Of a stretch of 64,000 nt of DNA, positions 1 to 64,000 are shown piece by piece (positions within the stretch are counted from its first letter, which is position 1; every line of letters starts with the position of its first letter). The notes below the pieces were generated by a model, which was given only the letters and a program-made list of their open reading frames with translations, ran no database searches and had not been told where the DNA came from. The position numbers and the translations under genes are program-made. The stretch spans positions 5,816,001 through 5,880,000 of the forward strand of contig NZ_CP034449.1 in assembly GCF_003952425.1 (NCBI RefSeq). Reading direction: 5' to 3'. The DNA is from Mesorhizobium sp. M2A.F.Ca.ET.046.03.2.1 (GTDB lineage: Bacteria > Pseudomonadota > Alphaproteobacteria > Rhizobiales > Rhizobiaceae).

Positions 1-193
1 CTGGGCGCTGGCGCAGCGCTTCGAGCCGGCCGCGCGGGGCGTCAAAGTCGTCGGCTGGACAGCGCGGCGCAAGGGCCTGCCCTATATCACCGCCAGGACC
101 ACCCCGGCCCCGATCATCGCCGCGATGCGGGAGGCCGTCGCGGCGATCGAAGGCGGCGCGTCAGAGCAGCCGTTCGTCCAGCTTGTAGGCTGA
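1..193 (+). CDS. C-terminal fragment, possible PhnD-type phosphate/phosphonate substrate-binding protein
   Basis: The window opens inside a reading frame (frame starting at base 2) that ends with TGA at 191-193; 63 codons are visible. The readable C-terminus contains VVGWTARRKGLPYITAR, followed by a helix-like stretch with TPAPIIAAMREAV. This resembles the end of PhnD-like periplasmic solute-binding proteins, where a beta strand with a 'pPyvt' turn is followed by a final helix. The family call is inference from a short tail. The gene is convergent with the next one and the two coding ends overlap by about 33 bases. Confidence 0.4.
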   Translation, partial: WALAQRFEPAARGVKVVGWTARRKGLPYITARTTPAPIIAAMREAVAAIEGGASEQPFVQLVG

Positions 194-1501
194 CAGCTTC
201 TCGTTGCCGGTCTCGGTGATCAGGATCTGTTCCTCGATCTTGACGCCTTCGTGCCCGCCAAGCCTGCCGATATAGCTTTCGACGCAAAGCACCATGCCGG
301 GCTCCAGCACGCCGTCCGGCGTGTCGTCGGTCCAATCGCCGGCATGCGGCAGCGTCGGATATTCATCCGCCAGGCCGACGCCGTGATAGAGCACGCCGTA
401 GCGCGTGGGGTAGCAATCGTCCGGCGGCACCGCCGAGCGCTCGGCGAGATCGCGGAAGGAGATGCCCGGCCGCATCAGATCCGTGTTATGGGCGATCTGA
501 TCGGCGGCGATGCGGAACAGATCCCGCTGCTCGTTCGAGGGTTGCCTGTCGCCGCAAAGCCATGTGCGCGAGAGATCGGCGCAGAAACCGTAGGGACCGA
601 TCAGGTCGGTGTCGAAGGCGACGAGGTCGCCATTCTCGATGACGCGCGAGGAGCATTCCTGGAACCAGGGATTGGTGCGCGGGCCGGACGACAGAAGCCG
701 CGTCTCGATCCACTCGCCGCCGCGCGCGATGTTGCCGCGATGCAGCTCCGCCCACAATTCGTTCTCGGAAATACCAGGCTTCAATGCCGCTTCCATCTCG
801 CCCATCGCCGCCTCGCAGGCGATGATCGAGCGCCGCATGGCGAGGATCTCGTCCGGCGATTTGATGAGGCGCGCATTCTCCATCACCGCCTCGCCATTGC
901 CGATCGCAATGCCGCGGCGGGCGAGCTCCTCGACGCCTTCGGGGTTGATGTGGTCGACGGCGATGCGTCGATTGCCGCCGCCATGCTCGGCAACGAGTTC
1001 GGCGATGCCGCCGCCCCAGCGGCGGACCTTCTCATCGGTCAACTCGCCGCTGTAGAGATACATCCACGATACCGCCGGCCGCACCTCGTCGACGACGCCC
1101 GAATGGTCGGACAGGTGCTCGCAGGAGAAATAGTCGAACAGCACCACCGGGCCTTCGGTGGCGACGAAACAGTGGCGCGTCGGGTTGTGCGCGACCCAGA
1201 GCTGCATGTTGGTCGAATCCGTCGCGTAGCGGATGTTGACCGGATCGTAGAGCAGGGCGCCGGCATAGTCGCGGCGCTTCAGCTCGGCGCGGATGCGCTC
1301 GAGCCGGTAGCTCCGCATGGCAACCAGGTTTGGAGCGGCAGCGCCTGCAGCCGCCCATTCGGCCTCGGCTGTCGCGCCATAGCCCAGCACATGCTGGTTG
1401 AGCGAGGCCGCCTTGTCGCGCGAGGCCGCGCGCAGCGCATCGACCGAGCCGGGCTCGAAGGGCATGATCTTGCGATGGCGGCCGAAGCCCAGCTTGTCCA
1501 T
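161..1501 (-). CDS. dddP: DddP-type M24 family protein (putative DMSP lyase / Xaa-Pro peptidase fold)
   Basis: 446 aa, the usual length of DddP. This family has a creatinase/aminopeptidase-P fold, and DddP cleaves dimethylsulfoniopropionate to DMS and acrylate in the cytoplasm. The visible metal-site residues are D297 and D299 (in VAFDTDL), D309, H373 (in YHGVG), E408 and E423, with D379 after the histidine. As I recall them, the RlDddP residues are D295, D297, D307, H371, E406 and E421 with catalytic D377, so every position matches with a constant offset of two. Family segments ATDSTNMQLW and GGEWIETRLL are also present. ATG at 1501 follows GAGGGA with good spacing. It is the last gene of a four-gene minus-strand run, 17 bases after the glycosyltransferase. 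The fold and family are clear; real DMSP activity in a soil bacterium is unproven, and a peptidase-like or other onium substrate remains possible. Confidence 0.8.
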   Translation of the reverse strand: MDKLGFGRHRKIMPFEPGSVDALRAASRDKAASLNQHVLGYGATAEAEWAAAGAAAPNLVAMRSYRLERIRAELKRRDYAGALLYDPVNIRYATDSTNMQLWVAHNPTRHCFVATEGPVVLFDYFSCEHLSDHSGVVDEVRPAVSWMYLYSGELTDEKVRRWGGGIAELVAEHGGGNRRIAVDHINPEGVEELARRGIAIGNGEAVMENARLIKSPDEILAMRRSIIACEAAMGEMEAALKPGISENELWAELHRGNIARGGEWIETRLLSSGPRTNPWFQECSSRVIENGDLVAFDTDLIGPYGFCADLSRTWLCGDRQPSNEQRDLFRIAADQIAHNTDLMRPGISFRDLAERSAVPPDDCYPTRYGVLYHGVGLADEYPTLPHAGDWTDDTPDGVLEPGMVLCVESYIGRLGGHEGVKIEEQILITETGNEKLSAYKLDERLL

Positions 1502-1518
1502 TCGTCCCTCTACACACC

Positions 1519-3045
1519 TTACGGCGCGATCTTCTTATGCAGTTTGGTGATCGTGACCTTGCGCGGCGGAAAGCCGAGCGCCTGCGGCACCTCGACAGTG
1601 CGGTGGACAGTGTCCATCGCATAGCCGGCTCTCGCCAACTCTTCGAAGACGTCCGAGGAGGATTCCCTGTCATCGGTCAGGACAAGCACCGCCGGCTCGC
1701 GGATCGACCGGGCGAAGTCCGGTGTCTCGTCATCGAGCGCGATGAGATCGGCGTCGACCAGGCGCAGATTGCCGACCCAGAACCAGCTCGACACCACGGT
1801 CTTGACCGGTCCGTCAGCGTTGATCTGCTCGTAAAGCGAACGGTAATCCATACGCACCACGCCTCCGCGGCTGTCGCCGCCGTGCAGATGCATGTACCAG
1901 CTCAGCGGCAGCACAAGGACGGCAAGAAGAGCACCCACGAAGACGATGGTGGCTTGCGTCTTGCGGCCCCTCTGGCCCATGGCGTCGAAGCGCATGGCAA
2001 GAGCCGCCGGCAGGAGGATAAAGATGGGCAGCATCCAGCGGTCGCGAAACTGAGTGATGCCGGCCGCCAGCACGACCGTCACCATGACCACAAGGCCAAG
2101 GACGATCGCTCGCCATAACAGTTTCTCCGGCCACCGCACCGGTTGAGGCGGTTCCGTCTGTTTTCTTGTCGCCAGGCCGTAGGCGACGGCAAAGATCGCC
2201 ACTGGCAATCCAGCGAAATTGACGATCGCATTGGCCAATCTGCGGATGCCGAGAAGTGCCGTTTTCGCGATGCTGCCGCCTTTGGCGACGCCTAGGCCTC
2301 CCTGGTGCGAGAGCAGATCGTCCAAATGGGTGAGGCTCCAATAAAGCGTCGGCAGGCAGGCAAGGATCGCTACCGCCACGCTGATCAGGAAGCGACGGTC
2401 GAAGATCGCCTCACGCGTTTCGCGGACCGACAGAGATGCCAGGAACAGGGCGGCAAGGAAGATGATGATGTTGTATTTCGACAGCATCGCGGCCGCCGTC
2501 GCCAGGCCCAAAAACGCATAGGCAACGGCCGATCGCCGCTTTTCCACCTCGACCAGCGCCAGAAGCAGCACCGAGGTGAAACAGAATATGGCGACCGAGT
2601 GGGCGAGGGCGTGCTGCATTTCCCAGAAGATCTGAGGAAACAGAAGCAGCCCGAACATGCCGGCGGCAGCGGCGCGGTTCGAGTAGCCGAGGCGGCGTAT
2701 GGCGGTGAAATAGGCGGTCAGCCCCGCCGCCAGCAAGCCATATTTGACGATCTTGAGGGCAAGGACGCTGGTTCCGACCACAGAGGCCGCAAGCATCGCC
2801 AGCCAGGTGTATAGAGGCGGCTGCGAGCTGCCGTAGCCGGCGGCCAAAAACCGCATCTCCATCAGCTGCTCGGAATCGTCGACGCCGACGCCGGTGCCCG
2901 CGACATGGGACAACAGCGTCATCGCCACGATCTGCGTCAGGCAGTAGACGAGGACCGACGCGATCGCGGCGCTGAATGGACCGACCTGTCCATCGCAGAG
3001 CCAATCGGTCCATTTCTCTAGCTGCCGCAAGGGGGGTCTTCTCAT
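1519..3045 (-). CDS. ArnT/PMT-like integral membrane glycosyltransferase (GT39/GT83 type)
   Basis: 508 aa with about a dozen hydrophobic segments and a soluble C-terminal tail of roughly 110 residues. The N-terminal half carries VDDSEQ in the first outer loop followed by SSQPPLYTWL, the pattern of polyprenyl-phosphate sugar-dependent glycosyltransferases such as ArnT and PMT, where an acidic pair in that loop is catalytic. It probably transfers a sugar from undecaprenyl-phosphate to an envelope acceptor; the acceptor cannot be told. The start was placed at MRRPPLRQ (3045); an in-frame ATG at 3081 would add 12 residues. It lies between a GcvT-type oxidoreductase (70 bases upstream) and dddP (17 bases downstream), an odd position for an envelope enzyme. 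Confidence 0.75.
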   Translation of the reverse strand: MRRPPLRQLEKWTDWLCDGQVGPFSAAIASVLVYCLTQIVAMTLLSHVAGTGVGVDDSEQLMEMRFLAAGYGSSQPPLYTWLAMLAASVVGTSVLALKIVKYGLLAAGLTAYFTAIRRLGYSNRAAAAGMFGLLLFPQIFWEMQHALAHSVAIFCFTSVLLLALVEVEKRRSAVAYAFLGLATAAAMLSKYNIIIFLAALFLASLSVRETREAIFDRRFLISVAVAILACLPTLYWSLTHLDDLLSHQGGLGVAKGGSIAKTALLGIRRLANAIVNFAGLPVAIFAVAYGLATRKQTEPPQPVRWPEKLLWRAIVLGLVVMVTVVLAAGITQFRDRWMLPIFILLPAALAMRFDAMGQRGRKTQATIVFVGALLAVLVLPLSWYMHLHGGDSRGGVVRMDYRSLYEQINADGPVKTVVSSWFWVGNLRLVDADLIALDDETPDFARSIREPAVLVLTDDRESSSDVFEELARAGYAMDTVHRTVEVPQALGFPPRKVTITKLHKKIAP

Positions 3046-3114
3046 GCTGATGCGCCGGTAGCGGGGCATCGACCATGCCACAGCAACCGGCGCGATCCAA
3101 CAATTCGTGGGGCT

Positions 3115-5685
3115 TCAGGTCCGCATCTTCTCGCCGCTCGGGTCGAAGGGCGGCTCGAGATTGATGCGGGCCGGGCGGCGGTGGCCGAGAATCTCGATCT
3201 CGAACAGGCCAGCGCTTTCGTCCTCGGCGAGAGCGGCAGGGACGTAGCCCTGCGCCATCGACTTCTGGACGGAATGTGCATAGCCGCCCGACGTCACCCA
3301 GCCGACGACGCGCCATTCGCCATCAACGATGCCGCGCACGGCGGAGGCGCCTTCGGCAGCCTTGGAGCCGCGGACTTCCTTGCCCGTTTCGTCGAAGCGC
3401 GGCGCGCCGTAGCCATGCGGCTTCTCGACCGTGCCATAGCCCTTGCTGACCTTGGCCCAGATCGGCTCGTCGCCCATCACGTCGGCGTCGACGGCATCGA
3501 CGATGAAGGAGACGCGCCGCAGTTTTGGTCCTTCGGCATGCTCCTTGGCCGACGCCTCGCGGCCGATGAAGTCGTTCTTCTCCAGCTTGATGAAGCGATC
3601 CATCGAGCCTTCGAAGGGACCGTAGATCGGGCGAAGCTCGCGGAACCAGGTCGGGAAGTTCTTTTCCAGACGCATCGACAGCAGCGCGCGCATTCCGAAA
3701 TCGACGAGGCCGAATTCCTCGCCCGCCTCCTTGATCGCCTTGTAGACAAGGCGCTGATAGGCCGGAGCCATCCAGATTTCGTAGCCTAGGTCGCCGGTAT
3801 AGGTGATGCGGTTGACCATGCAGGGCGCGCCGCCGACCGCCATCTCGCGGAAGTCCATGAAGCGGAATGCCTTGGTCGAGACGTCGACATCGACCAGCTT
3901 CTGCAGCAGGTCGCGGGATTTCGGGCCGGCGATGGAGAGACCCACCAGCGTCTGGTCGAAGCGGTGGATGCGCACCGACCCATCCTTCGGCAGGTGCTTC
4001 TCGAACCAGCGCATATGGTATTTCTGCGCGGCCGACGAGCCCCAGATCATGAAACGATCCTCGCCTGATTTGGCGATGGTGAAGTCGCCGATCAGCTTGC
4101 CGAACTCGTTAACCATCGGGGTCAGCACGATGCGGCCGACCTTCGGCATGCGGTTCGTCATCAGGCGATTGAGGAAATCCTCCGCGCCCGGGCCGGACAC
4201 TTCGTATTTGGCGAAGTTGGCGATCTCGGTGACGCCGACCTTCTCGCGCGTGGCGCGCACTTCCTCGCCGATCGGGCCGAAATCGTTGGAGCGGTGGAAG
4301 GACACGATGTCCTTCGGCTCGGTGCCCTTGGGCGCGAACCAGAGCGGGGTTTCCAGACCCCAGCTATCGCCCATGACCGCATTGTTGGCGAGCATGGTGT
4401 CGTAGAGCGGCGTCGTCTGCGCGGGGCGGGCGGCCGGCAGTTCCTCGTTCGGGAAGCGGATCGAGAAGCGGCGCGAATAGTTCTCGCGCACCTTGGCGTT
4501 GGTGTAGCGCAGCGTCGCCCATTCGCCGAAGCGGGCGACGTCCATGCCCCAGACGTCGAAGCCCGGATCGCCATGCACCATCCAGTTGGAGAGCGCCAGG
4601 CCGACGCCGCCGCCCTGGCTGAAGCCGGCCATGACGGCGCAGGCGCACCAGAAATTGGTCAGGCCCTGCACCGGGCCGACCAGCGGGTTGCCGTCGAGCG
4701 CGAAGGTGAAGGGTCCGTTGATGATCTGCTTGATGCCGGCCTTCTCGATACCGGGGAAATGCTTGAAGCCGATCTCCAGCGACGGCGCGATGCGGTCGAT
4801 GTCGGGCTGCAGAAGCTCGTGGCCGAAATCCCACGGTGTGTTGACCGGCGACCACGGCTTGCAGGCCTTTTCATAGGTGCCGAGCAGGATGCCATTGCGC
4901 TCCTGGCGGGTGTAGATCTCGCCCTTGAAGTCGAGCACGCCGATCATCTCGCGGCCGGTCGACTTGTTGAACTCCTCGACCTCCGGCATCGGCTCGGTGA
5001 GCAGGTACATATGCTCCATCGCCAGCACCGGCAGCTCGACGCCGACCATGCGGCCGATCTCGCGCGCCCACAGGCCGCCGCAGTTGACGACATGCTCGGC
5101 GTGGACCGTGCCTTGCTCGGTGACGACGTTCCAGGTGCCGTCCGGCTGCTGCGTCAGATCGACGACGCGGTTGCGCAGCACGATCTCCGCGCCGAGTTTC
5201 TTGGCCGCCTTGGAATAGGCGATGGTGGTGCCGGACGGATCGAGATGACCTTCGACCGGATCCCACATGGCGCCGACGAAGTTCTTCTCGTCCATCAGCG
5301 GGAACATGGCCCTGGCTTCCGAGGGCGTGATCAGCTCGGTGTCCATACCGAGATAACGGCCCTTGGCGTGAGCCAACCGCAGGAAGTCCATGCGCTCCGG
5401 CGTATCGGCCATCATGACGCCGCCGGTCAGATGCAGCGAGCAGGACTGGCCGGAAAGCTCCTCGATCTCGTTGTAGAGCTGGACCGTATAGGCCTGCAGC
5501 TTGGCGACGTTGGGGTCGCCGTTCAGCGTGTGGAAGCCGCCCGCCGCATGCCAGGACGAGCCGGAAGTCAGCTCCGAGCGCTCAATCAGCATGATGTCGG
5601 TCCAGCCGGCCTTGGCGAGGTGATAAAGCACCGAGCAGCCGACGACGCCGCCGCCGATGACAACCGCTTTTACATGGGATTTCAT
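3115..5685 (-). CDS. FAD-dependent oxidoreductase fused to GcvT domains (dimethylglycine/sarcosine dehydrogenase-like)
   Basis: 856 aa. The N-terminal D-amino-acid-oxidase-type FAD domain spans about residues 5-370 (GGGVVG at 11-16, E35 at the end of strand two). The GcvT/aminomethyltransferase domain covers about 430-720 and a GcvT C-terminal barrel follows. The segment SGSSWHAAGG (41-50) places H46 where dimethylglycine dehydrogenases attach FAD covalently. Such enzymes oxidatively remove an N-methyl group and pass the one-carbon unit to tetrahydrofolate through the GcvT part. Downstream of an MttB-family gene and upstream of dddP, it fits use of a methylated amine or betaine; the exact substrate is unknown. 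Gap to the upstream gene is about 100 bases. Confidence 0.85.
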   Translation of the reverse strand: MKSHVKAVVIGGGVVGCSVLYHLAKAGWTDIMLIERSELTSGSSWHAAGGFHTLNGDPNVAKLQAYTVQLYNEIEELSGQSCSLHLTGGVMMADTPERMDFLRLAHAKGRYLGMDTELITPSEARAMFPLMDEKNFVGAMWDPVEGHLDPSGTTIAYSKAAKKLGAEIVLRNRVVDLTQQPDGTWNVVTEQGTVHAEHVVNCGGLWAREIGRMVGVELPVLAMEHMYLLTEPMPEVEEFNKSTGREMIGVLDFKGEIYTRQERNGILLGTYEKACKPWSPVNTPWDFGHELLQPDIDRIAPSLEIGFKHFPGIEKAGIKQIINGPFTFALDGNPLVGPVQGLTNFWCACAVMAGFSQGGGVGLALSNWMVHGDPGFDVWGMDVARFGEWATLRYTNAKVRENYSRRFSIRFPNEELPAARPAQTTPLYDTMLANNAVMGDSWGLETPLWFAPKGTEPKDIVSFHRSNDFGPIGEEVRATREKVGVTEIANFAKYEVSGPGAEDFLNRLMTNRMPKVGRIVLTPMVNEFGKLIGDFTIAKSGEDRFMIWGSSAAQKYHMRWFEKHLPKDGSVRIHRFDQTLVGLSIAGPKSRDLLQKLVDVDVSTKAFRFMDFREMAVGGAPCMVNRITYTGDLGYEIWMAPAYQRLVYKAIKEAGEEFGLVDFGMRALLSMRLEKNFPTWFRELRPIYGPFEGSMDRFIKLEKNDFIGREASAKEHAEGPKLRRVSFIVDAVDADVMGDEPIWAKVSKGYGTVEKPHGYGAPRFDETGKEVRGSKAAEGASAVRGIVDGEWRVVGWVTSGGYAHSVQKSMAQGYVPAALAEDESAGLFEIEILGHRRPARINLEPPFDPSGEKMRT

Positions 5686-5787
5686 GAAGATAGGTCCGTT
5701 TTTACAGAGACTGAATCGAATGATTGGTGTGGAGTCTAAGCGAAGCTCGACGGAGTGGGGGTCGACTGTTCATCCTCACACAGAAAA

Positions 5788-7365
5788 TCAGAAATCCGTC
5801 GGCGCGCCGCCTTCGGCGCGGCGTTTTTCGACGAAATCGTTGAGTTCCTCGCGGATGGCCGGATCCATATACGGCTCCTCGTAGGAGGCAAGGCGCTCCT
5901 TCCACACCTTGTTGGTGCGTTCCATCGCCGTCGGCGAGCCGGCCTCGGTCCAGGTCTCGAAGTTGCGCCAGTCGGAGACGATCGGCGAATAGAAGGCGGT
6001 CTTGTAGCGCTCCTGCGTGTGCTGGGTGCCGAAGAAATGGCCGCCGGGGCCGACCGACTGGATGGCGTCGAAGCCGAGCGCGTCCTCGGAGAGATCGAGG
6101 GGGGTGAGGAACTCGGCCACCATCTGCAGAAGATCGATGTCGAGGATGGTCTTTTCGTAGGAGCAGCGCAGGCCGCCTTCCAGCCAGCCGGCGCCGTGCA
6201 TCATCAGATTGCCGCCTCCCTGGATCGCGCCCCAGAGGGAGAACACGCTCTCATAGGCAGCCTGCGCGTCGACCGTGTTGGCGGCGCAAGTGTTGGAGGT
6301 GCGGTAGGGGATGTTGTAGCGGCGGGCGAGCTGGCCGCCAACGAGCTGCGCCTTCATGTATTCGGGTGTGCCGAAGGCCGGCGCGCCGGACTTCATATCG
6401 ACGTTGGAGGTGAAGCCGCCATAGCCGACCGGCGCACCTTTCTTGACCATCTGCGCGAAGGCAATGCCGGAAAGCGCCTCGGCGTTCTGCTGCACCAGCG
6501 CGCCGGCGACCGTGACCGGCGCCATGGCGCCCGACAGCGTGAACGGGGTGACGATCACGGCCTGGCCCATGCTCGCCATCTGGATGATGCCTTCCATCAT
6601 CGGCACGTCGAGCTTGAGCGGCGAATTGGTGTTGATGATGGTGAAGACCGACGGTTCGGCCATTAGCTGCTCGCGGCTGATGCCGCGGGCGATGCGGGTG
6701 ATCTCGATGCCGTCGACATTGCGCTCCTTGCCGAGCGAATAGATGTGGAAGACCTTGTCGGTCAGCATGGCGAGGTCGCGGATGCACTCCAGGTGCCGCA
6801 CCGAGGGGTGGATGTCGATCGGCTCGACCGGATAGCCGCCGGTGCATTGCAGGATGTTGTGCATCTGCGCCAGGCGCAGGAAGTTGCGGTAGTCCGCCTG
6901 GTTGCCGGGCCGGCGGCCGCGGTCGAGGTCGGAGCAGTTCGGCGCCGAGGCCATCATCGACAGGATGACGTTGTTGCCGCCGAAGCGCAGATTATGCGCC
7001 GGGTTGCGAGCGTGCAGTGTGAATTCCGAAGGGCAGTGCGAGACGAGCTCGAGGATCATGTCGCTGTCGAAGCGCACGCGCTCCGAGCCTTCGCGCACAT
7101 CGGCGCCGTGCGCCTTCATGATGCGGCGGGCTTCGTCGTGCAGAACGTCGACGCCGATCTCCTTCAGCACGCGCAGCGAGGCGAGGTGGATCGATTCCAA
7201 CTCGTCGTCGGACACGAATTTGGTCGGCGTCAGCGGGTTCTTCAACTGCCGGAAGGCGGGCTGCTCGAAAGCGGCCGCGCCGCCGGCGCGCTTGCCCGCG
7301 CGGCCGCCACGGCGGGCGCGATCGGTAGCCGGTGCCGGCTCGGCGGGATGGAGGGCAGCGGTCAT
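5788..7365 (-). CDS. Trimethylamine methyltransferase (MttB) family protein, non-pyrrolysine type
   Basis: 525 aa. Motifs of the MttB TIM barrel are visible, including LKEIGVDVLHDEA, ILQCTGGYPVEP, NTNSPLKLDVPMMEG, GYGGFTSNVDMKSGAP and SVGPGGHFFGTQHT. The frame is uninterrupted with no internal amber codon, so it belongs to the pyrrolysine-less branch that includes the glycine betaine:corrinoid methyltransferase MtgB. It should move a methyl group from a quaternary amine to a cobalamin carrier, but no corrinoid protein gene is seen nearby. ATG at 7365 has GAGG eight bases upstream; an in-frame start at 7476 would add a tail unlike the family. It is the first gene of the onium cluster. Confidence 0.85.
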   Translation of the reverse strand: MTAALHPAEPAPATDRARRGGRAGKRAGGAAAFEQPAFRQLKNPLTPTKFVSDDELESIHLASLRVLKEIGVDVLHDEARRIMKAHGADVREGSERVRFDSDMILELVSHCPSEFTLHARNPAHNLRFGGNNVILSMMASAPNCSDLDRGRRPGNQADYRNFLRLAQMHNILQCTGGYPVEPIDIHPSVRHLECIRDLAMLTDKVFHIYSLGKERNVDGIEITRIARGISREQLMAEPSVFTIINTNSPLKLDVPMMEGIIQMASMGQAVIVTPFTLSGAMAPVTVAGALVQQNAEALSGIAFAQMVKKGAPVGYGGFTSNVDMKSGAPAFGTPEYMKAQLVGGQLARRYNIPYRTSNTCAANTVDAQAAYESVFSLWGAIQGGGNLMMHGAGWLEGGLRCSYEKTILDIDLLQMVAEFLTPLDLSEDALGFDAIQSVGPGGHFFGTQHTQERYKTAFYSPIVSDWRNFETWTEAGSPTAMERTNKVWKERLASYEEPYMDPAIREELNDFVEKRRAEGGAPTDF

Positions 7366-7570
7366 GAAATGCCTCGTCAGGGTACGTATTTGGCCGGCAT
7401 AATGGACCGGCGGCCATGCAGCCGGTGAGGAGGCGGCGACCACTAGGGCGAGGGAAGCGACATGACGGGACGGCAACCGGTCGCCTGCCGTTTCGCTGCG
7501 TGAAGCCTGTTACATTCCCGTCTTTTACTTGTGCTATACTTGCAGGCCGAGCATCTTGAGGGGGATAGCG

Positions 7571-9478
7571 ATGCCTGACGTCATCAAAGTGCGCGCGGCA
7601 ACCAACAACGAGGTCGCGTTCCTGGCATGGGATATCGATGGGATGATCCCGGGTTGCCTCGGCTTCGAGATCGTCCGCCTCTATCCCGATAGCGGTGAGG
7701 AGCGTTGCCTGGCGGCGTGGGTGCCGTTCAAGGGACAGCGCAATCCAAGATGGATACCGCAGGACACCGGGGTGTGGCCGGTGCAGAAGACGTTCTGGCG
7801 CGACCTGACGGTGCGCCGGCGCCGCGACAGTATCCATCTCAGGCCGGAGGGCGAGATGATTGCCTACCGCGTACGCCCCGTCGGCGACATGAAGCCGGGC
7901 CTCGAACCGGTGCCGGTGCGTCCCGACCAGGTCGTGGACGGCAAGCCTGCCTATACGGGTGCTCCGCGTCCGCTCGGCTATCTCGGGCAGGGCGCCGTCA
8001 GTCCGCCGATTTTCCTGGGGCAAATGTTCGGCAACGCGCGGGTCGCCTTCACCAACGGGGTCTTGTCGACGCAATGGATGTCGCGCGCGCTGGCGGAAGC
8101 AGGCATCAAGGTCGGGCAGCGCGACAAGATCAGAGCCGAGCTGCAGAACCCGGCAAGCAAGATACGCGCGTACCTGCATGGCGATGTGCCTGACGTGCTT
8201 ACCAGCCTGATGAAGCGGGCCAAGAGCGAAGGCGGCACTGTCAGGCTTGCGCTCTACGAGCTCGGCGATGACGAATTGTGCGACGCGATCATCGCCGCCA
8301 AGGACGTGGTGGAGGTCATCCTTTCCAATTCGGGCCGGGACGACAAGACCGGGAAATGGGACTTGGGCAACGCGCCGTTCAGGAAGCGCCTGCATGACGC
8401 CGGCGTCGTGGTGACCGATCGCCTGTTCAACAACAACCATATCGGCCACAACAAATTCGCCGTCTATCGCGATGCCCAGGGCGATCCGCGGGCGGTGATG
8501 ACCGGCAGCACCAACTGGACCTCGACCGGTATCTGCGGCCAGTCGAACAACGCCTTCGTCCGCGACGATCCGGCAATGGCCAAGGTGTTCAATGCCTATT
8601 GGGAGCGGATGAAGACCGACGTGTTCCCGCCGCCGGCCAGCGAGAGCGCCGCCGGACATGTGGCGCAGACCCACGGCGTGCCGTTCCGCAAGGACAATCA
8701 TATGGCGAACCCGCTCGACGGCGCGACGGTAGCGCTGAATGGCATGACGGTGTGGTTCTCGCCGAACGACCCGGAGCGCAACAAGAAGGACATCTCGGTG
8801 CGCCCGGTCGACCTCGAGGACGTCTTCGCCCGCATCAAGGCGGCGAAGCGCGCGGTGCTGTTTCTCGTGTTCAATCCTTCGCAGCTCGGCGAGAACTCGA
8901 TCGTCGACCAAGCGGTGGCGGCGGCGAAAGCCGATCCGAAGCTGATCGTGCAGGGGGCGATCAGCGACGAGACGGCGATGCCCAACTACGTCGCACCTAC
9001 CAAGGATCCGGTCACCCACAAGTCGAACAAGGACGGCAAGTCGCCCTTCGTGTTCCCGGAAAAGGTCTGGGAGGCGCCGAACGTCTCGATCGTCAGGGCG
9101 GCGAACCTGACCGGCGCGACGATCGCCCGCGATTTCCAGGCGGAAGTGCTGACCGTCGGCCACGCCATCGTGCACGATAAGATCGTCATCATCGATCCGA
9201 TGGAGGACAACGCCACCGTCATCACGGGCAGCCACAACCTCGGCTACAAGGCCTCCTACGAGAATGACGAGAACCTGGTGATCGTGGAGGGCGACAAGAC
9301 GTTTGCCGCCGCCTACGCGGTGCACATGCTGGATGTCTTCGACCACTACAAGTTCCGCGCCTGGCGCCGGACGATCGGGAAGGGGCCTTCGGACGACGAC
9401 GGGATTTCCGTCGACGACAAATGGCTGAAGCCCTATGCCGATGGCAAGAAGGGAGCCATCGCCCGCTACTTCCCATAG
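7571..9478 (+). CDS. Phospholipase D-like protein with two HKD motifs
   Basis: 635 aa. Two HxKx4D motifs typical of the PLD superfamily are present: H293-K295-D301 (HNKFAVYRD), followed by GSTNWT, and H535-K537-D542 (HDKIVIID), followed by GSHN. The two halves pair to form one active site that acts through a phosphohistidine. The substrate may be a phospholipid or a nucleic acid; nothing in the sequence decides. There is no signal peptide or membrane segment, so a cytoplasmic enzyme is likely. The first ~170 residues, before the first PLD lobe, are not recognised. ATG at 7571 follows GAGGGGG. It is divergent from the MttB gene and appears to be transcribed alone. Confidence 0.8.
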   Translation: MPDVIKVRAATNNEVAFLAWDIDGMIPGCLGFEIVRLYPDSGEERCLAAWVPFKGQRNPRWIPQDTGVWPVQKTFWRDLTVRRRRDSIHLRPEGEMIAYRVRPVGDMKPGLEPVPVRPDQVVDGKPAYTGAPRPLGYLGQGAVSPPIFLGQMFGNARVAFTNGVLSTQWMSRALAEAGIKVGQRDKIRAELQNPASKIRAYLHGDVPDVLTSLMKRAKSEGGTVRLALYELGDDELCDAIIAAKDVVEVILSNSGRDDKTGKWDLGNAPFRKRLHDAGVVVTDRLFNNNHIGHNKFAVYRDAQGDPRAVMTGSTNWTSTGICGQSNNAFVRDDPAMAKVFNAYWERMKTDVFPPPASESAAGHVAQTHGVPFRKDNHMANPLDGATVALNGMTVWFSPNDPERNKKDISVRPVDLEDVFARIKAAKRAVLFLVFNPSQLGENSIVDQAVAAAKADPKLIVQGAISDETAMPNYVAPTKDPVTHKSNKDGKSPFVFPEKVWEAPNVSIVRAANLTGATIARDFQAEVLTVGHAIVHDKIVIIDPMEDNATVITGSHNLGYKASYENDENLVIVEGDKTFAAAYAVHMLDVFDHYKFRAWRRTIGKGPSDDDGISVDDKWLKPYADGKKGAIARYFP

Positions 9479-9652
9479 CAGCCTCCGCCGGCCCCGCCCA
9501 TTTGAGCGGCCGTTGACGCAAGCGGATTTCGCCGCCGGCCTGGCCGGCCCGGCCGAGGCTCCTGACAGGGCTTGGCTGGAGCAAGCGGTTTTCGCGTGCG
9601 AGGGCTTACGGCTGCCCAGGCGAACGGCTAAGGCTGCCAGCCGAGGACAGCC

Positions 9653-10813
9653 ATGAGCGCGGCGGATTCAAAGAGCAGCGAGAGGGTGCAGTGGGCCGCG
9701 ATCACCGGCGTGATCGCGACCGTGTCGGTGTTCGCCATCGCGCAAGGGCTTTCCTATCCGCTGCTGAGCTTCATCCTGCAGCGGCAAGGCGTTTCGCCGG
9801 CGATGATCGGGCTGTCGGCGGCGATGACGCCGATCGGCTTCATCGTTTCCTCGCCGCCAATTCCGGCATTGGCGCGCCGCTTCGGAGCGGGGCGCACCGC
9901 GCTCACTTGCGCGGCGCTCTCGGCGCTGATGCTGGCCCTGGTCGGCTGGACGCAGAATGTCTATCTGTGGTTCCCACTGCGCTTCCTGATCGGCGTGGTG
10001 ACCAACCCGCTCTATGTGCTCAGCGAAATCTGGGTGATCGCGCTGGCGCCGCCGGCGAGGCGCGGCCGCGTCATGGGCATCTATTCCACCATCATCTCGG
10101 CCGGCTTTGCAGCCGGGCCGCTCTGCCTGCTTGCCGTCGGCACCGAAGGCTGGCCGCCTTTCCTGGTCGGCATCGGCGCCTTCCTCTTCTGCGGCGCCTG
10201 CCTGGCCGCGGTGGTGCGCCGCCTGCCCAAGGTCGAGGAGGCCGAGAACAAGGTTTCGGTGTTGGGCTTCATACCCTTGGCCTGGCTGCTCCTGTCGGCG
10301 GTCGTCGTCGCGGCCGGTTTCGAGCAGGCTATCCTGGCCCTGCTGCCGGTCTATGGAACACATCACGGTATTCCCGAAGCGCGTATGTCGGCGCTGCTGT
10401 CGGTGATGATCGCCGGCAACATCGCCATGCAGGTGCCGCTCGGCCTGCTCGCCGAAAAGCTGACGGCGCGCCTGGTGCGCTTCGGCTGCGTCGCCGTGAC
10501 CATCCTTGGATGCGTGCTTCTGCCGGTATTGATTGAGACGCCGCTGATCTGGGTATGTGTCTTTATCTGGGGCGCCGTTTCCTACGGCATCTACACCATG
10601 TCGATCATCGAGCTCGGCGAACGCTTCACCGGCTCGGCGCTGGTCGCCGGCAACGCCGCCTTCTCGCTGATGTGGGGCCTCGGCGGCATCGTCGTGCCGC
10701 CGCTCACCGGCGGTGTCATGGATGTCATCGGCGCCGCCGGGCTTCCAATCACGCTCGGCGCGATCTGCGCTGCGCTGGCGACGGCGACGGTCGTGCGCCG
10801 GCGGGTTTTGTAG
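9653..10813 (+). CDS. Major facilitator superfamily transporter (YcaD-like)
   Basis: 386 aa with about twelve hydrophobic helices and no large extra domains. The loop between helices 2 and 3 has ALARRFGAGRTALT, an MFS motif-A-like sequence, and the N-half ends with the PARRGRVMGIYSTI pattern common in the YcaD/bacterial drug and sugar carriers. Substrate and direction cannot be told. ATG at 9653 follows an A/G-rich stretch (GAGGACAGCC). About 175 bases separate it from the phospholipase D-like gene, with nothing recognisable between. Confidence 0.8.
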   Translation: MSAADSKSSERVQWAAITGVIATVSVFAIAQGLSYPLLSFILQRQGVSPAMIGLSAAMTPIGFIVSSPPIPALARRFGAGRTALTCAALSALMLALVGWTQNVYLWFPLRFLIGVVTNPLYVLSEIWVIALAPPARRGRVMGIYSTIISAGFAAGPLCLLAVGTEGWPPFLVGIGAFLFCGACLAAVVRRLPKVEEAENKVSVLGFIPLAWLLLSAVVVAAGFEQAILALLPVYGTHHGIPEARMSALLSVMIAGNIAMQVPLGLLAEKLTARLVRFGCVAVTILGCVLLPVLIETPLIWVCVFIWGAVSYGIYTMSIIELGERFTGSALVAGNAAFSLMWGLGGIVVPPLTGGVMDVIGAAGLPITLGAICAALATATVVRRRVL

Positions 10814-10885
10814 TCGATCTTAACACGGCTCTTGAATATCCAAGCAGCGAACGCGATGTAGGCGGGGCGCCTGATGGAGACCTGC

Positions 10886-12955
10886 ATGACCAGCACGATG
10901 ACCAAAACCCAGCCTGAATTGGCGGCTGACGATCCCTTCCTCTGGCTCGAGGATCGCAACGGCAAGGAAGCGCTGGGCTGGGTTCATCGCCAGAATGCGC
11001 TGACGGTGGCCGAATTGCAGAGTGATCCTTCCTATCAGCCGACCTTCGAGACCGCGCTCGACCTGATGACGGCCGAGGACAATATGCCGGTCGGGGCCGC
11101 ACTTGCCGGTCACGTCTATAATTTCTGGCAGGACAAGACCAATGCGCTGGGCCTGTGGCGCCGCACGCCTGTCGCTTCCTACAAGACCGACAGACCGGAA
11201 TGGGAGACAATCATCGATTTCGACCAACTCTCGGCGAAGGAAGGCGTGAAATGGGTGTTCGGCGGGGCGAGCCGGCTCTATCCCGATTTCAACCGCTGCC
11301 TGCTCTATATGTCGCCGGACGGCGGCGACGCCAGCGAATTGCGCGAGTTCGACATCGCCACGAGGTCCTTCGTCGAGGACGGGTTTCGCGCTCCGGCGTC
11401 CAAGTCGGGCTTTTCCTGGCTGGACAAGGACACGGTGCTCGTCTCGGCGGCTTTCGAGGAAGAGGACAAGACGCAGTCCGGCTATCCGCGCGTCATCAAG
11501 CTTTGGCGGCGCGGCACAAAGCTCGACGACGCGACGCCTATCTTCGAAGGCGAGAAGCAGCATCTCGCGGTTGGCGGCGGCGTCGAATATGACGGCGACA
11601 AGCGGCATGTGCTGCTCGGCAAGACGCTCGACTTCTTCACCTCGCACAGTTTCCTGCGGCTGGCTTCGGGCGAGAATCGGCGCATTCCGTTGCCCGACGA
11701 CGCCACCGACACGGCGATCTTCAAGGGTCAGCTGATCTTCGGCGTGCGCAGCCCTTGGACGGCGCCCGACGGCACCCAATGCCTGCCCGACGGCCTTTAC
11801 TCGGTCGATTTCGACCGGTGGATCGACACGGGCGCGTTCGGTCCATTCGAAACCGTGCTCGCGCCGGCGCATCGTGTCTCGATCGCCGGGCTGGCCAGGA
11901 CGCAGGACCGGCTGTTCATCAACCTGATGGACAATGTGCGCGGCAAGGTCATCGCCTGCGATCGCACTCCCGACGGGTGGTCGCTGAAGCCGGTGGCATT
12001 GCCCGACAACGGCAATGTCGGCATCAGCCATGCCGAGCATTTCGGCTCCAGCGTCTCCTTCTCCTTCACCGATTTCCTGACGCCGAGCTCGATCATCTGG
12101 TCGGACGACGACGGCGAGACGCTGGAAACCGTGAAATCGCAACCGGCCCGCTTCGATGCCTCGCCCTATGTTTCGGAGCAGTTCGAGGCCCGCTCGAAGG
12201 ACGGCACGATGATCCCGTATTTCGTGGTGCGGCCCCGCGACCAGAACGGGCCGGTGCCGGCGCTGCTCTATGGCTATGGCGGCTTCGAAGTGCCGCTGCT
12301 GCCAGGCTATGCCGGCATTCGCGGCAAGCTCTGGCTGGACAAGGGCAACGCGTATATCCAGGCCAACATCCGCGGCGGCGGCGAGTTCGGTCCGGCCTGG
12401 CACCAGGCGGCGCTGAAAGGCAAGCGCCAGAATGCTTTCGACGATTTCGCGGCGGTTGCCGAGGATGTCGTCAAGCGCGGCATCACCACGGCGGCACAGC
12501 TCGGCATCCAGGGCGGCTCGAATGGCGGCCTGCTTACCGGCACGTCGTTGACACAGCGGCCCGAACTGTTCGGCGCCGTCATCATTGACGTGCCGCTGCT
12601 CGACATGTTGCGCTACACCGAACTGCCGCCCGGCGCCTCGTGGATCGCCGAATATGGCGATCCGTCGAGGCCGGAGGAGGCGGCCTGGCTCGCCACCTAT
12701 TCGCCCTACCAGCATGTCGCGGCCAATGTCGCCTATCCGCCGGTGCTGTTGATGACCTCAACCGCCGACGACCGCGTCCATCCTGGACACGCGCGCAAGA
12801 TGGCGGCGCGGCTGCAGGAGGCAGGCCACGGGAGGACGCTGTTCTTCGAGGAGACCGAAGGCGGCCATGGCGGGCGCGGCGACCGCCGGCCGCAGGCGGC
12901 GCAAACGGCGATGCGCTACATGTTCCTGAAGCGTGCGCTCGGCGGCGTCGCCTGA
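10886..12955 (+). CDS. Prolyl oligopeptidase family serine peptidase (S9)
   Basis: 689 aa, the usual size of S9A peptidases. The N-terminal ~400 residues should form the beta-propeller cap and the rest the alpha/beta-hydrolase domain. The catalytic triad is visible: S545 in GGSNGG, aspartate in TADDRVHPGH (D628/D629) and H661 in EGGHGG. The start DDPFLWLED is typical of protease II and prolyl oligopeptidase. It probably cleaves short proline- or arginine-containing peptides in the cytoplasm; no signal peptide is seen. ATG at 10886 has GGAGA five bases upstream; ATG at 10874 is an alternative. A structured repeat begins three bases after the stop codon. Confidence 0.88.
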   Translation: MTSTMTKTQPELAADDPFLWLEDRNGKEALGWVHRQNALTVAELQSDPSYQPTFETALDLMTAEDNMPVGAALAGHVYNFWQDKTNALGLWRRTPVASYKTDRPEWETIIDFDQLSAKEGVKWVFGGASRLYPDFNRCLLYMSPDGGDASELREFDIATRSFVEDGFRAPASKSGFSWLDKDTVLVSAAFEEEDKTQSGYPRVIKLWRRGTKLDDATPIFEGEKQHLAVGGGVEYDGDKRHVLLGKTLDFFTSHSFLRLASGENRRIPLPDDATDTAIFKGQLIFGVRSPWTAPDGTQCLPDGLYSVDFDRWIDTGAFGPFETVLAPAHRVSIAGLARTQDRLFINLMDNVRGKVIACDRTPDGWSLKPVALPDNGNVGISHAEHFGSSVSFSFTDFLTPSSIIWSDDDGETLETVKSQPARFDASPYVSEQFEARSKDGTMIPYFVVRPRDQNGPVPALLYGYGGFEVPLLPGYAGIRGKLWLDKGNAYIQANIRGGGEFGPAWHQAALKGKRQNAFDDFAAVAEDVVKRGITTAAQLGIQGGSNGGLLTGTSLTQRPELFGAVIIDVPLLDMLRYTELPPGASWIAEYGDPSRPEEAAWLATYSPYQHVAANVAYPPVLLMTSTADDRVHPGHARKMAARLQEAGHGRTLFFEETEGGHGGRGDRRPQAAQTAMRYMFLKRALGGVA

Positions 12956-13318
12956 CTAAGGTGTATTGATATTCAGGTGATGCCAGCCTGCAAATATCGG
13001 TTTTCTGCGCTTCCGGTGCTCACGTACTTTAGGTACGCTCCGCTCCGGTTCTCGGAACCGACATTTTCGGCTCGGCCTGACCTGAATCTCAACACACCTT
13101 GGCACGACTTGAATTCGAGGCCTCAGGCGGCATAAGCTGGCGCCATGATCCGCTTCAGCACATCTGGCGCCTTCGGGGTCGCGGTGACGCCGTCACCGCG
13201 GACCCTTCGCGCCGAGTTGTTGCGGCTGTGCGCCCGCATCGGTTATTCGCCGCCTCGCTTCCTCTGACGAATCCGCCCCGGCCCTTGCCGGATTGATTCA
13301 AGAGGAAAGATCAAATCC
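12956..13318. other. Intergenic region holding a structured palindromic repeat
   Basis: 363 bases without a gene. The first 145 bases are the palindromic element described separately. The remainder is GC-rich, shows no coding pattern and ends in the AGAGGAAAG ribosome-binding site of the aminotransferase gene. Confidence 0.7.
12958..13100. repeat. Nested palindromic repeat, copy 1 of 2
   Basis: The outer arms at 12958-12978 and 13080-13100 are complementary at 19 of 21 positions. The inner stem CGTAC/GTACG (13023-13027 with 13033-13037) closes a 5-base loop. Core blocks at 13004-13024 and 13036-13054 recur almost unchanged in the copy at 58831-58969. Placement right after a stop codon suggests an mRNA 3' structure. 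Confidence 0.8.
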
Positions 13319-14698
13319 ATGACCTATCAGAATTATTCGCTGAAGCAGCTTCAGCAGATCGACGCCGCGCATCACCTTCATCCCTTCACCGACCACAAGG
13401 AGCTGCGCGAGGCAGGCTCGCGCATCATCACCCACGCCAACGGCCCGTTCATCTACGACGCCGACGGCACCGAAATCCTCGACGGCATGGCGGGCCTCTG
13501 GTGCGTCAATGTCGGCTACGGCCGCGACGAGCTGGCCGAGGCGGCGTACGCGCAGATGAAGGAGCTGCCTTACTACAACTCCTTCTTCAAATGCTCGACG
13601 CCGACGCCGGTGCTGTTGTCGAAGAAGCTGGCGGAGCTGGCCCCCAAGCATGTCAGCCAGGTCTTCTATGGCTCGTCCGGTTCGGAGGCCAACGACACGG
13701 CGCTCAGGCTCGTGCGCCACTACTGGGCGCTCGAAGGCAAGCCCGAGAAGAACCGCATCATCTCCCGCAAGATGGCTTATCACGGCTCGACCATCGCCGG
13801 CACGTCGCTCGGCGGCATGGAGCCGATGCACAAGCAGCTCGGCGGCGCGGTGCCCAACATCGTCCATGTGATGATGCCCTATGCCTATGAGCTCGCGCTG
13901 CCCGGCGAAAGCGACCATGATTTCGGCATCCGCGCGGCCAAGGCGGTCGAGGACGCGATCCTCGAAGCCGGCGCCGACAAAGTGGCCGCCTTCATCGGCG
14001 AGCCGGTGATGGGTGCCGGCGGGGTAAAAATCCCGCCGATGAGCTACTGGCCGGAAGTCGAGCGCATCTGCCGCAAATACGATGTGCTCTTGATGCTGGA
14101 CGAAGTGATCACCGGCTATGGCCGCACCGGCGAATGGTTTGCGGCGCAGACCTTCGGCATCGAGCCCGACACCATCACCACCGCCAAGGCGCTGACCTCG
14201 GGCTACCAGCCGCTATCGGCGCTGCTGGTCGGCGATCGTGTCGCCAGCACGCTGGTGGAAAAGGGCGGCGAGTTCTATCACGGCTACACCTATTCCGGTC
14301 ATCCGGTGGCCTGCGCGGTGGCGTTGAAGAACCTCGAGATCATCGAGAAGGAAGGCTTGGTCGAGCGCGTCAAGAACGACACCGGTCCCTATTTCGCGCA
14401 GGCGCTGCAGGAGAGGATCGCCGGGCACAGGCTGGTCGGCGAGGTGCGTTCGATCGGCCTGATGGGCGCGATCGAGATCGTCAAGGACAAGGCGACCAAG
14501 GAACGCTATCTGCCGTCGGGAAGTGCGGCGGTCGTCGTGCGCGACCACGCGATCGCGAACGGCATGATGCTGCGGGCCACCGGCGACACGATGATTCTCT
14601 CGCCGCCGCTGATCTGGACGCGCGACACGATCGACATGGCCTGCGAGCGGATCGCGAAGGCGCTCGATCTCGCGGACGCTGATTTGCGAAAGCGCTGA
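13319..14698 (+). CDS. Class III (omega) aminotransferase, PLP-dependent
   Basis: 459 aa, full length for fold-type I class III aminotransferases. The PLP lysine is K290 in TTAKALTSGYQPLSA; the cofactor-contact segment DEVITGYGRTG lies at 261-271, GSSGSEAND at about 118-126 binds the phosphate, and GHPVACAVAL follows. These enzymes transfer an amino group from a primary amine or omega-amino acid (beta-alanine, putrescine, taurine-like compounds) usually to pyruvate; the substrate here is open. The start has AGAGGAAAG about eleven bases upstream. It is transcribed alone and followed by hairpins at 14710 and 14771. Confidence 0.88.
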   Translation: MTYQNYSLKQLQQIDAAHHLHPFTDHKELREAGSRIITHANGPFIYDADGTEILDGMAGLWCVNVGYGRDELAEAAYAQMKELPYYNSFFKCSTPTPVLLSKKLAELAPKHVSQVFYGSSGSEANDTALRLVRHYWALEGKPEKNRIISRKMAYHGSTIAGTSLGGMEPMHKQLGGAVPNIVHVMMPYAYELALPGESDHDFGIRAAKAVEDAILEAGADKVAAFIGEPVMGAGGVKIPPMSYWPEVERICRKYDVLLMLDEVITGYGRTGEWFAAQTFGIEPDTITTAKALTSGYQPLSALLVGDRVASTLVEKGGEFYHGYTYSGHPVACAVALKNLEIIEKEGLVERVKNDTGPYFAQALQERIAGHRLVGEVRSIGLMGAIEIVKDKATKERYLPSGSAAVVVRDHAIANGMMLRATGDTMILSPPLIWTRDTIDMACERIAKALDLADADLRKR

Positions 14699-14709
14699 GG
14701 GGATATTGT

Positions 14710-14735
14710 CCGGGCGCTCCGCAATGGGCGCCCGG
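14710..14735 (+). terminator. Hairpin after the aminotransferase gene
   Basis: CCGGGCGC and GCGCCCGG pair perfectly around a 10-base loop, twelve bases after the stop codon. There is no uridine run, so intrinsic termination by this hairpin alone is doubtful. Confidence 0.45.
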
Positions 14736-14770
14736 TCCATTCCTAAACGATGTGGGTGATGTCTCCAAAC

Positions 14771-14805
14771 GCAAAAACCGCGCCCCAACGGGAACGCGGC
14801 TTTGC
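14771..14805 (+). terminator. Possible terminator hairpin
   Basis: GCAAA..CCGCG at the left pairs with CGCGG..TTTGC at the right, giving a GC stem with an A/T-rich base typical of bidirectional terminators between convergent genes. Confidence 0.45.
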
Positions 14806-15020
14806 CAGATACGCATGGCGTTTCGCGACAAGAATACTTGCGAAACTTACGGGCTCCGGTACGCGAGACCTGATCCGGAGCGCCGGGCGGACGCGCTGTC
14901 CGCCTCGCAATCCGTTTTAAAGGCACATCGTTACCGGTGGGTTAGCGAGACCTTAAGCAAATCTAAATTTGCCGGCTTTGCGCTGGCAAATATTTCAAAT
15001 AGCCTTTTAAAGTCAGTATC

Positions 15021-15905
15021 TTACGTCTTATTGCCGCGCAGGAAATTAATAATGCCGGAAAAATCGGCGCCGGCGTGCCCCTGCGCGTTAAATAGCGCAT
15101 AAAGCTGAGTGGCTTCGGCACCGAGCGGGGTTACGGCGCCCGCGCCCTGCGCGGCTTCCTGGGACAATTTCAGGTCCTTCAGCATGAGCGCTGCGGCAAA
15201 GCCCGGCTTGTAGTCGCGATTGGCCGGCGAGGCCGGCACGGGGCCGGGCACCGGGCAGTAGGTGGTCAGCGACCAGCACTGGCCGGAAGAGGTGGAGGCG
15301 ACGTCGAACAGCGCCTGGTGCGACAGGCCGAGCTTTTCGGCCAGCACAAAGGCTTCGGCGACGCCGATCATCGAGATGCCGAGAATCATGTTGTTGCAGA
15401 TCTTGGCCGCCTGGCCGGCGCCGTCGCCGCCGCAATGAACGATGCGCCCGGCCATCGGCTTCAGGATCGGCTCGGCGGTGGCAAAGGCCTCGTCGGAACC
15501 GCCGGCCATGAAGGTGAGGGTGCCGGCCGTGGCGCCGCCGGTGCCACCGGAGACCGGGGCGTCGATCGAGGGCAGGCCCTGCCTGGCGGCAATCGCATGC
15601 GCCTTGCGCGCCGATTCGACATCGATGGTCGAGGAATCGATGAACAGCGCGCCTTTCCTTGCCTTGGGCGCGATGTCCTCATAGACCGACAGCACATGCT
15701 TGCCCGCAGGCAGCATGGTGATGACGACATCGGCTTCCTTCACCGCAGCGACGGCGTTCGCCATCACCGTCACCCCATGCTCTTTCGCGACCGTAAGGTT
15801 TTCGGGCACCAGGTCGAAGCCCAGCACCGCATGGCCAGCTTTGACCAGATTGGCAGCCATCGGATTGCCCATGTTGCCTAGGCCGATGAAGGCGATGGTG
15901 CTCAT
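15021..15905 (-). CDS. mmsB: 3-hydroxyisobutyrate dehydrogenase
   Basis: 294 aa. The N-terminal NAD-binding motif GLGNMGNPMAANL (8-20), the substrate motif DAPVSGGTGGA (115-125) and catalytic K168 in GQAAKICNN are those of beta-hydroxyacid dehydrogenases of the HIBADH type. It oxidises 3-hydroxyisobutyrate to methylmalonate semialdehyde in valine breakdown; related enzymes also use 3-hydroxypropionate. The start is MSTIAFIG at 15905, preceded by GGGAGAGAG; a start at 15938 would add eleven unconserved residues. It follows the acyl-CoA dehydrogenase by 22 bases on the same strand, so one operon for branched-chain acid degradation is likely. Confidence 0.92.
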   Translation of the reverse strand: MSTIAFIGLGNMGNPMAANLVKAGHAVLGFDLVPENLTVAKEHGVTVMANAVAAVKEADVVITMLPAGKHVLSVYEDIAPKARKGALFIDSSTIDVESARKAHAIAARQGLPSIDAPVSGGTGGATAGTLTFMAGGSDEAFATAEPILKPMAGRIVHCGGDGAGQAAKICNNMILGISMIGVAEAFVLAEKLGLSHQALFDVASTSSGQCWSLTTYCPVPGPVPASPANRDYKPGFAAALMLKDLKLSQEAAQGAGAVTPLGAEATQLYALFNAQGHAGADFSGIINFLRGNKT

Positions 15906-15927
15906 TGTCTCTCTCCCAAAAATCTGC

Positions 15928-17094
15928 TCAGCGACCAATCAGCGCCCGCGCGATGATGACGCGCATGATCTCGTTGGTGCCTTCGAGGATCTGGTGGACG
16001 CGGAGATCCCGCACCAGCTTCTCGATGCCGTAATCGTGCAGATAGCCGTAGCCGCCATGCAGCTGCAGCGCCTCGTTCGCAACGTCGAAGCCGATATCGG
16101 TGACGAAGCGCTTGGCCATCGCCGACCATTTGCCGGCATCCGGCGCCTTGCGGTCGAGCTTCGAGGCGGCGGCGTAGAGGAAGATGCGGGAGGCCTGCAG
16201 CTCCGTCTCCATGTCGGCCAGCCTGAACTGCAGCGCCTGGAACTGGTTGATCTTGGAGCCGAAGGCCTTGCGCTCGCCCGTATAGGCGAGCGCCTTGTCG
16301 AGCGCCGATTGAGCGCCGCCGAGCGAGCAGGCGGCGATGTTCAACCGGCCGCCGTCGAGCCCGGCCATGGCGATGCCGAAGCCGGCGCCTTCCGCTGCGA
16401 GCAGGTTTTCCGCCGGCACCTTGCAGTCCTCGAACATGACTTGGCGGGTCGACTGCATGTGCCAGCCCATCTTGTGCTCGTTGGCGCCGAAGGACAGGCC
16501 CGGCGCGTCCTTGGGTACGACGAAGGTCGAAATGCCCTTCGGGCCATCGCCGCCGGTGCGCGCCATCACTACATAGAGATCGCTGTCGCCGGCGCCGGAG
16601 ATGAACTGCTTGGCGCCGTTTAGTATGTAATCGTCACCGCTCTTCACCGCGCGCGTCTTCAGCGCGGCGGCGTCCGAGCCGGAGCCGGGCTCGGTCAGGC
16701 AATAGCTCGCCAGCCACTCCATCGAGGTCAGTTTCGGCAGGAAGCGCTGGCGCTGCTCGTCCGAGCCGAAGCGGTCGATCATCGAGGCCGCCATGTTGTG
16801 AATGGAAATGAAGGAGGAAAAAGCCGGGTCGGCGTGGGCAAGCGCCTCGAAGATCAGCACCGCGTCCAGCCGCCCAAGCGCCGAGCCGCCGACATCGTCG
16901 CGCACATAGATGCCGCCGAGGCCGAGCGGGCCGGTCTCGCGGATCACGTCGGCGGGGAAATGCTTTGCCCTGTCCCAGTCGAGCGCATTGGGCGCAACGC
17001 GATCCGCCGCGAAGGCCTGGGCCATCTCCTGGATGGCGCGCTGCTCCTCATTGAGTTCGAATTGGCCAGTGCCCGCATCGACTGCCGCGTCCAT
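15928..17094 (-). CDS. Acyl-CoA dehydrogenase (isobutyryl-CoA dehydrogenase-like)
   Basis: 388 aa. The flavin and substrate segments YCLTEPGSGSDAAAL and KQFISGAGDSDLYVV and the C-terminal ILEGTNEIMRVI, with catalytic E371, identify a FAD acyl-CoA dehydrogenase. The closest type by pattern is ACAD8/isobutyryl-CoA dehydrogenase, consistent with the adjacent 3-hydroxyisobutyrate dehydrogenase. It would oxidise isobutyryl-CoA to methacrylyl-CoA. ATG at 17094 follows GGGAG. It is divergent from the cupin/cobQ pair, with 140 bases between the starts. Confidence 0.88.
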   Translation of the reverse strand: MDAAVDAGTGQFELNEEQRAIQEMAQAFAADRVAPNALDWDRAKHFPADVIRETGPLGLGGIYVRDDVGGSALGRLDAVLIFEALAHADPAFSSFISIHNMAASMIDRFGSDEQRQRFLPKLTSMEWLASYCLTEPGSGSDAAALKTRAVKSGDDYILNGAKQFISGAGDSDLYVVMARTGGDGPKGISTFVVPKDAPGLSFGANEHKMGWHMQSTRQVMFEDCKVPAENLLAAEGAGFGIAMAGLDGGRLNIAACSLGGAQSALDKALAYTGERKAFGSKINQFQALQFRLADMETELQASRIFLYAAASKLDRKAPDAGKWSAMAKRFVTDIGFDVANEALQLHGGYGYLHDYGIEKLVRDLRVHQILEGTNEIMRVIIARALIGR

Positions 17095-17234
17095 GGCGTG
17101 CTCCCTGTCGTTTCAGGCCTTCTGGCCTGTCGTTTTTGGCTTTGCGCGCCGTTCAATCTAGACCAATGATGCCGCCGCGCAAACCCGGGCCGTTGAGAAC
17201 CGGCTGTGCATGGAATGACTAACGGAGCTCTTGC

Positions 17235-17840
17235 GTGCCGACAATTTTCGATGAGTTGCTGGAGCGATTCCACTCCTATCTAGCCGGCGTCGACCACGAT
17301 CTGCTCGCGGACGAAGTCGCGCGCATCGGCTGGAATATGCCTGTCCGTCCTCTCGAACCGCGCGCGCTTGCCTGCCTTGGCCATCTCGACCGCATCGCCG
17401 CGCTTGCGCCGCCGGATGCCAGGCCGCTGGCGCGGTTCGTCGCCGACCATCGGGATGCATTGCGCTGGGGGCAGACCTATAGCGCCGCCGATTTCGGGCA
17501 GGGTTTCGTCGACAATTACGGCTGGCTGGAAGTGTTCGGCACGCGAGGGCATTTCGTCAATGATGCGGCCGCGGCCGGTCTGCTGATCCTCGGGCCGGAC
17601 ATCGTCTATCCCGACCACCACCACATCGCGGAAGAAATCTACATTCCACTGACCGGCGGCACCGAGTGGCGAATGGGCGAGGGGGATTTTCATATTCGCG
17701 GCGCCGGCGAGATGATCCACCACGCATCGAATGTCAGCCATGCCATGCGCACCGGCAAGGAACCGCTGATGGCGCTCTATCTCTGGCGCGGCGGGCCGTT
17801 GGCGCAGAAGTCGACCATCGGTTCGGGGAGCAGGGGCTGA
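17235..17840 (+). CDS. DMSP lyase family cupin (DddQ/DddL-like)
   Basis: 201 aa, the same size as DddQ. The cupin metal motif is visible: Y125, H128, H130, E134 and Y136 in YPDHHHIAEEIY, then G141 and a second-motif histidine at H163 or H169. As I recall the Ruegeria DddQ site (Y120, H123, H125, E129, Y131, H163), the first five match with an offset of five; H169 would be one residue off. These enzymes split DMSP to DMS and acrylate in a metal-dependent way, but many soil homologues have no tested activity. It starts with GTG, with GGAG seven bases upstream. The stop overlaps the cobQ start (TGATG), implying translational coupling. Confidence 0.8.
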   Translation: MPTIFDELLERFHSYLAGVDHDLLADEVARIGWNMPVRPLEPRALACLGHLDRIAALAPPDARPLARFVADHRDALRWGQTYSAADFGQGFVDNYGWLEVFGTRGHFVNDAAAAGLLILGPDIVYPDHHHIAEEIYIPLTGGTEWRMGEGDFHIRGAGEMIHHASNVSHAMRTGKEPLMALYLWRGGPLAQKSTIGSGSRG

Positions 17841-19309
17841 TGGCAAAAGCGATCATGCTGCAGGGCACCGGCTCCGATGTCGGCAAGACCGTGCTAGTAG
17901 CGGGGCTTTGCCGGGCCGCGAAGAATCGCGGCCTGAAGGTCCGGCCGTTCAAGCCGCAGAACATGTCGAACAATGCCGCCGTGGCCGACATTCCCGGCGA
18001 GGTCGGCGAAGGTGAGATCGGCCGCGGGCAATGGTTGCAGGCGCTGGCCTGCGGGGTGAGGCCGACCGTGCACATGAACCCTGTGCTGATCAAGCCGCAG
18101 AGCGATATCGGCTCGCAGGTGGTGGTGCAGGGCAAGGTTTTTGGCGAGGCGCGGGCGCGCGACTACCAGGCGATGAAAGCCGGACTGATGGACGCGGTGC
18201 TGGATTCCTGGGCCAAGGTCGGCGAGGGCGCCGACCTGGTCATTGTCGAGGGCGCGGGCTCGCCGGCCGAGATCAATCTCCGCAGTCGCGACATCGCCAA
18301 TATGGGTTTTGCGACTCGCGCCAATGTGCCGGTGATCCTGGTCGGCGACATCGATCGTGGCGGCGTCATCGCCTCGGTCGCCGGCACGCATCTCATCCTG
18401 CCGGAGGAAGACCGGCGCATGATCGCCGGCTATCTCATCAACAAGTTCCGCGGCGATGTCTCGCTGTTCGACGACGGCATCAAGGCGATCGAGAAATTCA
18501 CCGGCTGGCGCTGCTTCGGCGTCGTGCCCTGGCTGAAGGCAGCCGGCCGATTGCCCTCCGAGGATTCCGTGGTGCTCGAGCGCCTCGCGTCCGGCGGGAA
18601 GCGGGCGCTGAAGGTGGCCGTGCCGATGCTGGCGCGCATCGCCAATTTCGACGATCTCGATCCGCTGAAGGCCGAGCCGCAGGTCGAGGTGGTGTTCGTG
18701 CCACCCGGCAAAAGGCTGCCGGAGGATGCCGGGCTGGTCGTCATTCCCGGCTCCAAATCGACCATCGGCGATCTCATCAAATTCCGAGAAAATGGCTGGG
18801 ATCGCGACCTTCTCGCCCACCGCAAGCGCGGCGGCCATGTCGTCGGCATCTGCGGCGGCTATCAGATGCTCGGTCGCATGGTGCGCGATCCCGAAGGTAT
18901 CGAAGGCAGCGTGACCGAGGCGGAGGGCCTCGGCCTGCTCAACATCGAAACGGTGATGGAACCGGAAAAGACCGTGCGCAATTCAAGCGCCCAGTCGGTG
19001 CAGTTCGGCCTGCCGCTCGAGGGCTATGAAATCCATCTCGGCCGCACCACCGGCCCGGACACGGCGCGGCCGTCGACGATCCTCAACGGCGCCGAGGACG
19101 GCGCGGTCTCCGCCGACGGCAAGGTGATCGGCACCTATCTGCACGGGCTGTTTTCCGCCGACGCCTTTCGCGCCGCCTATCTGGAGAGTCTTGGCGTCAA
19201 AGGCGGCGGCATCGACTATCGCGCCGAGGTCGAGAAGGCGCTGGACGAGGTCGCAGCCGAGCTGGAACGACATCTCGACTGTGACGCGATCTTTGGCCTG
19301 GCGCGATAG
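17840..19309 (+). CDS. cobQ: Adenosylcobyric acid synthase (glutamine-hydrolysing)
   Basis: 489 aa. The N-terminal dethiobiotin-synthetase-like ATPase domain has the P-loop GTGSDVGKT at 9-17 followed by FKPQNMSNNAAV. The C-terminal class I-like glutamine amidotransferase domain has the nucleophile C338 in GICGGYQMLG and H435 in YLHGLF. It amidates four side chains of adenosylcobyrinic acid a,c-diamide in cobalamin synthesis. ATG at 17840 shares its A with the stop of the upstream cupin gene; an in-frame start further up would read through that gene. No other cobalamin gene is nearby, so cobQ sits here apart from the rest of the pathway. Confidence 0.96.
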   Translation: MAKAIMLQGTGSDVGKTVLVAGLCRAAKNRGLKVRPFKPQNMSNNAAVADIPGEVGEGEIGRGQWLQALACGVRPTVHMNPVLIKPQSDIGSQVVVQGKVFGEARARDYQAMKAGLMDAVLDSWAKVGEGADLVIVEGAGSPAEINLRSRDIANMGFATRANVPVILVGDIDRGGVIASVAGTHLILPEEDRRMIAGYLINKFRGDVSLFDDGIKAIEKFTGWRCFGVVPWLKAAGRLPSEDSVVLERLASGGKRALKVAVPMLARIANFDDLDPLKAEPQVEVVFVPPGKRLPEDAGLVVIPGSKSTIGDLIKFRENGWDRDLLAHRKRGGHVVGICGGYQMLGRMVRDPEGIEGSVTEAEGLGLLNIETVMEPEKTVRNSSAQSVQFGLPLEGYEIHLGRTTGPDTARPSTILNGAEDGAVSADGKVIGTYLHGLFSADAFRAAYLESLGVKGGGIDYRAEVEKALDEVAAELERHLDCDAIFGLAR

Positions 19310-19394
19310 GTCCGTTCCACCGCACAGCGGCCGGACCAGCCGCATGTGCCCTGCGCATCGGTGTCGTGGCGGTTAGCCGAGCCATTTATGCGGT

Positions 19395-19573
19395 CGTCAT
19401 TCTATGGCGGAGCAAGGAGCGGAGCGACGCGCGCAGACCATAGAATCCATTCCGTGACGTCGAGGCGTTGCAGCCGTGCAGAATTCTGCTCCGCTGCATT
19501 CCGCGGCGAAAGTAACGGAATGGATCCTCGGGTCTACGCGTCCGCTTCGCTCCCGCTCCGCCCGTGGATGACG
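19395..19573. repeat. Large nested palindromic element (about 180 bp)
   Basis: The left arm (19395-19448) and right arm (19522-19573) are imperfect inverted copies of each other; both start with CGTCAT and end in GATCC or AATCC when read inward. Within the left arm ATTCTATGG pairs with CCATAGAAT. Between the arms, CCATTCCGT (19447-19455) pairs with ACGGAATGG (19515-19523). It resembles the mosaic palindromic units scattered in rhizobial genomes. Confidence 0.75.
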
Positions 19574-19679
19574 AAGTTGGGATGCTCTCGCTAACCTCAA
19601 GCGACGACGCTGGAAATTATCCTGGGATGGCGCGCTGGCTCGTCGGACAAGGCGCAAGCTAGGCAGACCGCGTCCTCAA

Positions 19680-19708
19680 ATCAAAAGCGCCCGGCAGGGC
19701 CGGGCGCT
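19680..19708 (-). terminator. Intrinsic terminator of the small membrane protein gene
   Basis: AGCGCCCGG and CCGGGCGCT form a strong stem (19686-19708). On the minus strand it is followed by a T-rich stretch (TTTTGATTTG), the normal order for an intrinsic terminator of the gene ending at 19734. Confidence 0.75.
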
Positions 19709-19733
19709 CCGAGTTGCCTGAGATCTCAGAATT

Positions 19734-19904
19734 TCAAGCCCCGCGCATCAAACAGCCGGCGGCGAGCACGATGTAGGCGATGAGCATGATCCAAACGGAC
19801 GCAAGCGGAATGAATGCAAGAACGCCAAGAGCGGCAAGAAGGCCGATGACGGCGATGACCAACGAAATAATGAACACGATCTGGGTGGGTGCACTGAGAT
19901 TCAT
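19734..19904 (-). CDS. Small hydrophobic membrane protein, unknown function
   Basis: 56 aa, with two predicted membrane helices filling about residues 8-30 and 33-52 and almost no soluble part. MNLSAPTQIV at 19904 was chosen because GGAGGG lies seven bases upstream. No function can be assigned. It has its own terminator and is likely monocistronic. Small two-helix proteins of this kind are often stress-related or modulate membrane complexes, but nothing here points to a partner. Confidence 0.65.
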   Translation of the reverse strand: MNLSAPTQIVFIISLVIAVIGLLAALGVLAFIPLASVWIMLIAYIVLAAGCLMRGA

Positions 19905-19956
19905 GTCTGGTCCCTCCAACATGATTCGCAACGCCTGGAGTCTATCAGCAGGCGCT

Positions 19957-20742
19957 TCATACACCAATGAGCTGGCGCAGCGGATTGGCGGGATCGGCTA
20001 ACAACTTGACCGCTAGGGCCAGGCAGACCACGACGAGCAGCGGCTTGATCAGCCGGGCACCGATGCGGATGGCAAGGCTCGCGCCGACGCGGGCGCCGAT
20101 GAATTGTGCTGCGCCCATCATCAGGCCGATTTTCCAGTCGATGACGCCGACGGCGGCGAAGACGACGAAGCCGCCGATGTTGGAGGCGAAATTGAGCAGC
20201 TTGGTGTGCGCCGTCGCCTTGAGCACGCCATAGCCGGCAAGCGTGACGAAGGCGAGCATGTAGAAGGAGCCGGCGCCGGGGCCGAAGACGCCGTCGTAGA
20301 AGCCGACCAGCGGCGGGATGATCAGCCCGAACAGGAAGGGCGACAGCCGTTCGGCGCGGTCGACGTCGTCCATGTTCGGCTTCAGCGCGAAGTAGAGCGC
20401 GATGGCGATCAGGAGCAGCGGGAGCAGGGCGCGCAGGAAATCGCCGGGCACGACCGTTGCCAAAAGAGCGCCGACCGCGCCGCCGGCAAGCGCCAGCAGC
20501 GCCGACGGCAGCTGGCGGCGCAGGTCAACCTGACCGTTGGCAGCATAATGGATGGTGGCCGAACCGGAACCGAACATGCCTTGCAATTTGTTGGTGCCGA
20601 GGGCTGCGACCGGCGAAAAGCCGGCGAGCAGCAGCGCCGGGATGGTGATCAGCCCGCCGCCGCCGGCGATTGAGTCGACGAAGCCGGCAGCAAAGGCGGC
20701 AGCAATCAGGATGAGGACGGTCTGCAGGGTAAGATCGATCAT
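19957..20742 (-). CDS. TauE/SafE family sulfite/anion exporter
   Basis: 261 aa with seven to eight hydrophobic helices. The duplicated family pattern is visible: AAFAAGFVDSIAGGGGLITIPALLLAG near the N-terminus and GFYDGVFGPGAG in the second half. Members export sulfite, sulfoacetate or related organosulfur anions across the inner membrane. Start MIDLTLQTV (20742) is placed where the family begins; the frame stays open upstream only because it runs through an intergenic repeat. No clear Shine-Dalgarno sequence precedes it. Substrate is unknown. Confidence 0.82.
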   Translation of the reverse strand: MIDLTLQTVLILIAAAFAAGFVDSIAGGGGLITIPALLLAGFSPVAALGTNKLQGMFGSGSATIHYAANGQVDLRRQLPSALLALAGGAVGALLATVVPGDFLRALLPLLLIAIALYFALKPNMDDVDRAERLSPFLFGLIIPPLVGFYDGVFGPGAGSFYMLAFVTLAGYGVLKATAHTKLLNFASNIGGFVVFAAVGVIDWKIGLMMGAAQFIGARVGASLAIRIGARLIKPLLVVVCLALAVKLLADPANPLRQLIGV

Positions 20743-20864
20743 CGGGGAGGGATGCCAGGAAGGAAACCGCAGCTTCCACCACGCTCGCCCCGTTTGCGCA
20801 AGGGCGATTCCAAGCCAGAGCGGCTCGCCGTTACACGCCGAACCGCTCTGTCCGTTGCTTTGCC

Positions 20865-20908
20865 GCAATTCCGGACGGAAAACCGCTTCACACTTTTCCT
20901 GGAATTGC
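20865..20908. repeat. 44-bp palindromic repeat, copy 1 of 2
   Basis: The left arm GCAATTCC..GGAAAA and right arm TTTTCC..GGAATTGC are complementary. The same 44 bases recur at 62923-62966 with one difference. It belongs to a class of short interspersed palindromes common between genes in Rhizobiales. Confidence 0.8.
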
Positions 20909-20943
20909 TCTAACAATCAGGTGGAATCGGAAAGGGGAGCTTG

Positions 20944-21375
20944 ATGGCGATGGCGCTGCTCGACCAGATACGTTCGATCTTCGACGGTGACCCGGGCGTT
21001 CGCAAGGTGGCGGACGACCCGGTGCTGTCGGCGGAACTCTTGATGCTGTTTCGCATGATCCTGGCCGACGGTTCGGTTTCGGAGAGCGAGATGGTCGTCC
21101 TCCGCCGCATCTGCAGGGAAGCCTTCGGCATTCCCGAGGCCTCGATCGACAGCGTCATCGAATATCTCAACGATTATGGCTACGAGACCAACGGCTCGCA
21201 GGCGATCGCGCTGTTCCGCGATCTCGATGTCGAGCGCCGGAAACTGCTTGCGCGCCATATGGCCGAGATCGCCAAGGCCGATTCCAAATTGGCGGAGAGT
21301 GAGGTGAAGCTGCTGCGCCGCACGCTCGACTTGCTCGATATCAGCCCGGTCGATCTGGTGAAGCGGGAGGAATAG
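20944..21375 (+). CDS. TerB-family (tellurite-resistance-like) protein
   Basis: 143 aa, all-alpha. The pattern LMLFRMILADGSVSESEM, followed by repeated acidic turns (DLDVERRK, KADSKLAESEVKLL), matches the TerB-like domain, a compact metal-binding helical fold found in phage- and stress-defence contexts but also alone in many proteobacteria. Start at 20944 or 20950; AAAGGGGAG lies just upstream of both. No ter operon partners are present, so tellurite resistance should not be assumed. Confidence 0.72.
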   Translation: MAMALLDQIRSIFDGDPGVRKVADDPVLSAELLMLFRMILADGSVSESEMVVLRRICREAFGIPEASIDSVIEYLNDYGYETNGSQAIALFRDLDVERRKLLARHMAEIAKADSKLAESEVKLLRRTLDLLDISPVDLVKREE

Positions 21376-21392
21376 CCGGCCCGGCCGGCTGC

Positions 21393-23015
21393 TTAGCCCT
21401 GTTCCTGCATGCGTCGCGCGATGGCTCGGTGAAGATCGGGCGCCGCCGCGACCAGCGCTCGCGCCGCTTCCGAGCTGGGATGGTCGAGCACGTCGGCGGT
21501 CTTGCCGCGCTCGACGATCCTGCCTTCATGCATGACGAGCACCTCGTCCGCCATGGCGCGGGCGACCGTCAGGTCATGGGTGATGAAGAGATAGGCGATG
21601 CCGAGCTTCTGGTTGAGCTCGGCGAAAAGGTCGAGGATCTGGGCGCGGATCGAGACATCGAGCGCCGAGACCGGCTCGTCGGCCACCACCAGCTTTGGGC
21701 GGGTGATGATGGCGCGGGCGATCGATAGGCGCTGGCGCTGGCCGCCCGAGAATTCATGCGGATATTTGTCCATGTCGCGCGGACCGAGCCCGACTTCATC
21801 GAGCGCATGCGCGACCATCTCGCGCCGCTCGGCCTGCGTCGGCTGCTTTTCCAGAAGATGCAGCGGCTCGGCCACCAGCTTCTCCACCTTCTGACGCGGA
21901 TCGAAGGAGCCGTAGGGATCCTGGAACACGACCTGCATGTCGCGCCGCGCCGGCTTCAGCTCGGCCTCCGCTTTACCCGTGATGGCTTCGCCGCGAAAGC
22001 GGATCGTGCCCGCCGTCGGCTTGTCCAGGGCGAGGATCATGCGGGCAAGCGTGGACTTGCCGCAACCGGAGCGGCCGACGAGCGCCACGGATTGCGCGGG
22101 CTCGATGGTGAGCGAGACATCGTCGACGGCGCGGATCGGTTGCGCCGGCCGGAGCAGGGATTTGCGCCGGCCCGGATAGTCACGGCCGACACCTTCGACT
22201 TCGAGCAAGGGCTTTGCCGACCCGGCAAGATGCGGTTTCGGCCGCGCCGGCAGGTGCATGGAAGCCAGCGCCAACTCGCGCGTGTAGGGATGCTGCTGCT
22301 CGGACAGCGTGCGCGCGGTGTCGCCGGCTTCCGTCACCTCGCCATGGCGCAGGATGGTCAGGCGATCGGCCATCTCGGTCACCACCGCGAGGTCGTGCGA
22401 GATCAGCAGCAGGCCCATGCGGTTCTCGCGGACCAGATCGCGCAACAGGTCGAGGATCTGCGCCTGCAGGACGACGTCGAGCGCCGTCGTCGGCTCGTCG
22501 GCGATCAGCAGCTTCGGCTTCAGCGCGCAGGCAATGGCGATGACGACGCGCTGCCGCTGGCCGCCGGACAGTTCGTGCGGATAACGCGACAGCGGGAATT
22601 TGGCCTCCGGCAGCCCGACGCGGTCCAGGATTTTTCGCGCGCGGTCCTCGGCCTCGGCGCGGCTCGCCTTGGCGTGCCAGCGGATGCCTTCGGCGACCTG
22701 TTCGCCGATCGTCTTGACAGGATTGAGCGACGTCATCGGCTCCTGGAAGACCATGCCGATATCGTCGCCGCGCAAGGCGCACATCTGGTCTTCGGTGGCG
22801 CGGAGGATGTCGATGCCGTCGAAGGTCACGCGACCCTCGGCGCGCGCCAGATGAGGGAGGAGCTGCATGATTGTCAGCGCCGTCATCGACTTGCCGGAGC
22901 CGGATTCGCCGACAAGGCCGACGACTTCGCCGGGCGCGACCGTCAGCTCGACGCCTTTGAGGATCGGCGTGGCGCCGATCGTAAGCGATAGGTTCTCGAT
23001 CTCGAGCAGGCTCAT
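21393..23015 (-). CDS. Dipeptide/oligopeptide ABC transporter, fused double ATPase
   Basis: 540 aa made of two complete ABC ATPase domains. Walker A motifs GESGSGKS (about 36-43) and GRSGCGKS, signatures LSGGQRQR and FSGGQRQR, and two Walker B motifs (LLIADEPTTALD, LVVADEPVSALD) are visible. It combines the DppD and DppF subunits in one chain, as in GsiA and YejF. It powers the two permeases encoded directly upstream. The ATG at 23015 overlaps the upstream stop (ATGA), indicating translational coupling. Confidence 0.93.
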   Translation of the reverse strand: MSLLEIENLSLTIGATPILKGVELTVAPGEVVGLVGESGSGKSMTALTIMQLLPHLARAEGRVTFDGIDILRATEDQMCALRGDDIGMVFQEPMTSLNPVKTIGEQVAEGIRWHAKASRAEAEDRARKILDRVGLPEAKFPLSRYPHELSGGQRQRVVIAIACALKPKLLIADEPTTALDVVLQAQILDLLRDLVRENRMGLLLISHDLAVVTEMADRLTILRHGEVTEAGDTARTLSEQQHPYTRELALASMHLPARPKPHLAGSAKPLLEVEGVGRDYPGRRKSLLRPAQPIRAVDDVSLTIEPAQSVALVGRSGCGKSTLARMILALDKPTAGTIRFRGEAITGKAEAELKPARRDMQVVFQDPYGSFDPRQKVEKLVAEPLHLLEKQPTQAERREMVAHALDEVGLGPRDMDKYPHEFSGGQRQRLSIARAIITRPKLVVADEPVSALDVSIRAQILDLFAELNQKLGIAYLFITHDLTVARAMADEVLVMHEGRIVERGKTADVLDHPSSEAARALVAAAPDLHRAIARRMQEQG

Positions 23016-23881
23016 CGGCGCCGCCGCGATTTCGGATCGAGGATGTCGGCGATGCCGTCGCCGAGCAGGTTCAGCCCAAGCACGGTGATGACGATCGCCA
23101 TGCCGGGAAAGATCGCCATCCAGGGCGCGGTCACCATGCGCGTCTGCGCGTCGAACAGCATGCGGCCCCAGCTCGGCATCGGCGGTTGGGCGCCGAGGCC
23201 GACATAGGAAAGCCCGGCTTCGGCGAGGATGCCGAGCGCGAACTGGATGGTGCCCTGGACGAGCAGCAGCGTCGCGATGTTGGGCAGGATGTGCTCGATG
23301 GTGATGTGCGTCATGCCCTTGCCGGCGGCGCGCGCGGCGAGGATGAATTCGCGCGGCCAGATCGCCAGCGCGCCGGCCCGGGCGACGCGCGCGAAGACAG
23401 GTATGTTGAAGATGCCGATGGCGATGATGGCGTTGACGGCGCCGGGGCCGAAGATCGCGGTGATCATGATCGCCGAAAGCAGGGCAGGGAAGGCGAAGAC
23501 GACGTCGTTGACGCGCATCAGCGCCTCGTCGGCCAATCCGCCCCGCGCGGCGGCCAGAGCGCCGAGCGGCAGGCCGATGCCCATGCCGATGCCGACTGCG
23601 ACCAGCGCGACCGCGATCGAATTGCGGGCGCCGACCATGACCATCGACAGGATGTCGCGACCGAAATGGTCGGTGCCGAACCAGTGGGCCCAAGAGGGCG
23701 CCTGCGTCTTGTCGGCAATCACCAGCCTGGTGACGTCGTAAGGCGTCCAGACGAAGGAGACGAGCGCGACAGCCACGATCAGCAGCGTGATGACCAGACC
23801 GATCAGGAAAGAGCGGTTGCCGAAGGCCTTGGCTAGCACGCCGGCAAGGGTTTCCTCGGGGAGGTCGACGCGCATGGTCAT
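23012..23881 (-). CDS. Dipeptide-type ABC transporter permease (DppC-like)
   Basis: 289 aa with six hydrophobic helices. The family features HWFGTDHFGRDILSMVMVGAR near the start of the core and the EAA-type loop IEHILPNIA are visible. The N-terminal helix plus periplasmic segment is typical of DppC/OppC. Start MTMRVDLP at 23881 overlaps the upstream permease stop (ATGA); its own stop overlaps the ATPase start, so the three genes are tightly coupled. Confidence 0.92.
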   Translation of the reverse strand: MTMRVDLPEETLAGVLAKAFGNRSFLIGLVITLLIVAVALVSFVWTPYDVTRLVIADKTQAPSWAHWFGTDHFGRDILSMVMVGARNSIAVALVAVGIGMGIGLPLGALAAARGGLADEALMRVNDVVFAFPALLSAIMITAIFGPGAVNAIIAIGIFNIPVFARVARAGALAIWPREFILAARAAGKGMTHITIEHILPNIATLLLVQGTIQFALGILAEAGLSYVGLGAQPPMPSWGRMLFDAQTRMVTAPWMAIFPGMAIVITVLGLNLLGDGIADILDPKSRRRR

Positions 23882-24825
23882 TGCCGGCCTCTGAGGCGCG
23901 GGTCGACGATGGCGTAGGAGAAATCGACGAGGAGGTTGATCAGGATCACGGCGGCGACCAGAAGCATGACAATGCTCTCGACCACGATCAGGTCGCGCTG
24001 GGTGATGGCCTGGAAGATCAGCCGGCCGAGGCCAGGCAGGTAGAAGACATTCTCGATGATTATGGTGCCGGCAAGCAGGAAGGCGAATTGCAGGCCGAGG
24101 ATGGTGAGCACCGGGATCATGGCGTTGCGCAACGCGTGGCGCCACAGCACGGCGCGGTAGGGCAGGCCCTTGGCGCGCGCGGTGCGGATATAGTCCTCGT
24201 TGAGCACCTCGATCAGCGCCGAGCGGGCGACGCGCCCCAGGATCGCCGCCTGCGGCAAGGCGAGGGCCACGGCCGGCAGGATCAGGGATTTCAACGCCGT
24301 CCAGACACCGGCACCCCAACCCGGGAAGCCGCCGGCCGGCACGAGCCGCAGCCAGACGGCAAACAGGTAGATCAACATCAGCGCGAACCAGAAATTCGGC
24401 ACCGCGACGCCGATCTGGGCCGCGCCCATGGCCAGCGTATCGCCCGCGCGGCCCTGGCGGCTGGCCGAGAACACGCCGACCGGAATGGCGATGATGGTCG
24501 ACAGTGCCAGCGCAATCAGCGCCAGCGGCAGGGAGACGGCGATGCGTTCACGCACCAGGTCGATGACGGGCACCGAATAGGTGTAGGAACGGCCGAAATC
24601 GAGGCTGAGCAGGCCGCCTGCCCAGTGCAGGTAGCGCAGCAGCAGCGGCGCGTTCAGCCCCATCTGGTTGCGCAGCAACTCCACCTGGTCGGCGCTGGCA
24701 TTGAGGCCCAGCATCAGGCGCGCCGGGTCACCGGGCAGGACCTCCATGACCGCGAACACCACCATCGAGGCCAGCACCAGCGTGAGGGCCGCGATGATGA
24801 GGCGCTTTACGAGGTAGGCGGTCAT
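23878..24825 (-). CDS. Dipeptide-type ABC transporter permease (DppB-like)
   Basis: 315 aa, six helices, with the DppB hallmarks VLPGDPARLMLG in the first periplasmic loop, DFGRSYTYSVPV, and the EAA loop RHALRNAMIPVLTILG near the C-terminus. It forms the translocation pore together with the DppC-like partner. It starts 28 bases after the binding-protein gene. The substrate is probably a peptide or peptide-like compound. Confidence 0.92.
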   Translation of the reverse strand: MTAYLVKRLIIAALTLVLASMVVFAVMEVLPGDPARLMLGLNASADQVELLRNQMGLNAPLLLRYLHWAGGLLSLDFGRSYTYSVPVIDLVRERIAVSLPLALIALALSTIIAIPVGVFSASRQGRAGDTLAMGAAQIGVAVPNFWFALMLIYLFAVWLRLVPAGGFPGWGAGVWTALKSLILPAVALALPQAAILGRVARSALIEVLNEDYIRTARAKGLPYRAVLWRHALRNAMIPVLTILGLQFAFLLAGTIIIENVFYLPGLGRLIFQAITQRDLIVVESIVMLLVAAVILINLLVDFSYAIVDPRLRGRQ

Positions 24826-24853
24826 GGGAAGCGATCGGGCGATCGCGCCGGGC

Positions 24854-26335
24854 TCAATCCGTCCACTTCACCTTGGTGAGATCATCCGCCTCGATCGGCC
24901 AGTTCGTCCACATGCCCTGCAGCTTGGCGTCCCACACACCGATCTTGGGCAGCTCGAACAGGTAGACGGCGGGCACGTCGTGCGCGAGAAACTTCTGCGC
25001 CTCGCCCAGCAGCTCCAGCCTCTTGTTCTTGTCGACCGTGGTGCCAAGCGCCTTGATCACATCGTTGAACTTCGGGTTGTCATACTGGAAATAGTAGCCG
25101 GGCCGCGAATAGATATCGATGTCGTTGGGCTCGACGTGGGAAACGATCGTCAGGTCGTAGTCCTTGTTGGTGAAGACCTGGCTCAGCCACTCCGCCCATT
25201 CGACGGGAATGATCTGCAAATCGACCCCGATCTCCTTCAGCTGGGACTGAATCACCTGGCCGCCGTCGCGTGCGTAGGGCACGGGCGGCAGCTTGATCGT
25301 GGCCGAGAAGCCGTTCTCCAGCCCCGCTTCCTTCAGATACGCCTTGGCCTTGGCGGTGTCGTGCGGATAGACGCCGGTGAGATCGACATAGCCCGCGTCG
25401 CCTGGCGAAAAATGAGAGCCGATCGGCTTTCCAAGACCGTTCGAGGCGGCTGCGATGATGGCATCGCGATCGATCGCCGAGGCAAGGGCCTGCCGCACGG
25501 CCAGCTTGTCGAAGGGCGGCTTCTTGTTGTTGATCGACAGGATCGTCTCGCCCTCGGTCGAACCGATCACGACACTGAAGCGCGGATCGGACTGGATCTG
25601 CCCGAGCGCGTCCTGTGCGGGCATGTTGGCGAAAGCCTGGATGTCGCCCGAGAGCAAGGCGGGGACGGCCGCGGCCACGTCGGGGACGATACGGAATGTC
25701 GCCTTGTCGAGCGCGGCGGCTGTACCCCAGTAGTCCGGGTTCTTGACGAGCGTGATCTCGGAACCCTTGGCCCAGTGATCGAGCTTGAAGGGACCGGTGC
25801 CGATCGGCTTGTCCTTGTTGCCGTCGGCCGACCCCTTCGCCACGATCACCGCCGCAACCTGGCCCATGTCGTAAAGGAAGCTGCCCTGCGGCCCGTCGAG
25901 AGTGACCTTGACGGTCGCCGGATCGACCACCGTGACATCGGTGATGTGGGCAAAGAGCGGCTTTTGCGGATTGAGCGAATCCTTGGCACGCGCACGATCC
26001 AGCGAGAATTTCACGTCGTCGGCGCTGAAGGCCGAGCCATCGTGGAACTTCACGCCGGAATGCAGCTTGAACGTGTAGGCCTTGCCGTCGTCGGAGACTG
26101 CCCAGCTCTCGGCGAGAGCTGGCTGAACCTGGCCGTTGTCGTCGATCCGCGTCAGCCCTTCAAAGACATTGGCATAGGTGACTTCGCCGATGGCCGCGGC
26201 CGCGCCGGCGGTTGGATCGAGATGTGGCGGCTCGAGCACGATGCCGAGCGTGAGGTCGGTGCGCGCGGCAAAGGCCGAGGTGGCGGGGGCAAGCGACAGC
26301 ACAGCCGCGGCCAGGATGGTCTTCCACAGTCTCAT
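24854..26335 (-). CDS. ABC transporter periplasmic solute-binding protein, family 5
   Basis: 493 aa with a signal peptide (MRLWKTILAAAVLSLAPATSAFA, cleavage about residue 23). Family-5 features include LEPPHLDPTAG, FKLHSGVKFHDGSAFSADDV and the long central KNPDYWG region. It captures the substrate in the periplasm for the permeases that follow; family 5 members bind peptides, nickel or glycosides. ATG at 26335 has GGGAG seven bases upstream, better than the ATG at 26356. The upstream M20 deacylase gene may feed on the same imported molecules. Confidence 0.9.
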   Translation of the reverse strand: MRLWKTILAAAVLSLAPATSAFAARTDLTLGIVLEPPHLDPTAGAAAAIGEVTYANVFEGLTRIDDNGQVQPALAESWAVSDDGKAYTFKLHSGVKFHDGSAFSADDVKFSLDRARAKDSLNPQKPLFAHITDVTVVDPATVKVTLDGPQGSFLYDMGQVAAVIVAKGSADGNKDKPIGTGPFKLDHWAKGSEITLVKNPDYWGTAAALDKATFRIVPDVAAAVPALLSGDIQAFANMPAQDALGQIQSDPRFSVVIGSTEGETILSINNKKPPFDKLAVRQALASAIDRDAIIAAASNGLGKPIGSHFSPGDAGYVDLTGVYPHDTAKAKAYLKEAGLENGFSATIKLPPVPYARDGGQVIQSQLKEIGVDLQIIPVEWAEWLSQVFTNKDYDLTIVSHVEPNDIDIYSRPGYYFQYDNPKFNDVIKALGTTVDKNKRLELLGEAQKFLAHDVPAVYLFELPKIGVWDAKLQGMWTNWPIEADDLTKVKWTD

Positions 26336-26450
26336 CGCTGAACTCCCATTGCTCAAACATGCTCAAGCTGGCGGATAGAAGCGTGATTTGGCGCGCGAGT
26401 AAATTGCGTTTCGTGCTGCCGGGCGGCGCAAGGCGGAATGTTTTTGCCCA

Positions 26451-27746
26451 TTAGCCGGTCGTGCCGCGCAAGAGCACATTGAGGCCGATCGCCATCACCT
26501 TGGCCGATTCCACCATGTCGGCGATGCCCACCCATTCGTCCGGCCTATGCGCGAGGTCGAGAATGCCCGGGCCATAGGCGATGCAGTCGTAGAGGTGGCC
26601 GAGGCGCGCGACGTGCTTCTGGTCGTAGGTGCCGGGCGAGATCACATAGTCGGGTTCGCGGTCGAACACCTCCATGATGCCCTTCGCGACGGCCTTCACC
26701 ACTGGCGCGTCGCGCTCGGTCATCAGCGGCAGCACCTCCATCAGGTCGCGGATCTCGTAGTCGAATTTCTTGCGCTCGCGTTTCAACCGCTCCAGGATGC
26801 CGGTGACCTCGCCTTTGACGGTGGCGATATCCTCTTCGAGCAGGAAGCGCCGGTCTATGGTGAGCCGGCACCAATCCGGCACGTTGGGCGAGGGAAGCCC
26901 CGGCCGGAAATCCTCGGTCTGGCCGCCATGGATGGAATTGATGTTCATGGTCGAGCGCCGGGCGCCTTCCGGCACCACCGGCATGCGCGTCATCTTGCGG
27001 TCGAGCGCCGGGAACAGTTCTTGCTCGAAAGCCTGCAGGAGGGCGCCCATATGGCGCACCGCATTGTCGCCGAGGAACGGCATCGAGCCATGCGCGATCT
27101 CGCCCTTGGTCTCGATCTCGGCCCACCAGACGCCGCGATGGCCGAGGCAGATGCGGTCCTTGTTCAAGGGCTCCGGGATGATGACGTGGTCGACCTTCGG
27201 CTTGGAGAAATAGCCGAGCCTGGCCAGATGGGCGACGCCGCCGAAACCGCCGGATTCCTCGTCTGCCGTGCCCGAGATCTCGATGGCGCCGGGAAAGCCG
27301 GGATAGGCTTCCATGAAGGCTTCGACGGCGATGACCGAGGCCGCCAGGCCGCCCTTCATGTCGCAGGCACCGCGGCCATAGACCCTGCCGTCCTTCACCA
27401 CGCCGGCAAAGGGATCGACGGTCCAGCCGTCGCCGGCCTCGACGACGTCGATATGCGAGTTGAAATGCACGCAGGGGCCGGGCGAGCGGCCGTCGAGGCG
27501 GGCGACCACGTTGACGCGTGGATAGCGGTCGCTGTCGCCAGGCGCGCCCTCGGCACGGATGAACTCGGTTTCGAAGCCGAGTTTCTTCAGGCGCTCGCCC
27601 AGGAACTCGGCGCATGGCCGGTAGGCTTCGCCCGGCGGATTGACGGTCGGGAAGCGGATCAGGTCCGCGGTCAGCGCAACCAAGTCGTCTGTCCGGTCCT
27701 CGACCGCCCCGAGAAGTCGCTCATTCATGCGAAGTCGTTCACTCAT
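26451..27746 (-). CDS. M20 family zinc deacylase/peptidase (ArgE/DapE-like)
   Basis: 431 aa. Metal-site motifs HFNSHIDVV, GACDMKGG and TADEESGGFGG give the two-zinc centre of M20 enzymes, and a dimerisation lid lies between. Such proteins remove an acyl group from amino acids (ArgE, DapE) or split dipeptides. Placed 115 bases before the peptide ABC operon on the same strand, it may process what the transporter imports. Start MSERLRMNERL at 27746 is tentative; ATG at 27728 is possible and neither has a strong ribosome-binding site. Confidence 0.85.
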   Translation of the reverse strand: MSERLRMNERLLGAVEDRTDDLVALTADLIRFPTVNPPGEAYRPCAEFLGERLKKLGFETEFIRAEGAPGDSDRYPRVNVVARLDGRSPGPCVHFNSHIDVVEAGDGWTVDPFAGVVKDGRVYGRGACDMKGGLAASVIAVEAFMEAYPGFPGAIEISGTADEESGGFGGVAHLARLGYFSKPKVDHVIIPEPLNKDRICLGHRGVWWAEIETKGEIAHGSMPFLGDNAVRHMGALLQAFEQELFPALDRKMTRMPVVPEGARRSTMNINSIHGGQTEDFRPGLPSPNVPDWCRLTIDRRFLLEEDIATVKGEVTGILERLKRERKKFDYEIRDLMEVLPLMTERDAPVVKAVAKGIMEVFDREPDYVISPGTYDQKHVARLGHLYDCIAYGPGILDLAHRPDEWVGIADMVESAKVMAIGLNVLLRGTTG

Positions 27747-28007
27747 TCGGTGGATTGAAGAAGGAACGCAGCACTTTTGCAAGCAACCAGTCGCACATTG
27801 CCACACGACGATCGGGGAATGGCCCAACGCTCGCGCTTAAACTTCAGAGGGTGCGTGTCGAGGCGGCAACTATGCCGGGAAAATCGTTCAAATTCATCGG
27901 ATTGGATTGGCGGATTCGTCAAGGAGTGTGTGGTACTTAACGCATCTGCCGGCAAAAAGATGGAAAAACCGCGTCAATGGCAGGGGCAATCAAAGGGGTT
28001 TGATCGC

Positions 28008-28439
28008 ATGAAAAAGTTCGTTCTCATGGTAACCGTGCTGGCGACAGCGTTGTTCGGCGTGTCCGTCGCAAGCCGGGCAGCCAATCTGGTCGCCAATATC
28101 GACGTCTCGTCGCAGACCATGACCGTCAGCAAGTATGGCCAGGTGCTCTACCGCTGGAGCGTGTCGACGGCGCGGCCTGGCTATTTCACGCCGCGCGGCA
28201 GCTACCGGCCGCAATGGACTGCTCGGATGTGGTATTCGCGCAAGTATGACAACTCGCCAATGCCCTATTCGGTGTTCTTCCATGGCGGCTACGCCATTCA
28301 TGGCACCGGAGCGGTGAGACATCTCGGGCGCCCGGCGTCGCATGGCTGCGTACGCCTGCATCCGGCCAACGCCGCGACCTTCTACACGATGGTCAAGGAA
28401 GTGGGCTTCGGCAACACGCGGATCGTTGTGACCAACTGA
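28008..28439 (+). CDS. L,D-transpeptidase (YkuD domain), exported
   Basis: 143 aa with a signal peptide of about 25 residues and a compact YkuD domain. The catalytic motif SHGCVRL gives C114 with H112 and R116; H98 sits in YAIHGTG. It forms 3-3 cross-links in peptidoglycan or attaches proteins to it in the periplasm. ATG at 28008 has AAAGGGG upstream and leads straight into the signal peptide; upstream in-frame starts would bury it. It is divergent from the M20 gene and ends 20 bases before convergent lpxXL. Confidence 0.9.
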   Translation: MKKFVLMVTVLATALFGVSVASRAANLVANIDVSSQTMTVSKYGQVLYRWSVSTARPGYFTPRGSYRPQWTARMWYSRKYDNSPMPYSVFFHGGYAIHGTGAVRHLGRPASHGCVRLHPANAATFYTMVKEVGFGNTRIVVTN

Positions 28440-28458
28440 TTGCGATAAGGCCGCCCAG

Positions 28459-29451
28459 TTATTGGTCAGCTGCCGCCTTCGCCTGTCGGCGCTTGCGGCG
28501 GCGGCCGCTGATTTCCCAACGCTTGTGGAACCACATCCATTGTCCTGGATCCTCGCGCACCCAGCGCTCGACCACATCGGTGAGCAGCTGGGTGGTGGCG
28601 TCGACATCGACGCTGCCCTCTTCGGTGCGCGGGAAGTCCAGCTTGTCCTCGATCTCAAGACGAAAGCGGTTGCCCGGCAGCCTGACGCAGCGGGCGGGGT
28701 AGACATCGCAGTCATAGTGGCGGGCAAGCATGCCAAGCATCGGGTTGGTCTGGCATGGACGGCCGAAGAAGGTCGTCTCCACGCCGCCCGAGAATTTCTG
28801 ATCGACCAACACGCCGATATTGCCGCCCTTTTCCAGGATGGCGGCAAGGGCGAAGGAGGCACCGGCGGCGGAGGGCAGCAGGGCGCCCATCGAGGAGCGG
28901 CGCGTCGAATGGATGTAGTCGGCGAGGTAAGGATTGTTCGGCGGGCGAAACAGCGCCGTGATGTTCATGCCGAACGTGGCCGCGGCCACCGGCAGCAGCT
29001 CGAAATTGCCGAGATGGCCGGTGAAGAGGATGTGAGGCTTCTCCTCGCCGGCGATCGCGACGAAATGATCGATGCCGCGAACCTCGACCCGGCCCGGCTT
29101 CGCAGCGTCCGGGTCGAAGTCGAACAATGCATCGAGGAAGATGTATTCGGCCGCGAGACGGGCCATGTTGCCCCACATGTCGCGCGCGATGGCCTCGATT
29201 TCGGCGTCGCTCTTCTGCGGATAGGCAAGGCGCAGATTGTTGACCGCGACCCGGTGGCGCCCGACCAGCGGACCGACCCGGCGGGCGGCGCGGTCGGCGA
29301 AGTTGAGCGCGCTGTCCGGCGGCAACAGGCGCAGCAGCGACAGCAACACCATGGCGAGCCGGGCGACCAGCCAGTGCTCCATCTGGCGCAGCCGCAGGCC
29401 GTAGCGGAACATGAAGTCCCGGCGGGCTTTCCTGAGCGCGTTGCCGACCAT
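28459..29451 (-). CDS. lpxXL: Lipid A very-long-chain fatty acid acyltransferase
   Basis: 330 aa, HtrB/LpxL family with an N-terminal membrane helix. The HX4E acyltransferase motif is H146-E151 in GHLGNFE. In rhizobia LpxXL transfers 27-hydroxyoctacosanoate from AcpXL to the lipid A precursor at the inner membrane. The assignment rests on its place at the end of the acpXL cluster. ATG at 29451 follows AGGAAAGG. It lies about 20 bases downstream of adh2XL, so co-transcription is likely. The C-terminus ends in a basic tail. Confidence 0.88.
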   Translation of the reverse strand: MVGNALRKARRDFMFRYGLRLRQMEHWLVARLAMVLLSLLRLLPPDSALNFADRAARRVGPLVGRHRVAVNNLRLAYPQKSDAEIEAIARDMWGNMARLAAEYIFLDALFDFDPDAAKPGRVEVRGIDHFVAIAGEEKPHILFTGHLGNFELLPVAAATFGMNITALFRPPNNPYLADYIHSTRRSSMGALLPSAAGASFALAAILEKGGNIGVLVDQKFSGGVETTFFGRPCQTNPMLGMLARHYDCDVYPARCVRLPGNRFRLEIEDKLDFPRTEEGSVDVDATTQLLTDVVERWVREDPGQWMWFHKRWEISGRRRKRRQAKAAADQ

Positions 29452-29471
29452 CCGCCTTTCCTGGAACTGTT

Positions 29472-30500
29472 TTAGGAAACGCGCAGGATGATCTTGCCGA
29501 AGACGTCGCGGCCTTCCATGCGCTTCAGCGCGGCATCGATGTCGTCGAAACCCACCTCGGTGTCGATTACCGGGGCAACGAGGCCAGAGGCCATCTTCTG
29601 CATGGCGTTGGCCATGTTCTCCATGCGGCAGCCGAAGGAGCCGAGCAGCTTCAGCTGCTGCTGGAAGAGCTGCATCAAATTGACCTGCGTCGACACGCCC
29701 GAGGTCGAACCGCAGGTGACGAGGCGCCCGCCGCGCTTCAAGCACAGCATCGAGCCGGCGAACGTGTCGGCGCCGACATGTTCGAAGACGACGTCGACGC
29801 CTTTCTTCTTCGTCAGCTTGCGCACGACGCCCTCGAAGCGGTCCTCACGGTAGTTGATGACATGATCGGCGCCGAGCGCCTTGGCCTTGTCGATCTTGTC
29901 GTTCGAGCCGACCGTGGTGATGACCGTGCAGCCCATCTTCTTGGCCAACTGGATGGCGGCGGTGCCGATGCCGGAGCCGCCGGCATGGACGAGAATGGTC
30001 TCGCCGGGCTCCAGCTTCGCGTTGTCGAACAGCATGTGCTCGACCGTGCCGAAGGTTACGGGCGCGACCGCCGCGCCGATCTCGGTGACGCCGGGAGGAG
30101 CGGGCACCAGCAGGCGCGCCGGCAGGTTGATCTTCTCCTGGGCGAAGCCATCCAGATGGAAGCCATGGACGCCGGAAACATGCTCGCACAGATTGTCACG
30201 GCCTTCGCGGCAGGCGCGGCACAGGCCGCAGGTACGCGCGCCGTAGATCGACACCAACTGCCCCGGCAGCAGGTTGGAGACTCCTGGACCGACCGCCTCG
30301 ACCTCGCCGGAAGCTTCGGCGCCGACGACCAGCGGCAGCTTGCGCTTGGCGAAAGCCATGCCGCGCCAGCCCCAGACGTCGATATGGTTGAGCGCCACCG
30401 CCTTGATGCGGAGCGTCACTTCGCCCAGCGAAGGCGGCGGGGGAGGCGGCAGGTCCACCGTTTCGAGACGGCGATCCTCGATAAGTTGCAATGCGCGCAT
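29472..30500 (-). CDS. adh2XL: Zinc-binding alcohol dehydrogenase/quinone reductase-like protein of the lipid A cluster
   Basis: 342 aa, medium-chain dehydrogenase fold with the NADP motif HAGGSGIGTAAIQLA. Four cysteines (C91, C94, C97, C105) of the structural zinc lobe are present, but the catalytic-zinc ligands are not: the usual Cys is replaced in ALNHIDVWG and GHE by VGAEASGE. It therefore resembles a reductase of the quinone-oxidoreductase or enoyl-reductase type more than a true alcohol dehydrogenase. In the C28 fatty acid cluster it could carry out the enoyl-reduction step; that is inference. Confidence 0.8.
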   Translation of the reverse strand: MRALQLIEDRRLETVDLPPPPPPSLGEVTLRIKAVALNHIDVWGWRGMAFAKRKLPLVVGAEASGEVEAVGPGVSNLLPGQLVSIYGARTCGLCRACREGRDNLCEHVSGVHGFHLDGFAQEKINLPARLLVPAPPGVTEIGAAVAPVTFGTVEHMLFDNAKLEPGETILVHAGGSGIGTAAIQLAKKMGCTVITTVGSNDKIDKAKALGADHVINYREDRFEGVVRKLTKKKGVDVVFEHVGADTFAGSMLCLKRGGRLVTCGSTSGVSTQVNLMQLFQQQLKLLGSFGCRMENMANAMQKMASGLVAPVIDTEVGFDDIDAALKRMEGRDVFGKIILRVS

Positions 30501-30520
30501 AGGGCCTGTCAGTCGGTTCT

Positions 30521-30596
30521 AAAGCGCGTTGCGCTTCAGGTTCTTTGTCATGCATGTCGTTGTCGCAAGACCGATTTCACTTCGGCGCGACATGCA
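30521..30596. repeat. Rhizobial palindromic repeat, short form
   Basis: Begins with AAAGCGCGTTGCGCTT. A stem formed by TGCATGTCG (30551-30559) and CGACATGCA (30588-30596) follows. It shares both modules with the copy at 56224-56325, which has an extra stretch in the middle. It lies between fabF1XL and adh2XL. Confidence 0.7.
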
Positions 30597-30615
30597 TTGG
30601 CGGAAAAATGTCCGC

Positions 30616-31887
30616 TTAGACCGGTTCCCGCGCCATGACAAGGCAGGTGTTCTGGCCGCCGAAGCCGAAAGAGTTCGACAAAACCGTGCCGACCTCGGCG
30701 TTGCGCTTCTTGTTCGGGACGACGTCGAGGACAATGGCCGGATCGGGATTGTCGTAATTGATGGTCGGCGGGATGACGCTTTCGCGCATGGTCATCAGCG
30801 AGAAGGCGGCCTCGACCGCGCCTGCCGCCGACAGCGTGTGGCCGATCATCGACTTGTTCGACGAGACCGGCATCGAGCCGATACGCTCGCCGAACACGGT
30901 GGACAGCGACAGATGCTCCATCTTGTCGTTTTCCGGCGTCGAGGTGCCGTGCGCGTTGACATACTCGATCTCGTCCTCGCTCATGCCCGCATCGGCAAGG
31001 ACGGCGCGCACCGCCGCGATAGCCGGCGACGCATCGGGCTTGGAGCGAGTGCGGTGGAAATCGTCCGCCTTTTCGCCGCAGCCGCGCATGATGCCGAGGA
31101 TCGTCGCGCCGCGGGCCAGGGCTGCTTCCAGCGATTCCAGCACCAGAGCGCCAGATCCTTCGGCGAGCACGAAGCCATCGCGATCCTTGGAGAAGGGTTT
31201 CGACGCCTTTTCCGGGATGTCGTTATGGGTGGAAAGGGCAGAAAGCAGCGAGAAGCGGATCAGCGCCTCGGCCGTCGCCGAGCCGTCGGCGCCGATCGAC
31301 AGCGCCTTGTCGCATTCGCCGCGCCGGATCGCCTCGACGCCGAGCTGGATGGCGGTGGCGCCTGAAGCGCATGCGGTCGAGAGCGTTATCGGCAGGCCGC
31401 GCGTGCCGAAGCGGTCGGCCAGTCGGTCGGCGATCGAGCCGAACTGGGTGGTTTCGAAGATGTCGAGCTCCTTCAACGCGCGGGCGACGCGCAGCAATCT
31501 CTCGGAACCGCCATCCTTCTTGTCGGAATTATAGAGCGAGAAACGGTCGGCCCAGTCGAGCTCGACCGGCGGCGAGGCGAGGAACAGCGGGCCGCCGAAA
31601 TCGCCGGAATCGAGCCGTGCTTCCGACACGGCTTCTTGGGCCGCGGTCTCCGCCAGTTCGTAAGTGAGGTGGCTTGCGCCCTTCGAGCTCGACGGCAGGA
31701 AGTCGACCATGCCGGAAATGCGGGTGTTGAGGTGATCGACCGGAAAGCGGGTGATCGGATGGATGCCGGATTTACCGGACGTCAGCGCCGCCCAGTTGTC
31801 GGTCTTGCCGACGCCCAGCGACGTCACGACGCCGATGCCGGTGACGGCCACGACCGGCCTGCCCATGTGGTCTTTGAGATTGGCCAT
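30616..31887 (-). CDS. fabF1XL: Beta-ketoacyl-ACP synthase of the very-long-chain lipid A pathway (active subunit)
   Basis: 423 aa with an intact ketosynthase active site: C173 in STACASG, H313 in NAHGTSTPEND, K345 and H350 in NKSMIGHTLSAAG, and the C-terminal SNSFGFGGQN glycine loop. It condenses malonyl-ACP with growing acyl chains on AcpXL to reach C28. The start at 31887 has AGGA upstream. Gap to fabF2XL is 28 bases. The partner FabF2XL lacks these residues, so this is probably the catalytic half of a heterodimer. Confidence 0.92.
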   Translation of the reverse strand: MANLKDHMGRPVVAVTGIGVVTSLGVGKTDNWAALTSGKSGIHPITRFPVDHLNTRISGMVDFLPSSSKGASHLTYELAETAAQEAVSEARLDSGDFGGPLFLASPPVELDWADRFSLYNSDKKDGGSERLLRVARALKELDIFETTQFGSIADRLADRFGTRGLPITLSTACASGATAIQLGVEAIRRGECDKALSIGADGSATAEALIRFSLLSALSTHNDIPEKASKPFSKDRDGFVLAEGSGALVLESLEAALARGATILGIMRGCGEKADDFHRTRSKPDASPAIAAVRAVLADAGMSEDEIEYVNAHGTSTPENDKMEHLSLSTVFGERIGSMPVSSNKSMIGHTLSAAGAVEAAFSLMTMRESVIPPTINYDNPDPAIVLDVVPNKKRNAEVGTVLSNSFGFGGQNTCLVMAREPV

Positions 31888-31915
31888 GTTTTGTCCTGAC
31901 AGCCTCGATCGTACC

Positions 31916-33103
31916 TCAGGCCGCTTTGATCAGCCCCATGCCCTCGAATTGGTGATAGCCGATCGCCGTTGCAAGGACTGCCTTCGGCGCACCGTCAAAC
32001 GGCTTCTCGGCTGCGGCATCGAAAACGGGGTAACCGGCCTTGCGGTCGATCGCCATGGCCGCGAGCGCCACGGCGAAGGGGAACTGCGCCTCCTTCATAT
32101 GGCCGGTCAGCGTCGAGAAGCCGCGCACGGCGAGCGCCGGATTGGCGTCGAGCGCCGCTTTCTCCGCGGCGGTGGCTGCATGAGCGCCCGAAGCGCCGGA
32201 TATCGTCAGCAGTTCGCCGGCGGGCAATTCGGCCTGCTTCAGTAGGGCCACGATCTCGGCATCCAACTCACCCAGGCGGCGTCTGGCGCGGCCGGACACG
32301 ATGGGGCCGAGCTCGGCATAGATCCTTCGGCCGCGGCTTTTCGCGTGCTCGCGCTGCTCCAGCACCAGGAAAGCGCCGCCCGAACCGGTGACCACGCCGC
32401 CGCCCTCGGAGCCCTGACGCTGCCAGACCGGCTTCCAGGGGCCGCGATGCAGGTAGCCGGCGAGCTCGTAGCCCAGCAGCATGTCGGAATGCTCCGTCTG
32501 GAAGGCGCCGCCGACCAGAACATGGGTCGACTGTCCCGAGCGGATGCGCGCGGCTGCCGTCTCGACGGCCGAGACGCCGGCGCCTTCCTCGCCCATGAAG
32601 GTGCGGGAGGAACCGGTGACCTTGTGGACGATCGATATGTTGCCGGCGAGCAGGTTGGAGAGCTGGGCCAGGAACAAAGTCGGCCGCAGTTCCGTCGTCA
32701 GCTTCTCGTTGAGCAGCACGTCGCGGTCGTTGCGGCTTTCGGAAGCAGCAAGGATTGCGGCGTCGACGGCCTCGTCGCGCTCGCCGCCACCGGCCGCCAC
32801 CACCATGTCCATGGTCGTGCAAAGCTCGTCATTGCCCTTGACTCCCGCATCGTCCAGCGCAAGGCCGGCGGCATAGGTGCCGAGGCGCTGCCAGGTTTCC
32901 ATCTGGCGCTGGTCGCCACGTTTGGCGATCTGCAGGTTCCAGTCGATCTCGGGCAGAGGATGAATGGTATAGGGGGCGAAGCGCTCGGCATCGAGCACCG
33001 GCTGGAACCCAGGCTGCGTAAGCTTTTGCCAATGGGCATCCGGACCCTCTCCCAGCGAGGAGACAAGGCCGATGCCGGTGATGACGACGTCGTGGGAACT
33101 CAT
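31916..33103 (-). CDS. fabF2XL: Ketosynthase homologue without catalytic residues (chain-length-factor-like)
   Basis: 395 aa with the ketosynthase fold (DVVITGIGLVSSLGEG at the start, FLVLEQREHAKSRGRRIYAEL in the middle). Aligned by eye to E. coli FabF, the nucleophile Cys position is E173 (in FMGEEGAGVSAVE); the HGTST histidine is lost in ISGASGAHAAT, the lysine is lost, and only the GH of TGHMKEAQ remains. It is thus probably inactive in condensation, like KS-beta/chain-length factor in polyketide synthases. The start at 33103 fits the family; ATG at 33145, with GGAAAGG, would add 14 residues and lies in a palindrome. Confidence 0.85.
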   Translation of the reverse strand: MSSHDVVITGIGLVSSLGEGPDAHWQKLTQPGFQPVLDAERFAPYTIHPLPEIDWNLQIAKRGDQRQMETWQRLGTYAAGLALDDAGVKGNDELCTTMDMVVAAGGGERDEAVDAAILAASESRNDRDVLLNEKLTTELRPTLFLAQLSNLLAGNISIVHKVTGSSRTFMGEEGAGVSAVETAAARIRSGQSTHVLVGGAFQTEHSDMLLGYELAGYLHRGPWKPVWQRQGSEGGGVVTGSGGAFLVLEQREHAKSRGRRIYAELGPIVSGRARRRLGELDAEIVALLKQAELPAGELLTISGASGAHAATAAEKAALDANPALAVRGFSTLTGHMKEAQFPFAVALAAMAIDRKAGYPVFDAAAEKPFDGAPKAVLATAIGYHQFEGMGLIKAA

Positions 33104-33139
33104 GGGCGGCTGTTGTGGGTCAGGCGACTTTTTGATTTT

Positions 33140-33186
33140 GCGCATGATCCTTTCCGAAAATCGATGCCGATTTCGGGGTCATGCGC
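33140..33186. repeat. Intergenic palindrome at the fabF2XL/acpXL junction
   Basis: GCGCATGATC..TTCCGAAAATCG (33140-33163) pairs with CGATTTCGGGGTCATGCGC (33168-33186). This is one of the common GCGCATGA-type rhizobial palindromes. It occupies the place where other rhizobia carry fabZXL, and it supplies a possible alternative ATG and ribosome-binding site for fabF2XL. Confidence 0.75.
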
Positions 33187-33218
33187 GGAGCGCGTCAAGT
33201 TCGCGCTCGCCGTAGACA

Positions 33219-33500
33219 TCAGGCGCTCTTGGCCGCGACCAGCGCGTCGATCTTGGCGCACAGGTTCTTCATGACGAAATAGTCGTCGGTCGAGGCCTTG
33301 CCGTCATTGACCTCCTGCGTCCACTTTTCCAGCGGCACCTTGATGCCGAATTCCTTGTCGATGGCGAAGACGATGTCGAGGAAATCGAGGCTGTCGATGC
33401 CGAGGTCGTCGATGGTGTGGCTCTCGGGCGTGATGGTGTCGATATCGATCTCGCTGGTATCGGCAATGATCTTGGCGACTTTCTCGAATGTGGTGGACAA
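33219..33500 (-). CDS. acpXL: Specialised acyl carrier protein for C28 lipid A fatty acid
   Basis: 93 aa. The sequence [20 protein letters not shown] and the following [16 protein letters not shown] are characteristic of AcpXL; S37 in GIDSLDF carries 4'-phosphopantetheine. It holds the 27-hydroxyoctacosanoate chain during synthesis and hands it to LpxXL. The start is most likely TTG at 33500, because AAGGAAG lies five bases upstream and the protein then begins [11 protein letters not shown] like known AcpXL; ATG codons at 33539 and 33629 give unconserved extensions. It is the first gene of the minus-strand cluster. Confidence 0.93.
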
Positions 33501-33630
33501 GGGCTCTTCCTTCGGGTTGCGGGCGGAATCTGTCCGCATCTTGCTTTGCGCGCTGTCTAATCGGTTTTTCCCGGCAGGAAAAGGCCTGATGCGCCGGGAG
33601 CAGATGGGACGCCGGCTTTGGGAACGCAAG

Positions 33631-33659
33631 AAGGGCCGCCGTTCGAACCGGCGGTCCTT
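33631..33659 (-). terminator. Hairpin after the slipin gene
   Basis: AAGGGCCGCC and GGCGGTCCTT pair (one G-T) around GTTCGAAC. It lies 35 bases beyond the slipin stop, between slipin and acpXL. The T-rich stretch on the minus strand is short. Confidence 0.5.
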
Positions 33660-33693
33660 CCCATCTTACGCTGCGTCAGCTGAGCGACATGCA

Positions 33694-34836
33694 TCAGTCG
33701 CGGAGCTTGACCAGATCGTTGAGCAGCCCGCCCGTCCCGTTGTGGACGGTGAGCCGCTCGACCTTGCCGGCGATGGCCTCCAGAGCCTCGAGCTCCTTCA
33801 GCCGCAGCATCACCGGGTTCTCGGCCATCACCTTGGCCGTGTTGAGCAGCGAACCCGTGGCGTTCGTCTCCTCGCGGCGGCGGATGACGTTGGCCTCAGC
33901 CTGCTTCTCGGCCGAAACCACCTGGTTGAGGATCTCGCGCATGTCGCCCGGCAGGATCACATCCTTGAGAGCGATGTCGCTGACCTCGACGCCGATCGCG
34001 GCCATGTCTTCGCGCACCTTGGCCGCCGCGTCCTCGTCGACCGTGACCTTCTTGTCGAGGATCTGGTCGAGCGTGAGCGCGCCAAGCGTCTTGCGGAAGG
34101 CGTACTGCAGGGCGCGGTAGAGGGCTTCCGAGAAGTCCTTCACCGTGCTCACCGCCTGGACCGGGTCGACGACCCGGTACTCGGCGGCGATGTTGACGCG
34201 GATCGTCACGCGATCCCTGGTCAGCACTTCCTGCCCGGCGACATCGAGCGACTGGCGCTTGATGTCGACGACCTTCAGCTGGACCATGCGGCCGACATTC
34301 CAGAAGGCATGCACGCCCGCTTCAAGCGTGCGAACGAGCACGCCATCCACGAAGAGCAGCCCGACCTGGCCGTCCACGACCGGATGCAGGAACATGTGTT
34401 CCGTCTTCCGGGCCTGGCCGAGCCGGCGCATCAGCGCCGGATCGATGGCGAGATCGGCCGCCGTGTCGACGGTCGTAACCTTCCACGGACCGGCATCCGC
34501 CCACAGCACCAGCTTGCGGTCCGGCGACAGCACAGAATGCAGCGCGCCGTCGCGCTCGACCACGGCGACCTCCATGCGTCCGGTGCGGACGACGGTGAAG
34601 TGACGCGCGGCCACGTCCGGGAGCTTGTCGAACAATGCCTTCTCGTAAGCCGAAACGAATTCCGGGTTCTTCAGGTCGTGCCTGGAGATTTCCAGGTTGC
34701 CGCGCCGGTTGGCGAGCCAATGTTCGCCCGGCATCAGGACCGCCTGGATCTCGCCCTTGTAGAGGGCGACGGCACGTTCATTTTCCTTCACGAGGACGCG
34801 CTGGCGTCCAAGAGCCTTTTCGAGAATGGTCTTCAT
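33694..34836 (-). CDS. Slipin (SPFH/band 7 family protein)
   Basis: 380 aa. The central SPFH domain covers about residues 160-330, including QSLDVAGQEVLTRDRVTIRVNIAAEYRV and the slipin-type helix AAAKVREDMAAIGVEVSDIALKDVILP, followed by a coiled region with AEKQAEANVIRRREETNATGSLLNTAK. There is no obvious N-terminal transmembrane hairpin; the first ~150 residues form an extra region. Slipins organise membrane domains, and relatives of this long type are reported near RtcB RNA-repair genes. ATG at 34836 has AGGAG seven bases upstream. Two abnormal tRNA-like genes lie upstream on the same strand; rtcB itself is not in the window. Confidence 0.82.
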   Translation of the reverse strand: MKTILEKALGRQRVLVKENERAVALYKGEIQAVLMPGEHWLANRRGNLEISRHDLKNPEFVSAYEKALFDKLPDVAARHFTVVRTGRMEVAVVERDGALHSVLSPDRKLVLWADAGPWKVTTVDTAADLAIDPALMRRLGQARKTEHMFLHPVVDGQVGLLFVDGVLVRTLEAGVHAFWNVGRMVQLKVVDIKRQSLDVAGQEVLTRDRVTIRVNIAAEYRVVDPVQAVSTVKDFSEALYRALQYAFRKTLGALTLDQILDKKVTVDEDAAAKVREDMAAIGVEVSDIALKDVILPGDMREILNQVVSAEKQAEANVIRRREETNATGSLLNTAKVMAENPVMLRLKELEALEAIAGKVERLTVHNGTGGLLNDLVKLRD

Positions 34837-35200
34837 TGTCTTACTCCTGTCGGGCATGGCCCCATCCGAGGCGTCACGTCATGCGTCGATCATCCTTTTC
34901 GTTTTTCGTTTCACGTCGTCGTACTTCATGTTCCTGGGCACGAATGATCCGGAGACCGGTGGCATCCGCGCGAAGCGGGCCTTCGGGAGCGGATCGCGGG
35001 GCGGCGAAGCGGGCGCCGGAAGCCCGAGCTTCCCTTGCCGGCCGCGCCGCGCCTTGACCGTCATCGCGGGCCTGGCCGCGCGCCGATGGCGCAGGACGTC
35101 GCCGCCCGGCGAGGCCGAAACCTTGCCGTCCGTGAAGTCCTCGCATTCCGGTCCCCGGACCGTTTTGGATAACACCACCTGAAGGTGTCGGCTTATCAGG
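34837..35200. other. Region between tRNA-like pair and slipin
   Basis: 364 bases. Directly after the tRNA-like pair there is a hairpin (35168-35197; GATAA..TTATC at its base) and then a perfect CGGTCC/GGACCG stem on the minus strand. A minus-strand frame from GTG 35178 to 34879 (99 codons, basic, ending in a lysine-rich tail) is open, but it has no ribosome-binding site and starts within the hairpin, so I do not call it a gene. The region is probably a long leader of slipin. Confidence 0.5.
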
Positions 35201-35275
35201 CCGTTGGAGAAGGAATCGAACCTTCGACAGTCAGATTAACAATCTGATGCTCTAACCAAACTGAGCTATCCGTGG
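35201..35275 (-). tRNA. tRNA-Asn(GTT)-like gene with degenerate acceptor stem, possibly pseudo
   Basis: On the minus strand the D-arm (GCTC/GAGC), a perfect anticodon arm (TCAGA-TTGTTAA-TCTGA, anticodon GTT) and a perfect T-arm (GAAGG-TTCGATT-CCTTC) are present. The acceptor stem pairs only at the inner three positions plus the outermost one, there is no encoded CCA, and its 5' strand overlaps the CCA end of the preceding tRNA-like gene. A normal charged tRNA-Asn is therefore doubtful. Confidence 0.65.
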
Positions 35276-35347
35276 TGCTGATGAAGGGACTCGAACCCTC
35301 GACCTCCGGACCCAAATCCGGCGCTCTAACCTCTGAGCTACATCGGC
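35273..35347 (-). tRNA. tRNA-like gene with encoded CCA and an anticodon loop of abnormal size
   Basis: 75 nt on the minus strand: acceptor GCCGATG/CATCAGC (six of seven pairs), D-arm GCTC/GAGC, T-arm GAGGG-TTCGAGT-CCCTT and genomic CCA. The anticodon arm reads CCGG-ATTTGGGT-CCGG: a four-pair stem with an 8-base loop, or five pairs with a 6-base loop, but not the standard 7. The anticodon therefore cannot be assigned; TGG (Pro) is the nearest reading. It could be a frameshift-suppressor-type or non-translating tRNA. Confidence 0.65.
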
Positions 35348-35459
35348 GATCCCAACACCCGAAACGGCGCCGTACACAGCGCGGCAAAGCCGCCTGCGCG
35401 GGCGGAGACGAAAGCTCCAACCGTTGTGCTCGCTTCGGTTTTCGTGACCGGGAGCGCGC

Positions 35460-35488
35460 CTATAGACCCTGCGACGGGTTGTCGCAAG
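35460..35488 (-). promoter_or_regulatory. Sigma-70-type promoter for the tRNA-like pair
   Basis: On the minus strand CTTGCG (35483-35488) and CTATAG (35460-35465) are separated by exactly 17 bases, matching the rhizobial CTTGAC-N17-CTATAT consensus. An inverted repeat GCGAC/GTCGC (35471-35485) overlaps the spacer and the -35 box. The predicted transcript would have a leader of about 105 bases before the first tRNA-like gene. Confidence 0.6.
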
Positions 35489-35559
35489 CGGCATTGTGGC
35501 GGCAAATTTGCGGCTTCTTCCGGGAGTTGTATTTCAGCAACACCGGCCGGCGCGATGCC

Positions 35560-36108
35560 TTAGAAAGTCACGCGCCCCAGCACCTTGAGGCCGTCGCCGT
35601 CCGGCGCCACCACCACGGCCTCGCCTTCGCGCGGCGCCACGCCGGTGAGCGCTTCGATGTTTTCGAGATGCGTGACCAGCACCAGATTGTCGGAGCCGGA
35701 ATAGCCGCGGATCTCCTTCATCACCGCTTCCATTTGCGCGGCCTTCTCGGCCGGGTCGGTCTTGAGCAGGTCGAGCGGCGCGAAGGGCTGCGGCTCGGAT
35801 TCGAAAGCGATGCGGGCGGTGTCGAGGCAGCGGCAGTAGCGGCTGGAGAGCACGTGATCGATGGGTGCTGCGCGCGCCGCGAACAGCGCGCCGATGCGGC
35901 TTGCCTGCTGCTTGCCGCGCTCGGACAGATTGAGCTGCGTGGCGCAATTGCCGATGTCGAAATTCGCCGGGTCGGTCGCTCCGGTGACGAAGGCATGGCG
36001 AAGCAGCACGACATGGCCGCCGTCGCGCAGCAGCGCCCAGCCGGCATCGGTCGCGTGGGCAAGAGTGGGAGCGGCAAGGAGGAAAAGCGCCAGAACAAGT
36101 CGCAGCAT
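35560..36108 (-). CDS. Histidine phosphatase family protein, exported
   Basis: 182 aa with a signal peptide (MLRLVLALFLLAAPTLAHA). The catalytic histidine is H38 in VVLLRHAFVTG, a variant of the RHG motif; the second histidine lies in LVLVTHLENIEALTG. CRCLDTARIAF matches the conserved segment of the phosphoglycerate-mutase-like branch. It is probably a periplasmic phosphatase of unknown substrate. ATG at 36108 follows AAAGGA. Its stop lies about 70 bases upstream of the tRNA-like promoter. Confidence 0.85.
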   Translation of the reverse strand: MLRLVLALFLLAAPTLAHATDAGWALLRDGGHVVLLRHAFVTGATDPANFDIGNCATQLNLSERGKQQASRIGALFAARAAPIDHVLSSRYCRCLDTARIAFESEPQPFAPLDLLKTDPAEKAAQMEAVMKEIRGYSGSDNLVLVTHLENIEALTGVAPREGEAVVVAPDGDGLKVLGRVTF

Positions 36109-36270
36109 CGGAAGTCCTTTGGCGGCCCGGGCGGGCCGAGGCCGTGATCGGCATATAGGGATCGCAAAGCCGTCCGGAAAACAAGCAGAGGCGCCGGAGA
36201 TAGGCGTGCGGCGCCAATTGCACAGCGGCCGGGGCTCGCCTATCACGGGAAAAATGTCTCCGCCCGCAAA

Positions 36271-37221
36271 ATGACTCCGCTCACTGAAACCGTCCTCTTC
36301 GTCTTCAGCCTCGTGGCGCTCGGCTATCTGGCCGGGCTGACCGGTTATCTGAAGCCGGCGAGCGGGGAGGGCATTTCCGAATTCGCCGTCAATGTGGCGA
36401 TGCCGCTGCTTCTGTTCCAAACCATGGTCAAGTCGGATTTCCACGGTGTGGCGCCATGGTCGCTGTGGGGCGCCTATTTCGCTGCCGTCGCCATCACCTG
36501 GGCCGCAGGCCATCTGGTCACGACGCGGCTGTTCGGTCGGGACGCACGCGCGGGGATCGTCGGCGGCGTGTCCTCGGCCTATTCCAATGTCGTGCTGCTC
36601 GGCGCCCCCTTCATCCTCGGCATATTCGGCGCCAGCGGCTTCGAGGTCCTGTCGCTGCTGGTTTCGGTCCACCTGCCGATCATGATGATGACGTCGATCG
36701 TGCTGTTCGAGATGTTCGGGCGCGGCAGCGGCGAGACGGTCCACCCGCTGCGTGTCGTCAAAAGCTTCCTCAGGCGCCTGTTCATCAATCCGCTGATCAT
36801 CGGCATCCTGGCCGGGCTCGCCTGGCGCCTTACCGGCGCGCCGCTGCCCGACCTTGTCGAGCGGCTGGTCGATACGCTCGCCGACACGGCCGGCCCGGTG
36901 GCGCTGTTCGCCATGGGGCTCAGCCTGCGCCGCTTCGGCATCTCCGGCAATATCAGGCCGGCGCTGGCGCTGTCGGTGCTGAAGCTGTTCCTGATGCCGG
37001 CGCTGGTGCTGGCCTTCGTGTGGCTACTCGGCCTGCCGCCGCTGACCTCCAAGGTCGCGGTCGTCGTTGCGGCGCTGCCGTCGGGCATCAATTCCTACCT
37101 GATCGCCGTCCAGTTCAACACCGGCCAGGCGCTGGCCTCGAACCAGATGACGCTTGCCACGGCAAGCGCGGTGCTAACCACGTCGTTCTGGCTGACGGTG
37201 GTCGTGCACATCTTCGGATAA
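36271..37221 (+). CDS. AEC family transporter (auxin efflux carrier-like permease)
   Basis: 316 aa with ten hydrophobic helices arranged as two five-helix halves, typical of the AEC/BART family. Features are FAVNVAMPLLLFQTM in the first half and FINPLIIGILAGLAW and ATASAVLTTSFWL in the second. Bacterial members move dicarboxylates such as malate or malonate. The start is ATG 36271, without a strong ribosome-binding site. It is divergent from the phosphatase gene with 162 bases between. Confidence 0.82.
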   Translation: MTPLTETVLFVFSLVALGYLAGLTGYLKPASGEGISEFAVNVAMPLLLFQTMVKSDFHGVAPWSLWGAYFAAVAITWAAGHLVTTRLFGRDARAGIVGGVSSAYSNVVLLGAPFILGIFGASGFEVLSLLVSVHLPIMMMTSIVLFEMFGRGSGETVHPLRVVKSFLRRLFINPLIIGILAGLAWRLTGAPLPDLVERLVDTLADTAGPVALFAMGLSLRRFGISGNIRPALALSVLKLFLMPALVLAFVWLLGLPPLTSKVAVVVAALPSGINSYLIAVQFNTGQALASNQMTLATASAVLTTSFWLTVVVHIFG

Positions 37222-37398
37222 GCGTCAGCAAGCGTATGCGCGGCTCGCCTTTGCTGGCCCAACCCCTATATGCCATCTTGTGATTGCTTGCCTGCCTTTC
37301 CCTAGGTAAGAGCAATGCGCCGGCGTGCGGCTCTTGAAGCACGCTTCAACGGATATCCAGAAAAACGGCCGATCAGCGCGCCGAACGGAGGCCAGACC

Positions 37399-38856
37399 AT
37401 GCTTCAGAAAACCAGCCATTTCATGCGCCAGGCCAATCTCATCAATGGTGAATGGGTGCAGGCCGACAGCGGCCAGACCATCGACGTCAACAATCCGGCG
37501 ACGGGCCTGAAGATCGGCACCGTGCCAAAGGCCGGCAAGGCTGAAACCCGCCGCGCCATCGAGGCGGCCGAGGAAGCGTTCAAGAGCTGGCGCAAGACCA
37601 CCGCGCTCGAGCGCTCGAAGCTGTTACGCAAGCTGCATGACGCGATGATGGACAATCAGGACGTGCTGGCCGAGCTGCTGACCATCGAGCAGGGCAAGTC
37701 GCTCGCCGAATCCAAGGGCGAGATCGGCTCGTCCGCGGCCTACATCCTGTGGTTCGCCGAGGAAGGCCGCCGCGTCTATGGCGACATCGTGCCGTCGCCA
37801 TGGGGCGACCGCCGCATCCTTGTGACCAAGGAGCCGGTCGGCGTCATCGCCGCCATCACGCCATGGAATTTTCCGTCCTCGATGCTCGCCCGCAAGATCG
37901 GTCCGGCCTTGGCCGCCGGCTGCACCGCTGTGGTGAAGCCCGCCTCGCAGACGCCTTATTCCGGCCTCGCCTGGGGCGCGCTGGTCGAGGAAGTCGGTTT
38001 CCCGAAGGGCGTCGTCAACGTCGTGACCGGCTCAGCCGGCGAGATCGGCGACGAACTCTGCACCAATCCGCTGGTCAAGAAGATCACCTTCACCGGCTCG
38101 ACCGAGATCGGCAAGCTGCTGATCCAGAAGTCCGCCTCGACGGTCAAGAAAGTGTCGATGGAGCTCGGCGGCAACGCGCCGTTCCTGGTCTTCGACGACG
38201 CTGATGTCGACCGCGCGGTGGCCGGCGCCGTCACCGCGAAATACCGCAATTCCGGCCAGACCTGCGTGTGCACCAACCGCTTCCTCGTCCAGGCAGGCAT
38301 CTATGACCAGTTCGTCGAGAAGCTCGCCGCCGCCAGCAACAACCTCAAGGTCGGCTCGGGCCTGGAGGAAGGCGTGCAGCAGGGACCGCTGATCGACGAG
38401 AAGGCGGTCGAGAAAGTCGAGGAATTCATCGCTGATGCCACGTCCAAGGGCGGCCAGGTCGTCGCCGGCGGCAAGCGCCATGCGCTTGGCGGCTCGTTCT
38501 TCCAGCCGACGGTGATCTCCGGCGCCACGCCGAACATGCGATTCATGAAGGAAGAGATTTTTGGGCCGATCGCGCCCGTGTTCAAGTTCGAGACCGAGGA
38601 AGAGGCGGTGGCCTTGGCCAACGACACCGAGTTCGGCCTCGCCGCTTATTTCTACACCGGCAATCTCGGCCGAGCCTTCCGGGTCATGGAAGGTCTGAAA
38701 TATGGCATGGTCGGTGTCAATGAAGGCCTGATCACCACGCCCGAGGCGCCGTTCGGCGGCGTCAAGGAATCGGGTCTCGGCCGCGAAGGCGGGCATCAGG
38801 GCATCGAGGACTATCTCGACACCAAATATGCCTGCTTCGGTGGCCTGGGGCTCTGA
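37399..38856 (+). CDS. gabD: NAD(P)-dependent succinate-semialdehyde dehydrogenase
   Basis: 485 aa, aldehyde dehydrogenase superfamily. The general base E255 lies in MELGGNAPF and the nucleophile C289 in SGQTCVCTNR; the double cysteine CVC is typical of GabD. Cofactor and oxyanion segments ITPWNFPSSMLARK and FTGSTEIGKLL are also present. It oxidises succinate semialdehyde to succinate in GABA breakdown. ATG at 37399 has GGAGG seven bases upstream. A hairpin terminator follows at 38887. Confidence 0.92.
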   Translation: MLQKTSHFMRQANLINGEWVQADSGQTIDVNNPATGLKIGTVPKAGKAETRRAIEAAEEAFKSWRKTTALERSKLLRKLHDAMMDNQDVLAELLTIEQGKSLAESKGEIGSSAAYILWFAEEGRRVYGDIVPSPWGDRRILVTKEPVGVIAAITPWNFPSSMLARKIGPALAAGCTAVVKPASQTPYSGLAWGALVEEVGFPKGVVNVVTGSAGEIGDELCTNPLVKKITFTGSTEIGKLLIQKSASTVKKVSMELGGNAPFLVFDDADVDRAVAGAVTAKYRNSGQTCVCTNRFLVQAGIYDQFVEKLAAASNNLKVGSGLEEGVQQGPLIDEKAVEKVEEFIADATSKGGQVVAGGKRHALGGSFFQPTVISGATPNMRFMKEEIFGPIAPVFKFETEEEAVALANDTEFGLAAYFYTGNLGRAFRVMEGLKYGMVGVNEGLITTPEAPFGGVKESGLGREGGHQGIEDYLDTKYACFGGLGL

Positions 38857-38886
38857 TATCGACCGGCCGTACTGGATAGGTTTTGA

Positions 38887-38925
38887 AGAGCCGTCCGTCG
38901 TTTCACTGAAACGATGGGCGGCTCT
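38887..38925 (+). terminator. Terminator hairpin of gabD
   Basis: A 19-base stem (AGAGCC..GTTTCA with TGAAAC..GGCTCT) with two G-T type mismatches and a minimal loop lies 30 bases after the stop, followed by a T-containing tail (ATCTGTTTGG). Confidence 0.65.
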
Positions 38926-39050
38926 ATCTGTTTGGTTCAGCGAAATCCCGGTCGAAAAACAGTCAGACATCTGGAATTGCCTGAGCCTGCCCTTGCCGGA
39001 TCATCCATAGCCGGCCTAAATCCATTGATCGACAACTTACATTTTCGGGC

Positions 39051-40076
39051 ATGGCGATGAAGGACGGCGAGGTCTTCGGCACGACGCAGGCGGGCGAGGC
39101 CGTACGCCGGTTCACGATCCGGGGCGGCGGCTTGACCGCCAACATCATCGGACTGGGCGCGATCGTCCAGGATCTTCGACTGAACGGCCACGACGCGCCG
39201 CTGGTGCTGGGCTACGACCGCTTCGAACCCTACGAGACCGACCGCGCCTTTTTCGGGGCGGTCGTCGGCCGCTTCGCCAACCGCATTGGCGGCGGCCGTT
39301 TCACCATTGCCGGCCAGCGCTACCAGACCGAGCAGAATTTTCTCGGCAAGCACACGCTGCATGGCGGCTCGGAAGGCTTTTTCCACCGGCCATGGACCGT
39401 CTCGCTGCACGGCCGCGATTTCGTGACGCTGACACTGCACGATCCGGACGGCGCGATGGGTTTTCCCGGCGCGCTCGACGTCACCTGCACCTACCGGCTG
39501 AAGATTCCCGGCACGCTCAGCATGGAACTGACCGCGACTTGCGAGCAGCCGACGCTCTGCAATCTGGCGCAGCACTCCTATTTCAACCTCGACGATGGCG
39601 GCGTCGGCGACATCCTCGACCATCGGCTGATGCTCAACGCCAGCGCCTACACGCCCGTCGATGACGAGATGATCCCGACCGGTGTCGTGAAGCCGGTCGA
39701 CGGCACGCCTTTCGATTTCCGGCAGGCGCGGGCGCTGCGCATGGAAATGGAGGGCGAGCAGCTTCAATACGACCTGAATTACTGCCTCGCCTCCAGCCGC
39801 GGGCCGCTGCACCAGGCTGCCTGGGTGCAAGGCGCCAATTCCGGCGTCGAGATGGAAGTCTGGACCACCGAGCCTGGACTGCAGCTCTATAGCGGCCAGT
39901 TCGTCGCGCCGGCATCGCCGGGGCTCGACGGCCGCCACTACAAGGCGTTTTCAGGCCTCTGCCTCGAAGCGCAGACCTGGCCGGACGCGCCGAACCGGCC
40001 CTATTTCCCGCAGGCGACGCTGTGGCCAGGGCAGATCTATCATCAGGTGACGGAATACCGCTTCCGTTTGCCTTAA
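39051..40076 (+). CDS. galM: Galactose mutarotase (aldose 1-epimerase)
   Basis: 341 aa, beta-sandwich of the GalM family. The expected histidines are in HTLHGGSEGFFHRPW and AQHSYFNLDDGG, with the catalytic glutamate expected in the C-terminal TEPGLQLYSGQF segment. It interconverts alpha and beta anomers of hexoses in the cytoplasm. The start is ATG 39051 or 39057; there is no good ribosome-binding site. It is convergent with the sugar kinase gene, 45 bases away, so the two may serve related sugar use without being co-transcribed. Confidence 0.9.
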   Translation: MAMKDGEVFGTTQAGEAVRRFTIRGGGLTANIIGLGAIVQDLRLNGHDAPLVLGYDRFEPYETDRAFFGAVVGRFANRIGGGRFTIAGQRYQTEQNFLGKHTLHGGSEGFFHRPWTVSLHGRDFVTLTLHDPDGAMGFPGALDVTCTYRLKIPGTLSMELTATCEQPTLCNLAQHSYFNLDDGGVGDILDHRLMLNASAYTPVDDEMIPTGVVKPVDGTPFDFRQARALRMEMEGEQLQYDLNYCLASSRGPLHQAAWVQGANSGVEMEVWTTEPGLQLYSGQFVAPASPGLDGRHYKAFSGLCLEAQTWPDAPNRPYFPQATLWPGQIYHQVTEYRFRLP

Positions 40077-40121
40077 GGTTTTTCGGTATTGAAGTAATGT
40101 GCGCTAAAGCTTCGACGGCGC

Positions 40122-41042
40122 TTAACTGTCGAATGCTGCCCTCAACGTCGCGAATGGAGCAAGCGCGCCGCGAACCTGCACGACCGCGGCCGCCACTTTA
40201 TGCGCGCGGCGCACCGCGTCGGCAGGCGCGTGGCCGGCAAGCCGCGCGGCGAGATAGCCGCCGTTGAAAGAATCGCCGGCCCCCGTGGTGTCGACTGGGG
40301 CGGCCACATGCGCCGCATCCACGGTTTGCGAAGCTTCGTTCAGCGCGATCAAGGCCGGCTGCTCGCCATTCTTGACCACGACCTCGCCAGTCAGCTTGCC
40401 GAGGCGTTCCGCCGTCGCCTGCGGTGTCGGATCCCCGAACAGCATCTGCTCGTCCGGAAAGGTCGGCAGCGCGATGTCGGCCACGGCAAGCGCTTCCAGG
40501 ATCGCGGCCTGGGCTGCCTCGCGGCTCGGCCACAGACGCGGCCGGTAATTCGGGTCGAAGGCGACGAGCGAGCCGGCGGCCCCGGCCGCAACTATGGCGG
40601 TCAGCAAAGTTGTCCGCGCGGCCTCGTCCAGAATTGCCAGGGTGATTCCAGAAAAATAGACAAGCGCCTGGTTTTCAAGGCTTTTCGCGAGCGCCACCGG
40701 ATCGGAGGCGAGCTGACGCGCTGCCGCGTCGCTTCGCCAGTAGGTAAAGGCGCGCTCGGCTCCGGTGAGCGTGATGGCGTAAAGGCCGGGGCGCGCGCCG
40801 GCAATGACCGGACTGTTGCCTATGCCGATGCCGCTCTGGCCGAAGAAGGCGATCTGGTCGCGCGAGAAGGGATCGTCGCCGAAGGCCGAGACATAAGTCG
40901 CGGGGTGCTCCGGGCTCAGCGCGTGCAATGCCCACAGCGTGTTGAAGGTGTCGCCGGCAAAGCCCATGCGCCAGCTGTCGCCGGTCTGTCCCGACAATTC
41001 GATCATGCATTCGCCGATCGACGCAATACCCTTGGCGGCCAT
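40122..41042 (-). CDS. kdgK: PfkB family sugar kinase, probably 2-dehydro-3-deoxygluconokinase
   Basis: 306 aa ribokinase fold. The opening IASIGECMIELS, the FAGDTFNTLWAL segment and the C-terminal PVDTTGAGDSFNGGYLAARL (anion hole and catalytic Asp of GAGD) define PfkB kinases; the first two are typical of KDG kinases. It would phosphorylate 2-keto-3-deoxygluconate to KDPG, feeding the Entner-Doudoroff aldolase. No KDPG aldolase or uronate gene is adjacent. ATG at 41042 has a modest AAGGAT-like sequence upstream. Confidence 0.85.
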   Translation of the reverse strand: MAAKGIASIGECMIELSGQTGDSWRMGFAGDTFNTLWALHALSPEHPATYVSAFGDDPFSRDQIAFFGQSGIGIGNSPVIAGARPGLYAITLTGAERAFTYWRSDAAARQLASDPVALAKSLENQALVYFSGITLAILDEAARTTLLTAIVAAGAAGSLVAFDPNYRPRLWPSREAAQAAILEALAVADIALPTFPDEQMLFGDPTPQATAERLGKLTGEVVVKNGEQPALIALNEASQTVDAAHVAAPVDTTGAGDSFNGGYLAARLAGHAPADAVRRAHKVAAAVVQVRGALAPFATLRAAFDS

Positions 41043-41200
41043 GTGGGTTCTATCCTTCTTAAAGTCTTGTTGCTGTAGCTTTTTGCGGCCGGCAGCGCCA
41101 TGCTTGGCTGCCGGCGAATTTTGCGCCAGAAACGATTTCCCACAGGCAGGGCGGGACGCGGCGAGCGGCCCTCGACGTTAGCAGCCGAAGAGGAACGGGC

Positions 41201-41644
41201 TTGGCATCGATATGGCGTTACATCCTTGCGGGGCTCGGCCTGGCCGCGTTGCTGGTCGGCATCGTGGCCGTCGTCTATCAGACGCTGCCGCATTCGGCGT
41301 CCGGTCCGGACCTGTCGCGCTCCAAGAAGACGGCGAACGGGCTGTTCGTCGCGAGCTTCGAGCCGGAGCGCGGCGTCATCCGGCAGGGCGAGCTGCAATC
41401 CTGGCTGCTGACGCTGAAGACCGCCGCCGGCGCGCCGGTGGAGGGGGCGGCCATCACCGTTTCCGGCGGGATGCCGCAGCACAATCACGGCCTGCCGACC
41501 AGTCCGCAGGCGACCGATTATCTTGGCGAGGGGCGCTACCGCATCGACGGCGTGAAATTCACGATGAGCGGCTGGTGGCAGGTGCACTTCGGTATCTCGG
41601 CGGCGGCGGGTTCCGATTCCGTCGTCTTCAACGTCGTGTTGTGA
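41201..41644 (+). CDS. FixH/YtkA-like membrane-anchored domain protein
   Basis: 147 aa: one N-terminal membrane helix (residues 7-28) followed by a periplasmic beta-sandwich of YtkA/FixH type (SWLLTLKTAAGAPVEGA.., GGMPQHNHGLPT, YRIDGVKFTMSGWW). The GMPQHNHG segment with two histidines may bind metal. TTG at 41201 is the likely start since AGGAA lies five bases upstream; the ATG at 41212 is in another frame. It sits 7 bases before a di-haem peroxidase gene, suggesting a two-gene redox or copper-related operon. Confidence 0.75.
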   Translation: MASIWRYILAGLGLAALLVGIVAVVYQTLPHSASGPDLSRSKKTANGLFVASFEPERGVIRQGELQSWLLTLKTAAGAPVEGAAITVSGGMPQHNHGLPTSPQATDYLGEGRYRIDGVKFTMSGWWQVHFGISAAAGSDSVVFNVVL

Positions 41645-41651
41645 GCGGGCG

Positions 41652-42860
41652 ATGAGGCGTCTGACAAGCGTTGCATGCCTGCTGGCTTTGGCCGCTCTCG
41701 CCTTGCTGGGTGGCTGCGGCGAGCCGCAATTCAGCGACGCCGAGAAGAACACCATCGCGTCTTTGGCGCTGAACACGCTGCCTTCGCTCAAGGCGGATAC
41801 CACCAACCAGTATGCGGATGTGCCGGCGGCTGCCGCGCTCGGCTCGACGCTGTTCTTCGATGCCGGCATGAGCCGTGACGGCACGGTGTCGTGCTCGACC
41901 TGCCACAAGATCGACCGCCAGTTCCAGGACGACCTGCCGCAGGCGGTCGGCGTCGGCCATACCAACCGCCGCACCATGCCGCTGGCGGGCGTGGCGCACA
42001 ATCCTTGGTACTTCTGGGACGGCAGGCGCGACAGCCTGTGGGCCCAGGCGCTGACGCCGCTTGAAAACCCGCTGGAGCAGGCCGGCAACCGGGCAGCCTT
42101 CGCGCATTACATCAAGAAGCGGTTCGGCGAGCGCTACGAGCGCATTTTTGGGCCGCTGCCGGACCTTTCCACCGTGCCGGCCAATGCCAGTCCGCTCGGC
42201 AGCGACGCCGAGAAGGCGGTGTGGAACGCGATGCCCGCCTCTCAGCAGGACGACGTCAACCGCGTCTATGCCAATATCGGCAAGGCGATCGCCGCCTTCG
42301 AGCGATCGATCGAGCCCGAGGAGACGCGCTTCGACCGTTTCGCCATCGATCTGGCGACCGGCGCCAAGCCGGAAGGGGACGCGGCTTTCTCGCCGGAAGA
42401 AATCCTCGGGCTGAAACTGTTCATCGGCAAGGCCAATTGCGTGACCTGCCACAATGGTCCGCGCCTCACCGACAATGCGTTCCACAACACCGGCGTGCCG
42501 CCGGTCGACGGCCTGCCGCCGGACCGCGGGCGCGTCGATGCCGTGGCACAGGTCGAGGCCGACCCGTTCAACTGCCTCGGCAAATTCCGCGACGGCGACG
42601 AGAGCGCCTGCCGCGAGCTGCGCTTCATGGTCAAGGACGGTCCGCAAATCACGCACGCCTACAAGACGCCGTCGCTCAGGGGCGCGGCGGATCGCCCGCC
42701 TTACATGCATGCCGGCCAGTTCTCGACACTCGATGAAGTGGTGGCGCATTATTCGAAGGCGCCGCCAGGCGTTGAAGGCGTATCGGAAGTGCATCCGCTC
42801 GACCTGTCCGATCGCGAGCGCGCGGCGCTGGTGGCGTTCCTCAAGACGCTTTCTGATTAG
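41652..42860 (+). CDS. Di-haem cytochrome c peroxidase family lipoprotein (MbnH/MauG-like)
   Basis: 402 aa. A lipobox (LLGGC, Cys at about 22) follows the signal peptide, so it is lipid-anchored on the periplasmic side. Two haem-c sites are visible: CSTCH at 81-85 and CVTCH at 263-267, with the second-domain TPSLRGAADRPPYMHAGQ region. It belongs to the bacterial cytochrome c peroxidase/MauG superfamily. The pairing with a YtkA-like protein recalls MbnP/MbnH-type pairs, but no methanobactin gene is present. Its stop overlaps the end of the convergent Lrp-family gene. Confidence 0.85.
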   Translation: MRRLTSVACLLALAALALLGGCGEPQFSDAEKNTIASLALNTLPSLKADTTNQYADVPAAAALGSTLFFDAGMSRDGTVSCSTCHKIDRQFQDDLPQAVGVGHTNRRTMPLAGVAHNPWYFWDGRRDSLWAQALTPLENPLEQAGNRAAFAHYIKKRFGERYERIFGPLPDLSTVPANASPLGSDAEKAVWNAMPASQQDDVNRVYANIGKAIAAFERSIEPEETRFDRFAIDLATGAKPEGDAAFSPEEILGLKLFIGKANCVTCHNGPRLTDNAFHNTGVPPVDGLPPDRGRVDAVAQVEADPFNCLGKFRDGDESACRELRFMVKDGPQITHAYKTPSLRGAADRPPYMHAGQFSTLDEVVAHYSKAPPGVEGVSEVHPLDLSDRERAALVAFLKTLSD

Positions 42861-43309
42861 CGATCCTTGACCGTCTCCATCGCCACGAAGGTCGAGGTTT
42901 GGGCGACGTGGGGCAGGGCCGAGATGCGCTCGCCGAGCACGCGGCGATAGGCGGCGATGTCGGTGGTGCGGACCTTCAGCAGATAGTCGAAGCTCGAGGC
43001 CATCATGTGGCACTGCTCGATCTCGGGCACGCCCTGGACAGCTCGGTTGAAAGCGTCGAGCGCCGCCGAGCGCGTATCCGACAGCTTTACCTGGACGAAG
43101 GCGACATGGCCTTCGCCCATGCGTTCGCGATCGATGATGGCGCGGTAGCCTCTGATGTAGCCGTCCTTCTCCAATCGTTTCACGCGCGCCTGCACCGGCG
43201 TCTTCGACAGGCCGACCTTCAAAGCCAGTTCGGACATCGAAAGCCTGCCGTCGCGCCCGAGCGCCGTCAGGATGTTACGGTCGATGCGGTCCAATTGGTC
43301 TTCGGTCAT
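42857..43309 (-). CDS. putR: Lrp/AsnC family regulator, probable activator of putA
   Basis: 150 aa: N-terminal winged helix-turn-helix (about residues 5-60, with LSMSELALKVGLSKTPVQARVKRLEKDGYI) and a C-terminal RAM effector domain (EGHVAFVQVKL.. to the end). It is divergent from putA with 164 bases between the starts, the same arrangement as PutR/putA in alphaproteobacteria, where proline triggers activation. The symbol rests on this synteny. Start MTEDQLDRID at 43309 fits the family; ATG at 43357 would add 16 residues. Confidence 0.85.
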   Translation of the reverse strand: MTEDQLDRIDRNILTALGRDGRLSMSELALKVGLSKTPVQARVKRLEKDGYIRGYRAIIDRERMGEGHVAFVQVKLSDTRSAALDAFNRAVQGVPEIEQCHMMASSFDYLLKVRTTDIAAYRRVLGERISALPHVAQTSTFVAMETVKDR

Positions 43310-43473
43310 CGAAATGGCAGCCGAAACGATGGGAATTCGGCTTCTATGATAGTTCAATTGGCCTGCCTAGTCGATTTCTTTGGACCGACTGGAATCCGAA
43401 GCTGTGCTAGCTTGCGCCATTCGGTCCGGCGACCGCCGGAACGTTCGCTCACGCTCGCTTTCATGGACCCGAT

Positions 43474-46400
43474 ATGCCGCTCGACGCCATCCGCCAGCAG
43501 ATCCGCGCCAATTATTTGCCCGACGAAGACGAGGCGGTGAAGCGCCTGTCGGCGACGGCGGGGTTGTCGGCCGAGGAGCGCAAGGGGATCTCGGCGCGCG
43601 CGGCCGATCTGGTGCGCGCGGTGCGCGGCTCGACCGATCCCAGGCTGATGGAGGTGTTCCTCTCGGCGTACGGCCTGTCGACCAAGGAAGGCGTGGCGCT
43701 GATGTGCCTGGCCGAAGCGCTGCTGCGCGTGCCCGACACCGAGACGATGGACGATCTGATCGCCGACAAGATCGCGCCGCATGACTGGTCGGCGCATTCG
43801 GGCGGTTCCAGCTCGATCTTCGTCAACGCCTCGACCTGGGCGCTGATGCTCACCGGCCGCGTGCTCGACGAAGGCGAGGGCGGCATCGAAGGCACGCTGC
43901 GCGCCATGGTGCGCCGGCTGGGCGAGCCGGTGATCCGCAAGGCGGTCGCTGCGGCGATGCGCGAGATGGGCGAGCAGTTCGTGCTCGGCCGCACCATCGC
44001 CGAGGCCGTCAAGCGCGGCCGGCCGATGACGCAGAAGGGCTATCTCTATTCCTTCGACATGCTGGGCGAGGCGGCCCGCACCGAGGCCGACGCGCTGCGC
44101 TACCACCGCGCCTATGCGGATGCGATCTCGTCGCTCGATGCGGGGTCGAACGGCCCTGACATCCGCTACAACCACGGCATTTCGGTCAAGCTGTCGGCGC
44201 TGCACCCGCGCTACGAGGTGGCGCAGCGCGAGACCATGCTGCCGGTGATGGCCGAACGGCTTCTGTCGCTGGCGCTTGCCGCCCGGCACTCGCGCATGGG
44301 CCTCAACATCGATGCCGAGGAGGCCGACCGCCTCGACCTGTCGCTCGATGTCATCGAACGCGTGCTGGCCGAGCCGGAACTTGCCGGCTGGGACGGCTTC
44401 GGCGTCGTCGTCCAGGCCTACGGCCCGCGCGCGGCTTTCGCCATCGACTGGCTCTATGCGCTGGCGAAGAAATACGACCGCCGGATCATGGTGCGGCTGG
44501 TCAAGGGTGCCTATTGGGACACCGAGATCAAGCGGGCGCAGACGCTGGGTCTTACCGGCTATCCGGTCTTCACCCGCAAGGCCAACACCGACGTTTCGTA
44601 TCTGGCCTGCGCGAAGAAGCTTTTGTCGATGACCGACCGCATCTATCCGCAGTTCGCCACCCATAACGCGCACACGGTCGCCGCCATCCTTTCGATGGCG
44701 AAGGACCGCGAGAGCTTCGAGTTCCAGCGCCTGCACGGCATGGGCGAGGCGCTGCACGAAACCGTGCGCCAAGCCGAAGGCACGCGCTGCCGCATCTATG
44801 CGCCGGTCGGCGCGCATTCGGACCTGCTTGCCTATCTGGTGCGGCGTTTGCTGGAAAACGGCGCCAACTCCTCCTTCGTCCACCAGTTGACCGACGAGGA
44901 AGTCGAGCCGGAGGAGATTGCGCGCGATCCGCTCACGGTTGTCGAGATGCAGGGCCCCGCCGCCAATCCGGCGATCGCGCGCCCCGCCGCGATCTTCGGC
45001 GCCGGGCGCCGCAACTCGAGAGGCTTCGACATCACCGATCCGGTGACGCTGGCAGCCATCGACAAGGCGAGGGCGGAATTTGCCGGAGCGGACCGCTGGC
45101 ATGCCAAGCCGATCACGCGCGCCGCCGGCTACGGCAAGCAGCGCCAGATCGTCAATCCGGCCAAGCCGGACGAGGTGGTCGGCACGGTGCATGAAGCTGC
45201 GGCCAAGCAGGTGGCGACCGCCGTGCGCATCGCCGTCGACGCGCAGCCCACCTGGGGGAAGCGCCCGGTTGCCGAGCGCGCGGCGATCCTCAATCGCGCC
45301 GCCGACCTCTACGAGGCCAACGCCGCCGAGTTCTTCGCTCTCGCCACCCGCGAAGCCGGCAAGTCGCTGGCCGACGGTGTCGCCGAGGTGCGGGAAGCGG
45401 TCGACTTCCTGCGCTATTACGCGGCCGAGGCGGTGAATGCCGAGGCAGGCACCGAAGCGCGCGGCGCGATCGTCTGCATCTCGCCGTGGAATTTCCCGCT
45501 GGCGATCTTCACCGGCCAGATCGCGGCGGCTTTGGTCACCGGCAATTCGGTCATCGCCAAGCCGGCGGAGCAGACGCCGCTCATTGCCTTCCGCGCCGTC
45601 GAGATGCTGCGCGAGGCCGGCGTGCCGGAGGATGTCATCCAGCTTCTGCCGGGCGACGGCCCCACGGTCGGCGCGCCGCTGACCGCCGATCCGCGCATCG
45701 CCGGCGTCTGCTTCACCGGCTCGACCGAGGTCGCCAAGCTGATCGAGAAGCAACTGGCCGAGACCGCGGCGCCCGATGCCATGCTGATCGCCGAGACCGG
45801 CGGCTTGAATGCGATGATCGTCGATTCCACCGCGCTGCCGGAGCAGGCGGTGCGCGACATCCTCGCGTCGGCCTTCCAGAGCGCCGGCCAGCGCTGCTCG
45901 GCGCTGCGCGTGCTCTACGTCCAGAAGGACGTCGAGAAAAAGATGCTGGAGATGCTGAAGGGCGCGATGGAAGCGCTCAACGTCGGCAATCCCTGGGCCA
46001 TCTCGACCGATGTCGGCCCGGTCATCGACGACGAGGCGCAGGCTTCGATCAGCGACTATTGCAAGAAGAAGGGGCTGGAAGGCCGGCTGATCGCCAGGAT
46101 CGAAGCTCCGGCCACCGGCCGCTTCGTCGCCCCGCATGTCTTCCGCGTCAAGGGCATCGAGGAGATGGAGCGCGAGGTGTTCGGCCCGGTGCTGCACGTC
46201 GCGACTTTCGACGCCGACGAGATCGACCAGGTCATCGCCGCCATCAACCGCAAGGGCTATGGCCTCACCTTCGGCCTGCATACGCGCATCGAGGGCCGGG
46301 TCCAGCATTTCGTCGACGGCATCCATGCCGGCAACATCTATGTCAACCGCAACCAGATCGGCGCCGTGGTCGGCTCGCAGCCCTTCGGCGGCGAGGGGCT

Positions 46401-47082
46401 TTCGGGCACCGGCCCGAAGGCCGGCGGACCGCATTACCTGCGCCGCTTCCGCAAGGGGCCTGAGGCCGGAACCGAGGTTGCCGATGGTCACAAGGTGACC
46501 GCGACCGAGCTTGCCGACAATCTGCCCGATCCGACGCTGGGCGGCTGGTCGACGCGGCCGGACCGCGTCGCGATCCTGAGGAAGCATCTGCGCGGCAAGG
46601 GCGCGGCGGCGATCGCCGCGGCCGCCAGCCTCGATTTCGGCCAGGTCGACCTGCCTGGACCGACCGGCGAAGCCAACACGCTGTCGCTGGCGCCGCGCGG
46701 CCGGGTGCTTTGCCTCGGCCCGGACACCGAGACGCTGCTTGCCCAGACGATCCAGGCGCTCGCCGCCGGCAACGCGGTGCTTGCCGTGGCGCCGGGCGCG
46801 CCGGCAGCACTCTCGGCACTGACCGGCAAGGGCCTGCCGCTGGCAGCCATCGACGGCCGGCCGGACCCGGTCGAGGCGCGCTCACTGCGCGTCGATGTCG
46901 TCGCCTTCTCCGGCACGCCGGAAGCGGCGCGCATCGTGCGCAAGGTGATCGCCGACCGCGCCGGGCCGATCGTGCCGCTGGTCAGCGAAGTGCTCAACCC
47001 GGCCGCCTACGCGCATGAGCGCGCGGTCTGCGTCGACACGACAGCGGCAGGTGGGAACGCCAGCCTGCTTGCCGCCGCATAG
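43474..47082 (+). CDS. putA: Bifunctional proline dehydrogenase / glutamate-semialdehyde dehydrogenase
   Basis: 1202 aa. The FAD-binding proline dehydrogenase barrel occupies about residues 130-470 (VRLVKGAYWDTEIKRAQ, FATHNAHT, RRLLENGANSSFVHQ). The aldehyde dehydrogenase domain spans about 530-1000 with E774 in AETGGLNA and C808 in SAGQRCSALR. A C-terminal domain of about 200 residues follows. It converts proline to glutamate with channelled pyrroline-5-carboxylate. It lacks the N-terminal ribbon-helix-helix DNA-binding domain of enteric PutA, so regulation must come from elsewhere, probably the divergent Lrp-type gene. Confidence 0.96.
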   Translation: MPLDAIRQQIRANYLPDEDEAVKRLSATAGLSAEERKGISARAADLVRAVRGSTDPRLMEVFLSAYGLSTKEGVALMCLAEALLRVPDTETMDDLIADKIAPHDWSAHSGGSSSIFVNASTWALMLTGRVLDEGEGGIEGTLRAMVRRLGEPVIRKAVAAAMREMGEQFVLGRTIAEAVKRGRPMTQKGYLYSFDMLGEAARTEADALRYHRAYADAISSLDAGSNGPDIRYNHGISVKLSALHPRYEVAQRETMLPVMAERLLSLALAARHSRMGLNIDAEEADRLDLSLDVIERVLAEPELAGWDGFGVVVQAYGPRAAFAIDWLYALAKKYDRRIMVRLVKGAYWDTEIKRAQTLGLTGYPVFTRKANTDVSYLACAKKLLSMTDRIYPQFATHNAHTVAAILSMAKDRESFEFQRLHGMGEALHETVRQAEGTRCRIYAPVGAHSDLLAYLVRRLLENGANSSFVHQLTDEEVEPEEIARDPLTVVEMQGPAANPAIARPAAIFGAGRRNSRGFDITDPVTLAAIDKARAEFAGADRWHAKPITRAAGYGKQRQIVNPAKPDEVVGTVHEAAAKQVATAVRIAVDAQPTWGKRPVAERAAILNRAADLYEANAAEFFALATREAGKSLADGVAEVREAVDFLRYYAAEAVNAEAGTEARGAIVCISPWNFPLAIFTGQIAAALVTGNSVIAKPAEQTPLIAFRAVEMLREAGVPEDVIQLLPGDGPTVGAPLTADPRIAGVCFTGSTEVAKLIEKQLAETAAPDAMLIAETGGLNAMIVDSTALPEQAVRDILASAFQSAGQRCSALRVLYVQKDVEKKMLEMLKGAMEALNVGNPWAISTDVGPVIDDEAQASISDYCKKKGLEGRLIARIEAPATGRFVAPHVFRVKGIEEMEREVFGPVLHVATFDADEIDQVIAAINRKGYGLTFGLHTRIEGRVQHFVDGIHAGNIYVNRNQIGAVVGSQPFGGEGLSGTGPKAGGPHYLRRFRKGPEAGTEVADGHKVTATELADNLPDPTLGGWSTRPDRVAILRKHLRGKGAAAIAAAASLDFGQVDLPGPTGEANTLSLAPRGRVLCLGPDTETLLAQTIQALAAGNAVLAVAPGAPAALSALTGKGLPLAAIDGRPDPVEARSLRVDVVAFSGTPEAARIVRKVIADRAGPIVPLVSEVLNPAAYAHERAVCVDTTAAGGNASLLAAA

Positions 47083-47113
47083 TCGGTTCGAGACGAGTTA
47101 GGCGCAGGTGCGT

Positions 47114-47428
47114 TCAAGCGCCTTCGACGACCGAAAAGCCTTCGAATTGCGGGTGGCCGAGATAGTGCACCTTCGAGCCGCCGGCGTTGCGATGGGCGGC
47201 GCGGAAGTTTTCCGACTTCGTCCAGGCGACGAAATCCTCCTGGCTTGCCCAGACCGTGTGCGAGGCAAACAGCGTATAGCCCTCGCTCTCGTTGACCGGC
47301 CCGCGAAGCAGGTGGAATTCCCTGAAACCCTTCATTTCGGAGAGGCTGGAATCGCGGTTCTTCCAGACGTCCTCGAAGGCTTCCTCAGAGCCGTTCTGGA
47401 CCTTGAAGCGGTTCATGGCGATGTACAT
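47114..47428 (-). CDS. hmuQ: IsdG/HmuQ-like haem-degrading monooxygenase
   Basis: 104 aa ferredoxin-like ABM domain. The opening MYIAMNRFKV gives N6; GFREFHLLRGP, a tryptophan pair (W60, W69) and H79 in AAHRNAGG fit the Asn-Trp-His set of IsdG-type haem oxygenases. In rhizobia the related HmuQ and HmuD cut haem to release iron. It is next to tonB and the haem receptor, which supports this role. ATG at 47428 has GAAAGGAAA upstream; the ATG at 47449 would add seven residues. Confidence 0.8.
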   Translation of the reverse strand: MYIAMNRFKVQNGSEEAFEDVWKNRDSSLSEMKGFREFHLLRGPVNESEGYTLFASHTVWASQEDFVAWTKSENFRAAHRNAGGSKVHYLGHPQFEGFSVVEGA

Positions 47429-47483
47429 TGGTTTCCTTTCGAATTGCATGAATTGTGGCGTTCAGGATGGCTTCAACCGGGTC

Positions 47484-48446
47484 TCAAAAGGGACCGATCC
47501 GCGCTTTGAACACCCAACTTGATCTTCCCGTCTCGGGTGGAATGGGAGGGAACGGTGCCTGCTTGCGCACCAGCGTCAAAGCGAATTGATCGAGCTCGGC
47601 GGAGCCGGAACTTTCGGCGAGCTGCAGGTCGCTGATGCTGCCGTCGGCCATGACGACAAACACCACCCTGGCGTTGTTGCGGGCCTTTGCCTGGACCGAT
47701 TTTGAAACGCGGCGGTTGGCGCGGGCGAGCCTCTTTTGAATTTCGCCGCTGTAGCGGGATTCCAGGGCATTGCCGGCGGCGGCCTTCATCTTACCCTTGC
47801 TGGCGATGGTCGGCGCATCGCGTGCGTCGCCATCCGCTGTTTCCGTGCCGCGCGTCTCAACGGGTTGGCCTGATCCTGCCGGTGCGCTCGACGTTGCGGC
47901 CGCGGCCGGTGGGTGCTCGGGTTCGGCAGGCGACGCATCGGGGCTTTGCGGCTCGATCGCGGGCGCCTGTTCGCCGGCCATGGGCACGCTCTGATCGTCT
48001 TGGCGCACTGTGGCGGCCGTCAGCATATCGGGCGTGGATGCAGGCTCCTGGGCGGCTTCAGCCGCAGGCTGAGGCGTTACAGGTTGGCTGGCCGGTTGCG
48101 GCGCTTCGGTCGGCGGAGTGGGCTGGACTGCTTGGCGCTTAACCGGCTGCAGGTCCGCCACCAAGGTTACATCCACCGCGCCGGACATCGCGTCATTGAG
48201 GGCGCTGCCCTGGGCGTCGGCGCCTGACTGGCTGCTGCCCTCGGCCTGAATCGCGTCCAGGGGGTCGAAGGTTCCGGCGGGCGCGATGAAAAACGCCGCC
48301 GCGGCGGCGGCATGGAGCAAGCCGGAGACGACAATCGCCACCGGCCATTTGCGGTCTTGCGCCGACTGACGTCGCTGCGCGAGCGACTCGGCCGGCGGGA
48401 TCGCCGGTTCGCTGTCGGCGTCGGGGAGGGGGTCGATGTCCTGCAT
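47484..48446 (-). CDS. tonB: TonB energy transducer
   Basis: 320 aa: one membrane helix near residues 35-55 (VAIVVSGLLHAAAAAAFFI), a long proline/alanine/glutamate-rich periplasmic linker (about 95-235) and a TonB C-terminal domain (ANRRVSKSVQAKARNNARVV, then SGSAELDQFALTLVRKQAPFPPIP). It passes proton-motive energy to the outer-membrane haem receptor encoded upstream. MQDIDPLPD at 48446 is the likely start; the frame runs further upstream through a 15-base tandem duplication. No exbBD genes are nearby. Confidence 0.88.
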   Translation of the reverse strand: MQDIDPLPDADSEPAIPPAESLAQRRQSAQDRKWPVAIVVSGLLHAAAAAAFFIAPAGTFDPLDAIQAEGSSQSGADAQGSALNDAMSGAVDVTLVADLQPVKRQAVQPTPPTEAPQPASQPVTPQPAAEAAQEPASTPDMLTAATVRQDDQSVPMAGEQAPAIEPQSPDASPAEPEHPPAAAATSSAPAGSGQPVETRGTETADGDARDAPTIASKGKMKAAAGNALESRYSGEIQKRLARANRRVSKSVQAKARNNARVVFVVMADGSISDLQLAESSGSAELDQFALTLVRKQAPFPPIPPETGRSSWVFKARIGPF

Positions 48447-48483
48447 GGCTCGCGAGGAGACCTGCGGCAAGCGACGCGTCCTT

Positions 48484-48513
48484 GTCAAATCAAGATCGGT
48501 CAAATCAAGATCG
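48484..48513. repeat. Perfect 15-bp tandem duplication upstream of tonB
   Basis: GTCAAATCAAGATCG occurs twice head to tail at 48484-48498 and 48499-48513, 38 bases before the tonB start. It could be a duplicated regulator site or a simple duplication. Confidence 0.7.
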
Positions 48514-48593
48514 GTTACCGCAAGCAGCGCCAGGCCTATGCCGGCCGGCGCTTGTGCAAAGGCGTTGCGTGCCGGTTCGAAGCCCACAGCTTG

Positions 48594-49046
48594 TCAGACT
48601 CCGAAAGCGATGGCGGTCCTGGTCGATGTCTTCAAGGCGCGCATGCAGGCCGCCGGCTCGACGCCGGTACCGGCGCATTCGGTCGCGCTGTTGATCAGCA
48701 CGCGGCTGAGCTTACCGCAGTCGGCGCCGGCAAGGTCGAAGCGGGTGACCTTGGTCTTGCCGGCCGGCAGGTCCTTGAAATCGAGCACGGTGAGGCGGTC
48801 GACGACGCCCGCCTCGTTGAACAGCGCGATCTCGAAAGCCGCCTTGGACAGGTCGGCGCCGAGCGCGTTGTTGACGACGAAGGTCAGCCGGCAGCCTTTT
48901 TCCGAGGGCTGCGCGGCATTGAGCTCGAGGCTCAATGCCGGAGCTGCGGCCGGAGCCGGCGCGGACTGGGCCCACGCCGGCGCCATCGCAAGCGACATCG
49001 CGAACGTCGAGGTCAGCAGACGAAACGATGTCATCAAGCGTTTCAT
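48594..49046 (-). CDS. Exported protein of the haem-uptake locus, unknown function
   Basis: 150 aa with a signal peptide (about residues 1-26, ending AWAQ) and a mature domain with four cysteines (in KGCRL, GADCGK, TECAGT and PAACMRA), likely two disulfides. The segment FDLAGADCGKLSRVLINSATECAG is distinctive, but I do not recognise a characterised family. It lies seven bases downstream of hmuR and upstream of tonB on the same strand, so a periplasmic role in haem uptake is plausible. Confidence 0.7.
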   Translation of the reverse strand: MKRLMTSFRLLTSTFAMSLAMAPAWAQSAPAPAAAPALSLELNAAQPSEKGCRLTFVVNNALGADLSKAAFEIALFNEAGVVDRLTVLDFKDLPAGKTKVTRFDLAGADCGKLSRVLINSATECAGTGVEPAACMRALKTSTRTAIAFGV

Positions 49047-49053
49047 GTCTCGC

Positions 49054-51270
49054 TCAGCCTCCGAAGCGCATGGTTGCCGCGAGCTTCAGCGTGACGCCGG
49101 GTTCGTAGAGGACCGCGGTGGTGCTGCCGTTGAGCGGGTTGGTGTATTTGACGTCGAACAGATTGTCGGCGCGGAAGTCGAGCTTGAGATTGTCCGTCGC
49201 CTGGTAGCTGGCGAAGGCATTGACCAGTGTGAAGTCCTTAGCCACCGGATTGCCCTTGGGCTTGCCGTTATACTGCACTTCGCCGCCGACGGTCAGCTTG
49301 TCCTCGAGGAAGCGCAAGCCGAGCTGCGCCGTCACCTGCGAGGAGGGGATGGTGGCGAGGTCGGCGCGCTCGCCCTCATAGGAGATGGTGTGGCCGTTGA
49401 TGATGGAGGCCGACAGGCCGGCATAGCCCCAGCCGGCGTCGTAGACGCTTTCCAGCTCGAAGCCGTTGATCTTGGCCTTGGCGAAGTTCTGGTACTGGAA
49501 GCAGATCGGAATGCCCGGGCCGAACGGGCAGCCGCTGGTCGGGTCGAAGGGCGAGAGCGTCACGCCGTCGATGTAGTCGTCGACATTGTTGTTGAAATAG
49601 GCGGCCTTGAGCCGCAGCGCGTCGCCGCCCTCGATGATGTCGTTCTGCTTGTAGTTGACGCCGAACTCGACGGTCTTGCCGGTCTCGGGCTTCAGGTTCG
49701 GGTTGGGCAGGAACGGGAAGCTGACGCCGGCCGGATGGTTGCCGCTGATCAACGTCTCGGTCAGTGAGGGTGAGCGGTAACCTTCCGCATAGGTGCCGTA
49801 GAACTGCAGGCCTGCCAGGCCGGCGCTTTCGAAGGGCGAGACGCCGACGGTGATGCGCGGCGAAACCCTGTCGCCGGAGGTCTCGTTCGTATCGTCCTTC
49901 AGGCTGTAGTTGTCGTAGCGCAGGCCGCCAATGACCTCGAGCCATTCCCAGGTCAGCTTGTCCTGGATGTAGGCGCCGGAGACGTTGCGCTTGCCCGACG
50001 GTGTATAAAAACTGTCGCCGCCGGCGCTGCCGCCGGTATCGACATCGTCGCCAACCCAGTCGCCGCCATAGGTCAGCTCATGCGCGACGCTCGCCGTCTC
50101 GAAGCGCGAGGTGTTCCAGATGTCGATGCCGGTCGTGCCGACATCGAAGGTCGACAGCGAGCCGGGCGGCAGCACCACGGGCAGGCCGGTGGTCGGATCG
50201 AAGCGGTTCTGCGCGGTGAGCGTCGTCAGGTCGAGAACTGTCTTGTTGTAGGAAGCGTTGATGTGGAGGTCGAGCCAGCTCTTGGCATCGTCGGTGATGT
50301 TGTAGCGGGCGGTAAAGGTGTTCGACTTGAGGTCGACGTCGTTGGCGGGCACGCCGCCGCTGGTCTCGGTCCAGCCGTCCTTGGAGCCGACCCAGCCAAG
50401 CTTCAAGTCGCTGTTTTCGGTCGGGCGTATGGTGGTCTTGAGCAGGCCGCTCAGCGCGTCGAAACCGGTGCCGGCAACGGTGTCGCCGCCGCCGTTCTTG
50501 TAGTCGCCATAGTCGCGATAGACGATGTTGCCGAGAACGTCCCAGTTGTCGTTGATCTTGTAGGCGCCGGTGGCGCTGGTGGTCCAGCCCTTGCCGTTGC
50601 TCTCATAGCGCCCGGTCAGCGAGCCGGCCCAGGTCTCTTCCGGCTTGAGGAAATCGGTGGCGTCCTTGGTGTCGAAGAAGACGACGCCGCCGATGGCGCC
50701 GGAGCCGTAGGTGTTGGCGACCGGGCCACGGATGACGTCGACCGACTTGATGAGCTCAGGATCGACATAGAAGGTCGACTGCGTGCCGTGGTCGGAGCGC
50801 TGGAAATCCTGCCTTGCGCCATCGACGATGACCGCGACGCGGCCGAAATCCTGCAGGCCGCGGATGTTGATGCTGGAGGAGACGCGGCGCGCGTCGGCCT
50901 GCACGGCGACGCCGGGCACGCCGAGCAGCATTTCGTTCGGCGTCGTCGCCATGCGGCGGTCGAGCTGTTCCTGGTCGACATGGCTGGCCGAGGCCAGCGA
51001 CTGAATTGCCGTCTCGCTGGTGCGGCTGATGACGAGGATCTTGTCGAGCAAGGTTCCTTCGGCGGCGGCCTTCTCGTCAGCCTTCTTTTTCTGATCGGCC
51101 TGCTGGCTGGTCGCCGGCTGCGTGGCCTGTTGCGCTTTTGCCGCCGATACGCTGAGCGCGATCGCCGCCGCTCCGGCCATCAAGATGGCAATGCCGCTCG
51201 CCATCGATCGGAAGCTCGGACCCACGTTCTCGCCCGCCAGGCCCGTTCGTCCCCAAGTCACCAACCCCAT
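49054..51270 (-). CDS. hmuR: TonB-dependent haem receptor
   Basis: 738 aa outer-membrane receptor with a signal peptide ending near SAAKAQQ. A plug domain follows (about 75-190, with MLLGVPGVAVQA, INIRGLQDFGRVAVIVDGARQ and IRGPVANTYGSGAIGGVV), then a 22-strand barrel that ends in the aromatic C-terminus ATMRFGG. The barrel contains YGTYAEGYRSPSLTETL, followed by an NPNLKPETG segment, a pattern of hemoglobin/haem receptors such as HmuR, ShuA and HemR. It imports haem into the periplasm using TonB. ATG at 51270 has GGAG seven bases upstream. It is divergent from hmuP. Confidence 0.9.
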   Translation of the reverse strand: MGLVTWGRTGLAGENVGPSFRSMASGIAILMAGAAAIALSVSAAKAQQATQPATSQQADQKKKADEKAAAEGTLLDKILVISRTSETAIQSLASASHVDQEQLDRRMATTPNEMLLGVPGVAVQADARRVSSSINIRGLQDFGRVAVIVDGARQDFQRSDHGTQSTFYVDPELIKSVDVIRGPVANTYGSGAIGGVVFFDTKDATDFLKPEETWAGSLTGRYESNGKGWTTSATGAYKINDNWDVLGNIVYRDYGDYKNGGGDTVAGTGFDALSGLLKTTIRPTENSDLKLGWVGSKDGWTETSGGVPANDVDLKSNTFTARYNITDDAKSWLDLHINASYNKTVLDLTTLTAQNRFDPTTGLPVVLPPGSLSTFDVGTTGIDIWNTSRFETASVAHELTYGGDWVGDDVDTGGSAGGDSFYTPSGKRNVSGAYIQDKLTWEWLEVIGGLRYDNYSLKDDTNETSGDRVSPRITVGVSPFESAGLAGLQFYGTYAEGYRSPSLTETLISGNHPAGVSFPFLPNPNLKPETGKTVEFGVNYKQNDIIEGGDALRLKAAYFNNNVDDYIDGVTLSPFDPTSGCPFGPGIPICFQYQNFAKAKINGFELESVYDAGWGYAGLSASIINGHTISYEGERADLATIPSSQVTAQLGLRFLEDKLTVGGEVQYNGKPKGNPVAKDFTLVNAFASYQATDNLKLDFRADNLFDVKYTNPLNGSTTAVLYEPGVTLKLAATMRFGG

Positions 51271-51471
51271 GCCCCAACTCCAGATTTTCAGGCTCGTAGC
51301 TGGCTGGCCAATGGCTCGCTCGCATTTTTGATCACGTCCGGCGTCTTAAATGTTGACTCATTTAGTCCGGTAATGCACTGACTAGTAAACATGATTATTC
51401 GAGTCAAGAATTGAATCGGCATTTTATGAGGCTGCGGCCACGGTGGCCGTCAGAGGAAAGGGACCTACCCG
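51271..51471. promoter_or_regulatory. Divergent control region of the haem locus
   Basis: 201 bases between hmuR and hmuP, markedly AT-rich at 51320-51425. Candidate operator-like pieces are GACTCATTTAGTC (51354-51366, inverted GACT/AGTC) and GATTATTC (51391-51398), the latter also found upstream of rirA. In rhizobia this region is the target of RirA, Irr and HmuP. I cannot fix the exact sites by eye. Confidence 0.45.
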
Positions 51472-51678
51472 ATGAACACGCACAATCCCAACGATTTCCG
51501 CTATCGCGTCCGCCGCCCGGAAGAGACGCAGATGCGTTACGAACGCGTGCCGCTGGCGGTGAGGACGCTCTCCAGCAACACGCTGTTCCAGGGCGAGCAT
51601 GAGATCGGCATCGAGCATCACGGCGCGCTCTACCGCCTGAAGATCACCCGCCAGGGCAAGCTGATCCTCAACAAGTGA
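51472..51678 (+). CDS. hmuP: Haem uptake regulator/coactivator HmuP (HemP family)
   Basis: 68 aa. The core [39 protein letters not shown] is the HemP family pattern (shown here by its start [10 protein letters not shown] and end GKLILNK). In Bradyrhizobium, HmuP is needed together with Irr for expression of the haem receptor gene. The start at 51472 is preceded by AAAGGGA. It is the first gene of the plus-strand hmu operon. Confidence 0.9.
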
Positions 51679-51727
51679 CCGCCGTCGGCGGGCGATAGAC
51701 GCACATCAGGCAATACAGGTGGACGAT

Positions 51728-52788
51728 ATGGACCAGCGCGTTAAGCCGTCGCCGGAGGAAATCCGGCGGGCGCGAGAAGAAAATCCGAAAATGCGGGAGC
51801 GCGATCTCTCGGCGCAATTGGGCATTTCGGAAGCGGAACTGGTCGCGGCGCATTGCGGCATCGGCGCGGTGCGAGTCGAGCCGCGCGTCAACGACCTTCT
51901 GACCGGCCTCGAGGCGGTCGGCGAGGTGATGGCGCTGACCCGCAACGAAAGCGCCGTGCACGAGAAGATCGGCGTGTACGACAAGGTCGTCACCGGCAAC
52001 CACAACGCCATGGTGCTTGGCGAAAACATCGACCTACGCATCTTCCCGAAGGTCTGGGCGCATGGCTTTGCCGTCGAGAAGCGCGAGGGTGACGAAATCC
52101 GCCGCAGCCTGCAGTTCTTCGACGCAGCGGGCGAGGCGGTGCACAAGGTGCATCTGAAGCCCGCATCCAGCCTCTATGCCTACCAGAAGCTGGTGGCGAG
52201 CCTCGAATCGTCGAACCAGGAGCCGACCGTCGCGATCCTCCCAAGCGCCGCGGAAGGGGAGGGCGAGGCGCAGGGTTCGGTCGCCTCGATCGGCGACCTA
52301 CGCGACCGCTGGAGCCGGTTGACAGATGTGCATCAGTTCTTCGGCATGCTGAAGACGCTGAAGCTCAGCCGTCGCGAGCGGTGCGTATGGTGGGGCAGGA
52401 CTATGCCTGGCTGCTCGACAATGATGCGGTAAGCGCCATGTTCCATCACGCCGCTGCAGGCGGGATGCCGATCATGTGCTTCGTGGGCAACCGCGGCTGC
52501 ATCCAGATCCATTCCGGCCCGATCAAGTCGGTCAAGCCGATGGGACCATGGATCAATGTGCTCGACGAGACCTTCCACCTGCATCTGAGGACCGACCACA
52601 TCCACGAAGTCTGGGCGGTGCGCAAGCCGACCAAGGACGGCCATGTCACCTCGCTGGAGGCCTACGATGCCAATGGCAGCATGATCATCCAGTTCTTCGG
52701 CAAGCGCCATGAAGGCGAACGCGAGCGGGAAGACTGGCGTTTCCTGGCCGAGAACCTACCGCGCATTCCCAGCCCCACCGCTGCATAA
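51728..52788 (+). pseudogene. hmuS: HmuS haem-degradation factor split by a one-base frameshift
   Basis: The first part (to about 52378) encodes the N-terminal lobe, ending FFGMLKTLKLSRRE. The frame then runs out at 52432, while the continuation VRMVGQDYAWLLDN and the C-terminal lobe, with IQIHSGPIKSV and HLRTDHIHEVW, lie in another frame from about 52378 to 52788. Loss of a single G in GAG(G)CGGTG at 52378-52380 explains this. Joined, the product is about 353 aa, normal for HmuS/HemS, which binds haem in the cytoplasm. No slippery heptamer is seen at the site. A natural mutation and a sequencing error are both possible. Start at 51728; GTG 51719 is an alternative. Confidence 0.85.
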
Positions 52789-52799
52789 GGTAGGACCCA

Positions 52800-53693
52800 A
52801 TGCGCTTTGTTCTCAGTTTCCGCGCGGCCCTTACGCCGATGCTCGGTGTCCTGCTTGCCCTCGCTATGCAGCCTGCCAAGGCGGAAGAAGGCACGACCGT
52901 CTTTTCGGACACCTCGCGGATCGCCTCCATAGGCGGCTCGATCACCGAGATCCTCTACGCGCTCGGCGAGGAGGGCCGTCTCGTGGCCCGCGATTCGACC
53001 AGCACCTATCCCGAGGCGGCGGCGAAGCTGCCGGATGTCGGTTACATGCGCGCGCTGTCGCCCGAGGGTGTCCTGTCGGTCAATCCGACCGGAATCCTGG
53101 CGCTGCAGGGCAGCGGCCCGAAAGAAGCGGTCGACGTGCTGAAGAAATCAAGCGTGCCTTTCATCGAGGTGCCGGATCACTTCAACCATGAGGGCATCCT
53201 CGAAAATATCCGCATCGTCGGCAAGGCGCTGGGCGTCGAGGCCAAGGCCGAGAAGCTCGCCGCTGAGACGGACGCGAAGCTGACGGCCGCCGAAAGGCAG
53301 ACGGCCTCGATCAAGGACCGCAAGCGCGTGCTGTTCGTGCTGTCGACCCAAGGCGGCAAGATCCTTGCAGCCGGCAGCGACACCGCGGCCGACGGCATCA
53401 TCAAGCTTGCCGGTGCGGTCAACGCGGTCGAGGGTTTTTCCGGTTACAAGGGGATGACGGATGAGGCGATCGTCAGCGCCAAGCCGGATGTCATCCTGAC
53501 GATGAAAGGCGGCGGGCCGCCGATCTCGGAAGACGAGCTGTTCGCCAATCCTGCCGTCGCCTCGACACCGGCTGGCACGAACCGCAAGATGATCAACATG
53601 GACGGCGGCTATCTGCTCGGCTTCGGCCCGCGCACGGCGGAGGCGATCCACGATCTCGCTGTTTCGATCTATGGCAACCAGGTCACGGACTGA
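52800..53693 (+). CDS. hmuT: Haem ABC transporter periplasmic binding protein
   Basis: 297 aa with a signal peptide (about residues 1-29, ending QPAKAEE). It is a helical-backbone type III binding protein with RIASIGGSITEILYALGEE near the start and FSGYKGMTDEAIVSAKPDVIL later. It carries haem from the receptor to HmuU. It starts 11 bases after hmuS, with AAGGTAGGA upstream. Confidence 0.92.
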   Translation: MRFVLSFRAALTPMLGVLLALAMQPAKAEEGTTVFSDTSRIASIGGSITEILYALGEEGRLVARDSTSTYPEAAAKLPDVGYMRALSPEGVLSVNPTGILALQGSGPKEAVDVLKKSSVPFIEVPDHFNHEGILENIRIVGKALGVEAKAEKLAAETDAKLTAAERQTASIKDRKRVLFVLSTQGGKILAAGSDTAADGIIKLAGAVNAVEGFSGYKGMTDEAIVSAKPDVILTMKGGGPPISEDELFANPAVASTPAGTNRKMINMDGGYLLGFGPRTAEAIHDLAVSIYGNQVTD

Positions 53694-53699
53694 GCGGCG

Positions 53700-54797
53700 G
53701 TGGCCGAACAGTCCATAGCAGGTGTGGGCAGGGTGATGGCGGCCGAGGGCGATCGCTCGGCGCGGGCAAGGGTCGTCATCGCGCTCCTGTGCCTGGCGCT
53801 GACCCTTTCGGTGTTCCTGTCACTGACGTCGGGCGCTTCGGATGCGTCCGCCGTTCGCGTCATTCGCGACTGGTTCACCGGGGCCGCTCCGGGGGATGCG
53901 GCGCTTGCCGCGCGCGACCAGCTGATCGTCTATGACATCCGCATGCCGCGCGTGCTGCTCGGCGTGCTGATCGGCGCCGCGCTCGCCGTCTGCGGCGCGG
54001 TGATGCAGGGCCTGTTCCGCAATCCGCTTGCCGATCCCGGTTTGGTCGGCGTTTCCGCCGGCTCCAGCCTCGGCGCTGTGGCGATCATCGTGCTCGGCAC
54101 CACATGGCTTGCGCCCTTCACGCTCGCATTCGGCACGCTTGCGCTGCCGCTCGCGGCGTTCTTTGGCGGGCTCGCGGTGACGTTGCTGCTTTATGCCATC
54201 GCCACGCGCCAGGGACGGACCTCAGTCGCCACGATGCTGCTTGCCGGCATCGCCATCAGCGCCCTTGCCATGGCGCTGACAGGTGTCCTCATCTTCATGG
54301 CCGACGACCGGCAGCTGCGCGACGTGACCTTCTGGCAGCTCGGCTCGCTGGCCGGCGCGACATGGCCGAAGATCGGCACCGTCGGGCCGGTGATCATCCT
54401 GGCGCTGGCCGCGATGCCATTCCTGTCGCGCGGCCTCAACGCGCTGGCGTTGGGCGAGGCGACCGCAGGCCATCTCGGCATCCCGGTGCAGCGGTTGAAA
54501 TACATCGCGATAGTCGGGGTGTCGGCGGCGGTCGGCGCTTCGGTCGCCGTCAGCGGCGGCATCGGTTTCATCGGCATCGTCGTGCCGCATGTCCTGCGGT
54601 TGGCGATCGGACCGGACAACCGCTATTTGCTGCCGGCCTCGGCGCTGCTCGGCGCATCGCTGCTGCTTATTGCCGACGCGGTCGCCCGCACCATCGTCGC
54701 GCCGGCCGAGCTGCCGATCGGGATCGTCACGGCGGTCGCCGGCGCGCCGTTCTTCCTGTGGATACTGCTGCGCAAGCGCGGCGTCATTGATCTGTGA
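53700..54797 (+). CDS. hmuU: Haem ABC transporter permease
   Basis: 365 aa, FecCD/BtuC family with about ten helices. Family segments RMPRVLLGVLIGAALAVCGAVMQG, NPLADPGLVGVSAGSSLGA and the cytoplasmic GIPVQRLKYIAIVG region are visible, and the GIGFIGIVVPHVLR motif follows. GTG at 53700, six bases after hmuT, gives a usual N-terminus; ATG at 53736 is an alternative with a closer purine-rich tract. Confidence 0.92.
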   Translation: MAEQSIAGVGRVMAAEGDRSARARVVIALLCLALTLSVFLSLTSGASDASAVRVIRDWFTGAAPGDAALAARDQLIVYDIRMPRVLLGVLIGAALAVCGAVMQGLFRNPLADPGLVGVSAGSSLGAVAIIVLGTTWLAPFTLAFGTLALPLAAFFGGLAVTLLLYAIATRQGRTSVATMLLAGIAISALAMALTGVLIFMADDRQLRDVTFWQLGSLAGATWPKIGTVGPVIILALAAMPFLSRGLNALALGEATAGHLGIPVQRLKYIAIVGVSAAVGASVAVSGGIGFIGIVVPHVLRLAIGPDNRYLLPASALLGASLLLIADAVARTIVAPAELPIGIVTAVAGAPFFLWILLRKRGVIDL

Positions 54798-54804
54798 GCT
54801 TGCC

Positions 54805-55593
54805 ATGATCGAAGCGCGCGACATCTCCGTGACGATCGGCGGCAAGCGCATCGTCTCGCATGTCGATTTCGCGGCGCGGCCCGGCGAGGTCTCGGCGATC
54901 GTGGGGCCGAACGGGTCCGGCAAGACGACCTTGCTCAAGGCGCTGACCGGCGAGCTCGCTTATACCGGCACCGCCACGCTCAACGGCCGCGACCTGTCCG
55001 CCATGAAGCCGGTCGAGGCGGCGACGCTGCGCGCGGTGCTGCCGCAGGCCACGGCGCTGTCCTTCCCATTCACGGTGCGCGAGATCGTGCGCCTCGGCCT
55101 GATCGGCGGGCGCTCGGGCGTGCTGCCTGGCGAGGATGCGCGTTTGCCCGAGCGGGCGCTGGCGCGCGTCGACCTCGACGGCTTTGCCGGCCGCTTCTAC
55201 CAGGAGCTTTCAGGCGGCGAGCAGCAGCGCGTGCAGCTTGCCCGCGTGCTCTGCCAGGTCTGGGCGCCGGTGCTCGAAGGGCGGCCGCGCTATCTCTTCC
55301 TCGACGAGCCGGTCTCCAGCCTCGACGTGAAGCACCAGCTCATCATCATGAACATCGCCCGCGATTTCGCCCGGCGCGGCGGCGGCGTGGTGGCGATCCT
55401 GCACGACCTCAATCTGACGGCGATGTATGCCGACCGGATTTTCGTGCTCTCTCGTGGCAAACTGGCGGCCGCCGGTGCACCGGCGGATGTGCTGAACGAT
55501 GAACTGATCGAGAAGGTGTTCGACTGCAGGCTGAAGGTCGGCGCGCTACCCGAAGGAAGCATGCCGTTCGTGTTGCCGCAGTCCGCCGCCTAG
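54805..55593 (+). CDS. hmuV: Haem ABC transporter ATP-binding protein
   Basis: 262 aa. Walker A GPNGSGKTT, signature LSGGEQQR and Walker B LFLDEPVSSLD are intact, with the HDLNLTAMYADR switch region typical of FecE/HmuV. It drives haem import through HmuU. It starts seven bases after hmuU and its end overlaps the end of convergent rirA by four bases. Confidence 0.94.
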   Translation: MIEARDISVTIGGKRIVSHVDFAARPGEVSAIVGPNGSGKTTLLKALTGELAYTGTATLNGRDLSAMKPVEAATLRAVLPQATALSFPFTVREIVRLGLIGGRSGVLPGEDARLPERALARVDLDGFAGRFYQELSGGEQQRVQLARVLCQVWAPVLEGRPRYLFLDEPVSSLDVKHQLIIMNIARDFARRGGGVVAILHDLNLTAMYADRIFVLSRGKLAAAGAPADVLNDELIEKVFDCRLKVGALPEGSMPFVLPQSAA

Positions 55594-56051
55594 GCTGCAG
55601 GGGCGCGCTGCTCCAGCAGGTCGATGCCCAGCAGGTGGCGCACATTCGGGCGCGCGGCGATCAGGTCGGCGATCGTGTAGCGGGAAAGCACGGCGAAGAA
55701 GGCGTTGAGCGCCTCGCGCAGCGCCGAATTCAGGGCGCAGCTGTCGACCAGCGGGCATTCGGCGGCGTCGTTCTCGAAGCACTCGGCCATGGCGAAGCTC
55801 TCTTCGGTGACGCGCACGACATCGAACAGGCTGATCTGCTCGGCCGGGCGGCCGAGCCTGACACCGCCGTTCCTGCCGCGCACGGTTTCGACAAGGCCGG
55901 CCTCGACCAGCGGCTGCAGGATCTTGAACAGGAAGAGTTCCGACACCGAATAGGCGGCGGCGATCTCGGGGATGCGGCTCAGCCTGTCGGTATTTGCGGC
56001 GCAATACATCAGGATGCGCATCGCATAATTGGTCTGGCGCGTGAGCCGCAT
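55590..56051 (-). CDS. rirA: Iron-responsive Rrf2 family regulator RirA
   Basis: 153 aa. The winged helix MRLTRQTNYAMRILMYCA.. with SVSELFLFKILQPLVEAGLV is typical of RirA, and the three [Fe-S] cysteines are at C91, C99 and C105, the positions known in RirA. RirA represses iron-uptake genes in iron-replete rhizobia. ATG at 56051 has GAGGA upstream. It lies convergent to hmuV, directly beside the genes it probably controls. A TTGACA-like -35 lies near 56145 on the minus strand. Confidence 0.95.
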   Translation of the reverse strand: MRLTRQTNYAMRILMYCAANTDRLSRIPEIAAAYSVSELFLFKILQPLVEAGLVETVRGRNGGVRLGRPAEQISLFDVVRVTEESFAMAECFENDAAECPLVDSCALNSALREALNAFFAVLSRYTIADLIAARPNVRHLLGIDLLEQRAPAA

Positions 56052-56363
56052 GGTATCCTCGCGAAATATTAGCTTAAGCCGAATATGGCCCATAGTTTGG
56101 AACAATTCCAGACTGGACTGGCACATAGCTGAATAATCGTGTCAACTTTTTGTGCGGGCCGGGCGGATGGCGGCCCGATTTGCCCTCCTGTGCTTCGGGC
56201 GAGCGTTTCGCGGGCGCAGGCATAAAGCGCGTCGCGCTGAAGCGGATTCAGGCGACGCGCTTTAAGTCTTTGTTTTTATGCATGTCGTTTTCCCAGAACC
56301 GCTGCGCACTTTTGGGCGACATGCACTAGATAGAGGCGGGTGCAAACAGGAAACGGCCTTTTC
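56052..56363. other. Intergenic region with rirA promoter and palindromic repeat
   Basis: 312 bases between the divergent rirA and DUF445 genes. The rirA-proximal part is AT-rich and holds TTGACACGATTATTC on the minus strand (about 56132-56146). The rest contains the palindromic repeat at 56224-56325. No gene is seen. Confidence 0.6.
56224..56325. repeat. Rhizobial palindromic repeat, long form
   Basis: The first stem is AAAGCGCGTCGC (56224-56235) with GCGACGCGCTTT (56252-56263); the second is TGCATGTCG (56279-56287) with CGACATGCA (56317-56325). It shares its start and second stem with the copy at 30521-30596. Confidence 0.75.
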
Positions 56364-57659
56364 ATGTCTAAATCAGCTCCGGCTCTCGCGCCGGTTCGAT
56401 TCGACGCAGACGCGCAGGCAAAGCTCTCGGCGCTGCGGCGGACCAAATTCATCGCCGCGGCCGCGCTCGCGCTGTGCATCCTTGTCTTCGCGCTGGCGAA
56501 GTCCTTCCAGGCTGCCTATCCGTGGCTCGGCTTCGTCGCGGCCTTCGCCGAGGCGGCGACGATCGGCGGCATCGCCGACTGGTATGCCGTGGTGGCGCTG
56601 TTCAGGCGGCCGCTCGGGCTGCCGATCCCGCACACCGCCATCATCCCGGAGAACCAGCACCGCATCGCCGACAATCTCGGCCGCTTCATCGAGGCCAATT
56701 TCCTGGCGCCGGAGCCGGTGCGCGAAAAGCTCGCCGAGGTCGACTTCGCCGCCCTGGTCGCCGACTGGCTGGCCGACGCCGAGCGCGCCGCCGGCCTGTC
56801 GCGGTTCGTCGCGCGGCTGGTGCCGCAGACATTGACCGCGGTGGAGCAATCCGGGCTGCGCGGCTTCGTCACCAGCCGCATGCTGGAGCAGATCGAAAAG
56901 GTGCCGCTGGCGCCTTTGGCCGCCGACCTTCTGTCGGCGCTGACCGACGACCGCCGCCATCAAAAGCTGTTCGATGAGTTCACGCGGGTGGTCGGCCGTT
57001 TCCTCAAGGACGAGCAGGCGCTGGCGACGATGCGCGAGAAGATCCGCGAGGAATTGCCGTCGCTGTTCAACCTGTTTCGTGCCGATACCTATCTGTTGAA
57101 GAAGATCGTCGCCTCGGCGGGCTCGCTGCTGGATGAGGTCAGGGCCGATCCCGATCATCCGATGCGCGCCGAATTCGATCGTTTCGCGCTGGGCTTCATC
57201 GAGCGGCTCAGGACCTCGAAGCAATATGCAAGGCGCGCCGAGAAGCTGAAGCGCGATTTTCTCGGCCGCCCGGAGGTGAGGACGCTCGCCGGCGATGCGT
57301 GGGCGAGCCTGCGCCTGTTCATCGAGCAGGACGTCAATGCGCCGAGTTCGACGATACGCGAGCACCTCGCGAACATGTTCGTCGAAGTCGGCCGGCATCT
57401 GGCCGACGACGCGCAGATCAGGGCTGACATGAACCAGGGCTTTGTCGTGGCGCTGGCCTCGTTTGTCGAGAGCCAGAAAAGCGGGGTATCGACATTCATC
57501 GCCGACCAGGTCAAGCGCTGGGACCTGGCGCAGCTGACTCGGCTGATCGAGACGAATATCGGCAAGGATCTGCAATATATCCGCTTCAACGGCATGATCA
57601 TCGGCGGGCTGGCCGGCTTGGCGCTCTATACGGCGGAGCGGCTGTTTCTGGTCAATTGA
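56364..57659 (+). CDS. DUF445 family inner membrane protein
   Basis: 431 aa: a membrane helix near residues 30-50, the conserved GGIADWYAVVALFRRPLGLPIPHTAIIP segment typical of DUF445 (YjiN-like), a long mostly helical soluble part, and a C-terminal membrane helix (about 408-428). Function is unknown; members are often envelope-associated. ATG at 56364 was chosen; GTG at 56340 is possible. Confidence 0.85.
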   Translation: MSKSAPALAPVRFDADAQAKLSALRRTKFIAAAALALCILVFALAKSFQAAYPWLGFVAAFAEAATIGGIADWYAVVALFRRPLGLPIPHTAIIPENQHRIADNLGRFIEANFLAPEPVREKLAEVDFAALVADWLADAERAAGLSRFVARLVPQTLTAVEQSGLRGFVTSRMLEQIEKVPLAPLAADLLSALTDDRRHQKLFDEFTRVVGRFLKDEQALATMREKIREELPSLFNLFRADTYLLKKIVASAGSLLDEVRADPDHPMRAEFDRFALGFIERLRTSKQYARRAEKLKRDFLGRPEVRTLAGDAWASLRLFIEQDVNAPSSTIREHLANMFVEVGRHLADDAQIRADMNQGFVVALASFVESQKSGVSTFIADQVKRWDLAQLTRLIETNIGKDLQYIRFNGMIIGGLAGLALYTAERLFLVN

Positions 57660-57725
57660 CGCGGGCCTAACTGGCACTATTCTCCTGCTGGCACGCCGCA
57701 AGGGCAGCAAAACGGGAGGCAGGGC

Positions 57726-58154
57726 ATGGCAAAACAACCGGAATCCGACTCGTTCTTCGACATGTTCAGCAGGTTCGGCCGCGACCTGAAACTGCCGAAT
57801 GTCGATGTCCAGGCGATCCTCGATCATCATCGCAAGAACCTCGAAGCTCTCGAGAAGTCGGCGAAGGCAAGTGCGGCCGGCGCCTCCTCGGTGCTGGCGA
57901 GGCAGCATGAGATGGTGCAGAATGCCATCAACGAGGTTACGCGGATGGCGCAGAACTACCAGGCGCCCGGCAACCCGCAGGACCTGATGAGCAAGCAGGC
58001 TGAATTTGCCCGTAAGTCGTTCGAGACGACGCTGAAGAACGCCAGCGAAGTGGCTGACCTTGTACGGAAATCCAGCACCGAATCGGTCGAGATTCTGCGC
58101 GACCGGATCAGGGATGCGATGGCGGAAATCCGCGCCGGTTACGAAAAGAAATAG
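57726..58154 (+). CDS. Phasin family protein
   Basis: 142 aa, almost entirely amphipathic helix, with the Phasin_2 pattern (QAEFARKSFETTLKNASEVADLVRKS). Phasins coat polyhydroxyalkanoate granules. The start follows GGGAGGCAGGGC. The MaoC-family gene 180 bases downstream fits a link between beta-oxidation intermediates and polymer synthesis, although no phaC is in the window. Confidence 0.85.
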   Translation: MAKQPESDSFFDMFSRFGRDLKLPNVDVQAILDHHRKNLEALEKSAKASAAGASSVLARQHEMVQNAINEVTRMAQNYQAPGNPQDLMSKQAEFARKSFETTLKNASEVADLVRKSSTESVEILRDRIRDAMAEIRAGYEKK

Positions 58155-58333
58155 GCTGTCCGGCGGTTTCGAGCCCATCATAGACCGACATGCGGTGCAA
58201 CCGGCGCAGGCGCTCGAGCGTTCTGGCCTGCCCTAAAAGCATCAACTCTACCGGCGAAAATCGCGGGGCGGCGAATTGACAGAGGCTGCCGCTTCATGGT
58301 CGGGAGATAGGCAAAAGTGACGGGAAAGCCGGA

Positions 58334-58831
58334 ATGACCGAACCACGGCGGAGAACGCCGCCGACTTTTGAACAGTTGCGCACAATGTCCGGGCAGGAGC
58401 TCGGCGTGTCCGATTGGACGACGGTCGACCAGCGACGCATCGACCAGTTCGCCGAGTGCACGGGCGACCATCAGTGGATCCATGTCGATCCCGAGCGGGC
58501 AAAGCGGCAGAGCCCGTTCCGCACCACGATCGCGCATGGCTATCTGACCCTGTCGATCATCGGCGCGCTGGCGCTGGAGATGGGCATCGTGCCGGAAAAC
58601 ACGCAAGCCGCCTTCAACTACGGCTTCGACAAGGTGCGCTTCCTGGCGCCGGTCAAGGCCGGGGCGCGCATCAGGCTGCGCACGACGCTGCTTTCCATGG
58701 AGGATCGCGGCCCCGGCCAGTATCTTATGAAGGCCGCCAACACCGTAGAGATCGAAGGCGAGCAGAAGCCGGCGCTGACCGCCGAGACGCTGGTGATGAT
58801 GTATGAGCGCCGCAAGCGGGCAGGCGCTTAG
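58334..58831 (+). CDS. MaoC family (R)-specific enoyl-CoA hydratase-like protein
   Basis: 165 aa hot-dog fold. The hydratase motif is visible as CTGDHQWIHVD with D45 and H50 as the catalytic pair, followed by TIAHGYLTLS. Such enzymes hydrate trans-2-enoyl-CoA to (R)-3-hydroxyacyl-CoA, a precursor for polyhydroxyalkanoate. The start has GGGAAAGCCGGA upstream. The final G of the stop codon is the first base of a structured repeat. Confidence 0.88.
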   Translation: MTEPRRRTPPTFEQLRTMSGQELGVSDWTTVDQRRIDQFAECTGDHQWIHVDPERAKRQSPFRTTIAHGYLTLSIIGALALEMGIVPENTQAAFNYGFDKVRFLAPVKAGARIRLRTTLLSMEDRGPGQYLMKAANTVEIEGEQKPALTAETLVMMYERRKRAGA

Positions 58832-58969
58832 AGGCCGTTTGGAAATTCTACTCCGGCAGCCATCTGGGGGCGTTTCTGCGCTTCCGGTGCTCACGGACGC
58901 AGAGTCCGCTCCGCTCCGGTTCTCGAAACCGCACCAATGACTCGCCAGAGCGAATTTCGAAACAGCCTC
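58831..58969. repeat. Nested palindromic repeat, copy 2 of 2
   Basis: The outer arms 58831-58848 and 58952-58969 pair at 16 of 18 positions but differ in sequence from the arms of the copy at 12958. The inner stem CGGAC/GTCCG (58894-58898 with 58904-58908) differs from the other copy by one compensated base pair. The core at 58875-58895 is identical to copy 1 except near the loop. Confidence 0.8.
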
Positions 58970-58979
58970 TCGGCCGTAG

Positions 58980-59816
58980 TCAACCATGATAGCCAAGGCA
59001 GATAGCGCCTAGCGCGACAACGCCACAGGCCGCAATGCGCTTCGGCGTCAGCGTCTCGCCCAGGAAAAGCCGTCCGATCAGCACCGCGAAAACCACGCTC
59101 GTCTCGCGGATGGCCGTGATCGGACCGGCCGGCCCGAGCGCGAAGGCCGCAACCACGGCGCCGTAGGCAATCAGGGCGAAAATCCCGCCGCCAAGCGCCT
59201 TCAGCGCGTCCGGTGAACGAAAGTCCACCGTGAGCTTGCCGCGGCAGATGATGAACGTGACCGGGAGCAGCACGCCGTAGGTCAACAGCACCCAGGCCGT
59301 GTAGGCGCCCGAGCTTCCCACCGAGCGGACACCGATGGCATCGACCGTCGCATAGGCCGCGATGATCACGCCGGTCGCCAAGGCATACAGGATTGATTTG
59401 GTCGCCGCGCGCCCTTTGCCAAGGGAAAGGCTCATGATGCCGAGCGCGGCGAGGACGACGCCAAGGGTCTGAAGCGTGCTCAGGCGCTCGCCGGCCAGAA
59501 CGAAACCACCAACCGTCACCAGGAGCGGCACAGAGCCGCGAACGATCGGGTAGACCTGTCCCAATTCACCGTAGCGATAGGCCGCCACGAGAAAGAGGCT
59601 GTAGCCGACCTGAAGGCAGCCCGAGAGAACGATATAGGGCCAGGCCGATGACACTGGAAGGGGATGGAAGATCGCCAGCGGAATGGCGGCGATCGTTGCC
59701 GAGAAGCTCATGACCGTGACGGTCCACAGTCTGTCGCTGCCGGTTCGCAGGAAGGCATTCCAGCTGGCGTGCAGGATCGCGGCGAACAGTGCCAGGCCAA
59801 TGACCGTCGCGCTCAT
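58980..59816 (-). CDS. DMT family transporter (EamA)
   Basis: 278 aa with ten helices in two EamA halves (LHASWNAFLRTG in helix 1, VYPIVRGSVPLLVTVGGF in the first half, GPAGPITAIRETSVVFAVLIG in the second). It probably exports a small metabolite. The start ATG at 59816 overlaps the stop of the upstream TetR gene (ATGA), so this transporter is likely under control of that repressor. Confidence 0.82.
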   Translation of the reverse strand: MSATVIGLALFAAILHASWNAFLRTGSDRLWTVTVMSFSATIAAIPLAIFHPLPVSSAWPYIVLSGCLQVGYSLFLVAAYRYGELGQVYPIVRGSVPLLVTVGGFVLAGERLSTLQTLGVVLAALGIMSLSLGKGRAATKSILYALATGVIIAAYATVDAIGVRSVGSSGAYTAWVLLTYGVLLPVTFIICRGKLTVDFRSPDALKALGGGIFALIAYGAVVAAFALGPAGPITAIRETSVVFAVLIGRLFLGETLTPKRIAACGVVALGAICLGYHG

Positions 59817-60394
59817 CGCGGTCTCCCCGGCGCGGCGAGGATGGCCATTGCCGCCTTGCGGGCGTCGCGAATGGCGGAGTCTGGCTGCCCCATCCGGGCC
59901 ATCAGCGTCGCGCCCTCGATCAGCATTAGCAGGGCGGCGGAAGTGCTGTCGGCTTCGTCGGTGGGCATCGTCTCTTCGAGGATCAGCCGCATCCGGCGCT
60001 TGAGGTCGTTCTTCTGCCTGGCGGCGGCCTGAAACACCGGGTGCGCCGGATCGCCGAACTCGGCCAGGGCATGCGCGAATAGACAGCCGTGGAAGTCGGC
60101 GCTGTGGAACCAGCGACCGTACCAGTCGAAGATTATGCCGATTTTCCGTTCGGGCGTGGCCGCCTGTTCGGCGAGACGGTCGAGTTGACGTTCGAAGCGC
60201 CCCGCACGGTAGGCCAGGACCTCGACCATCAAATCGTCCTTGCTGGGAAAGTGCCGGTACATGGTCATCTTGGCCACGTCGGCTTCGGCGATGATGCGGT
60301 CGATGCCGGTGGCGTGGAAGCCCACGCGCTTGAACAGGCCATAGGCGGTTTCAACGATATGCTGGCGCTTGTCGGTTCTGGCCGGTTCGGTCAT
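59813..60394 (-). CDS. TetR family transcriptional regulator
   Basis: 193 aa. The N-terminal helix-turn-helix lies at about residues 9-55 (HIVETAYGLFKRVGFHATGIDRIIAEADVAKMTMYRHF). The C-terminal ligand-binding part contains WFHSADFHGCLFAHALAEF, a pattern of the YcdC/AcrR-like branch. Start MTEPARTDKR at 60394 fits the domain; an ATG at 60517 would add 41 unconserved residues. It is translationally coupled with the downstream EamA transporter gene. Confidence 0.85.
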   Translation of the reverse strand: MTEPARTDKRQHIVETAYGLFKRVGFHATGIDRIIAEADVAKMTMYRHFPSKDDLMVEVLAYRAGRFERQLDRLAEQAATPERKIGIIFDWYGRWFHSADFHGCLFAHALAEFGDPAHPVFQAAARQKNDLKRRMRLILEETMPTDEADSTSAALLMLIEGATLMARMGQPDSAIRDARKAAMAILAAPGRPR

Positions 60395-60449
60395 GATAGT
60401 GGCGGTGATGAGACAGGTCTGTCTATCTACGCCTGCGCGACGAGGCCTG

Positions 60450-61934
60450 TCAATTGCCGGTTGGACCGGAGGCGGGAGGCAAGCGCGACGGGCCTCCGGC
60501 TTCGAGCCCGGTCGCACCTACGCGGCTTTGCGGCGGAGCCGCCATCGCGTTATTTAGGGCCCTGAAAATGCGCTGATCTTCGCATTGCGCCACGTTGAAG
60601 CGCATGAAGCGGCCGGCGGTGTGCGACAGGCTGAAGGCGTTGCCTGGCGCCAGCACGACATTGTCCGACAGCGCATTGCGCGCGACTTCCGCCGCGTCGA
60701 TGCCGTCGGGCAAGCGGCACCAGAGGAACATGCCGGCAGGCTGGTCGATCCAGGGCGTGATGCCCATCGCCTTCAGCCTGCCGGCGGTCTCGGCCATGGC
60801 GCGCGACAGGCGCGTGCGCAACTGCTCGATATGCTTGCGGTAGCTGCCGTCCTTCAACAAGGTCAGCACCAGGTGGGCCGACAGCCGCGCACCGCCGAAT
60901 GTCGTGGCGATCTTGAGATCGGTCAGGCCTTCCATCCAATCGGGTGGCGCCGCGATGAAGCCGCAGCGCACCGAGGCCGACAGCGTCTTGGAGAAGGAGC
61001 CGATCTGGACAACGCGCTGCAGCCCGTCGAACGCCGCGAGCCTTGGGGCAGCGCTGTGCTCGAAGTCTGCGAAAATATCGTCCTCGACGATGGTGAGATC
61101 CGCCTGGTCGGCGAGCTTCAGCAACCGATGCGCGGCGACCGGCGACAGGATCGCGCCGGTCGGGTTGTGGATGCCGGAATTGGTGATGTAGAGGCGCGGC
61201 CGATGCTCGGCGAGCGCCGCGGCGAAAAGCTCGATATCCGGTCCCGAAGGCGTGTAAGGCACGCCGACCACTTTGGCCTGATGGGCGCGCATCAGAGCAT
61301 GAAAGTTGAAGTAGCAGGGATCGTCGACCAGCACGGCATCGCCGGGCTCGATCAGGAAGCGGCACAAAATGTCGATGGCCTGGGTGCCGCAGTCGGTTAG
61401 CATGATCTGGTCCGGCGAGACCTCGACGCCATGCTCGGTCATGCGCCTTGCCAGCAATTGGCGCAGCGGCGCTAGGCCAAGCGGCGTGCCATAGTCCGCT
61501 AGCGCCACGTCGTCAGCGCGCGCCGCGCTGCGCAGCGCCCGGCGCAAGGCAGCCTGCGGCATCCAGGACGCCGGCAGCCAGCCGCAGCCGGGCTTCAGCA
61601 TCTCCTCGCCGGCTTCGAGCGATTGCCGCGACACCCAGAGGGGGTCGACGGCGCGGTCAAGCCGAGGGCCGATCTTGGCGAGTGACAATGGCGCAAGCTG
61701 GCCGGCGGCGTAGAAACCCGAACCCGGGCGCGAACGGATCGTGCCTTCCGCGGTGAGGCGCTCATAGGCTTCGACCACGGTCGACTTCGAAACCTGCATG
61801 GATTTGGCCATGGCCCGTATCGACGGCAGGCGGGCTCCGGGCGTCAGCGTGCGCGCCGCGATACGCTGGCGGATCGCCGCCATGACGGTTTCGACGAGGG
61901 TGGCGCCGCTGGCATTTGGGCCTGATGTGTCCAT
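60450..61934 (-). CDS. MocR-type regulator (GntR helix-turn-helix plus aminotransferase domain)
   Basis: 494 aa. Residues about 10-75 are a GntR winged helix (RTLTPGARLPSIRAMAKSMQVSKSTVVEAYERL). The rest is a class I aminotransferase-like PLP domain with the lysine in GSFSKTLSASVRCG and NPTGAILSP ahead of it. Such proteins sense an amino compound through PLP and control a neighbouring gene. The divergent EamA transporter 102 bases away is the obvious target. ATG at 61934 has AGGGAAG upstream. Confidence 0.9.
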   Translation of the reverse strand: MDTSGPNASGATLVETVMAAIRQRIAARTLTPGARLPSIRAMAKSMQVSKSTVVEAYERLTAEGTIRSRPGSGFYAAGQLAPLSLAKIGPRLDRAVDPLWVSRQSLEAGEEMLKPGCGWLPASWMPQAALRRALRSAARADDVALADYGTPLGLAPLRQLLARRMTEHGVEVSPDQIMLTDCGTQAIDILCRFLIEPGDAVLVDDPCYFNFHALMRAHQAKVVGVPYTPSGPDIELFAAALAEHRPRLYITNSGIHNPTGAILSPVAAHRLLKLADQADLTIVEDDIFADFEHSAAPRLAAFDGLQRVVQIGSFSKTLSASVRCGFIAAPPDWMEGLTDLKIATTFGGARLSAHLVLTLLKDGSYRKHIEQLRTRLSRAMAETAGRLKAMGITPWIDQPAGMFLWCRLPDGIDAAEVARNALSDNVVLAPGNAFSLSHTAGRFMRFNVAQCEDQRIFRALNNAMAAPPQSRVGATGLEAGGPSRLPPASGPTGN

Positions 61935-62036
61935 CTGTACTTCCCTGCCGACCATTACAGTTTTGTGGAATTGTACTCCATTGTCTCTGGCGACACCATG
62001 GCCTGCGCCGGTAGGGAAGCGCAAACGGAGCAGATC
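61935..62036. promoter_or_regulatory. Divergent MocR/EamA promoter region
   Basis: Contains the only AT-rich stretch between the two genes, including TTGTGGAATTGTACTCCATT (61971-61982 region) with partly inverted GGAATTGTACTCC halves. This is where a MocR regulator would be expected to bind. Confidence 0.4.
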
Positions 62037-62900
62037 ATGGAAAAGAGTTTCGACGGCTGGCTCAGCGGCTTCATCGGCGTGCTGATCTTCAGCGGATCGC
62101 TGCCGGCGACGCGGCTGGCGGTGATGGATTTCGACCCGACCTTCCTGACGGCGGCACGGGCGGCGATCGCCGGCCTTCTGGGGATCGCGATGCTGCTGCT
62201 GTTCCGCGAGAAACGTCCGGAGCGAGGGGATCTGGTCTCGCTGGCCGTCGTCGCGCTGGGTGTCGTGGTCGGCTTCCCGTTGCTGACGGCGCTGGCGTTG
62301 AAGCATGTCACCTCGGCGCATTCGATCATCTTTGTCGGCCTGCTGCCGCTGGCGACCGCGATCTTCGGCGTGCTGCGCGGCGGCGACCGTCCGCGCCCGG
62401 CTTTCTGGCTGTTCTCGTGCTTTGGCAGCGCTTTGGTCGCCAGCTTTGCCCTGGCGCAAGGCGTGACTGCCTCACCGGTCGGCGACGGCCTGATGCTCGG
62501 CGCCATCATCGTCTGCGGGCTGGGCTACGCCGAAGGGGCCAAGCTGTCGCGCAAGCTCGGCGGCTGGCAGGTGATCTGCTGGGCGCTGGCGCTGTCGCTG
62601 CCGGTCATGCTGGCGTTGAGCTTCGCGACGCTGCCGCCATCCTTCGCGGCCGTCGGTTCGAGCGCCTGGATCGGGCTCGGCTATGTCTCGCTGTTCAGCA
62701 TGCTGATCGGCTTCGTGTTCTGGTATCGCGGCCTGGCGCAAGGCGGCATAGCCGCCGTCGGGCAACTGCAATTGCTGCAGCCCTTCTTCGGCCTGGCGCT
62801 GGCGGCGAGCCTGCTGCACGAACAGGTCAGCCCGATGATGGTGGTCGTCACGCTCGGCGTCGTGGCATGCGTGTTCGGGGCGAAGAGGTTTGCACGGTAG
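62037..62900 (+). CDS. DMT family transporter (EamA)
   Basis: 287 aa with ten helices and two EamA repeats (GSLPATRLAVMDFDPTFL in the first half; AQGGIAAVGQLQLLQPFFGLALAA in the second). It is probably an exporter of an amino acid or related compound, expressed divergently from and likely controlled by the MocR gene. ATG at 62037 has GGAG seven bases upstream; the open frame further upstream crosses the promoter region. Confidence 0.85.
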   Translation: MEKSFDGWLSGFIGVLIFSGSLPATRLAVMDFDPTFLTAARAAIAGLLGIAMLLLFREKRPERGDLVSLAVVALGVVVGFPLLTALALKHVTSAHSIIFVGLLPLATAIFGVLRGGDRPRPAFWLFSCFGSALVASFALAQGVTASPVGDGLMLGAIIVCGLGYAEGAKLSRKLGGWQVICWALALSLPVMLALSFATLPPSFAAVGSSAWIGLGYVSLFSMLIGFVFWYRGLAQGGIAAVGQLQLLQPFFGLALAASLLHEQVSPMMVVVTLGVVACVFGAKRFAR

Positions 62901-62922
62901 ACGCCTACTGATTTGCTTTGAC

Positions 62923-62966
62923 GCAATTCCGGACGGAAAACCGTTTCACACTTTTCCTGGAATTGC
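62923..62966. repeat. 44-bp palindromic repeat, copy 2 of 2
   Basis: Identical to 20865-20908 except for one base (CCGTTTCAC instead of CCGCTTCAC). It lies between convergent genes and ends just before the alcohol dehydrogenase stop, so it may serve as a shared 3' hairpin. Confidence 0.8.
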
Positions 62967-64000
62967 TCAGAACTTCGTCACGACCCCGATGCCAATGCCC
63001 TCGAAGCCACCCATCGCCATCAGGGCCGCGGGCGCTTCCTCGAGGCTGATCTTCTTGCCGACCAGCAGTTCGGGCTTGAGCTTGCCGGTGCGGATCATCT
63101 CCATCATCGCGGAATAGCGATAGGCCTGCATGCCGTGGCTGCCGAGGATCTCGAGCTCGAAGGCTATCACCTTGTCCATCGGCACTTGCGGGCGGGCATG
63201 TTCGCCCAGCATCAGCCCGACCTGAACATGGCGGCCGCGCCGGCGCAGGTTCGAGATCGAGTTGAACGAGGTGGTCGGGTGTCCCAGCGCGTCCATCGAC
63301 ATATGCGCGCCGCCATTGGTGATCTGCTTGACGGCCTTGACCACGTGCGGCGTCGTCGAGGCGTTGATGGTCGCCACCGCGCCGATCTTCTTGGCGAATT
63401 CCAGCTTCTCGTCCGTGAGGTCGATGGCAATGACGTTAGCGCCAATGGCGCTGGCGATCATGATCGCCGACAGGCCGACGCCGCCGCAGCCATGCACGGC
63501 CACCCATTCGCCGGGGGTCACCCGGCCCTGGTCGACGATGGCGCGAAACGAGGTGACGAAGCGGCAGCCGAGGCTTGCCGCGGTAGCGTATTCCATCGCG
63601 TCGGGCAGGCGCACGAGATTGGTGTCGGCATGCTCGATGCCGACATATTCGGCGAACGAGCCCCAGCCGGTGAAGCCCGGCTGCGTCTGGTGCTCGCAGA
63701 CCTGATGGTTGCCGGAGGTGCATTCGAAGCAGCGGCCGCAACCGACGGCGAAGGGGACCGTGACGCGGTCGCCGGCCTTCCAGCGGCTGACCTGCTTGCC
63801 GGCGGCGACGACGACGCCGGCAAGCTCGTGTCCGGGAACATGCGGCAAGGTGATGCCGTCGTCATGGCCCATCCAACCATGCCAGTCGCTGCGGCAAAGC
63901 CCGGTCGCCTCTACTTTCATGACGACGCCGTCCGGGGCGGGCTTTGGATCCGGCACGGTCTGGATGGTCGGCGTCTCACCGAATTTTTCGAAGACAACGG
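62967..64000 (-). CDS. Zinc-dependent alcohol dehydrogenase, 5' end beyond the window
   Basis: About 344 residues are visible and the reading frame continues past the right edge. Both zinc sites are intact: the catalytic one with [10 protein letters not shown] and PGHELAG, and the structural one with [15 protein letters not shown]. The nucleotide-binding segment is [15 protein letters not shown]. It belongs to the medium-chain Zn alcohol dehydrogenases acting on short or aromatic alcohols; the substrate is unknown. The GTG near 63956 is inside the conserved N-terminal region and is not the true start. Confidence 0.88.

Follow-up and report, generated by a model that had tools for sequence, protein, structure and literature searches.

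The window analyzed here, a 64,000-nucleotide stretch of the genome of Mesorhizobium sp. M2A.F.Ca.ET.046.03.2.1, carries on its minus strand two tandem tRNA-like units that lie upstream of a gene for a slipin of the SPFH/Band-7 family. The question raised by this locus is what two such units are for, since neither looks like a tRNA that could serve translation in the usual way. The original prediction, made from the nucleotides alone, regarded them as true tRNA relatives that resemble sensors, decoys or frameshift-type tRNAs more than working tRNAs, and we followed up these claims by comparing the locus with its relatives in the genus Mesorhizobium and beyond.

Two tRNA-like units upstream of a slipin gene

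On the minus strand, the elements of the locus follow each other in the order promoter-like sequence, structured 5' domain, unit 1, unit 2, short hairpin, a leader of about 300 nt, minigene, and slipin (Table 1). The Rfam tRNA model fits unit 1 with 63.0 bits and unit 2 with 54.8 bits, compared with a gathering score of 29; therefore, the two are not chance matches, and they rank 30th and 44th among the 49 tRNA matches of the genome. Both have good D and T arms, as expected of real tRNA relatives. Unit 1 has a 5-bp anticodon stem, A73, an acceptor paired at six of seven positions (the exception being a C3·A70 mismatch), the encoded CCA (35275-35273) that had been predicted, and an anticodon loop of six bases (TTTGGG, 35316-35311, minus strand), where six or eight had been predicted. 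Unit 2 likewise shows the predicted perfect anticodon arm (TCAGA-TTGTTAA-TCTGA, 35247-35231, minus strand) with the anticodon GTT, and no CCA. It had further been claimed that its acceptor pairs at only four of seven positions and has to share bases with unit 1. Both claims stand if unit 2 is forced into seven pairs, but real sharing is not needed, because an acceptor of three pairs (GGA/TCC) is kept among relatives with compensatory changes. ARAGORN reported unit 1 alone, as tRNA-??? with a two-base anticodon, and with this one tRNA gene listed, it gave no tmRNA in the window. Over the locus, tRNA was the sole Rfam family above gathering, and annotation pipelines will therefore probably show no more than one odd tRNA at this place. 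Elsewhere in the same genome (C1:1548951-1549021), a second tRNA-Cys(GCA)-like gene with a low score of 38.1 bits adjoins a tRNA-Thr(GGT) gene.

Table 1. Features of the locus and of two Roseibium relatives (positions in the window, or in the Roseibium locus named)
Feature	Position	Strand	Evidence or remark
Promoter-like TTGCGA-N17-TATAGG	35487-35459	-	Found in 64 of the 67 genus loci
Inverted repeat TGCGAC-AACCC-GTCGCA (perfect), within the promoter-like sequence	35486-35470	-	Exact in 62 of 67 genus loci
Structured 5' RNA domain	35438-35359	-	Outer stem 35438-35431 with 35366-35359; two hairpins inside
tRNA-like unit 1	35347-35273	-	Rfam tRNA, 63.0 bits; covariation; 3:70, A73, and CCA counts
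tRNA-like unit 2	35271-35206	-	Rfam tRNA, 54.8 bits; covariation; loop variation
Short hairpin CGGC-CTGATAA-GCCG	35203-35189	-	Directly 3' of unit 2; by eye from alignments
Minigene, AAAAGGA then ATG-ACG-TGA	34899-34874 (ATG-ACG-TGA 34882-34874)	-	Upstream of the slipin start
Slipin (SPFH/Band-7)	34836-33694 (ATG 34836-34834)	-	Band_7, 107.6 bits; structure models; hydropathy
KptA/Tpt1 RNA 2'-phosphotransferase, Roseibium	L098 5386-5934; L103 5338-5895		Downstream of slipin; Pfam

The promoter-like sequence that had been predicted 105-140 bases upstream is present and conserved among the 67 distinct genus loci (L033 and L202 share one 300-nt sequence and were counted once), and a generic sigma-70 scan listed no promoter in the stretch that holds it. 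The inverted repeat between its hexamers is perhaps an operator or another regulator site. A sigma-54 promoter was considered as a general rule and rejected, as boxes 520-565 nt upstream of slipin occur in only 5 of 14 loci from other classes; a sixth pattern match (L161) is located elsewhere. For the 5' domain, 17 sequences including the window were aligned, and 18 of the 23 pairs predicted show compensatory change in at least one of them; no Rfam family scored above gathering over 35438-35359. The short hairpin after unit 2 occurs in relatives in CGGC/GCCG and TGGC/GCCA forms, as judged by eye. Another hairpin 3' of unit 2, at 35149-35162 (CGGTCCGGGGACCG on the minus strand), is retained in most aligned sequences and has a T-rich tail on the plus strand only. 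No terminator-like site was found on the minus strand between 35600 and 34830.

The slipin itself carries extra SPFH-type beta units at its N-terminus, as indicated by structure models with their matches and by internal repeats, and hydropathy gave no clear membrane helix. Pfam and PDB sequence searches with the N-terminus returned no match, and the N-terminus alone had no Foldseek match at E ≤ 0.001, its best structural matches being single SPFH beta units. The models are no more than suggestive of a vault-like fold, in which tandem beta repeats precede an SPFH-like shoulder; the vault protein MVP is related to stomatin. Among the matches listed, the closest named relatives are 96% identical (Mesorhizobium plurifarium and Mesorhizobium sp. 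CU3). The gene directly precedes an acyl-carrier protein-like gene (Pfam) and two ketoacyl synthase-like genes (identified by eye).

Inheritance with slipin and the link to RNA repair

To follow the pair across genomes, a 171-bp query taken around it was searched in 37 genomes of the genus and 24 others of the same order. The raw tally of 59 of 61 genomes is inflated because ordinary tRNAs, for example tRNA-His, match part of the query; only matches spanning most of its length were counted, and these came from 21 genomes of the genus and from G045, which belongs to another family. Slipin is present in 70 of 119 genus genomes. Among the 37 searched for both, 20 have slipin and the pair, 16 have neither, and in one (G019) the pair stands at the end of a contig. 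Of the 70 slipin genomes of the genus, 69 carry the pair directly before slipin, which is to say all 69 that are testable; in the 70th (G981), the contig ends 334 nt before slipin. The automated pattern missed the pair in L201, L214, and L242, of which the last two have it and the first is a contig end. In 5 of the 70 genomes (G945, G947, G977, G999, and G1008), a stop interrupts slipin or its match falls into two parts, and the pair is still present. Most of these counts are over related genomes and are not phylogenetically independent, the one exception being the 17 non-overlapping locus pairs described below.

Beyond the genus, the distribution of slipin is patchy (5 of 151 family genomes and 6 of 385 class genomes at E ≤ 1e-40, our genome included in both). 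Where slipin occurs, at least one Rfam tRNA unit was found upstream in 10 of 11 loci and two in 8 of 11, our own locus included, and such matches extend to slipins of 39% identity. Among named slipin loci, of which the best 80 of 336 were taken, 59 have two T-arms spaced as in a tRNA. The other 21 comprise one truncated locus (L148), three Mesorhizobium loci with a three-pair T stem in unit 1 (L073, L090, and L118), loci with a single unit or with a second unit that has degenerated, and L117, where no unit is convincing. No protein-coding neighbor was generally conserved, the largest families covering 21 of these best 80 loci, mostly from Mesorhizobium. A Pth-like family (named by eye from one locus), found 2.0-4.4 kb downstream in eight loci, looks like ordinary synteny. 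Across the proteobacteria, slipin goes with one defined RNA in an almost one-to-one relation.

The neighborhood of slipin in other lineages points to RNA repair. A match to the RNA ligase RtcB was found in 20 of 34 slipin genomes tested. In the other proteobacterial classes, RtcB lies within 4 kb of slipin in 14 of 14 slipin genomes, on the same strand and less than 1 kb away in 13 of them (G690 has two copies, at 2.2 and 3.8 kb), and the same 14 genomes have two or three T-arms upstream of slipin in 13 cases and one in the remaining case (L165). Within the class of our genome, 6 of 20 slipin genomes have an RtcB match, each on a different contig than slipin, the contigs of G045 being too short to judge. 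In five Roseibium loci, a KptA/Tpt1-like family sits just downstream of slipin, as Pfam confirmed for the two tested (Table 1). Our own genome gave no match to RtcB; therefore, RtcB repair cannot be the function of the module here.

Three further loci have features of their own. In L146, from Competibacter, a CCA-adding-type nucleotidyltransferase (1890-3131; PolyA_pol head, RNA-binding, and HD domains) lies upstream of the tRNA-like RNA; in L144, from Thiodiazotropha, a reverse transcriptase (RVT_1; 1142-2464, minus strand) lies upstream of the slipin module, perhaps in a defense neighborhood; and L167 has three T-arms in a row upstream of slipin, 71 nt apart. Published systems contain similar associations: the SPFH protein PaFlo8 of Pseudomonas aeruginosa is encoded within the rtc locus (PMC13086221), and loss of the repressor TrcR in Anabaena raises both rtcB and a slipin gene (PMC10272220).

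Constant stems, changing loops, and what the RNA may do

The double cloverleaf is supported by covariation in 31 aligned alphaproteobacterial sequences, window included (set A3). Of all cells, 96.6% are paired, compared with 82.3% in shuffles, and changes occur on both sides in 28 of 38 pairs, compared with 14.4 in shuffles; none of 500 shuffles reached the observed value on any of five measures, and sliding the partners by one to three columns lowered pairing to 40-53%. This support extends to a full-length acceptor for unit 1 and to three acceptor pairs for unit 2.

Within the genus, most stems hardly change. The anticodon stem of unit 2 (TCAGA/TCTGA) is the same in all 67 loci and that of unit 1 (CCGGA/TCCGG) in 65, with changes in L192 and L235, although the pattern for unit 1 requires CCGG, most of this stem, so that the 65-of-65 identity is partly built in. 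Column entropy is 0-0.11 bits in the D and anticodon stems of both units and in the T stem of unit 2; for unit 2, the D, T, and anticodon stems show no variation (entropy 0), and the anticodon loop reaches 0.91 bits. The variable parts are the anticodon loops and D-loops, together with the T stem and acceptor of unit 1. The anticodon loops take 21 forms of 5-6 nt in the 65 parsed loci for unit 1 and 20 forms of 6-7 nt in the 67 loci for unit 2; a loop of 7 nt occurs in unit 1 of L112, a Mesorhizobium locus outside the 67, and across genera, the loop of unit 1 ranges from 4 to 7 nt. This variation is not free, because 55 of the 67 unit 2 loops end in UAA.

The loops also differ between close relatives. 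At 95-98% identity over the flanking 300 nt, 36 of 41 locus pairs have a loop difference (none of three at 98-100%), as do 15 of the 17 non-overlapping pairs. Per site, the unit 2 loop changes at 0.24 and the 4-fold positions of slipin at 0.11 (n = 15, p = 0.04), which gives weak support to the idea that loops change faster than synonymous sites and which recombination may confound. In the pair with the closest slipins (4-fold difference 0.005), both loops differ, and so does about 10% of the 5' domain; therefore, leader and slipin may recombine, which weakens the rate test.

What comparison among genomes shows is, then, a structure, its conservation, its one-to-one inheritance with slipin, a repair-gene neighborhood in other classes and in Roseibium, and stable anticodon stems with fast loops. 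Because the stems are constant and the loops change between species, the units look like baits or sensors of tRNA damage, not like translation tRNAs. We propose that both units are parts of a single structured non-coding RNA with the order promoter, 5' domain, mimic 1, mimic 2, and hairpin. It seems to be transcribed from a promoter of its own and, as no terminator was found, would continue as the 5' leader of slipin. This RNA would be the partner of slipin in a response to tRNA damage: its anticodon arms could offer a changing target to RNases that recognize tRNA anticodon loops, it could serve as a bait or decoy with an SPFH protein as its scaffold, and its cleavage, or a stall at the minigene, could signal that damage has occurred, all of which would work without RtcB in this genome. 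The predicted role of sensor or decoy fits and stays a suggestion. Taken as a whole (a structured RNA, partner of slipin, and bait or sensor of tRNA damage), this is the best explanation we can offer, with the chances that it is right about evenly poised. In the bait mechanism alone we have somewhat less faith, a little short of even. Several points speak against the explanation: (i) the unit 2 loops do not plainly reproduce those of real tRNAs and do not vary freely, (ii) loop change faster than at synonymous sites has weak support, (iii) this genome has no RtcB, (iv) the Y RNA YrlA itself was not cut by the Salmonella nuclease (PMC7790460), and (v) the pair persists in the five genus genomes in which slipin is broken. 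As for the first, copying of the anticodon loops of our own genome was tested and rejected, with exact matches for 5 of 19 unit 2 loops and null means of 2.1-3.0 (p = 0.05-0.18, not significant). A bait or decoy on an SPFH scaffold remains our first choice, with a leader sensor second, and the readings are not all exclusive.

The second choice is that the mimics and the minigene act in cis to control slipin expression, the RNA having no function of its own, for example through competition for a tRNA-binding factor or because cleavage of a tRNA makes ribosomes stall at the minigene. The minigene consists of a Shine-Dalgarno site, a start, one to four codons as a rule, and a stop. With a strict pattern, 61 of the 67 genus loci have it, and of the six without a match, L048 lacks sequence in that region. 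Under a first rule of exactly one sense codon, it was found in all 24 Mesorhizobium loci and in 27 of 50 from other alphaproteobacteria; under a rule of zero to four sense codons, set after the sequences were inspected and given its own shuffle control, it was found in 46 of these 50, compared with a shuffle mean of 2.7 and a maximum of 7. Its start, codons, and stop are retained while the bases vary. Mesorhizobium has ATG-ACG/ACT/AGT/ATT-TGA, Shinella and two of three Rhizobium loci have ATG-ACG-TAG, most Roseibium have GTG-CCT-TAG, and 13 Rhodobacteraceae-type loci have TTG-CGA-CGA-CGA-stop; the stops TAG, TAA, and TGA interchange, and one form adds a CGA codon in frame. At the extremes, four CGA codons occur in a single locus, and in another the stop follows the start at once. 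It may be a compact regulatory element, in which the codon could be exchanged in one step. Control in cis would be consistent with the kept frame and with a minus strand that has no terminator-like site between the RNA and slipin. However, the same rule finds no minigene in any of 6 gammaproteobacterial loci or of 14 more from other classes (20 in all), although tRNA-like units precede slipin there too, and a pure regulator would leave two mimics with changing loops unexplained. We consider control in cis rather unlikely as the whole account.

A further reading concerns unit 1, which may be a tRNA-like RNA charged with alanine, used in the manner of a tmRNA domain or as a reserve or sensor of Ala-tRNA. 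The base pair G3·U70 is the identity element of alanyl-tRNA synthetase (AlaRS), mutant work reportedly shows that C·A, G·A, and U·U can take its place, and the enzyme does not read the anticodon; the unit 1 loop would be free to vary for this reason. Among the 56 parsed genus loci (11 of the 67 being unparsed and left out), position 3:70 is G·U in 36, C·A in 11, G·A in 2, and G-C in 7, making it non-Watson-Crick in 49, and A73 is present in 54 and CCA in 51. Unit 1 of our own locus combines an irregular pair (C3·A70) with A73 and CCA, and among the 46 distinct tRNA sequences that ARAGORN read in the loci retrieved from our genome, only two, both tRNA-Ala, have an irregular 3:70. On the other hand, our locus has C·A and not G·U, and the signature is weaker in other genera, where only 13 of 27 parsed loci have G·U and 13 of 27 have U at position 73 (11 of 38 loci being unparsed). 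We find alanine charging unlikely, and it would be compatible with the other readings.

Alternatively, the RNA could be architectural in the manner of a Y RNA, with slipin binding its stems, elbows, and 5' domain and with loops that vary because nothing reads them. The nearly invariant stems (0-0.11 bits per column) and variable loops and D-loops would follow from this, and the YrlA model (RF02553) aligns weakly, over its full length, with the two units together, at 22.2 bits (gathering 69) and E = 0.037. An architectural role is distinctly improbable, however, as the T stem and acceptor of unit 1 vary, the UAA endings show that the unit 2 loops are not random, and these loops change faster, at 0.24 per site, than the slipin 4-fold sites noted above, at 0.11 (n = 15, p = 0.04).

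Ordinary, frameshift-type, or relic tRNA genes, which the good tRNA model scores might suggest, can practically be discounted given the short and changing loops, the 3-bp acceptor of unit 2, the covariation, and the co-inheritance with one gene. The original prediction was right that these are not ordinary translation tRNAs and had itself named two outcomes that would count against it, ordinary isoacceptors under standard models and random relics absent from relatives. Neither came about: the Rfam model fits both units, neither of which is an ordinary isoacceptor, and the pair is conserved and covarying. Slipin, the connection to RNA repair, the 5' domain, and the minigene formed no part of that prediction. 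Its frameshift-type label has to be dropped, since +1 frameshift suppressor tRNAs have an enlarged anticodon loop and unit 1 has loops of 5-6 nt in the 65 parsed genus loci, with a sequence that is not kept; an extra isoacceptor falls with it.

Returning to the RNA as bait and partner of slipin, a fuller version would be a ligase-free tRNA-damage system: a soluble SPFH cage and an RNA with two mimics, the first chargeable with alanine, whose loops diversify under anticodon nucleases, and a one-codon minigene that reports tRNA loss and raises slipin synthesis. This version is doubtful. If true, it would mean that bacteria have an SPFH ribonucleoprotein with the layout of a vault and a bait RNA that changes rapidly. 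Mimics whose loops change while their anticodon stems stay constant would directly attest an arms race in which tRNA cleavage is at stake, and every species would provide a natural loop variant open to testing.

Comparison with known systems

A 2016 abstract in NAR by Burroughs and Aravind reportedly names a Band-7-linked tRNA-like RNA of RNA-repair systems. Our literature search returned no paper joining a slipin or Band-7 protein to a tRNA-like RNA; since the 2016 source lies outside that search, we do not claim the association as unpublished. The likeness consists of a tRNA-like RNA adjoining an SPFH/Band-7 gene, with RtcB beside it in other classes, whereas the locus described here has two tandem units, a 5' domain, a minigene, and no RtcB in its genome. 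It is very probably an RtcB-less variant of these RNAs, and we file it as a variant and not as a plain member because the RNA ligase is absent here.

The other relatives are more distant. The Y RNA YrlA has a tRNA-like domain, belongs to rsr-yrlBA-rtcBA operons in an RNA-repair setting, and was not cut by a Salmonella nuclease (PMC7790460). Our RNA resembles it in being operon-linked, in its tRNA-like domain, and in the RNA-repair setting, but has an SPFH partner and two complete cloverleaves, and membership in the YrlA family was rejected at 22.2 bits, below the gathering score of 69. From translation tRNAs (RF00005), which both units resemble in scoring above gathering, the RNA differs in the loop of unit 1 (4-7 nt across genera), in the 3-bp acceptor of unit 2 without CCA, and in an anticodon that is not conserved.

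A tRNA mimic without a usable anticodon also exists in tmRNA, in the form of its tRNA-like domain. Our RNA likewise has no usable anticodon and, in most parsed genus loci, an irregular 3:70, A73, and CCA, whereas its anticodon arms are present and it has two units. Finally, minigenes of the lambda bar type, which consist of a Shine-Dalgarno site, a start, one or a few codons, and a stop, cause peptidyl-tRNA drop-off; the minigene before slipin has the same plan and is conserved upstream of one gene in many genera.
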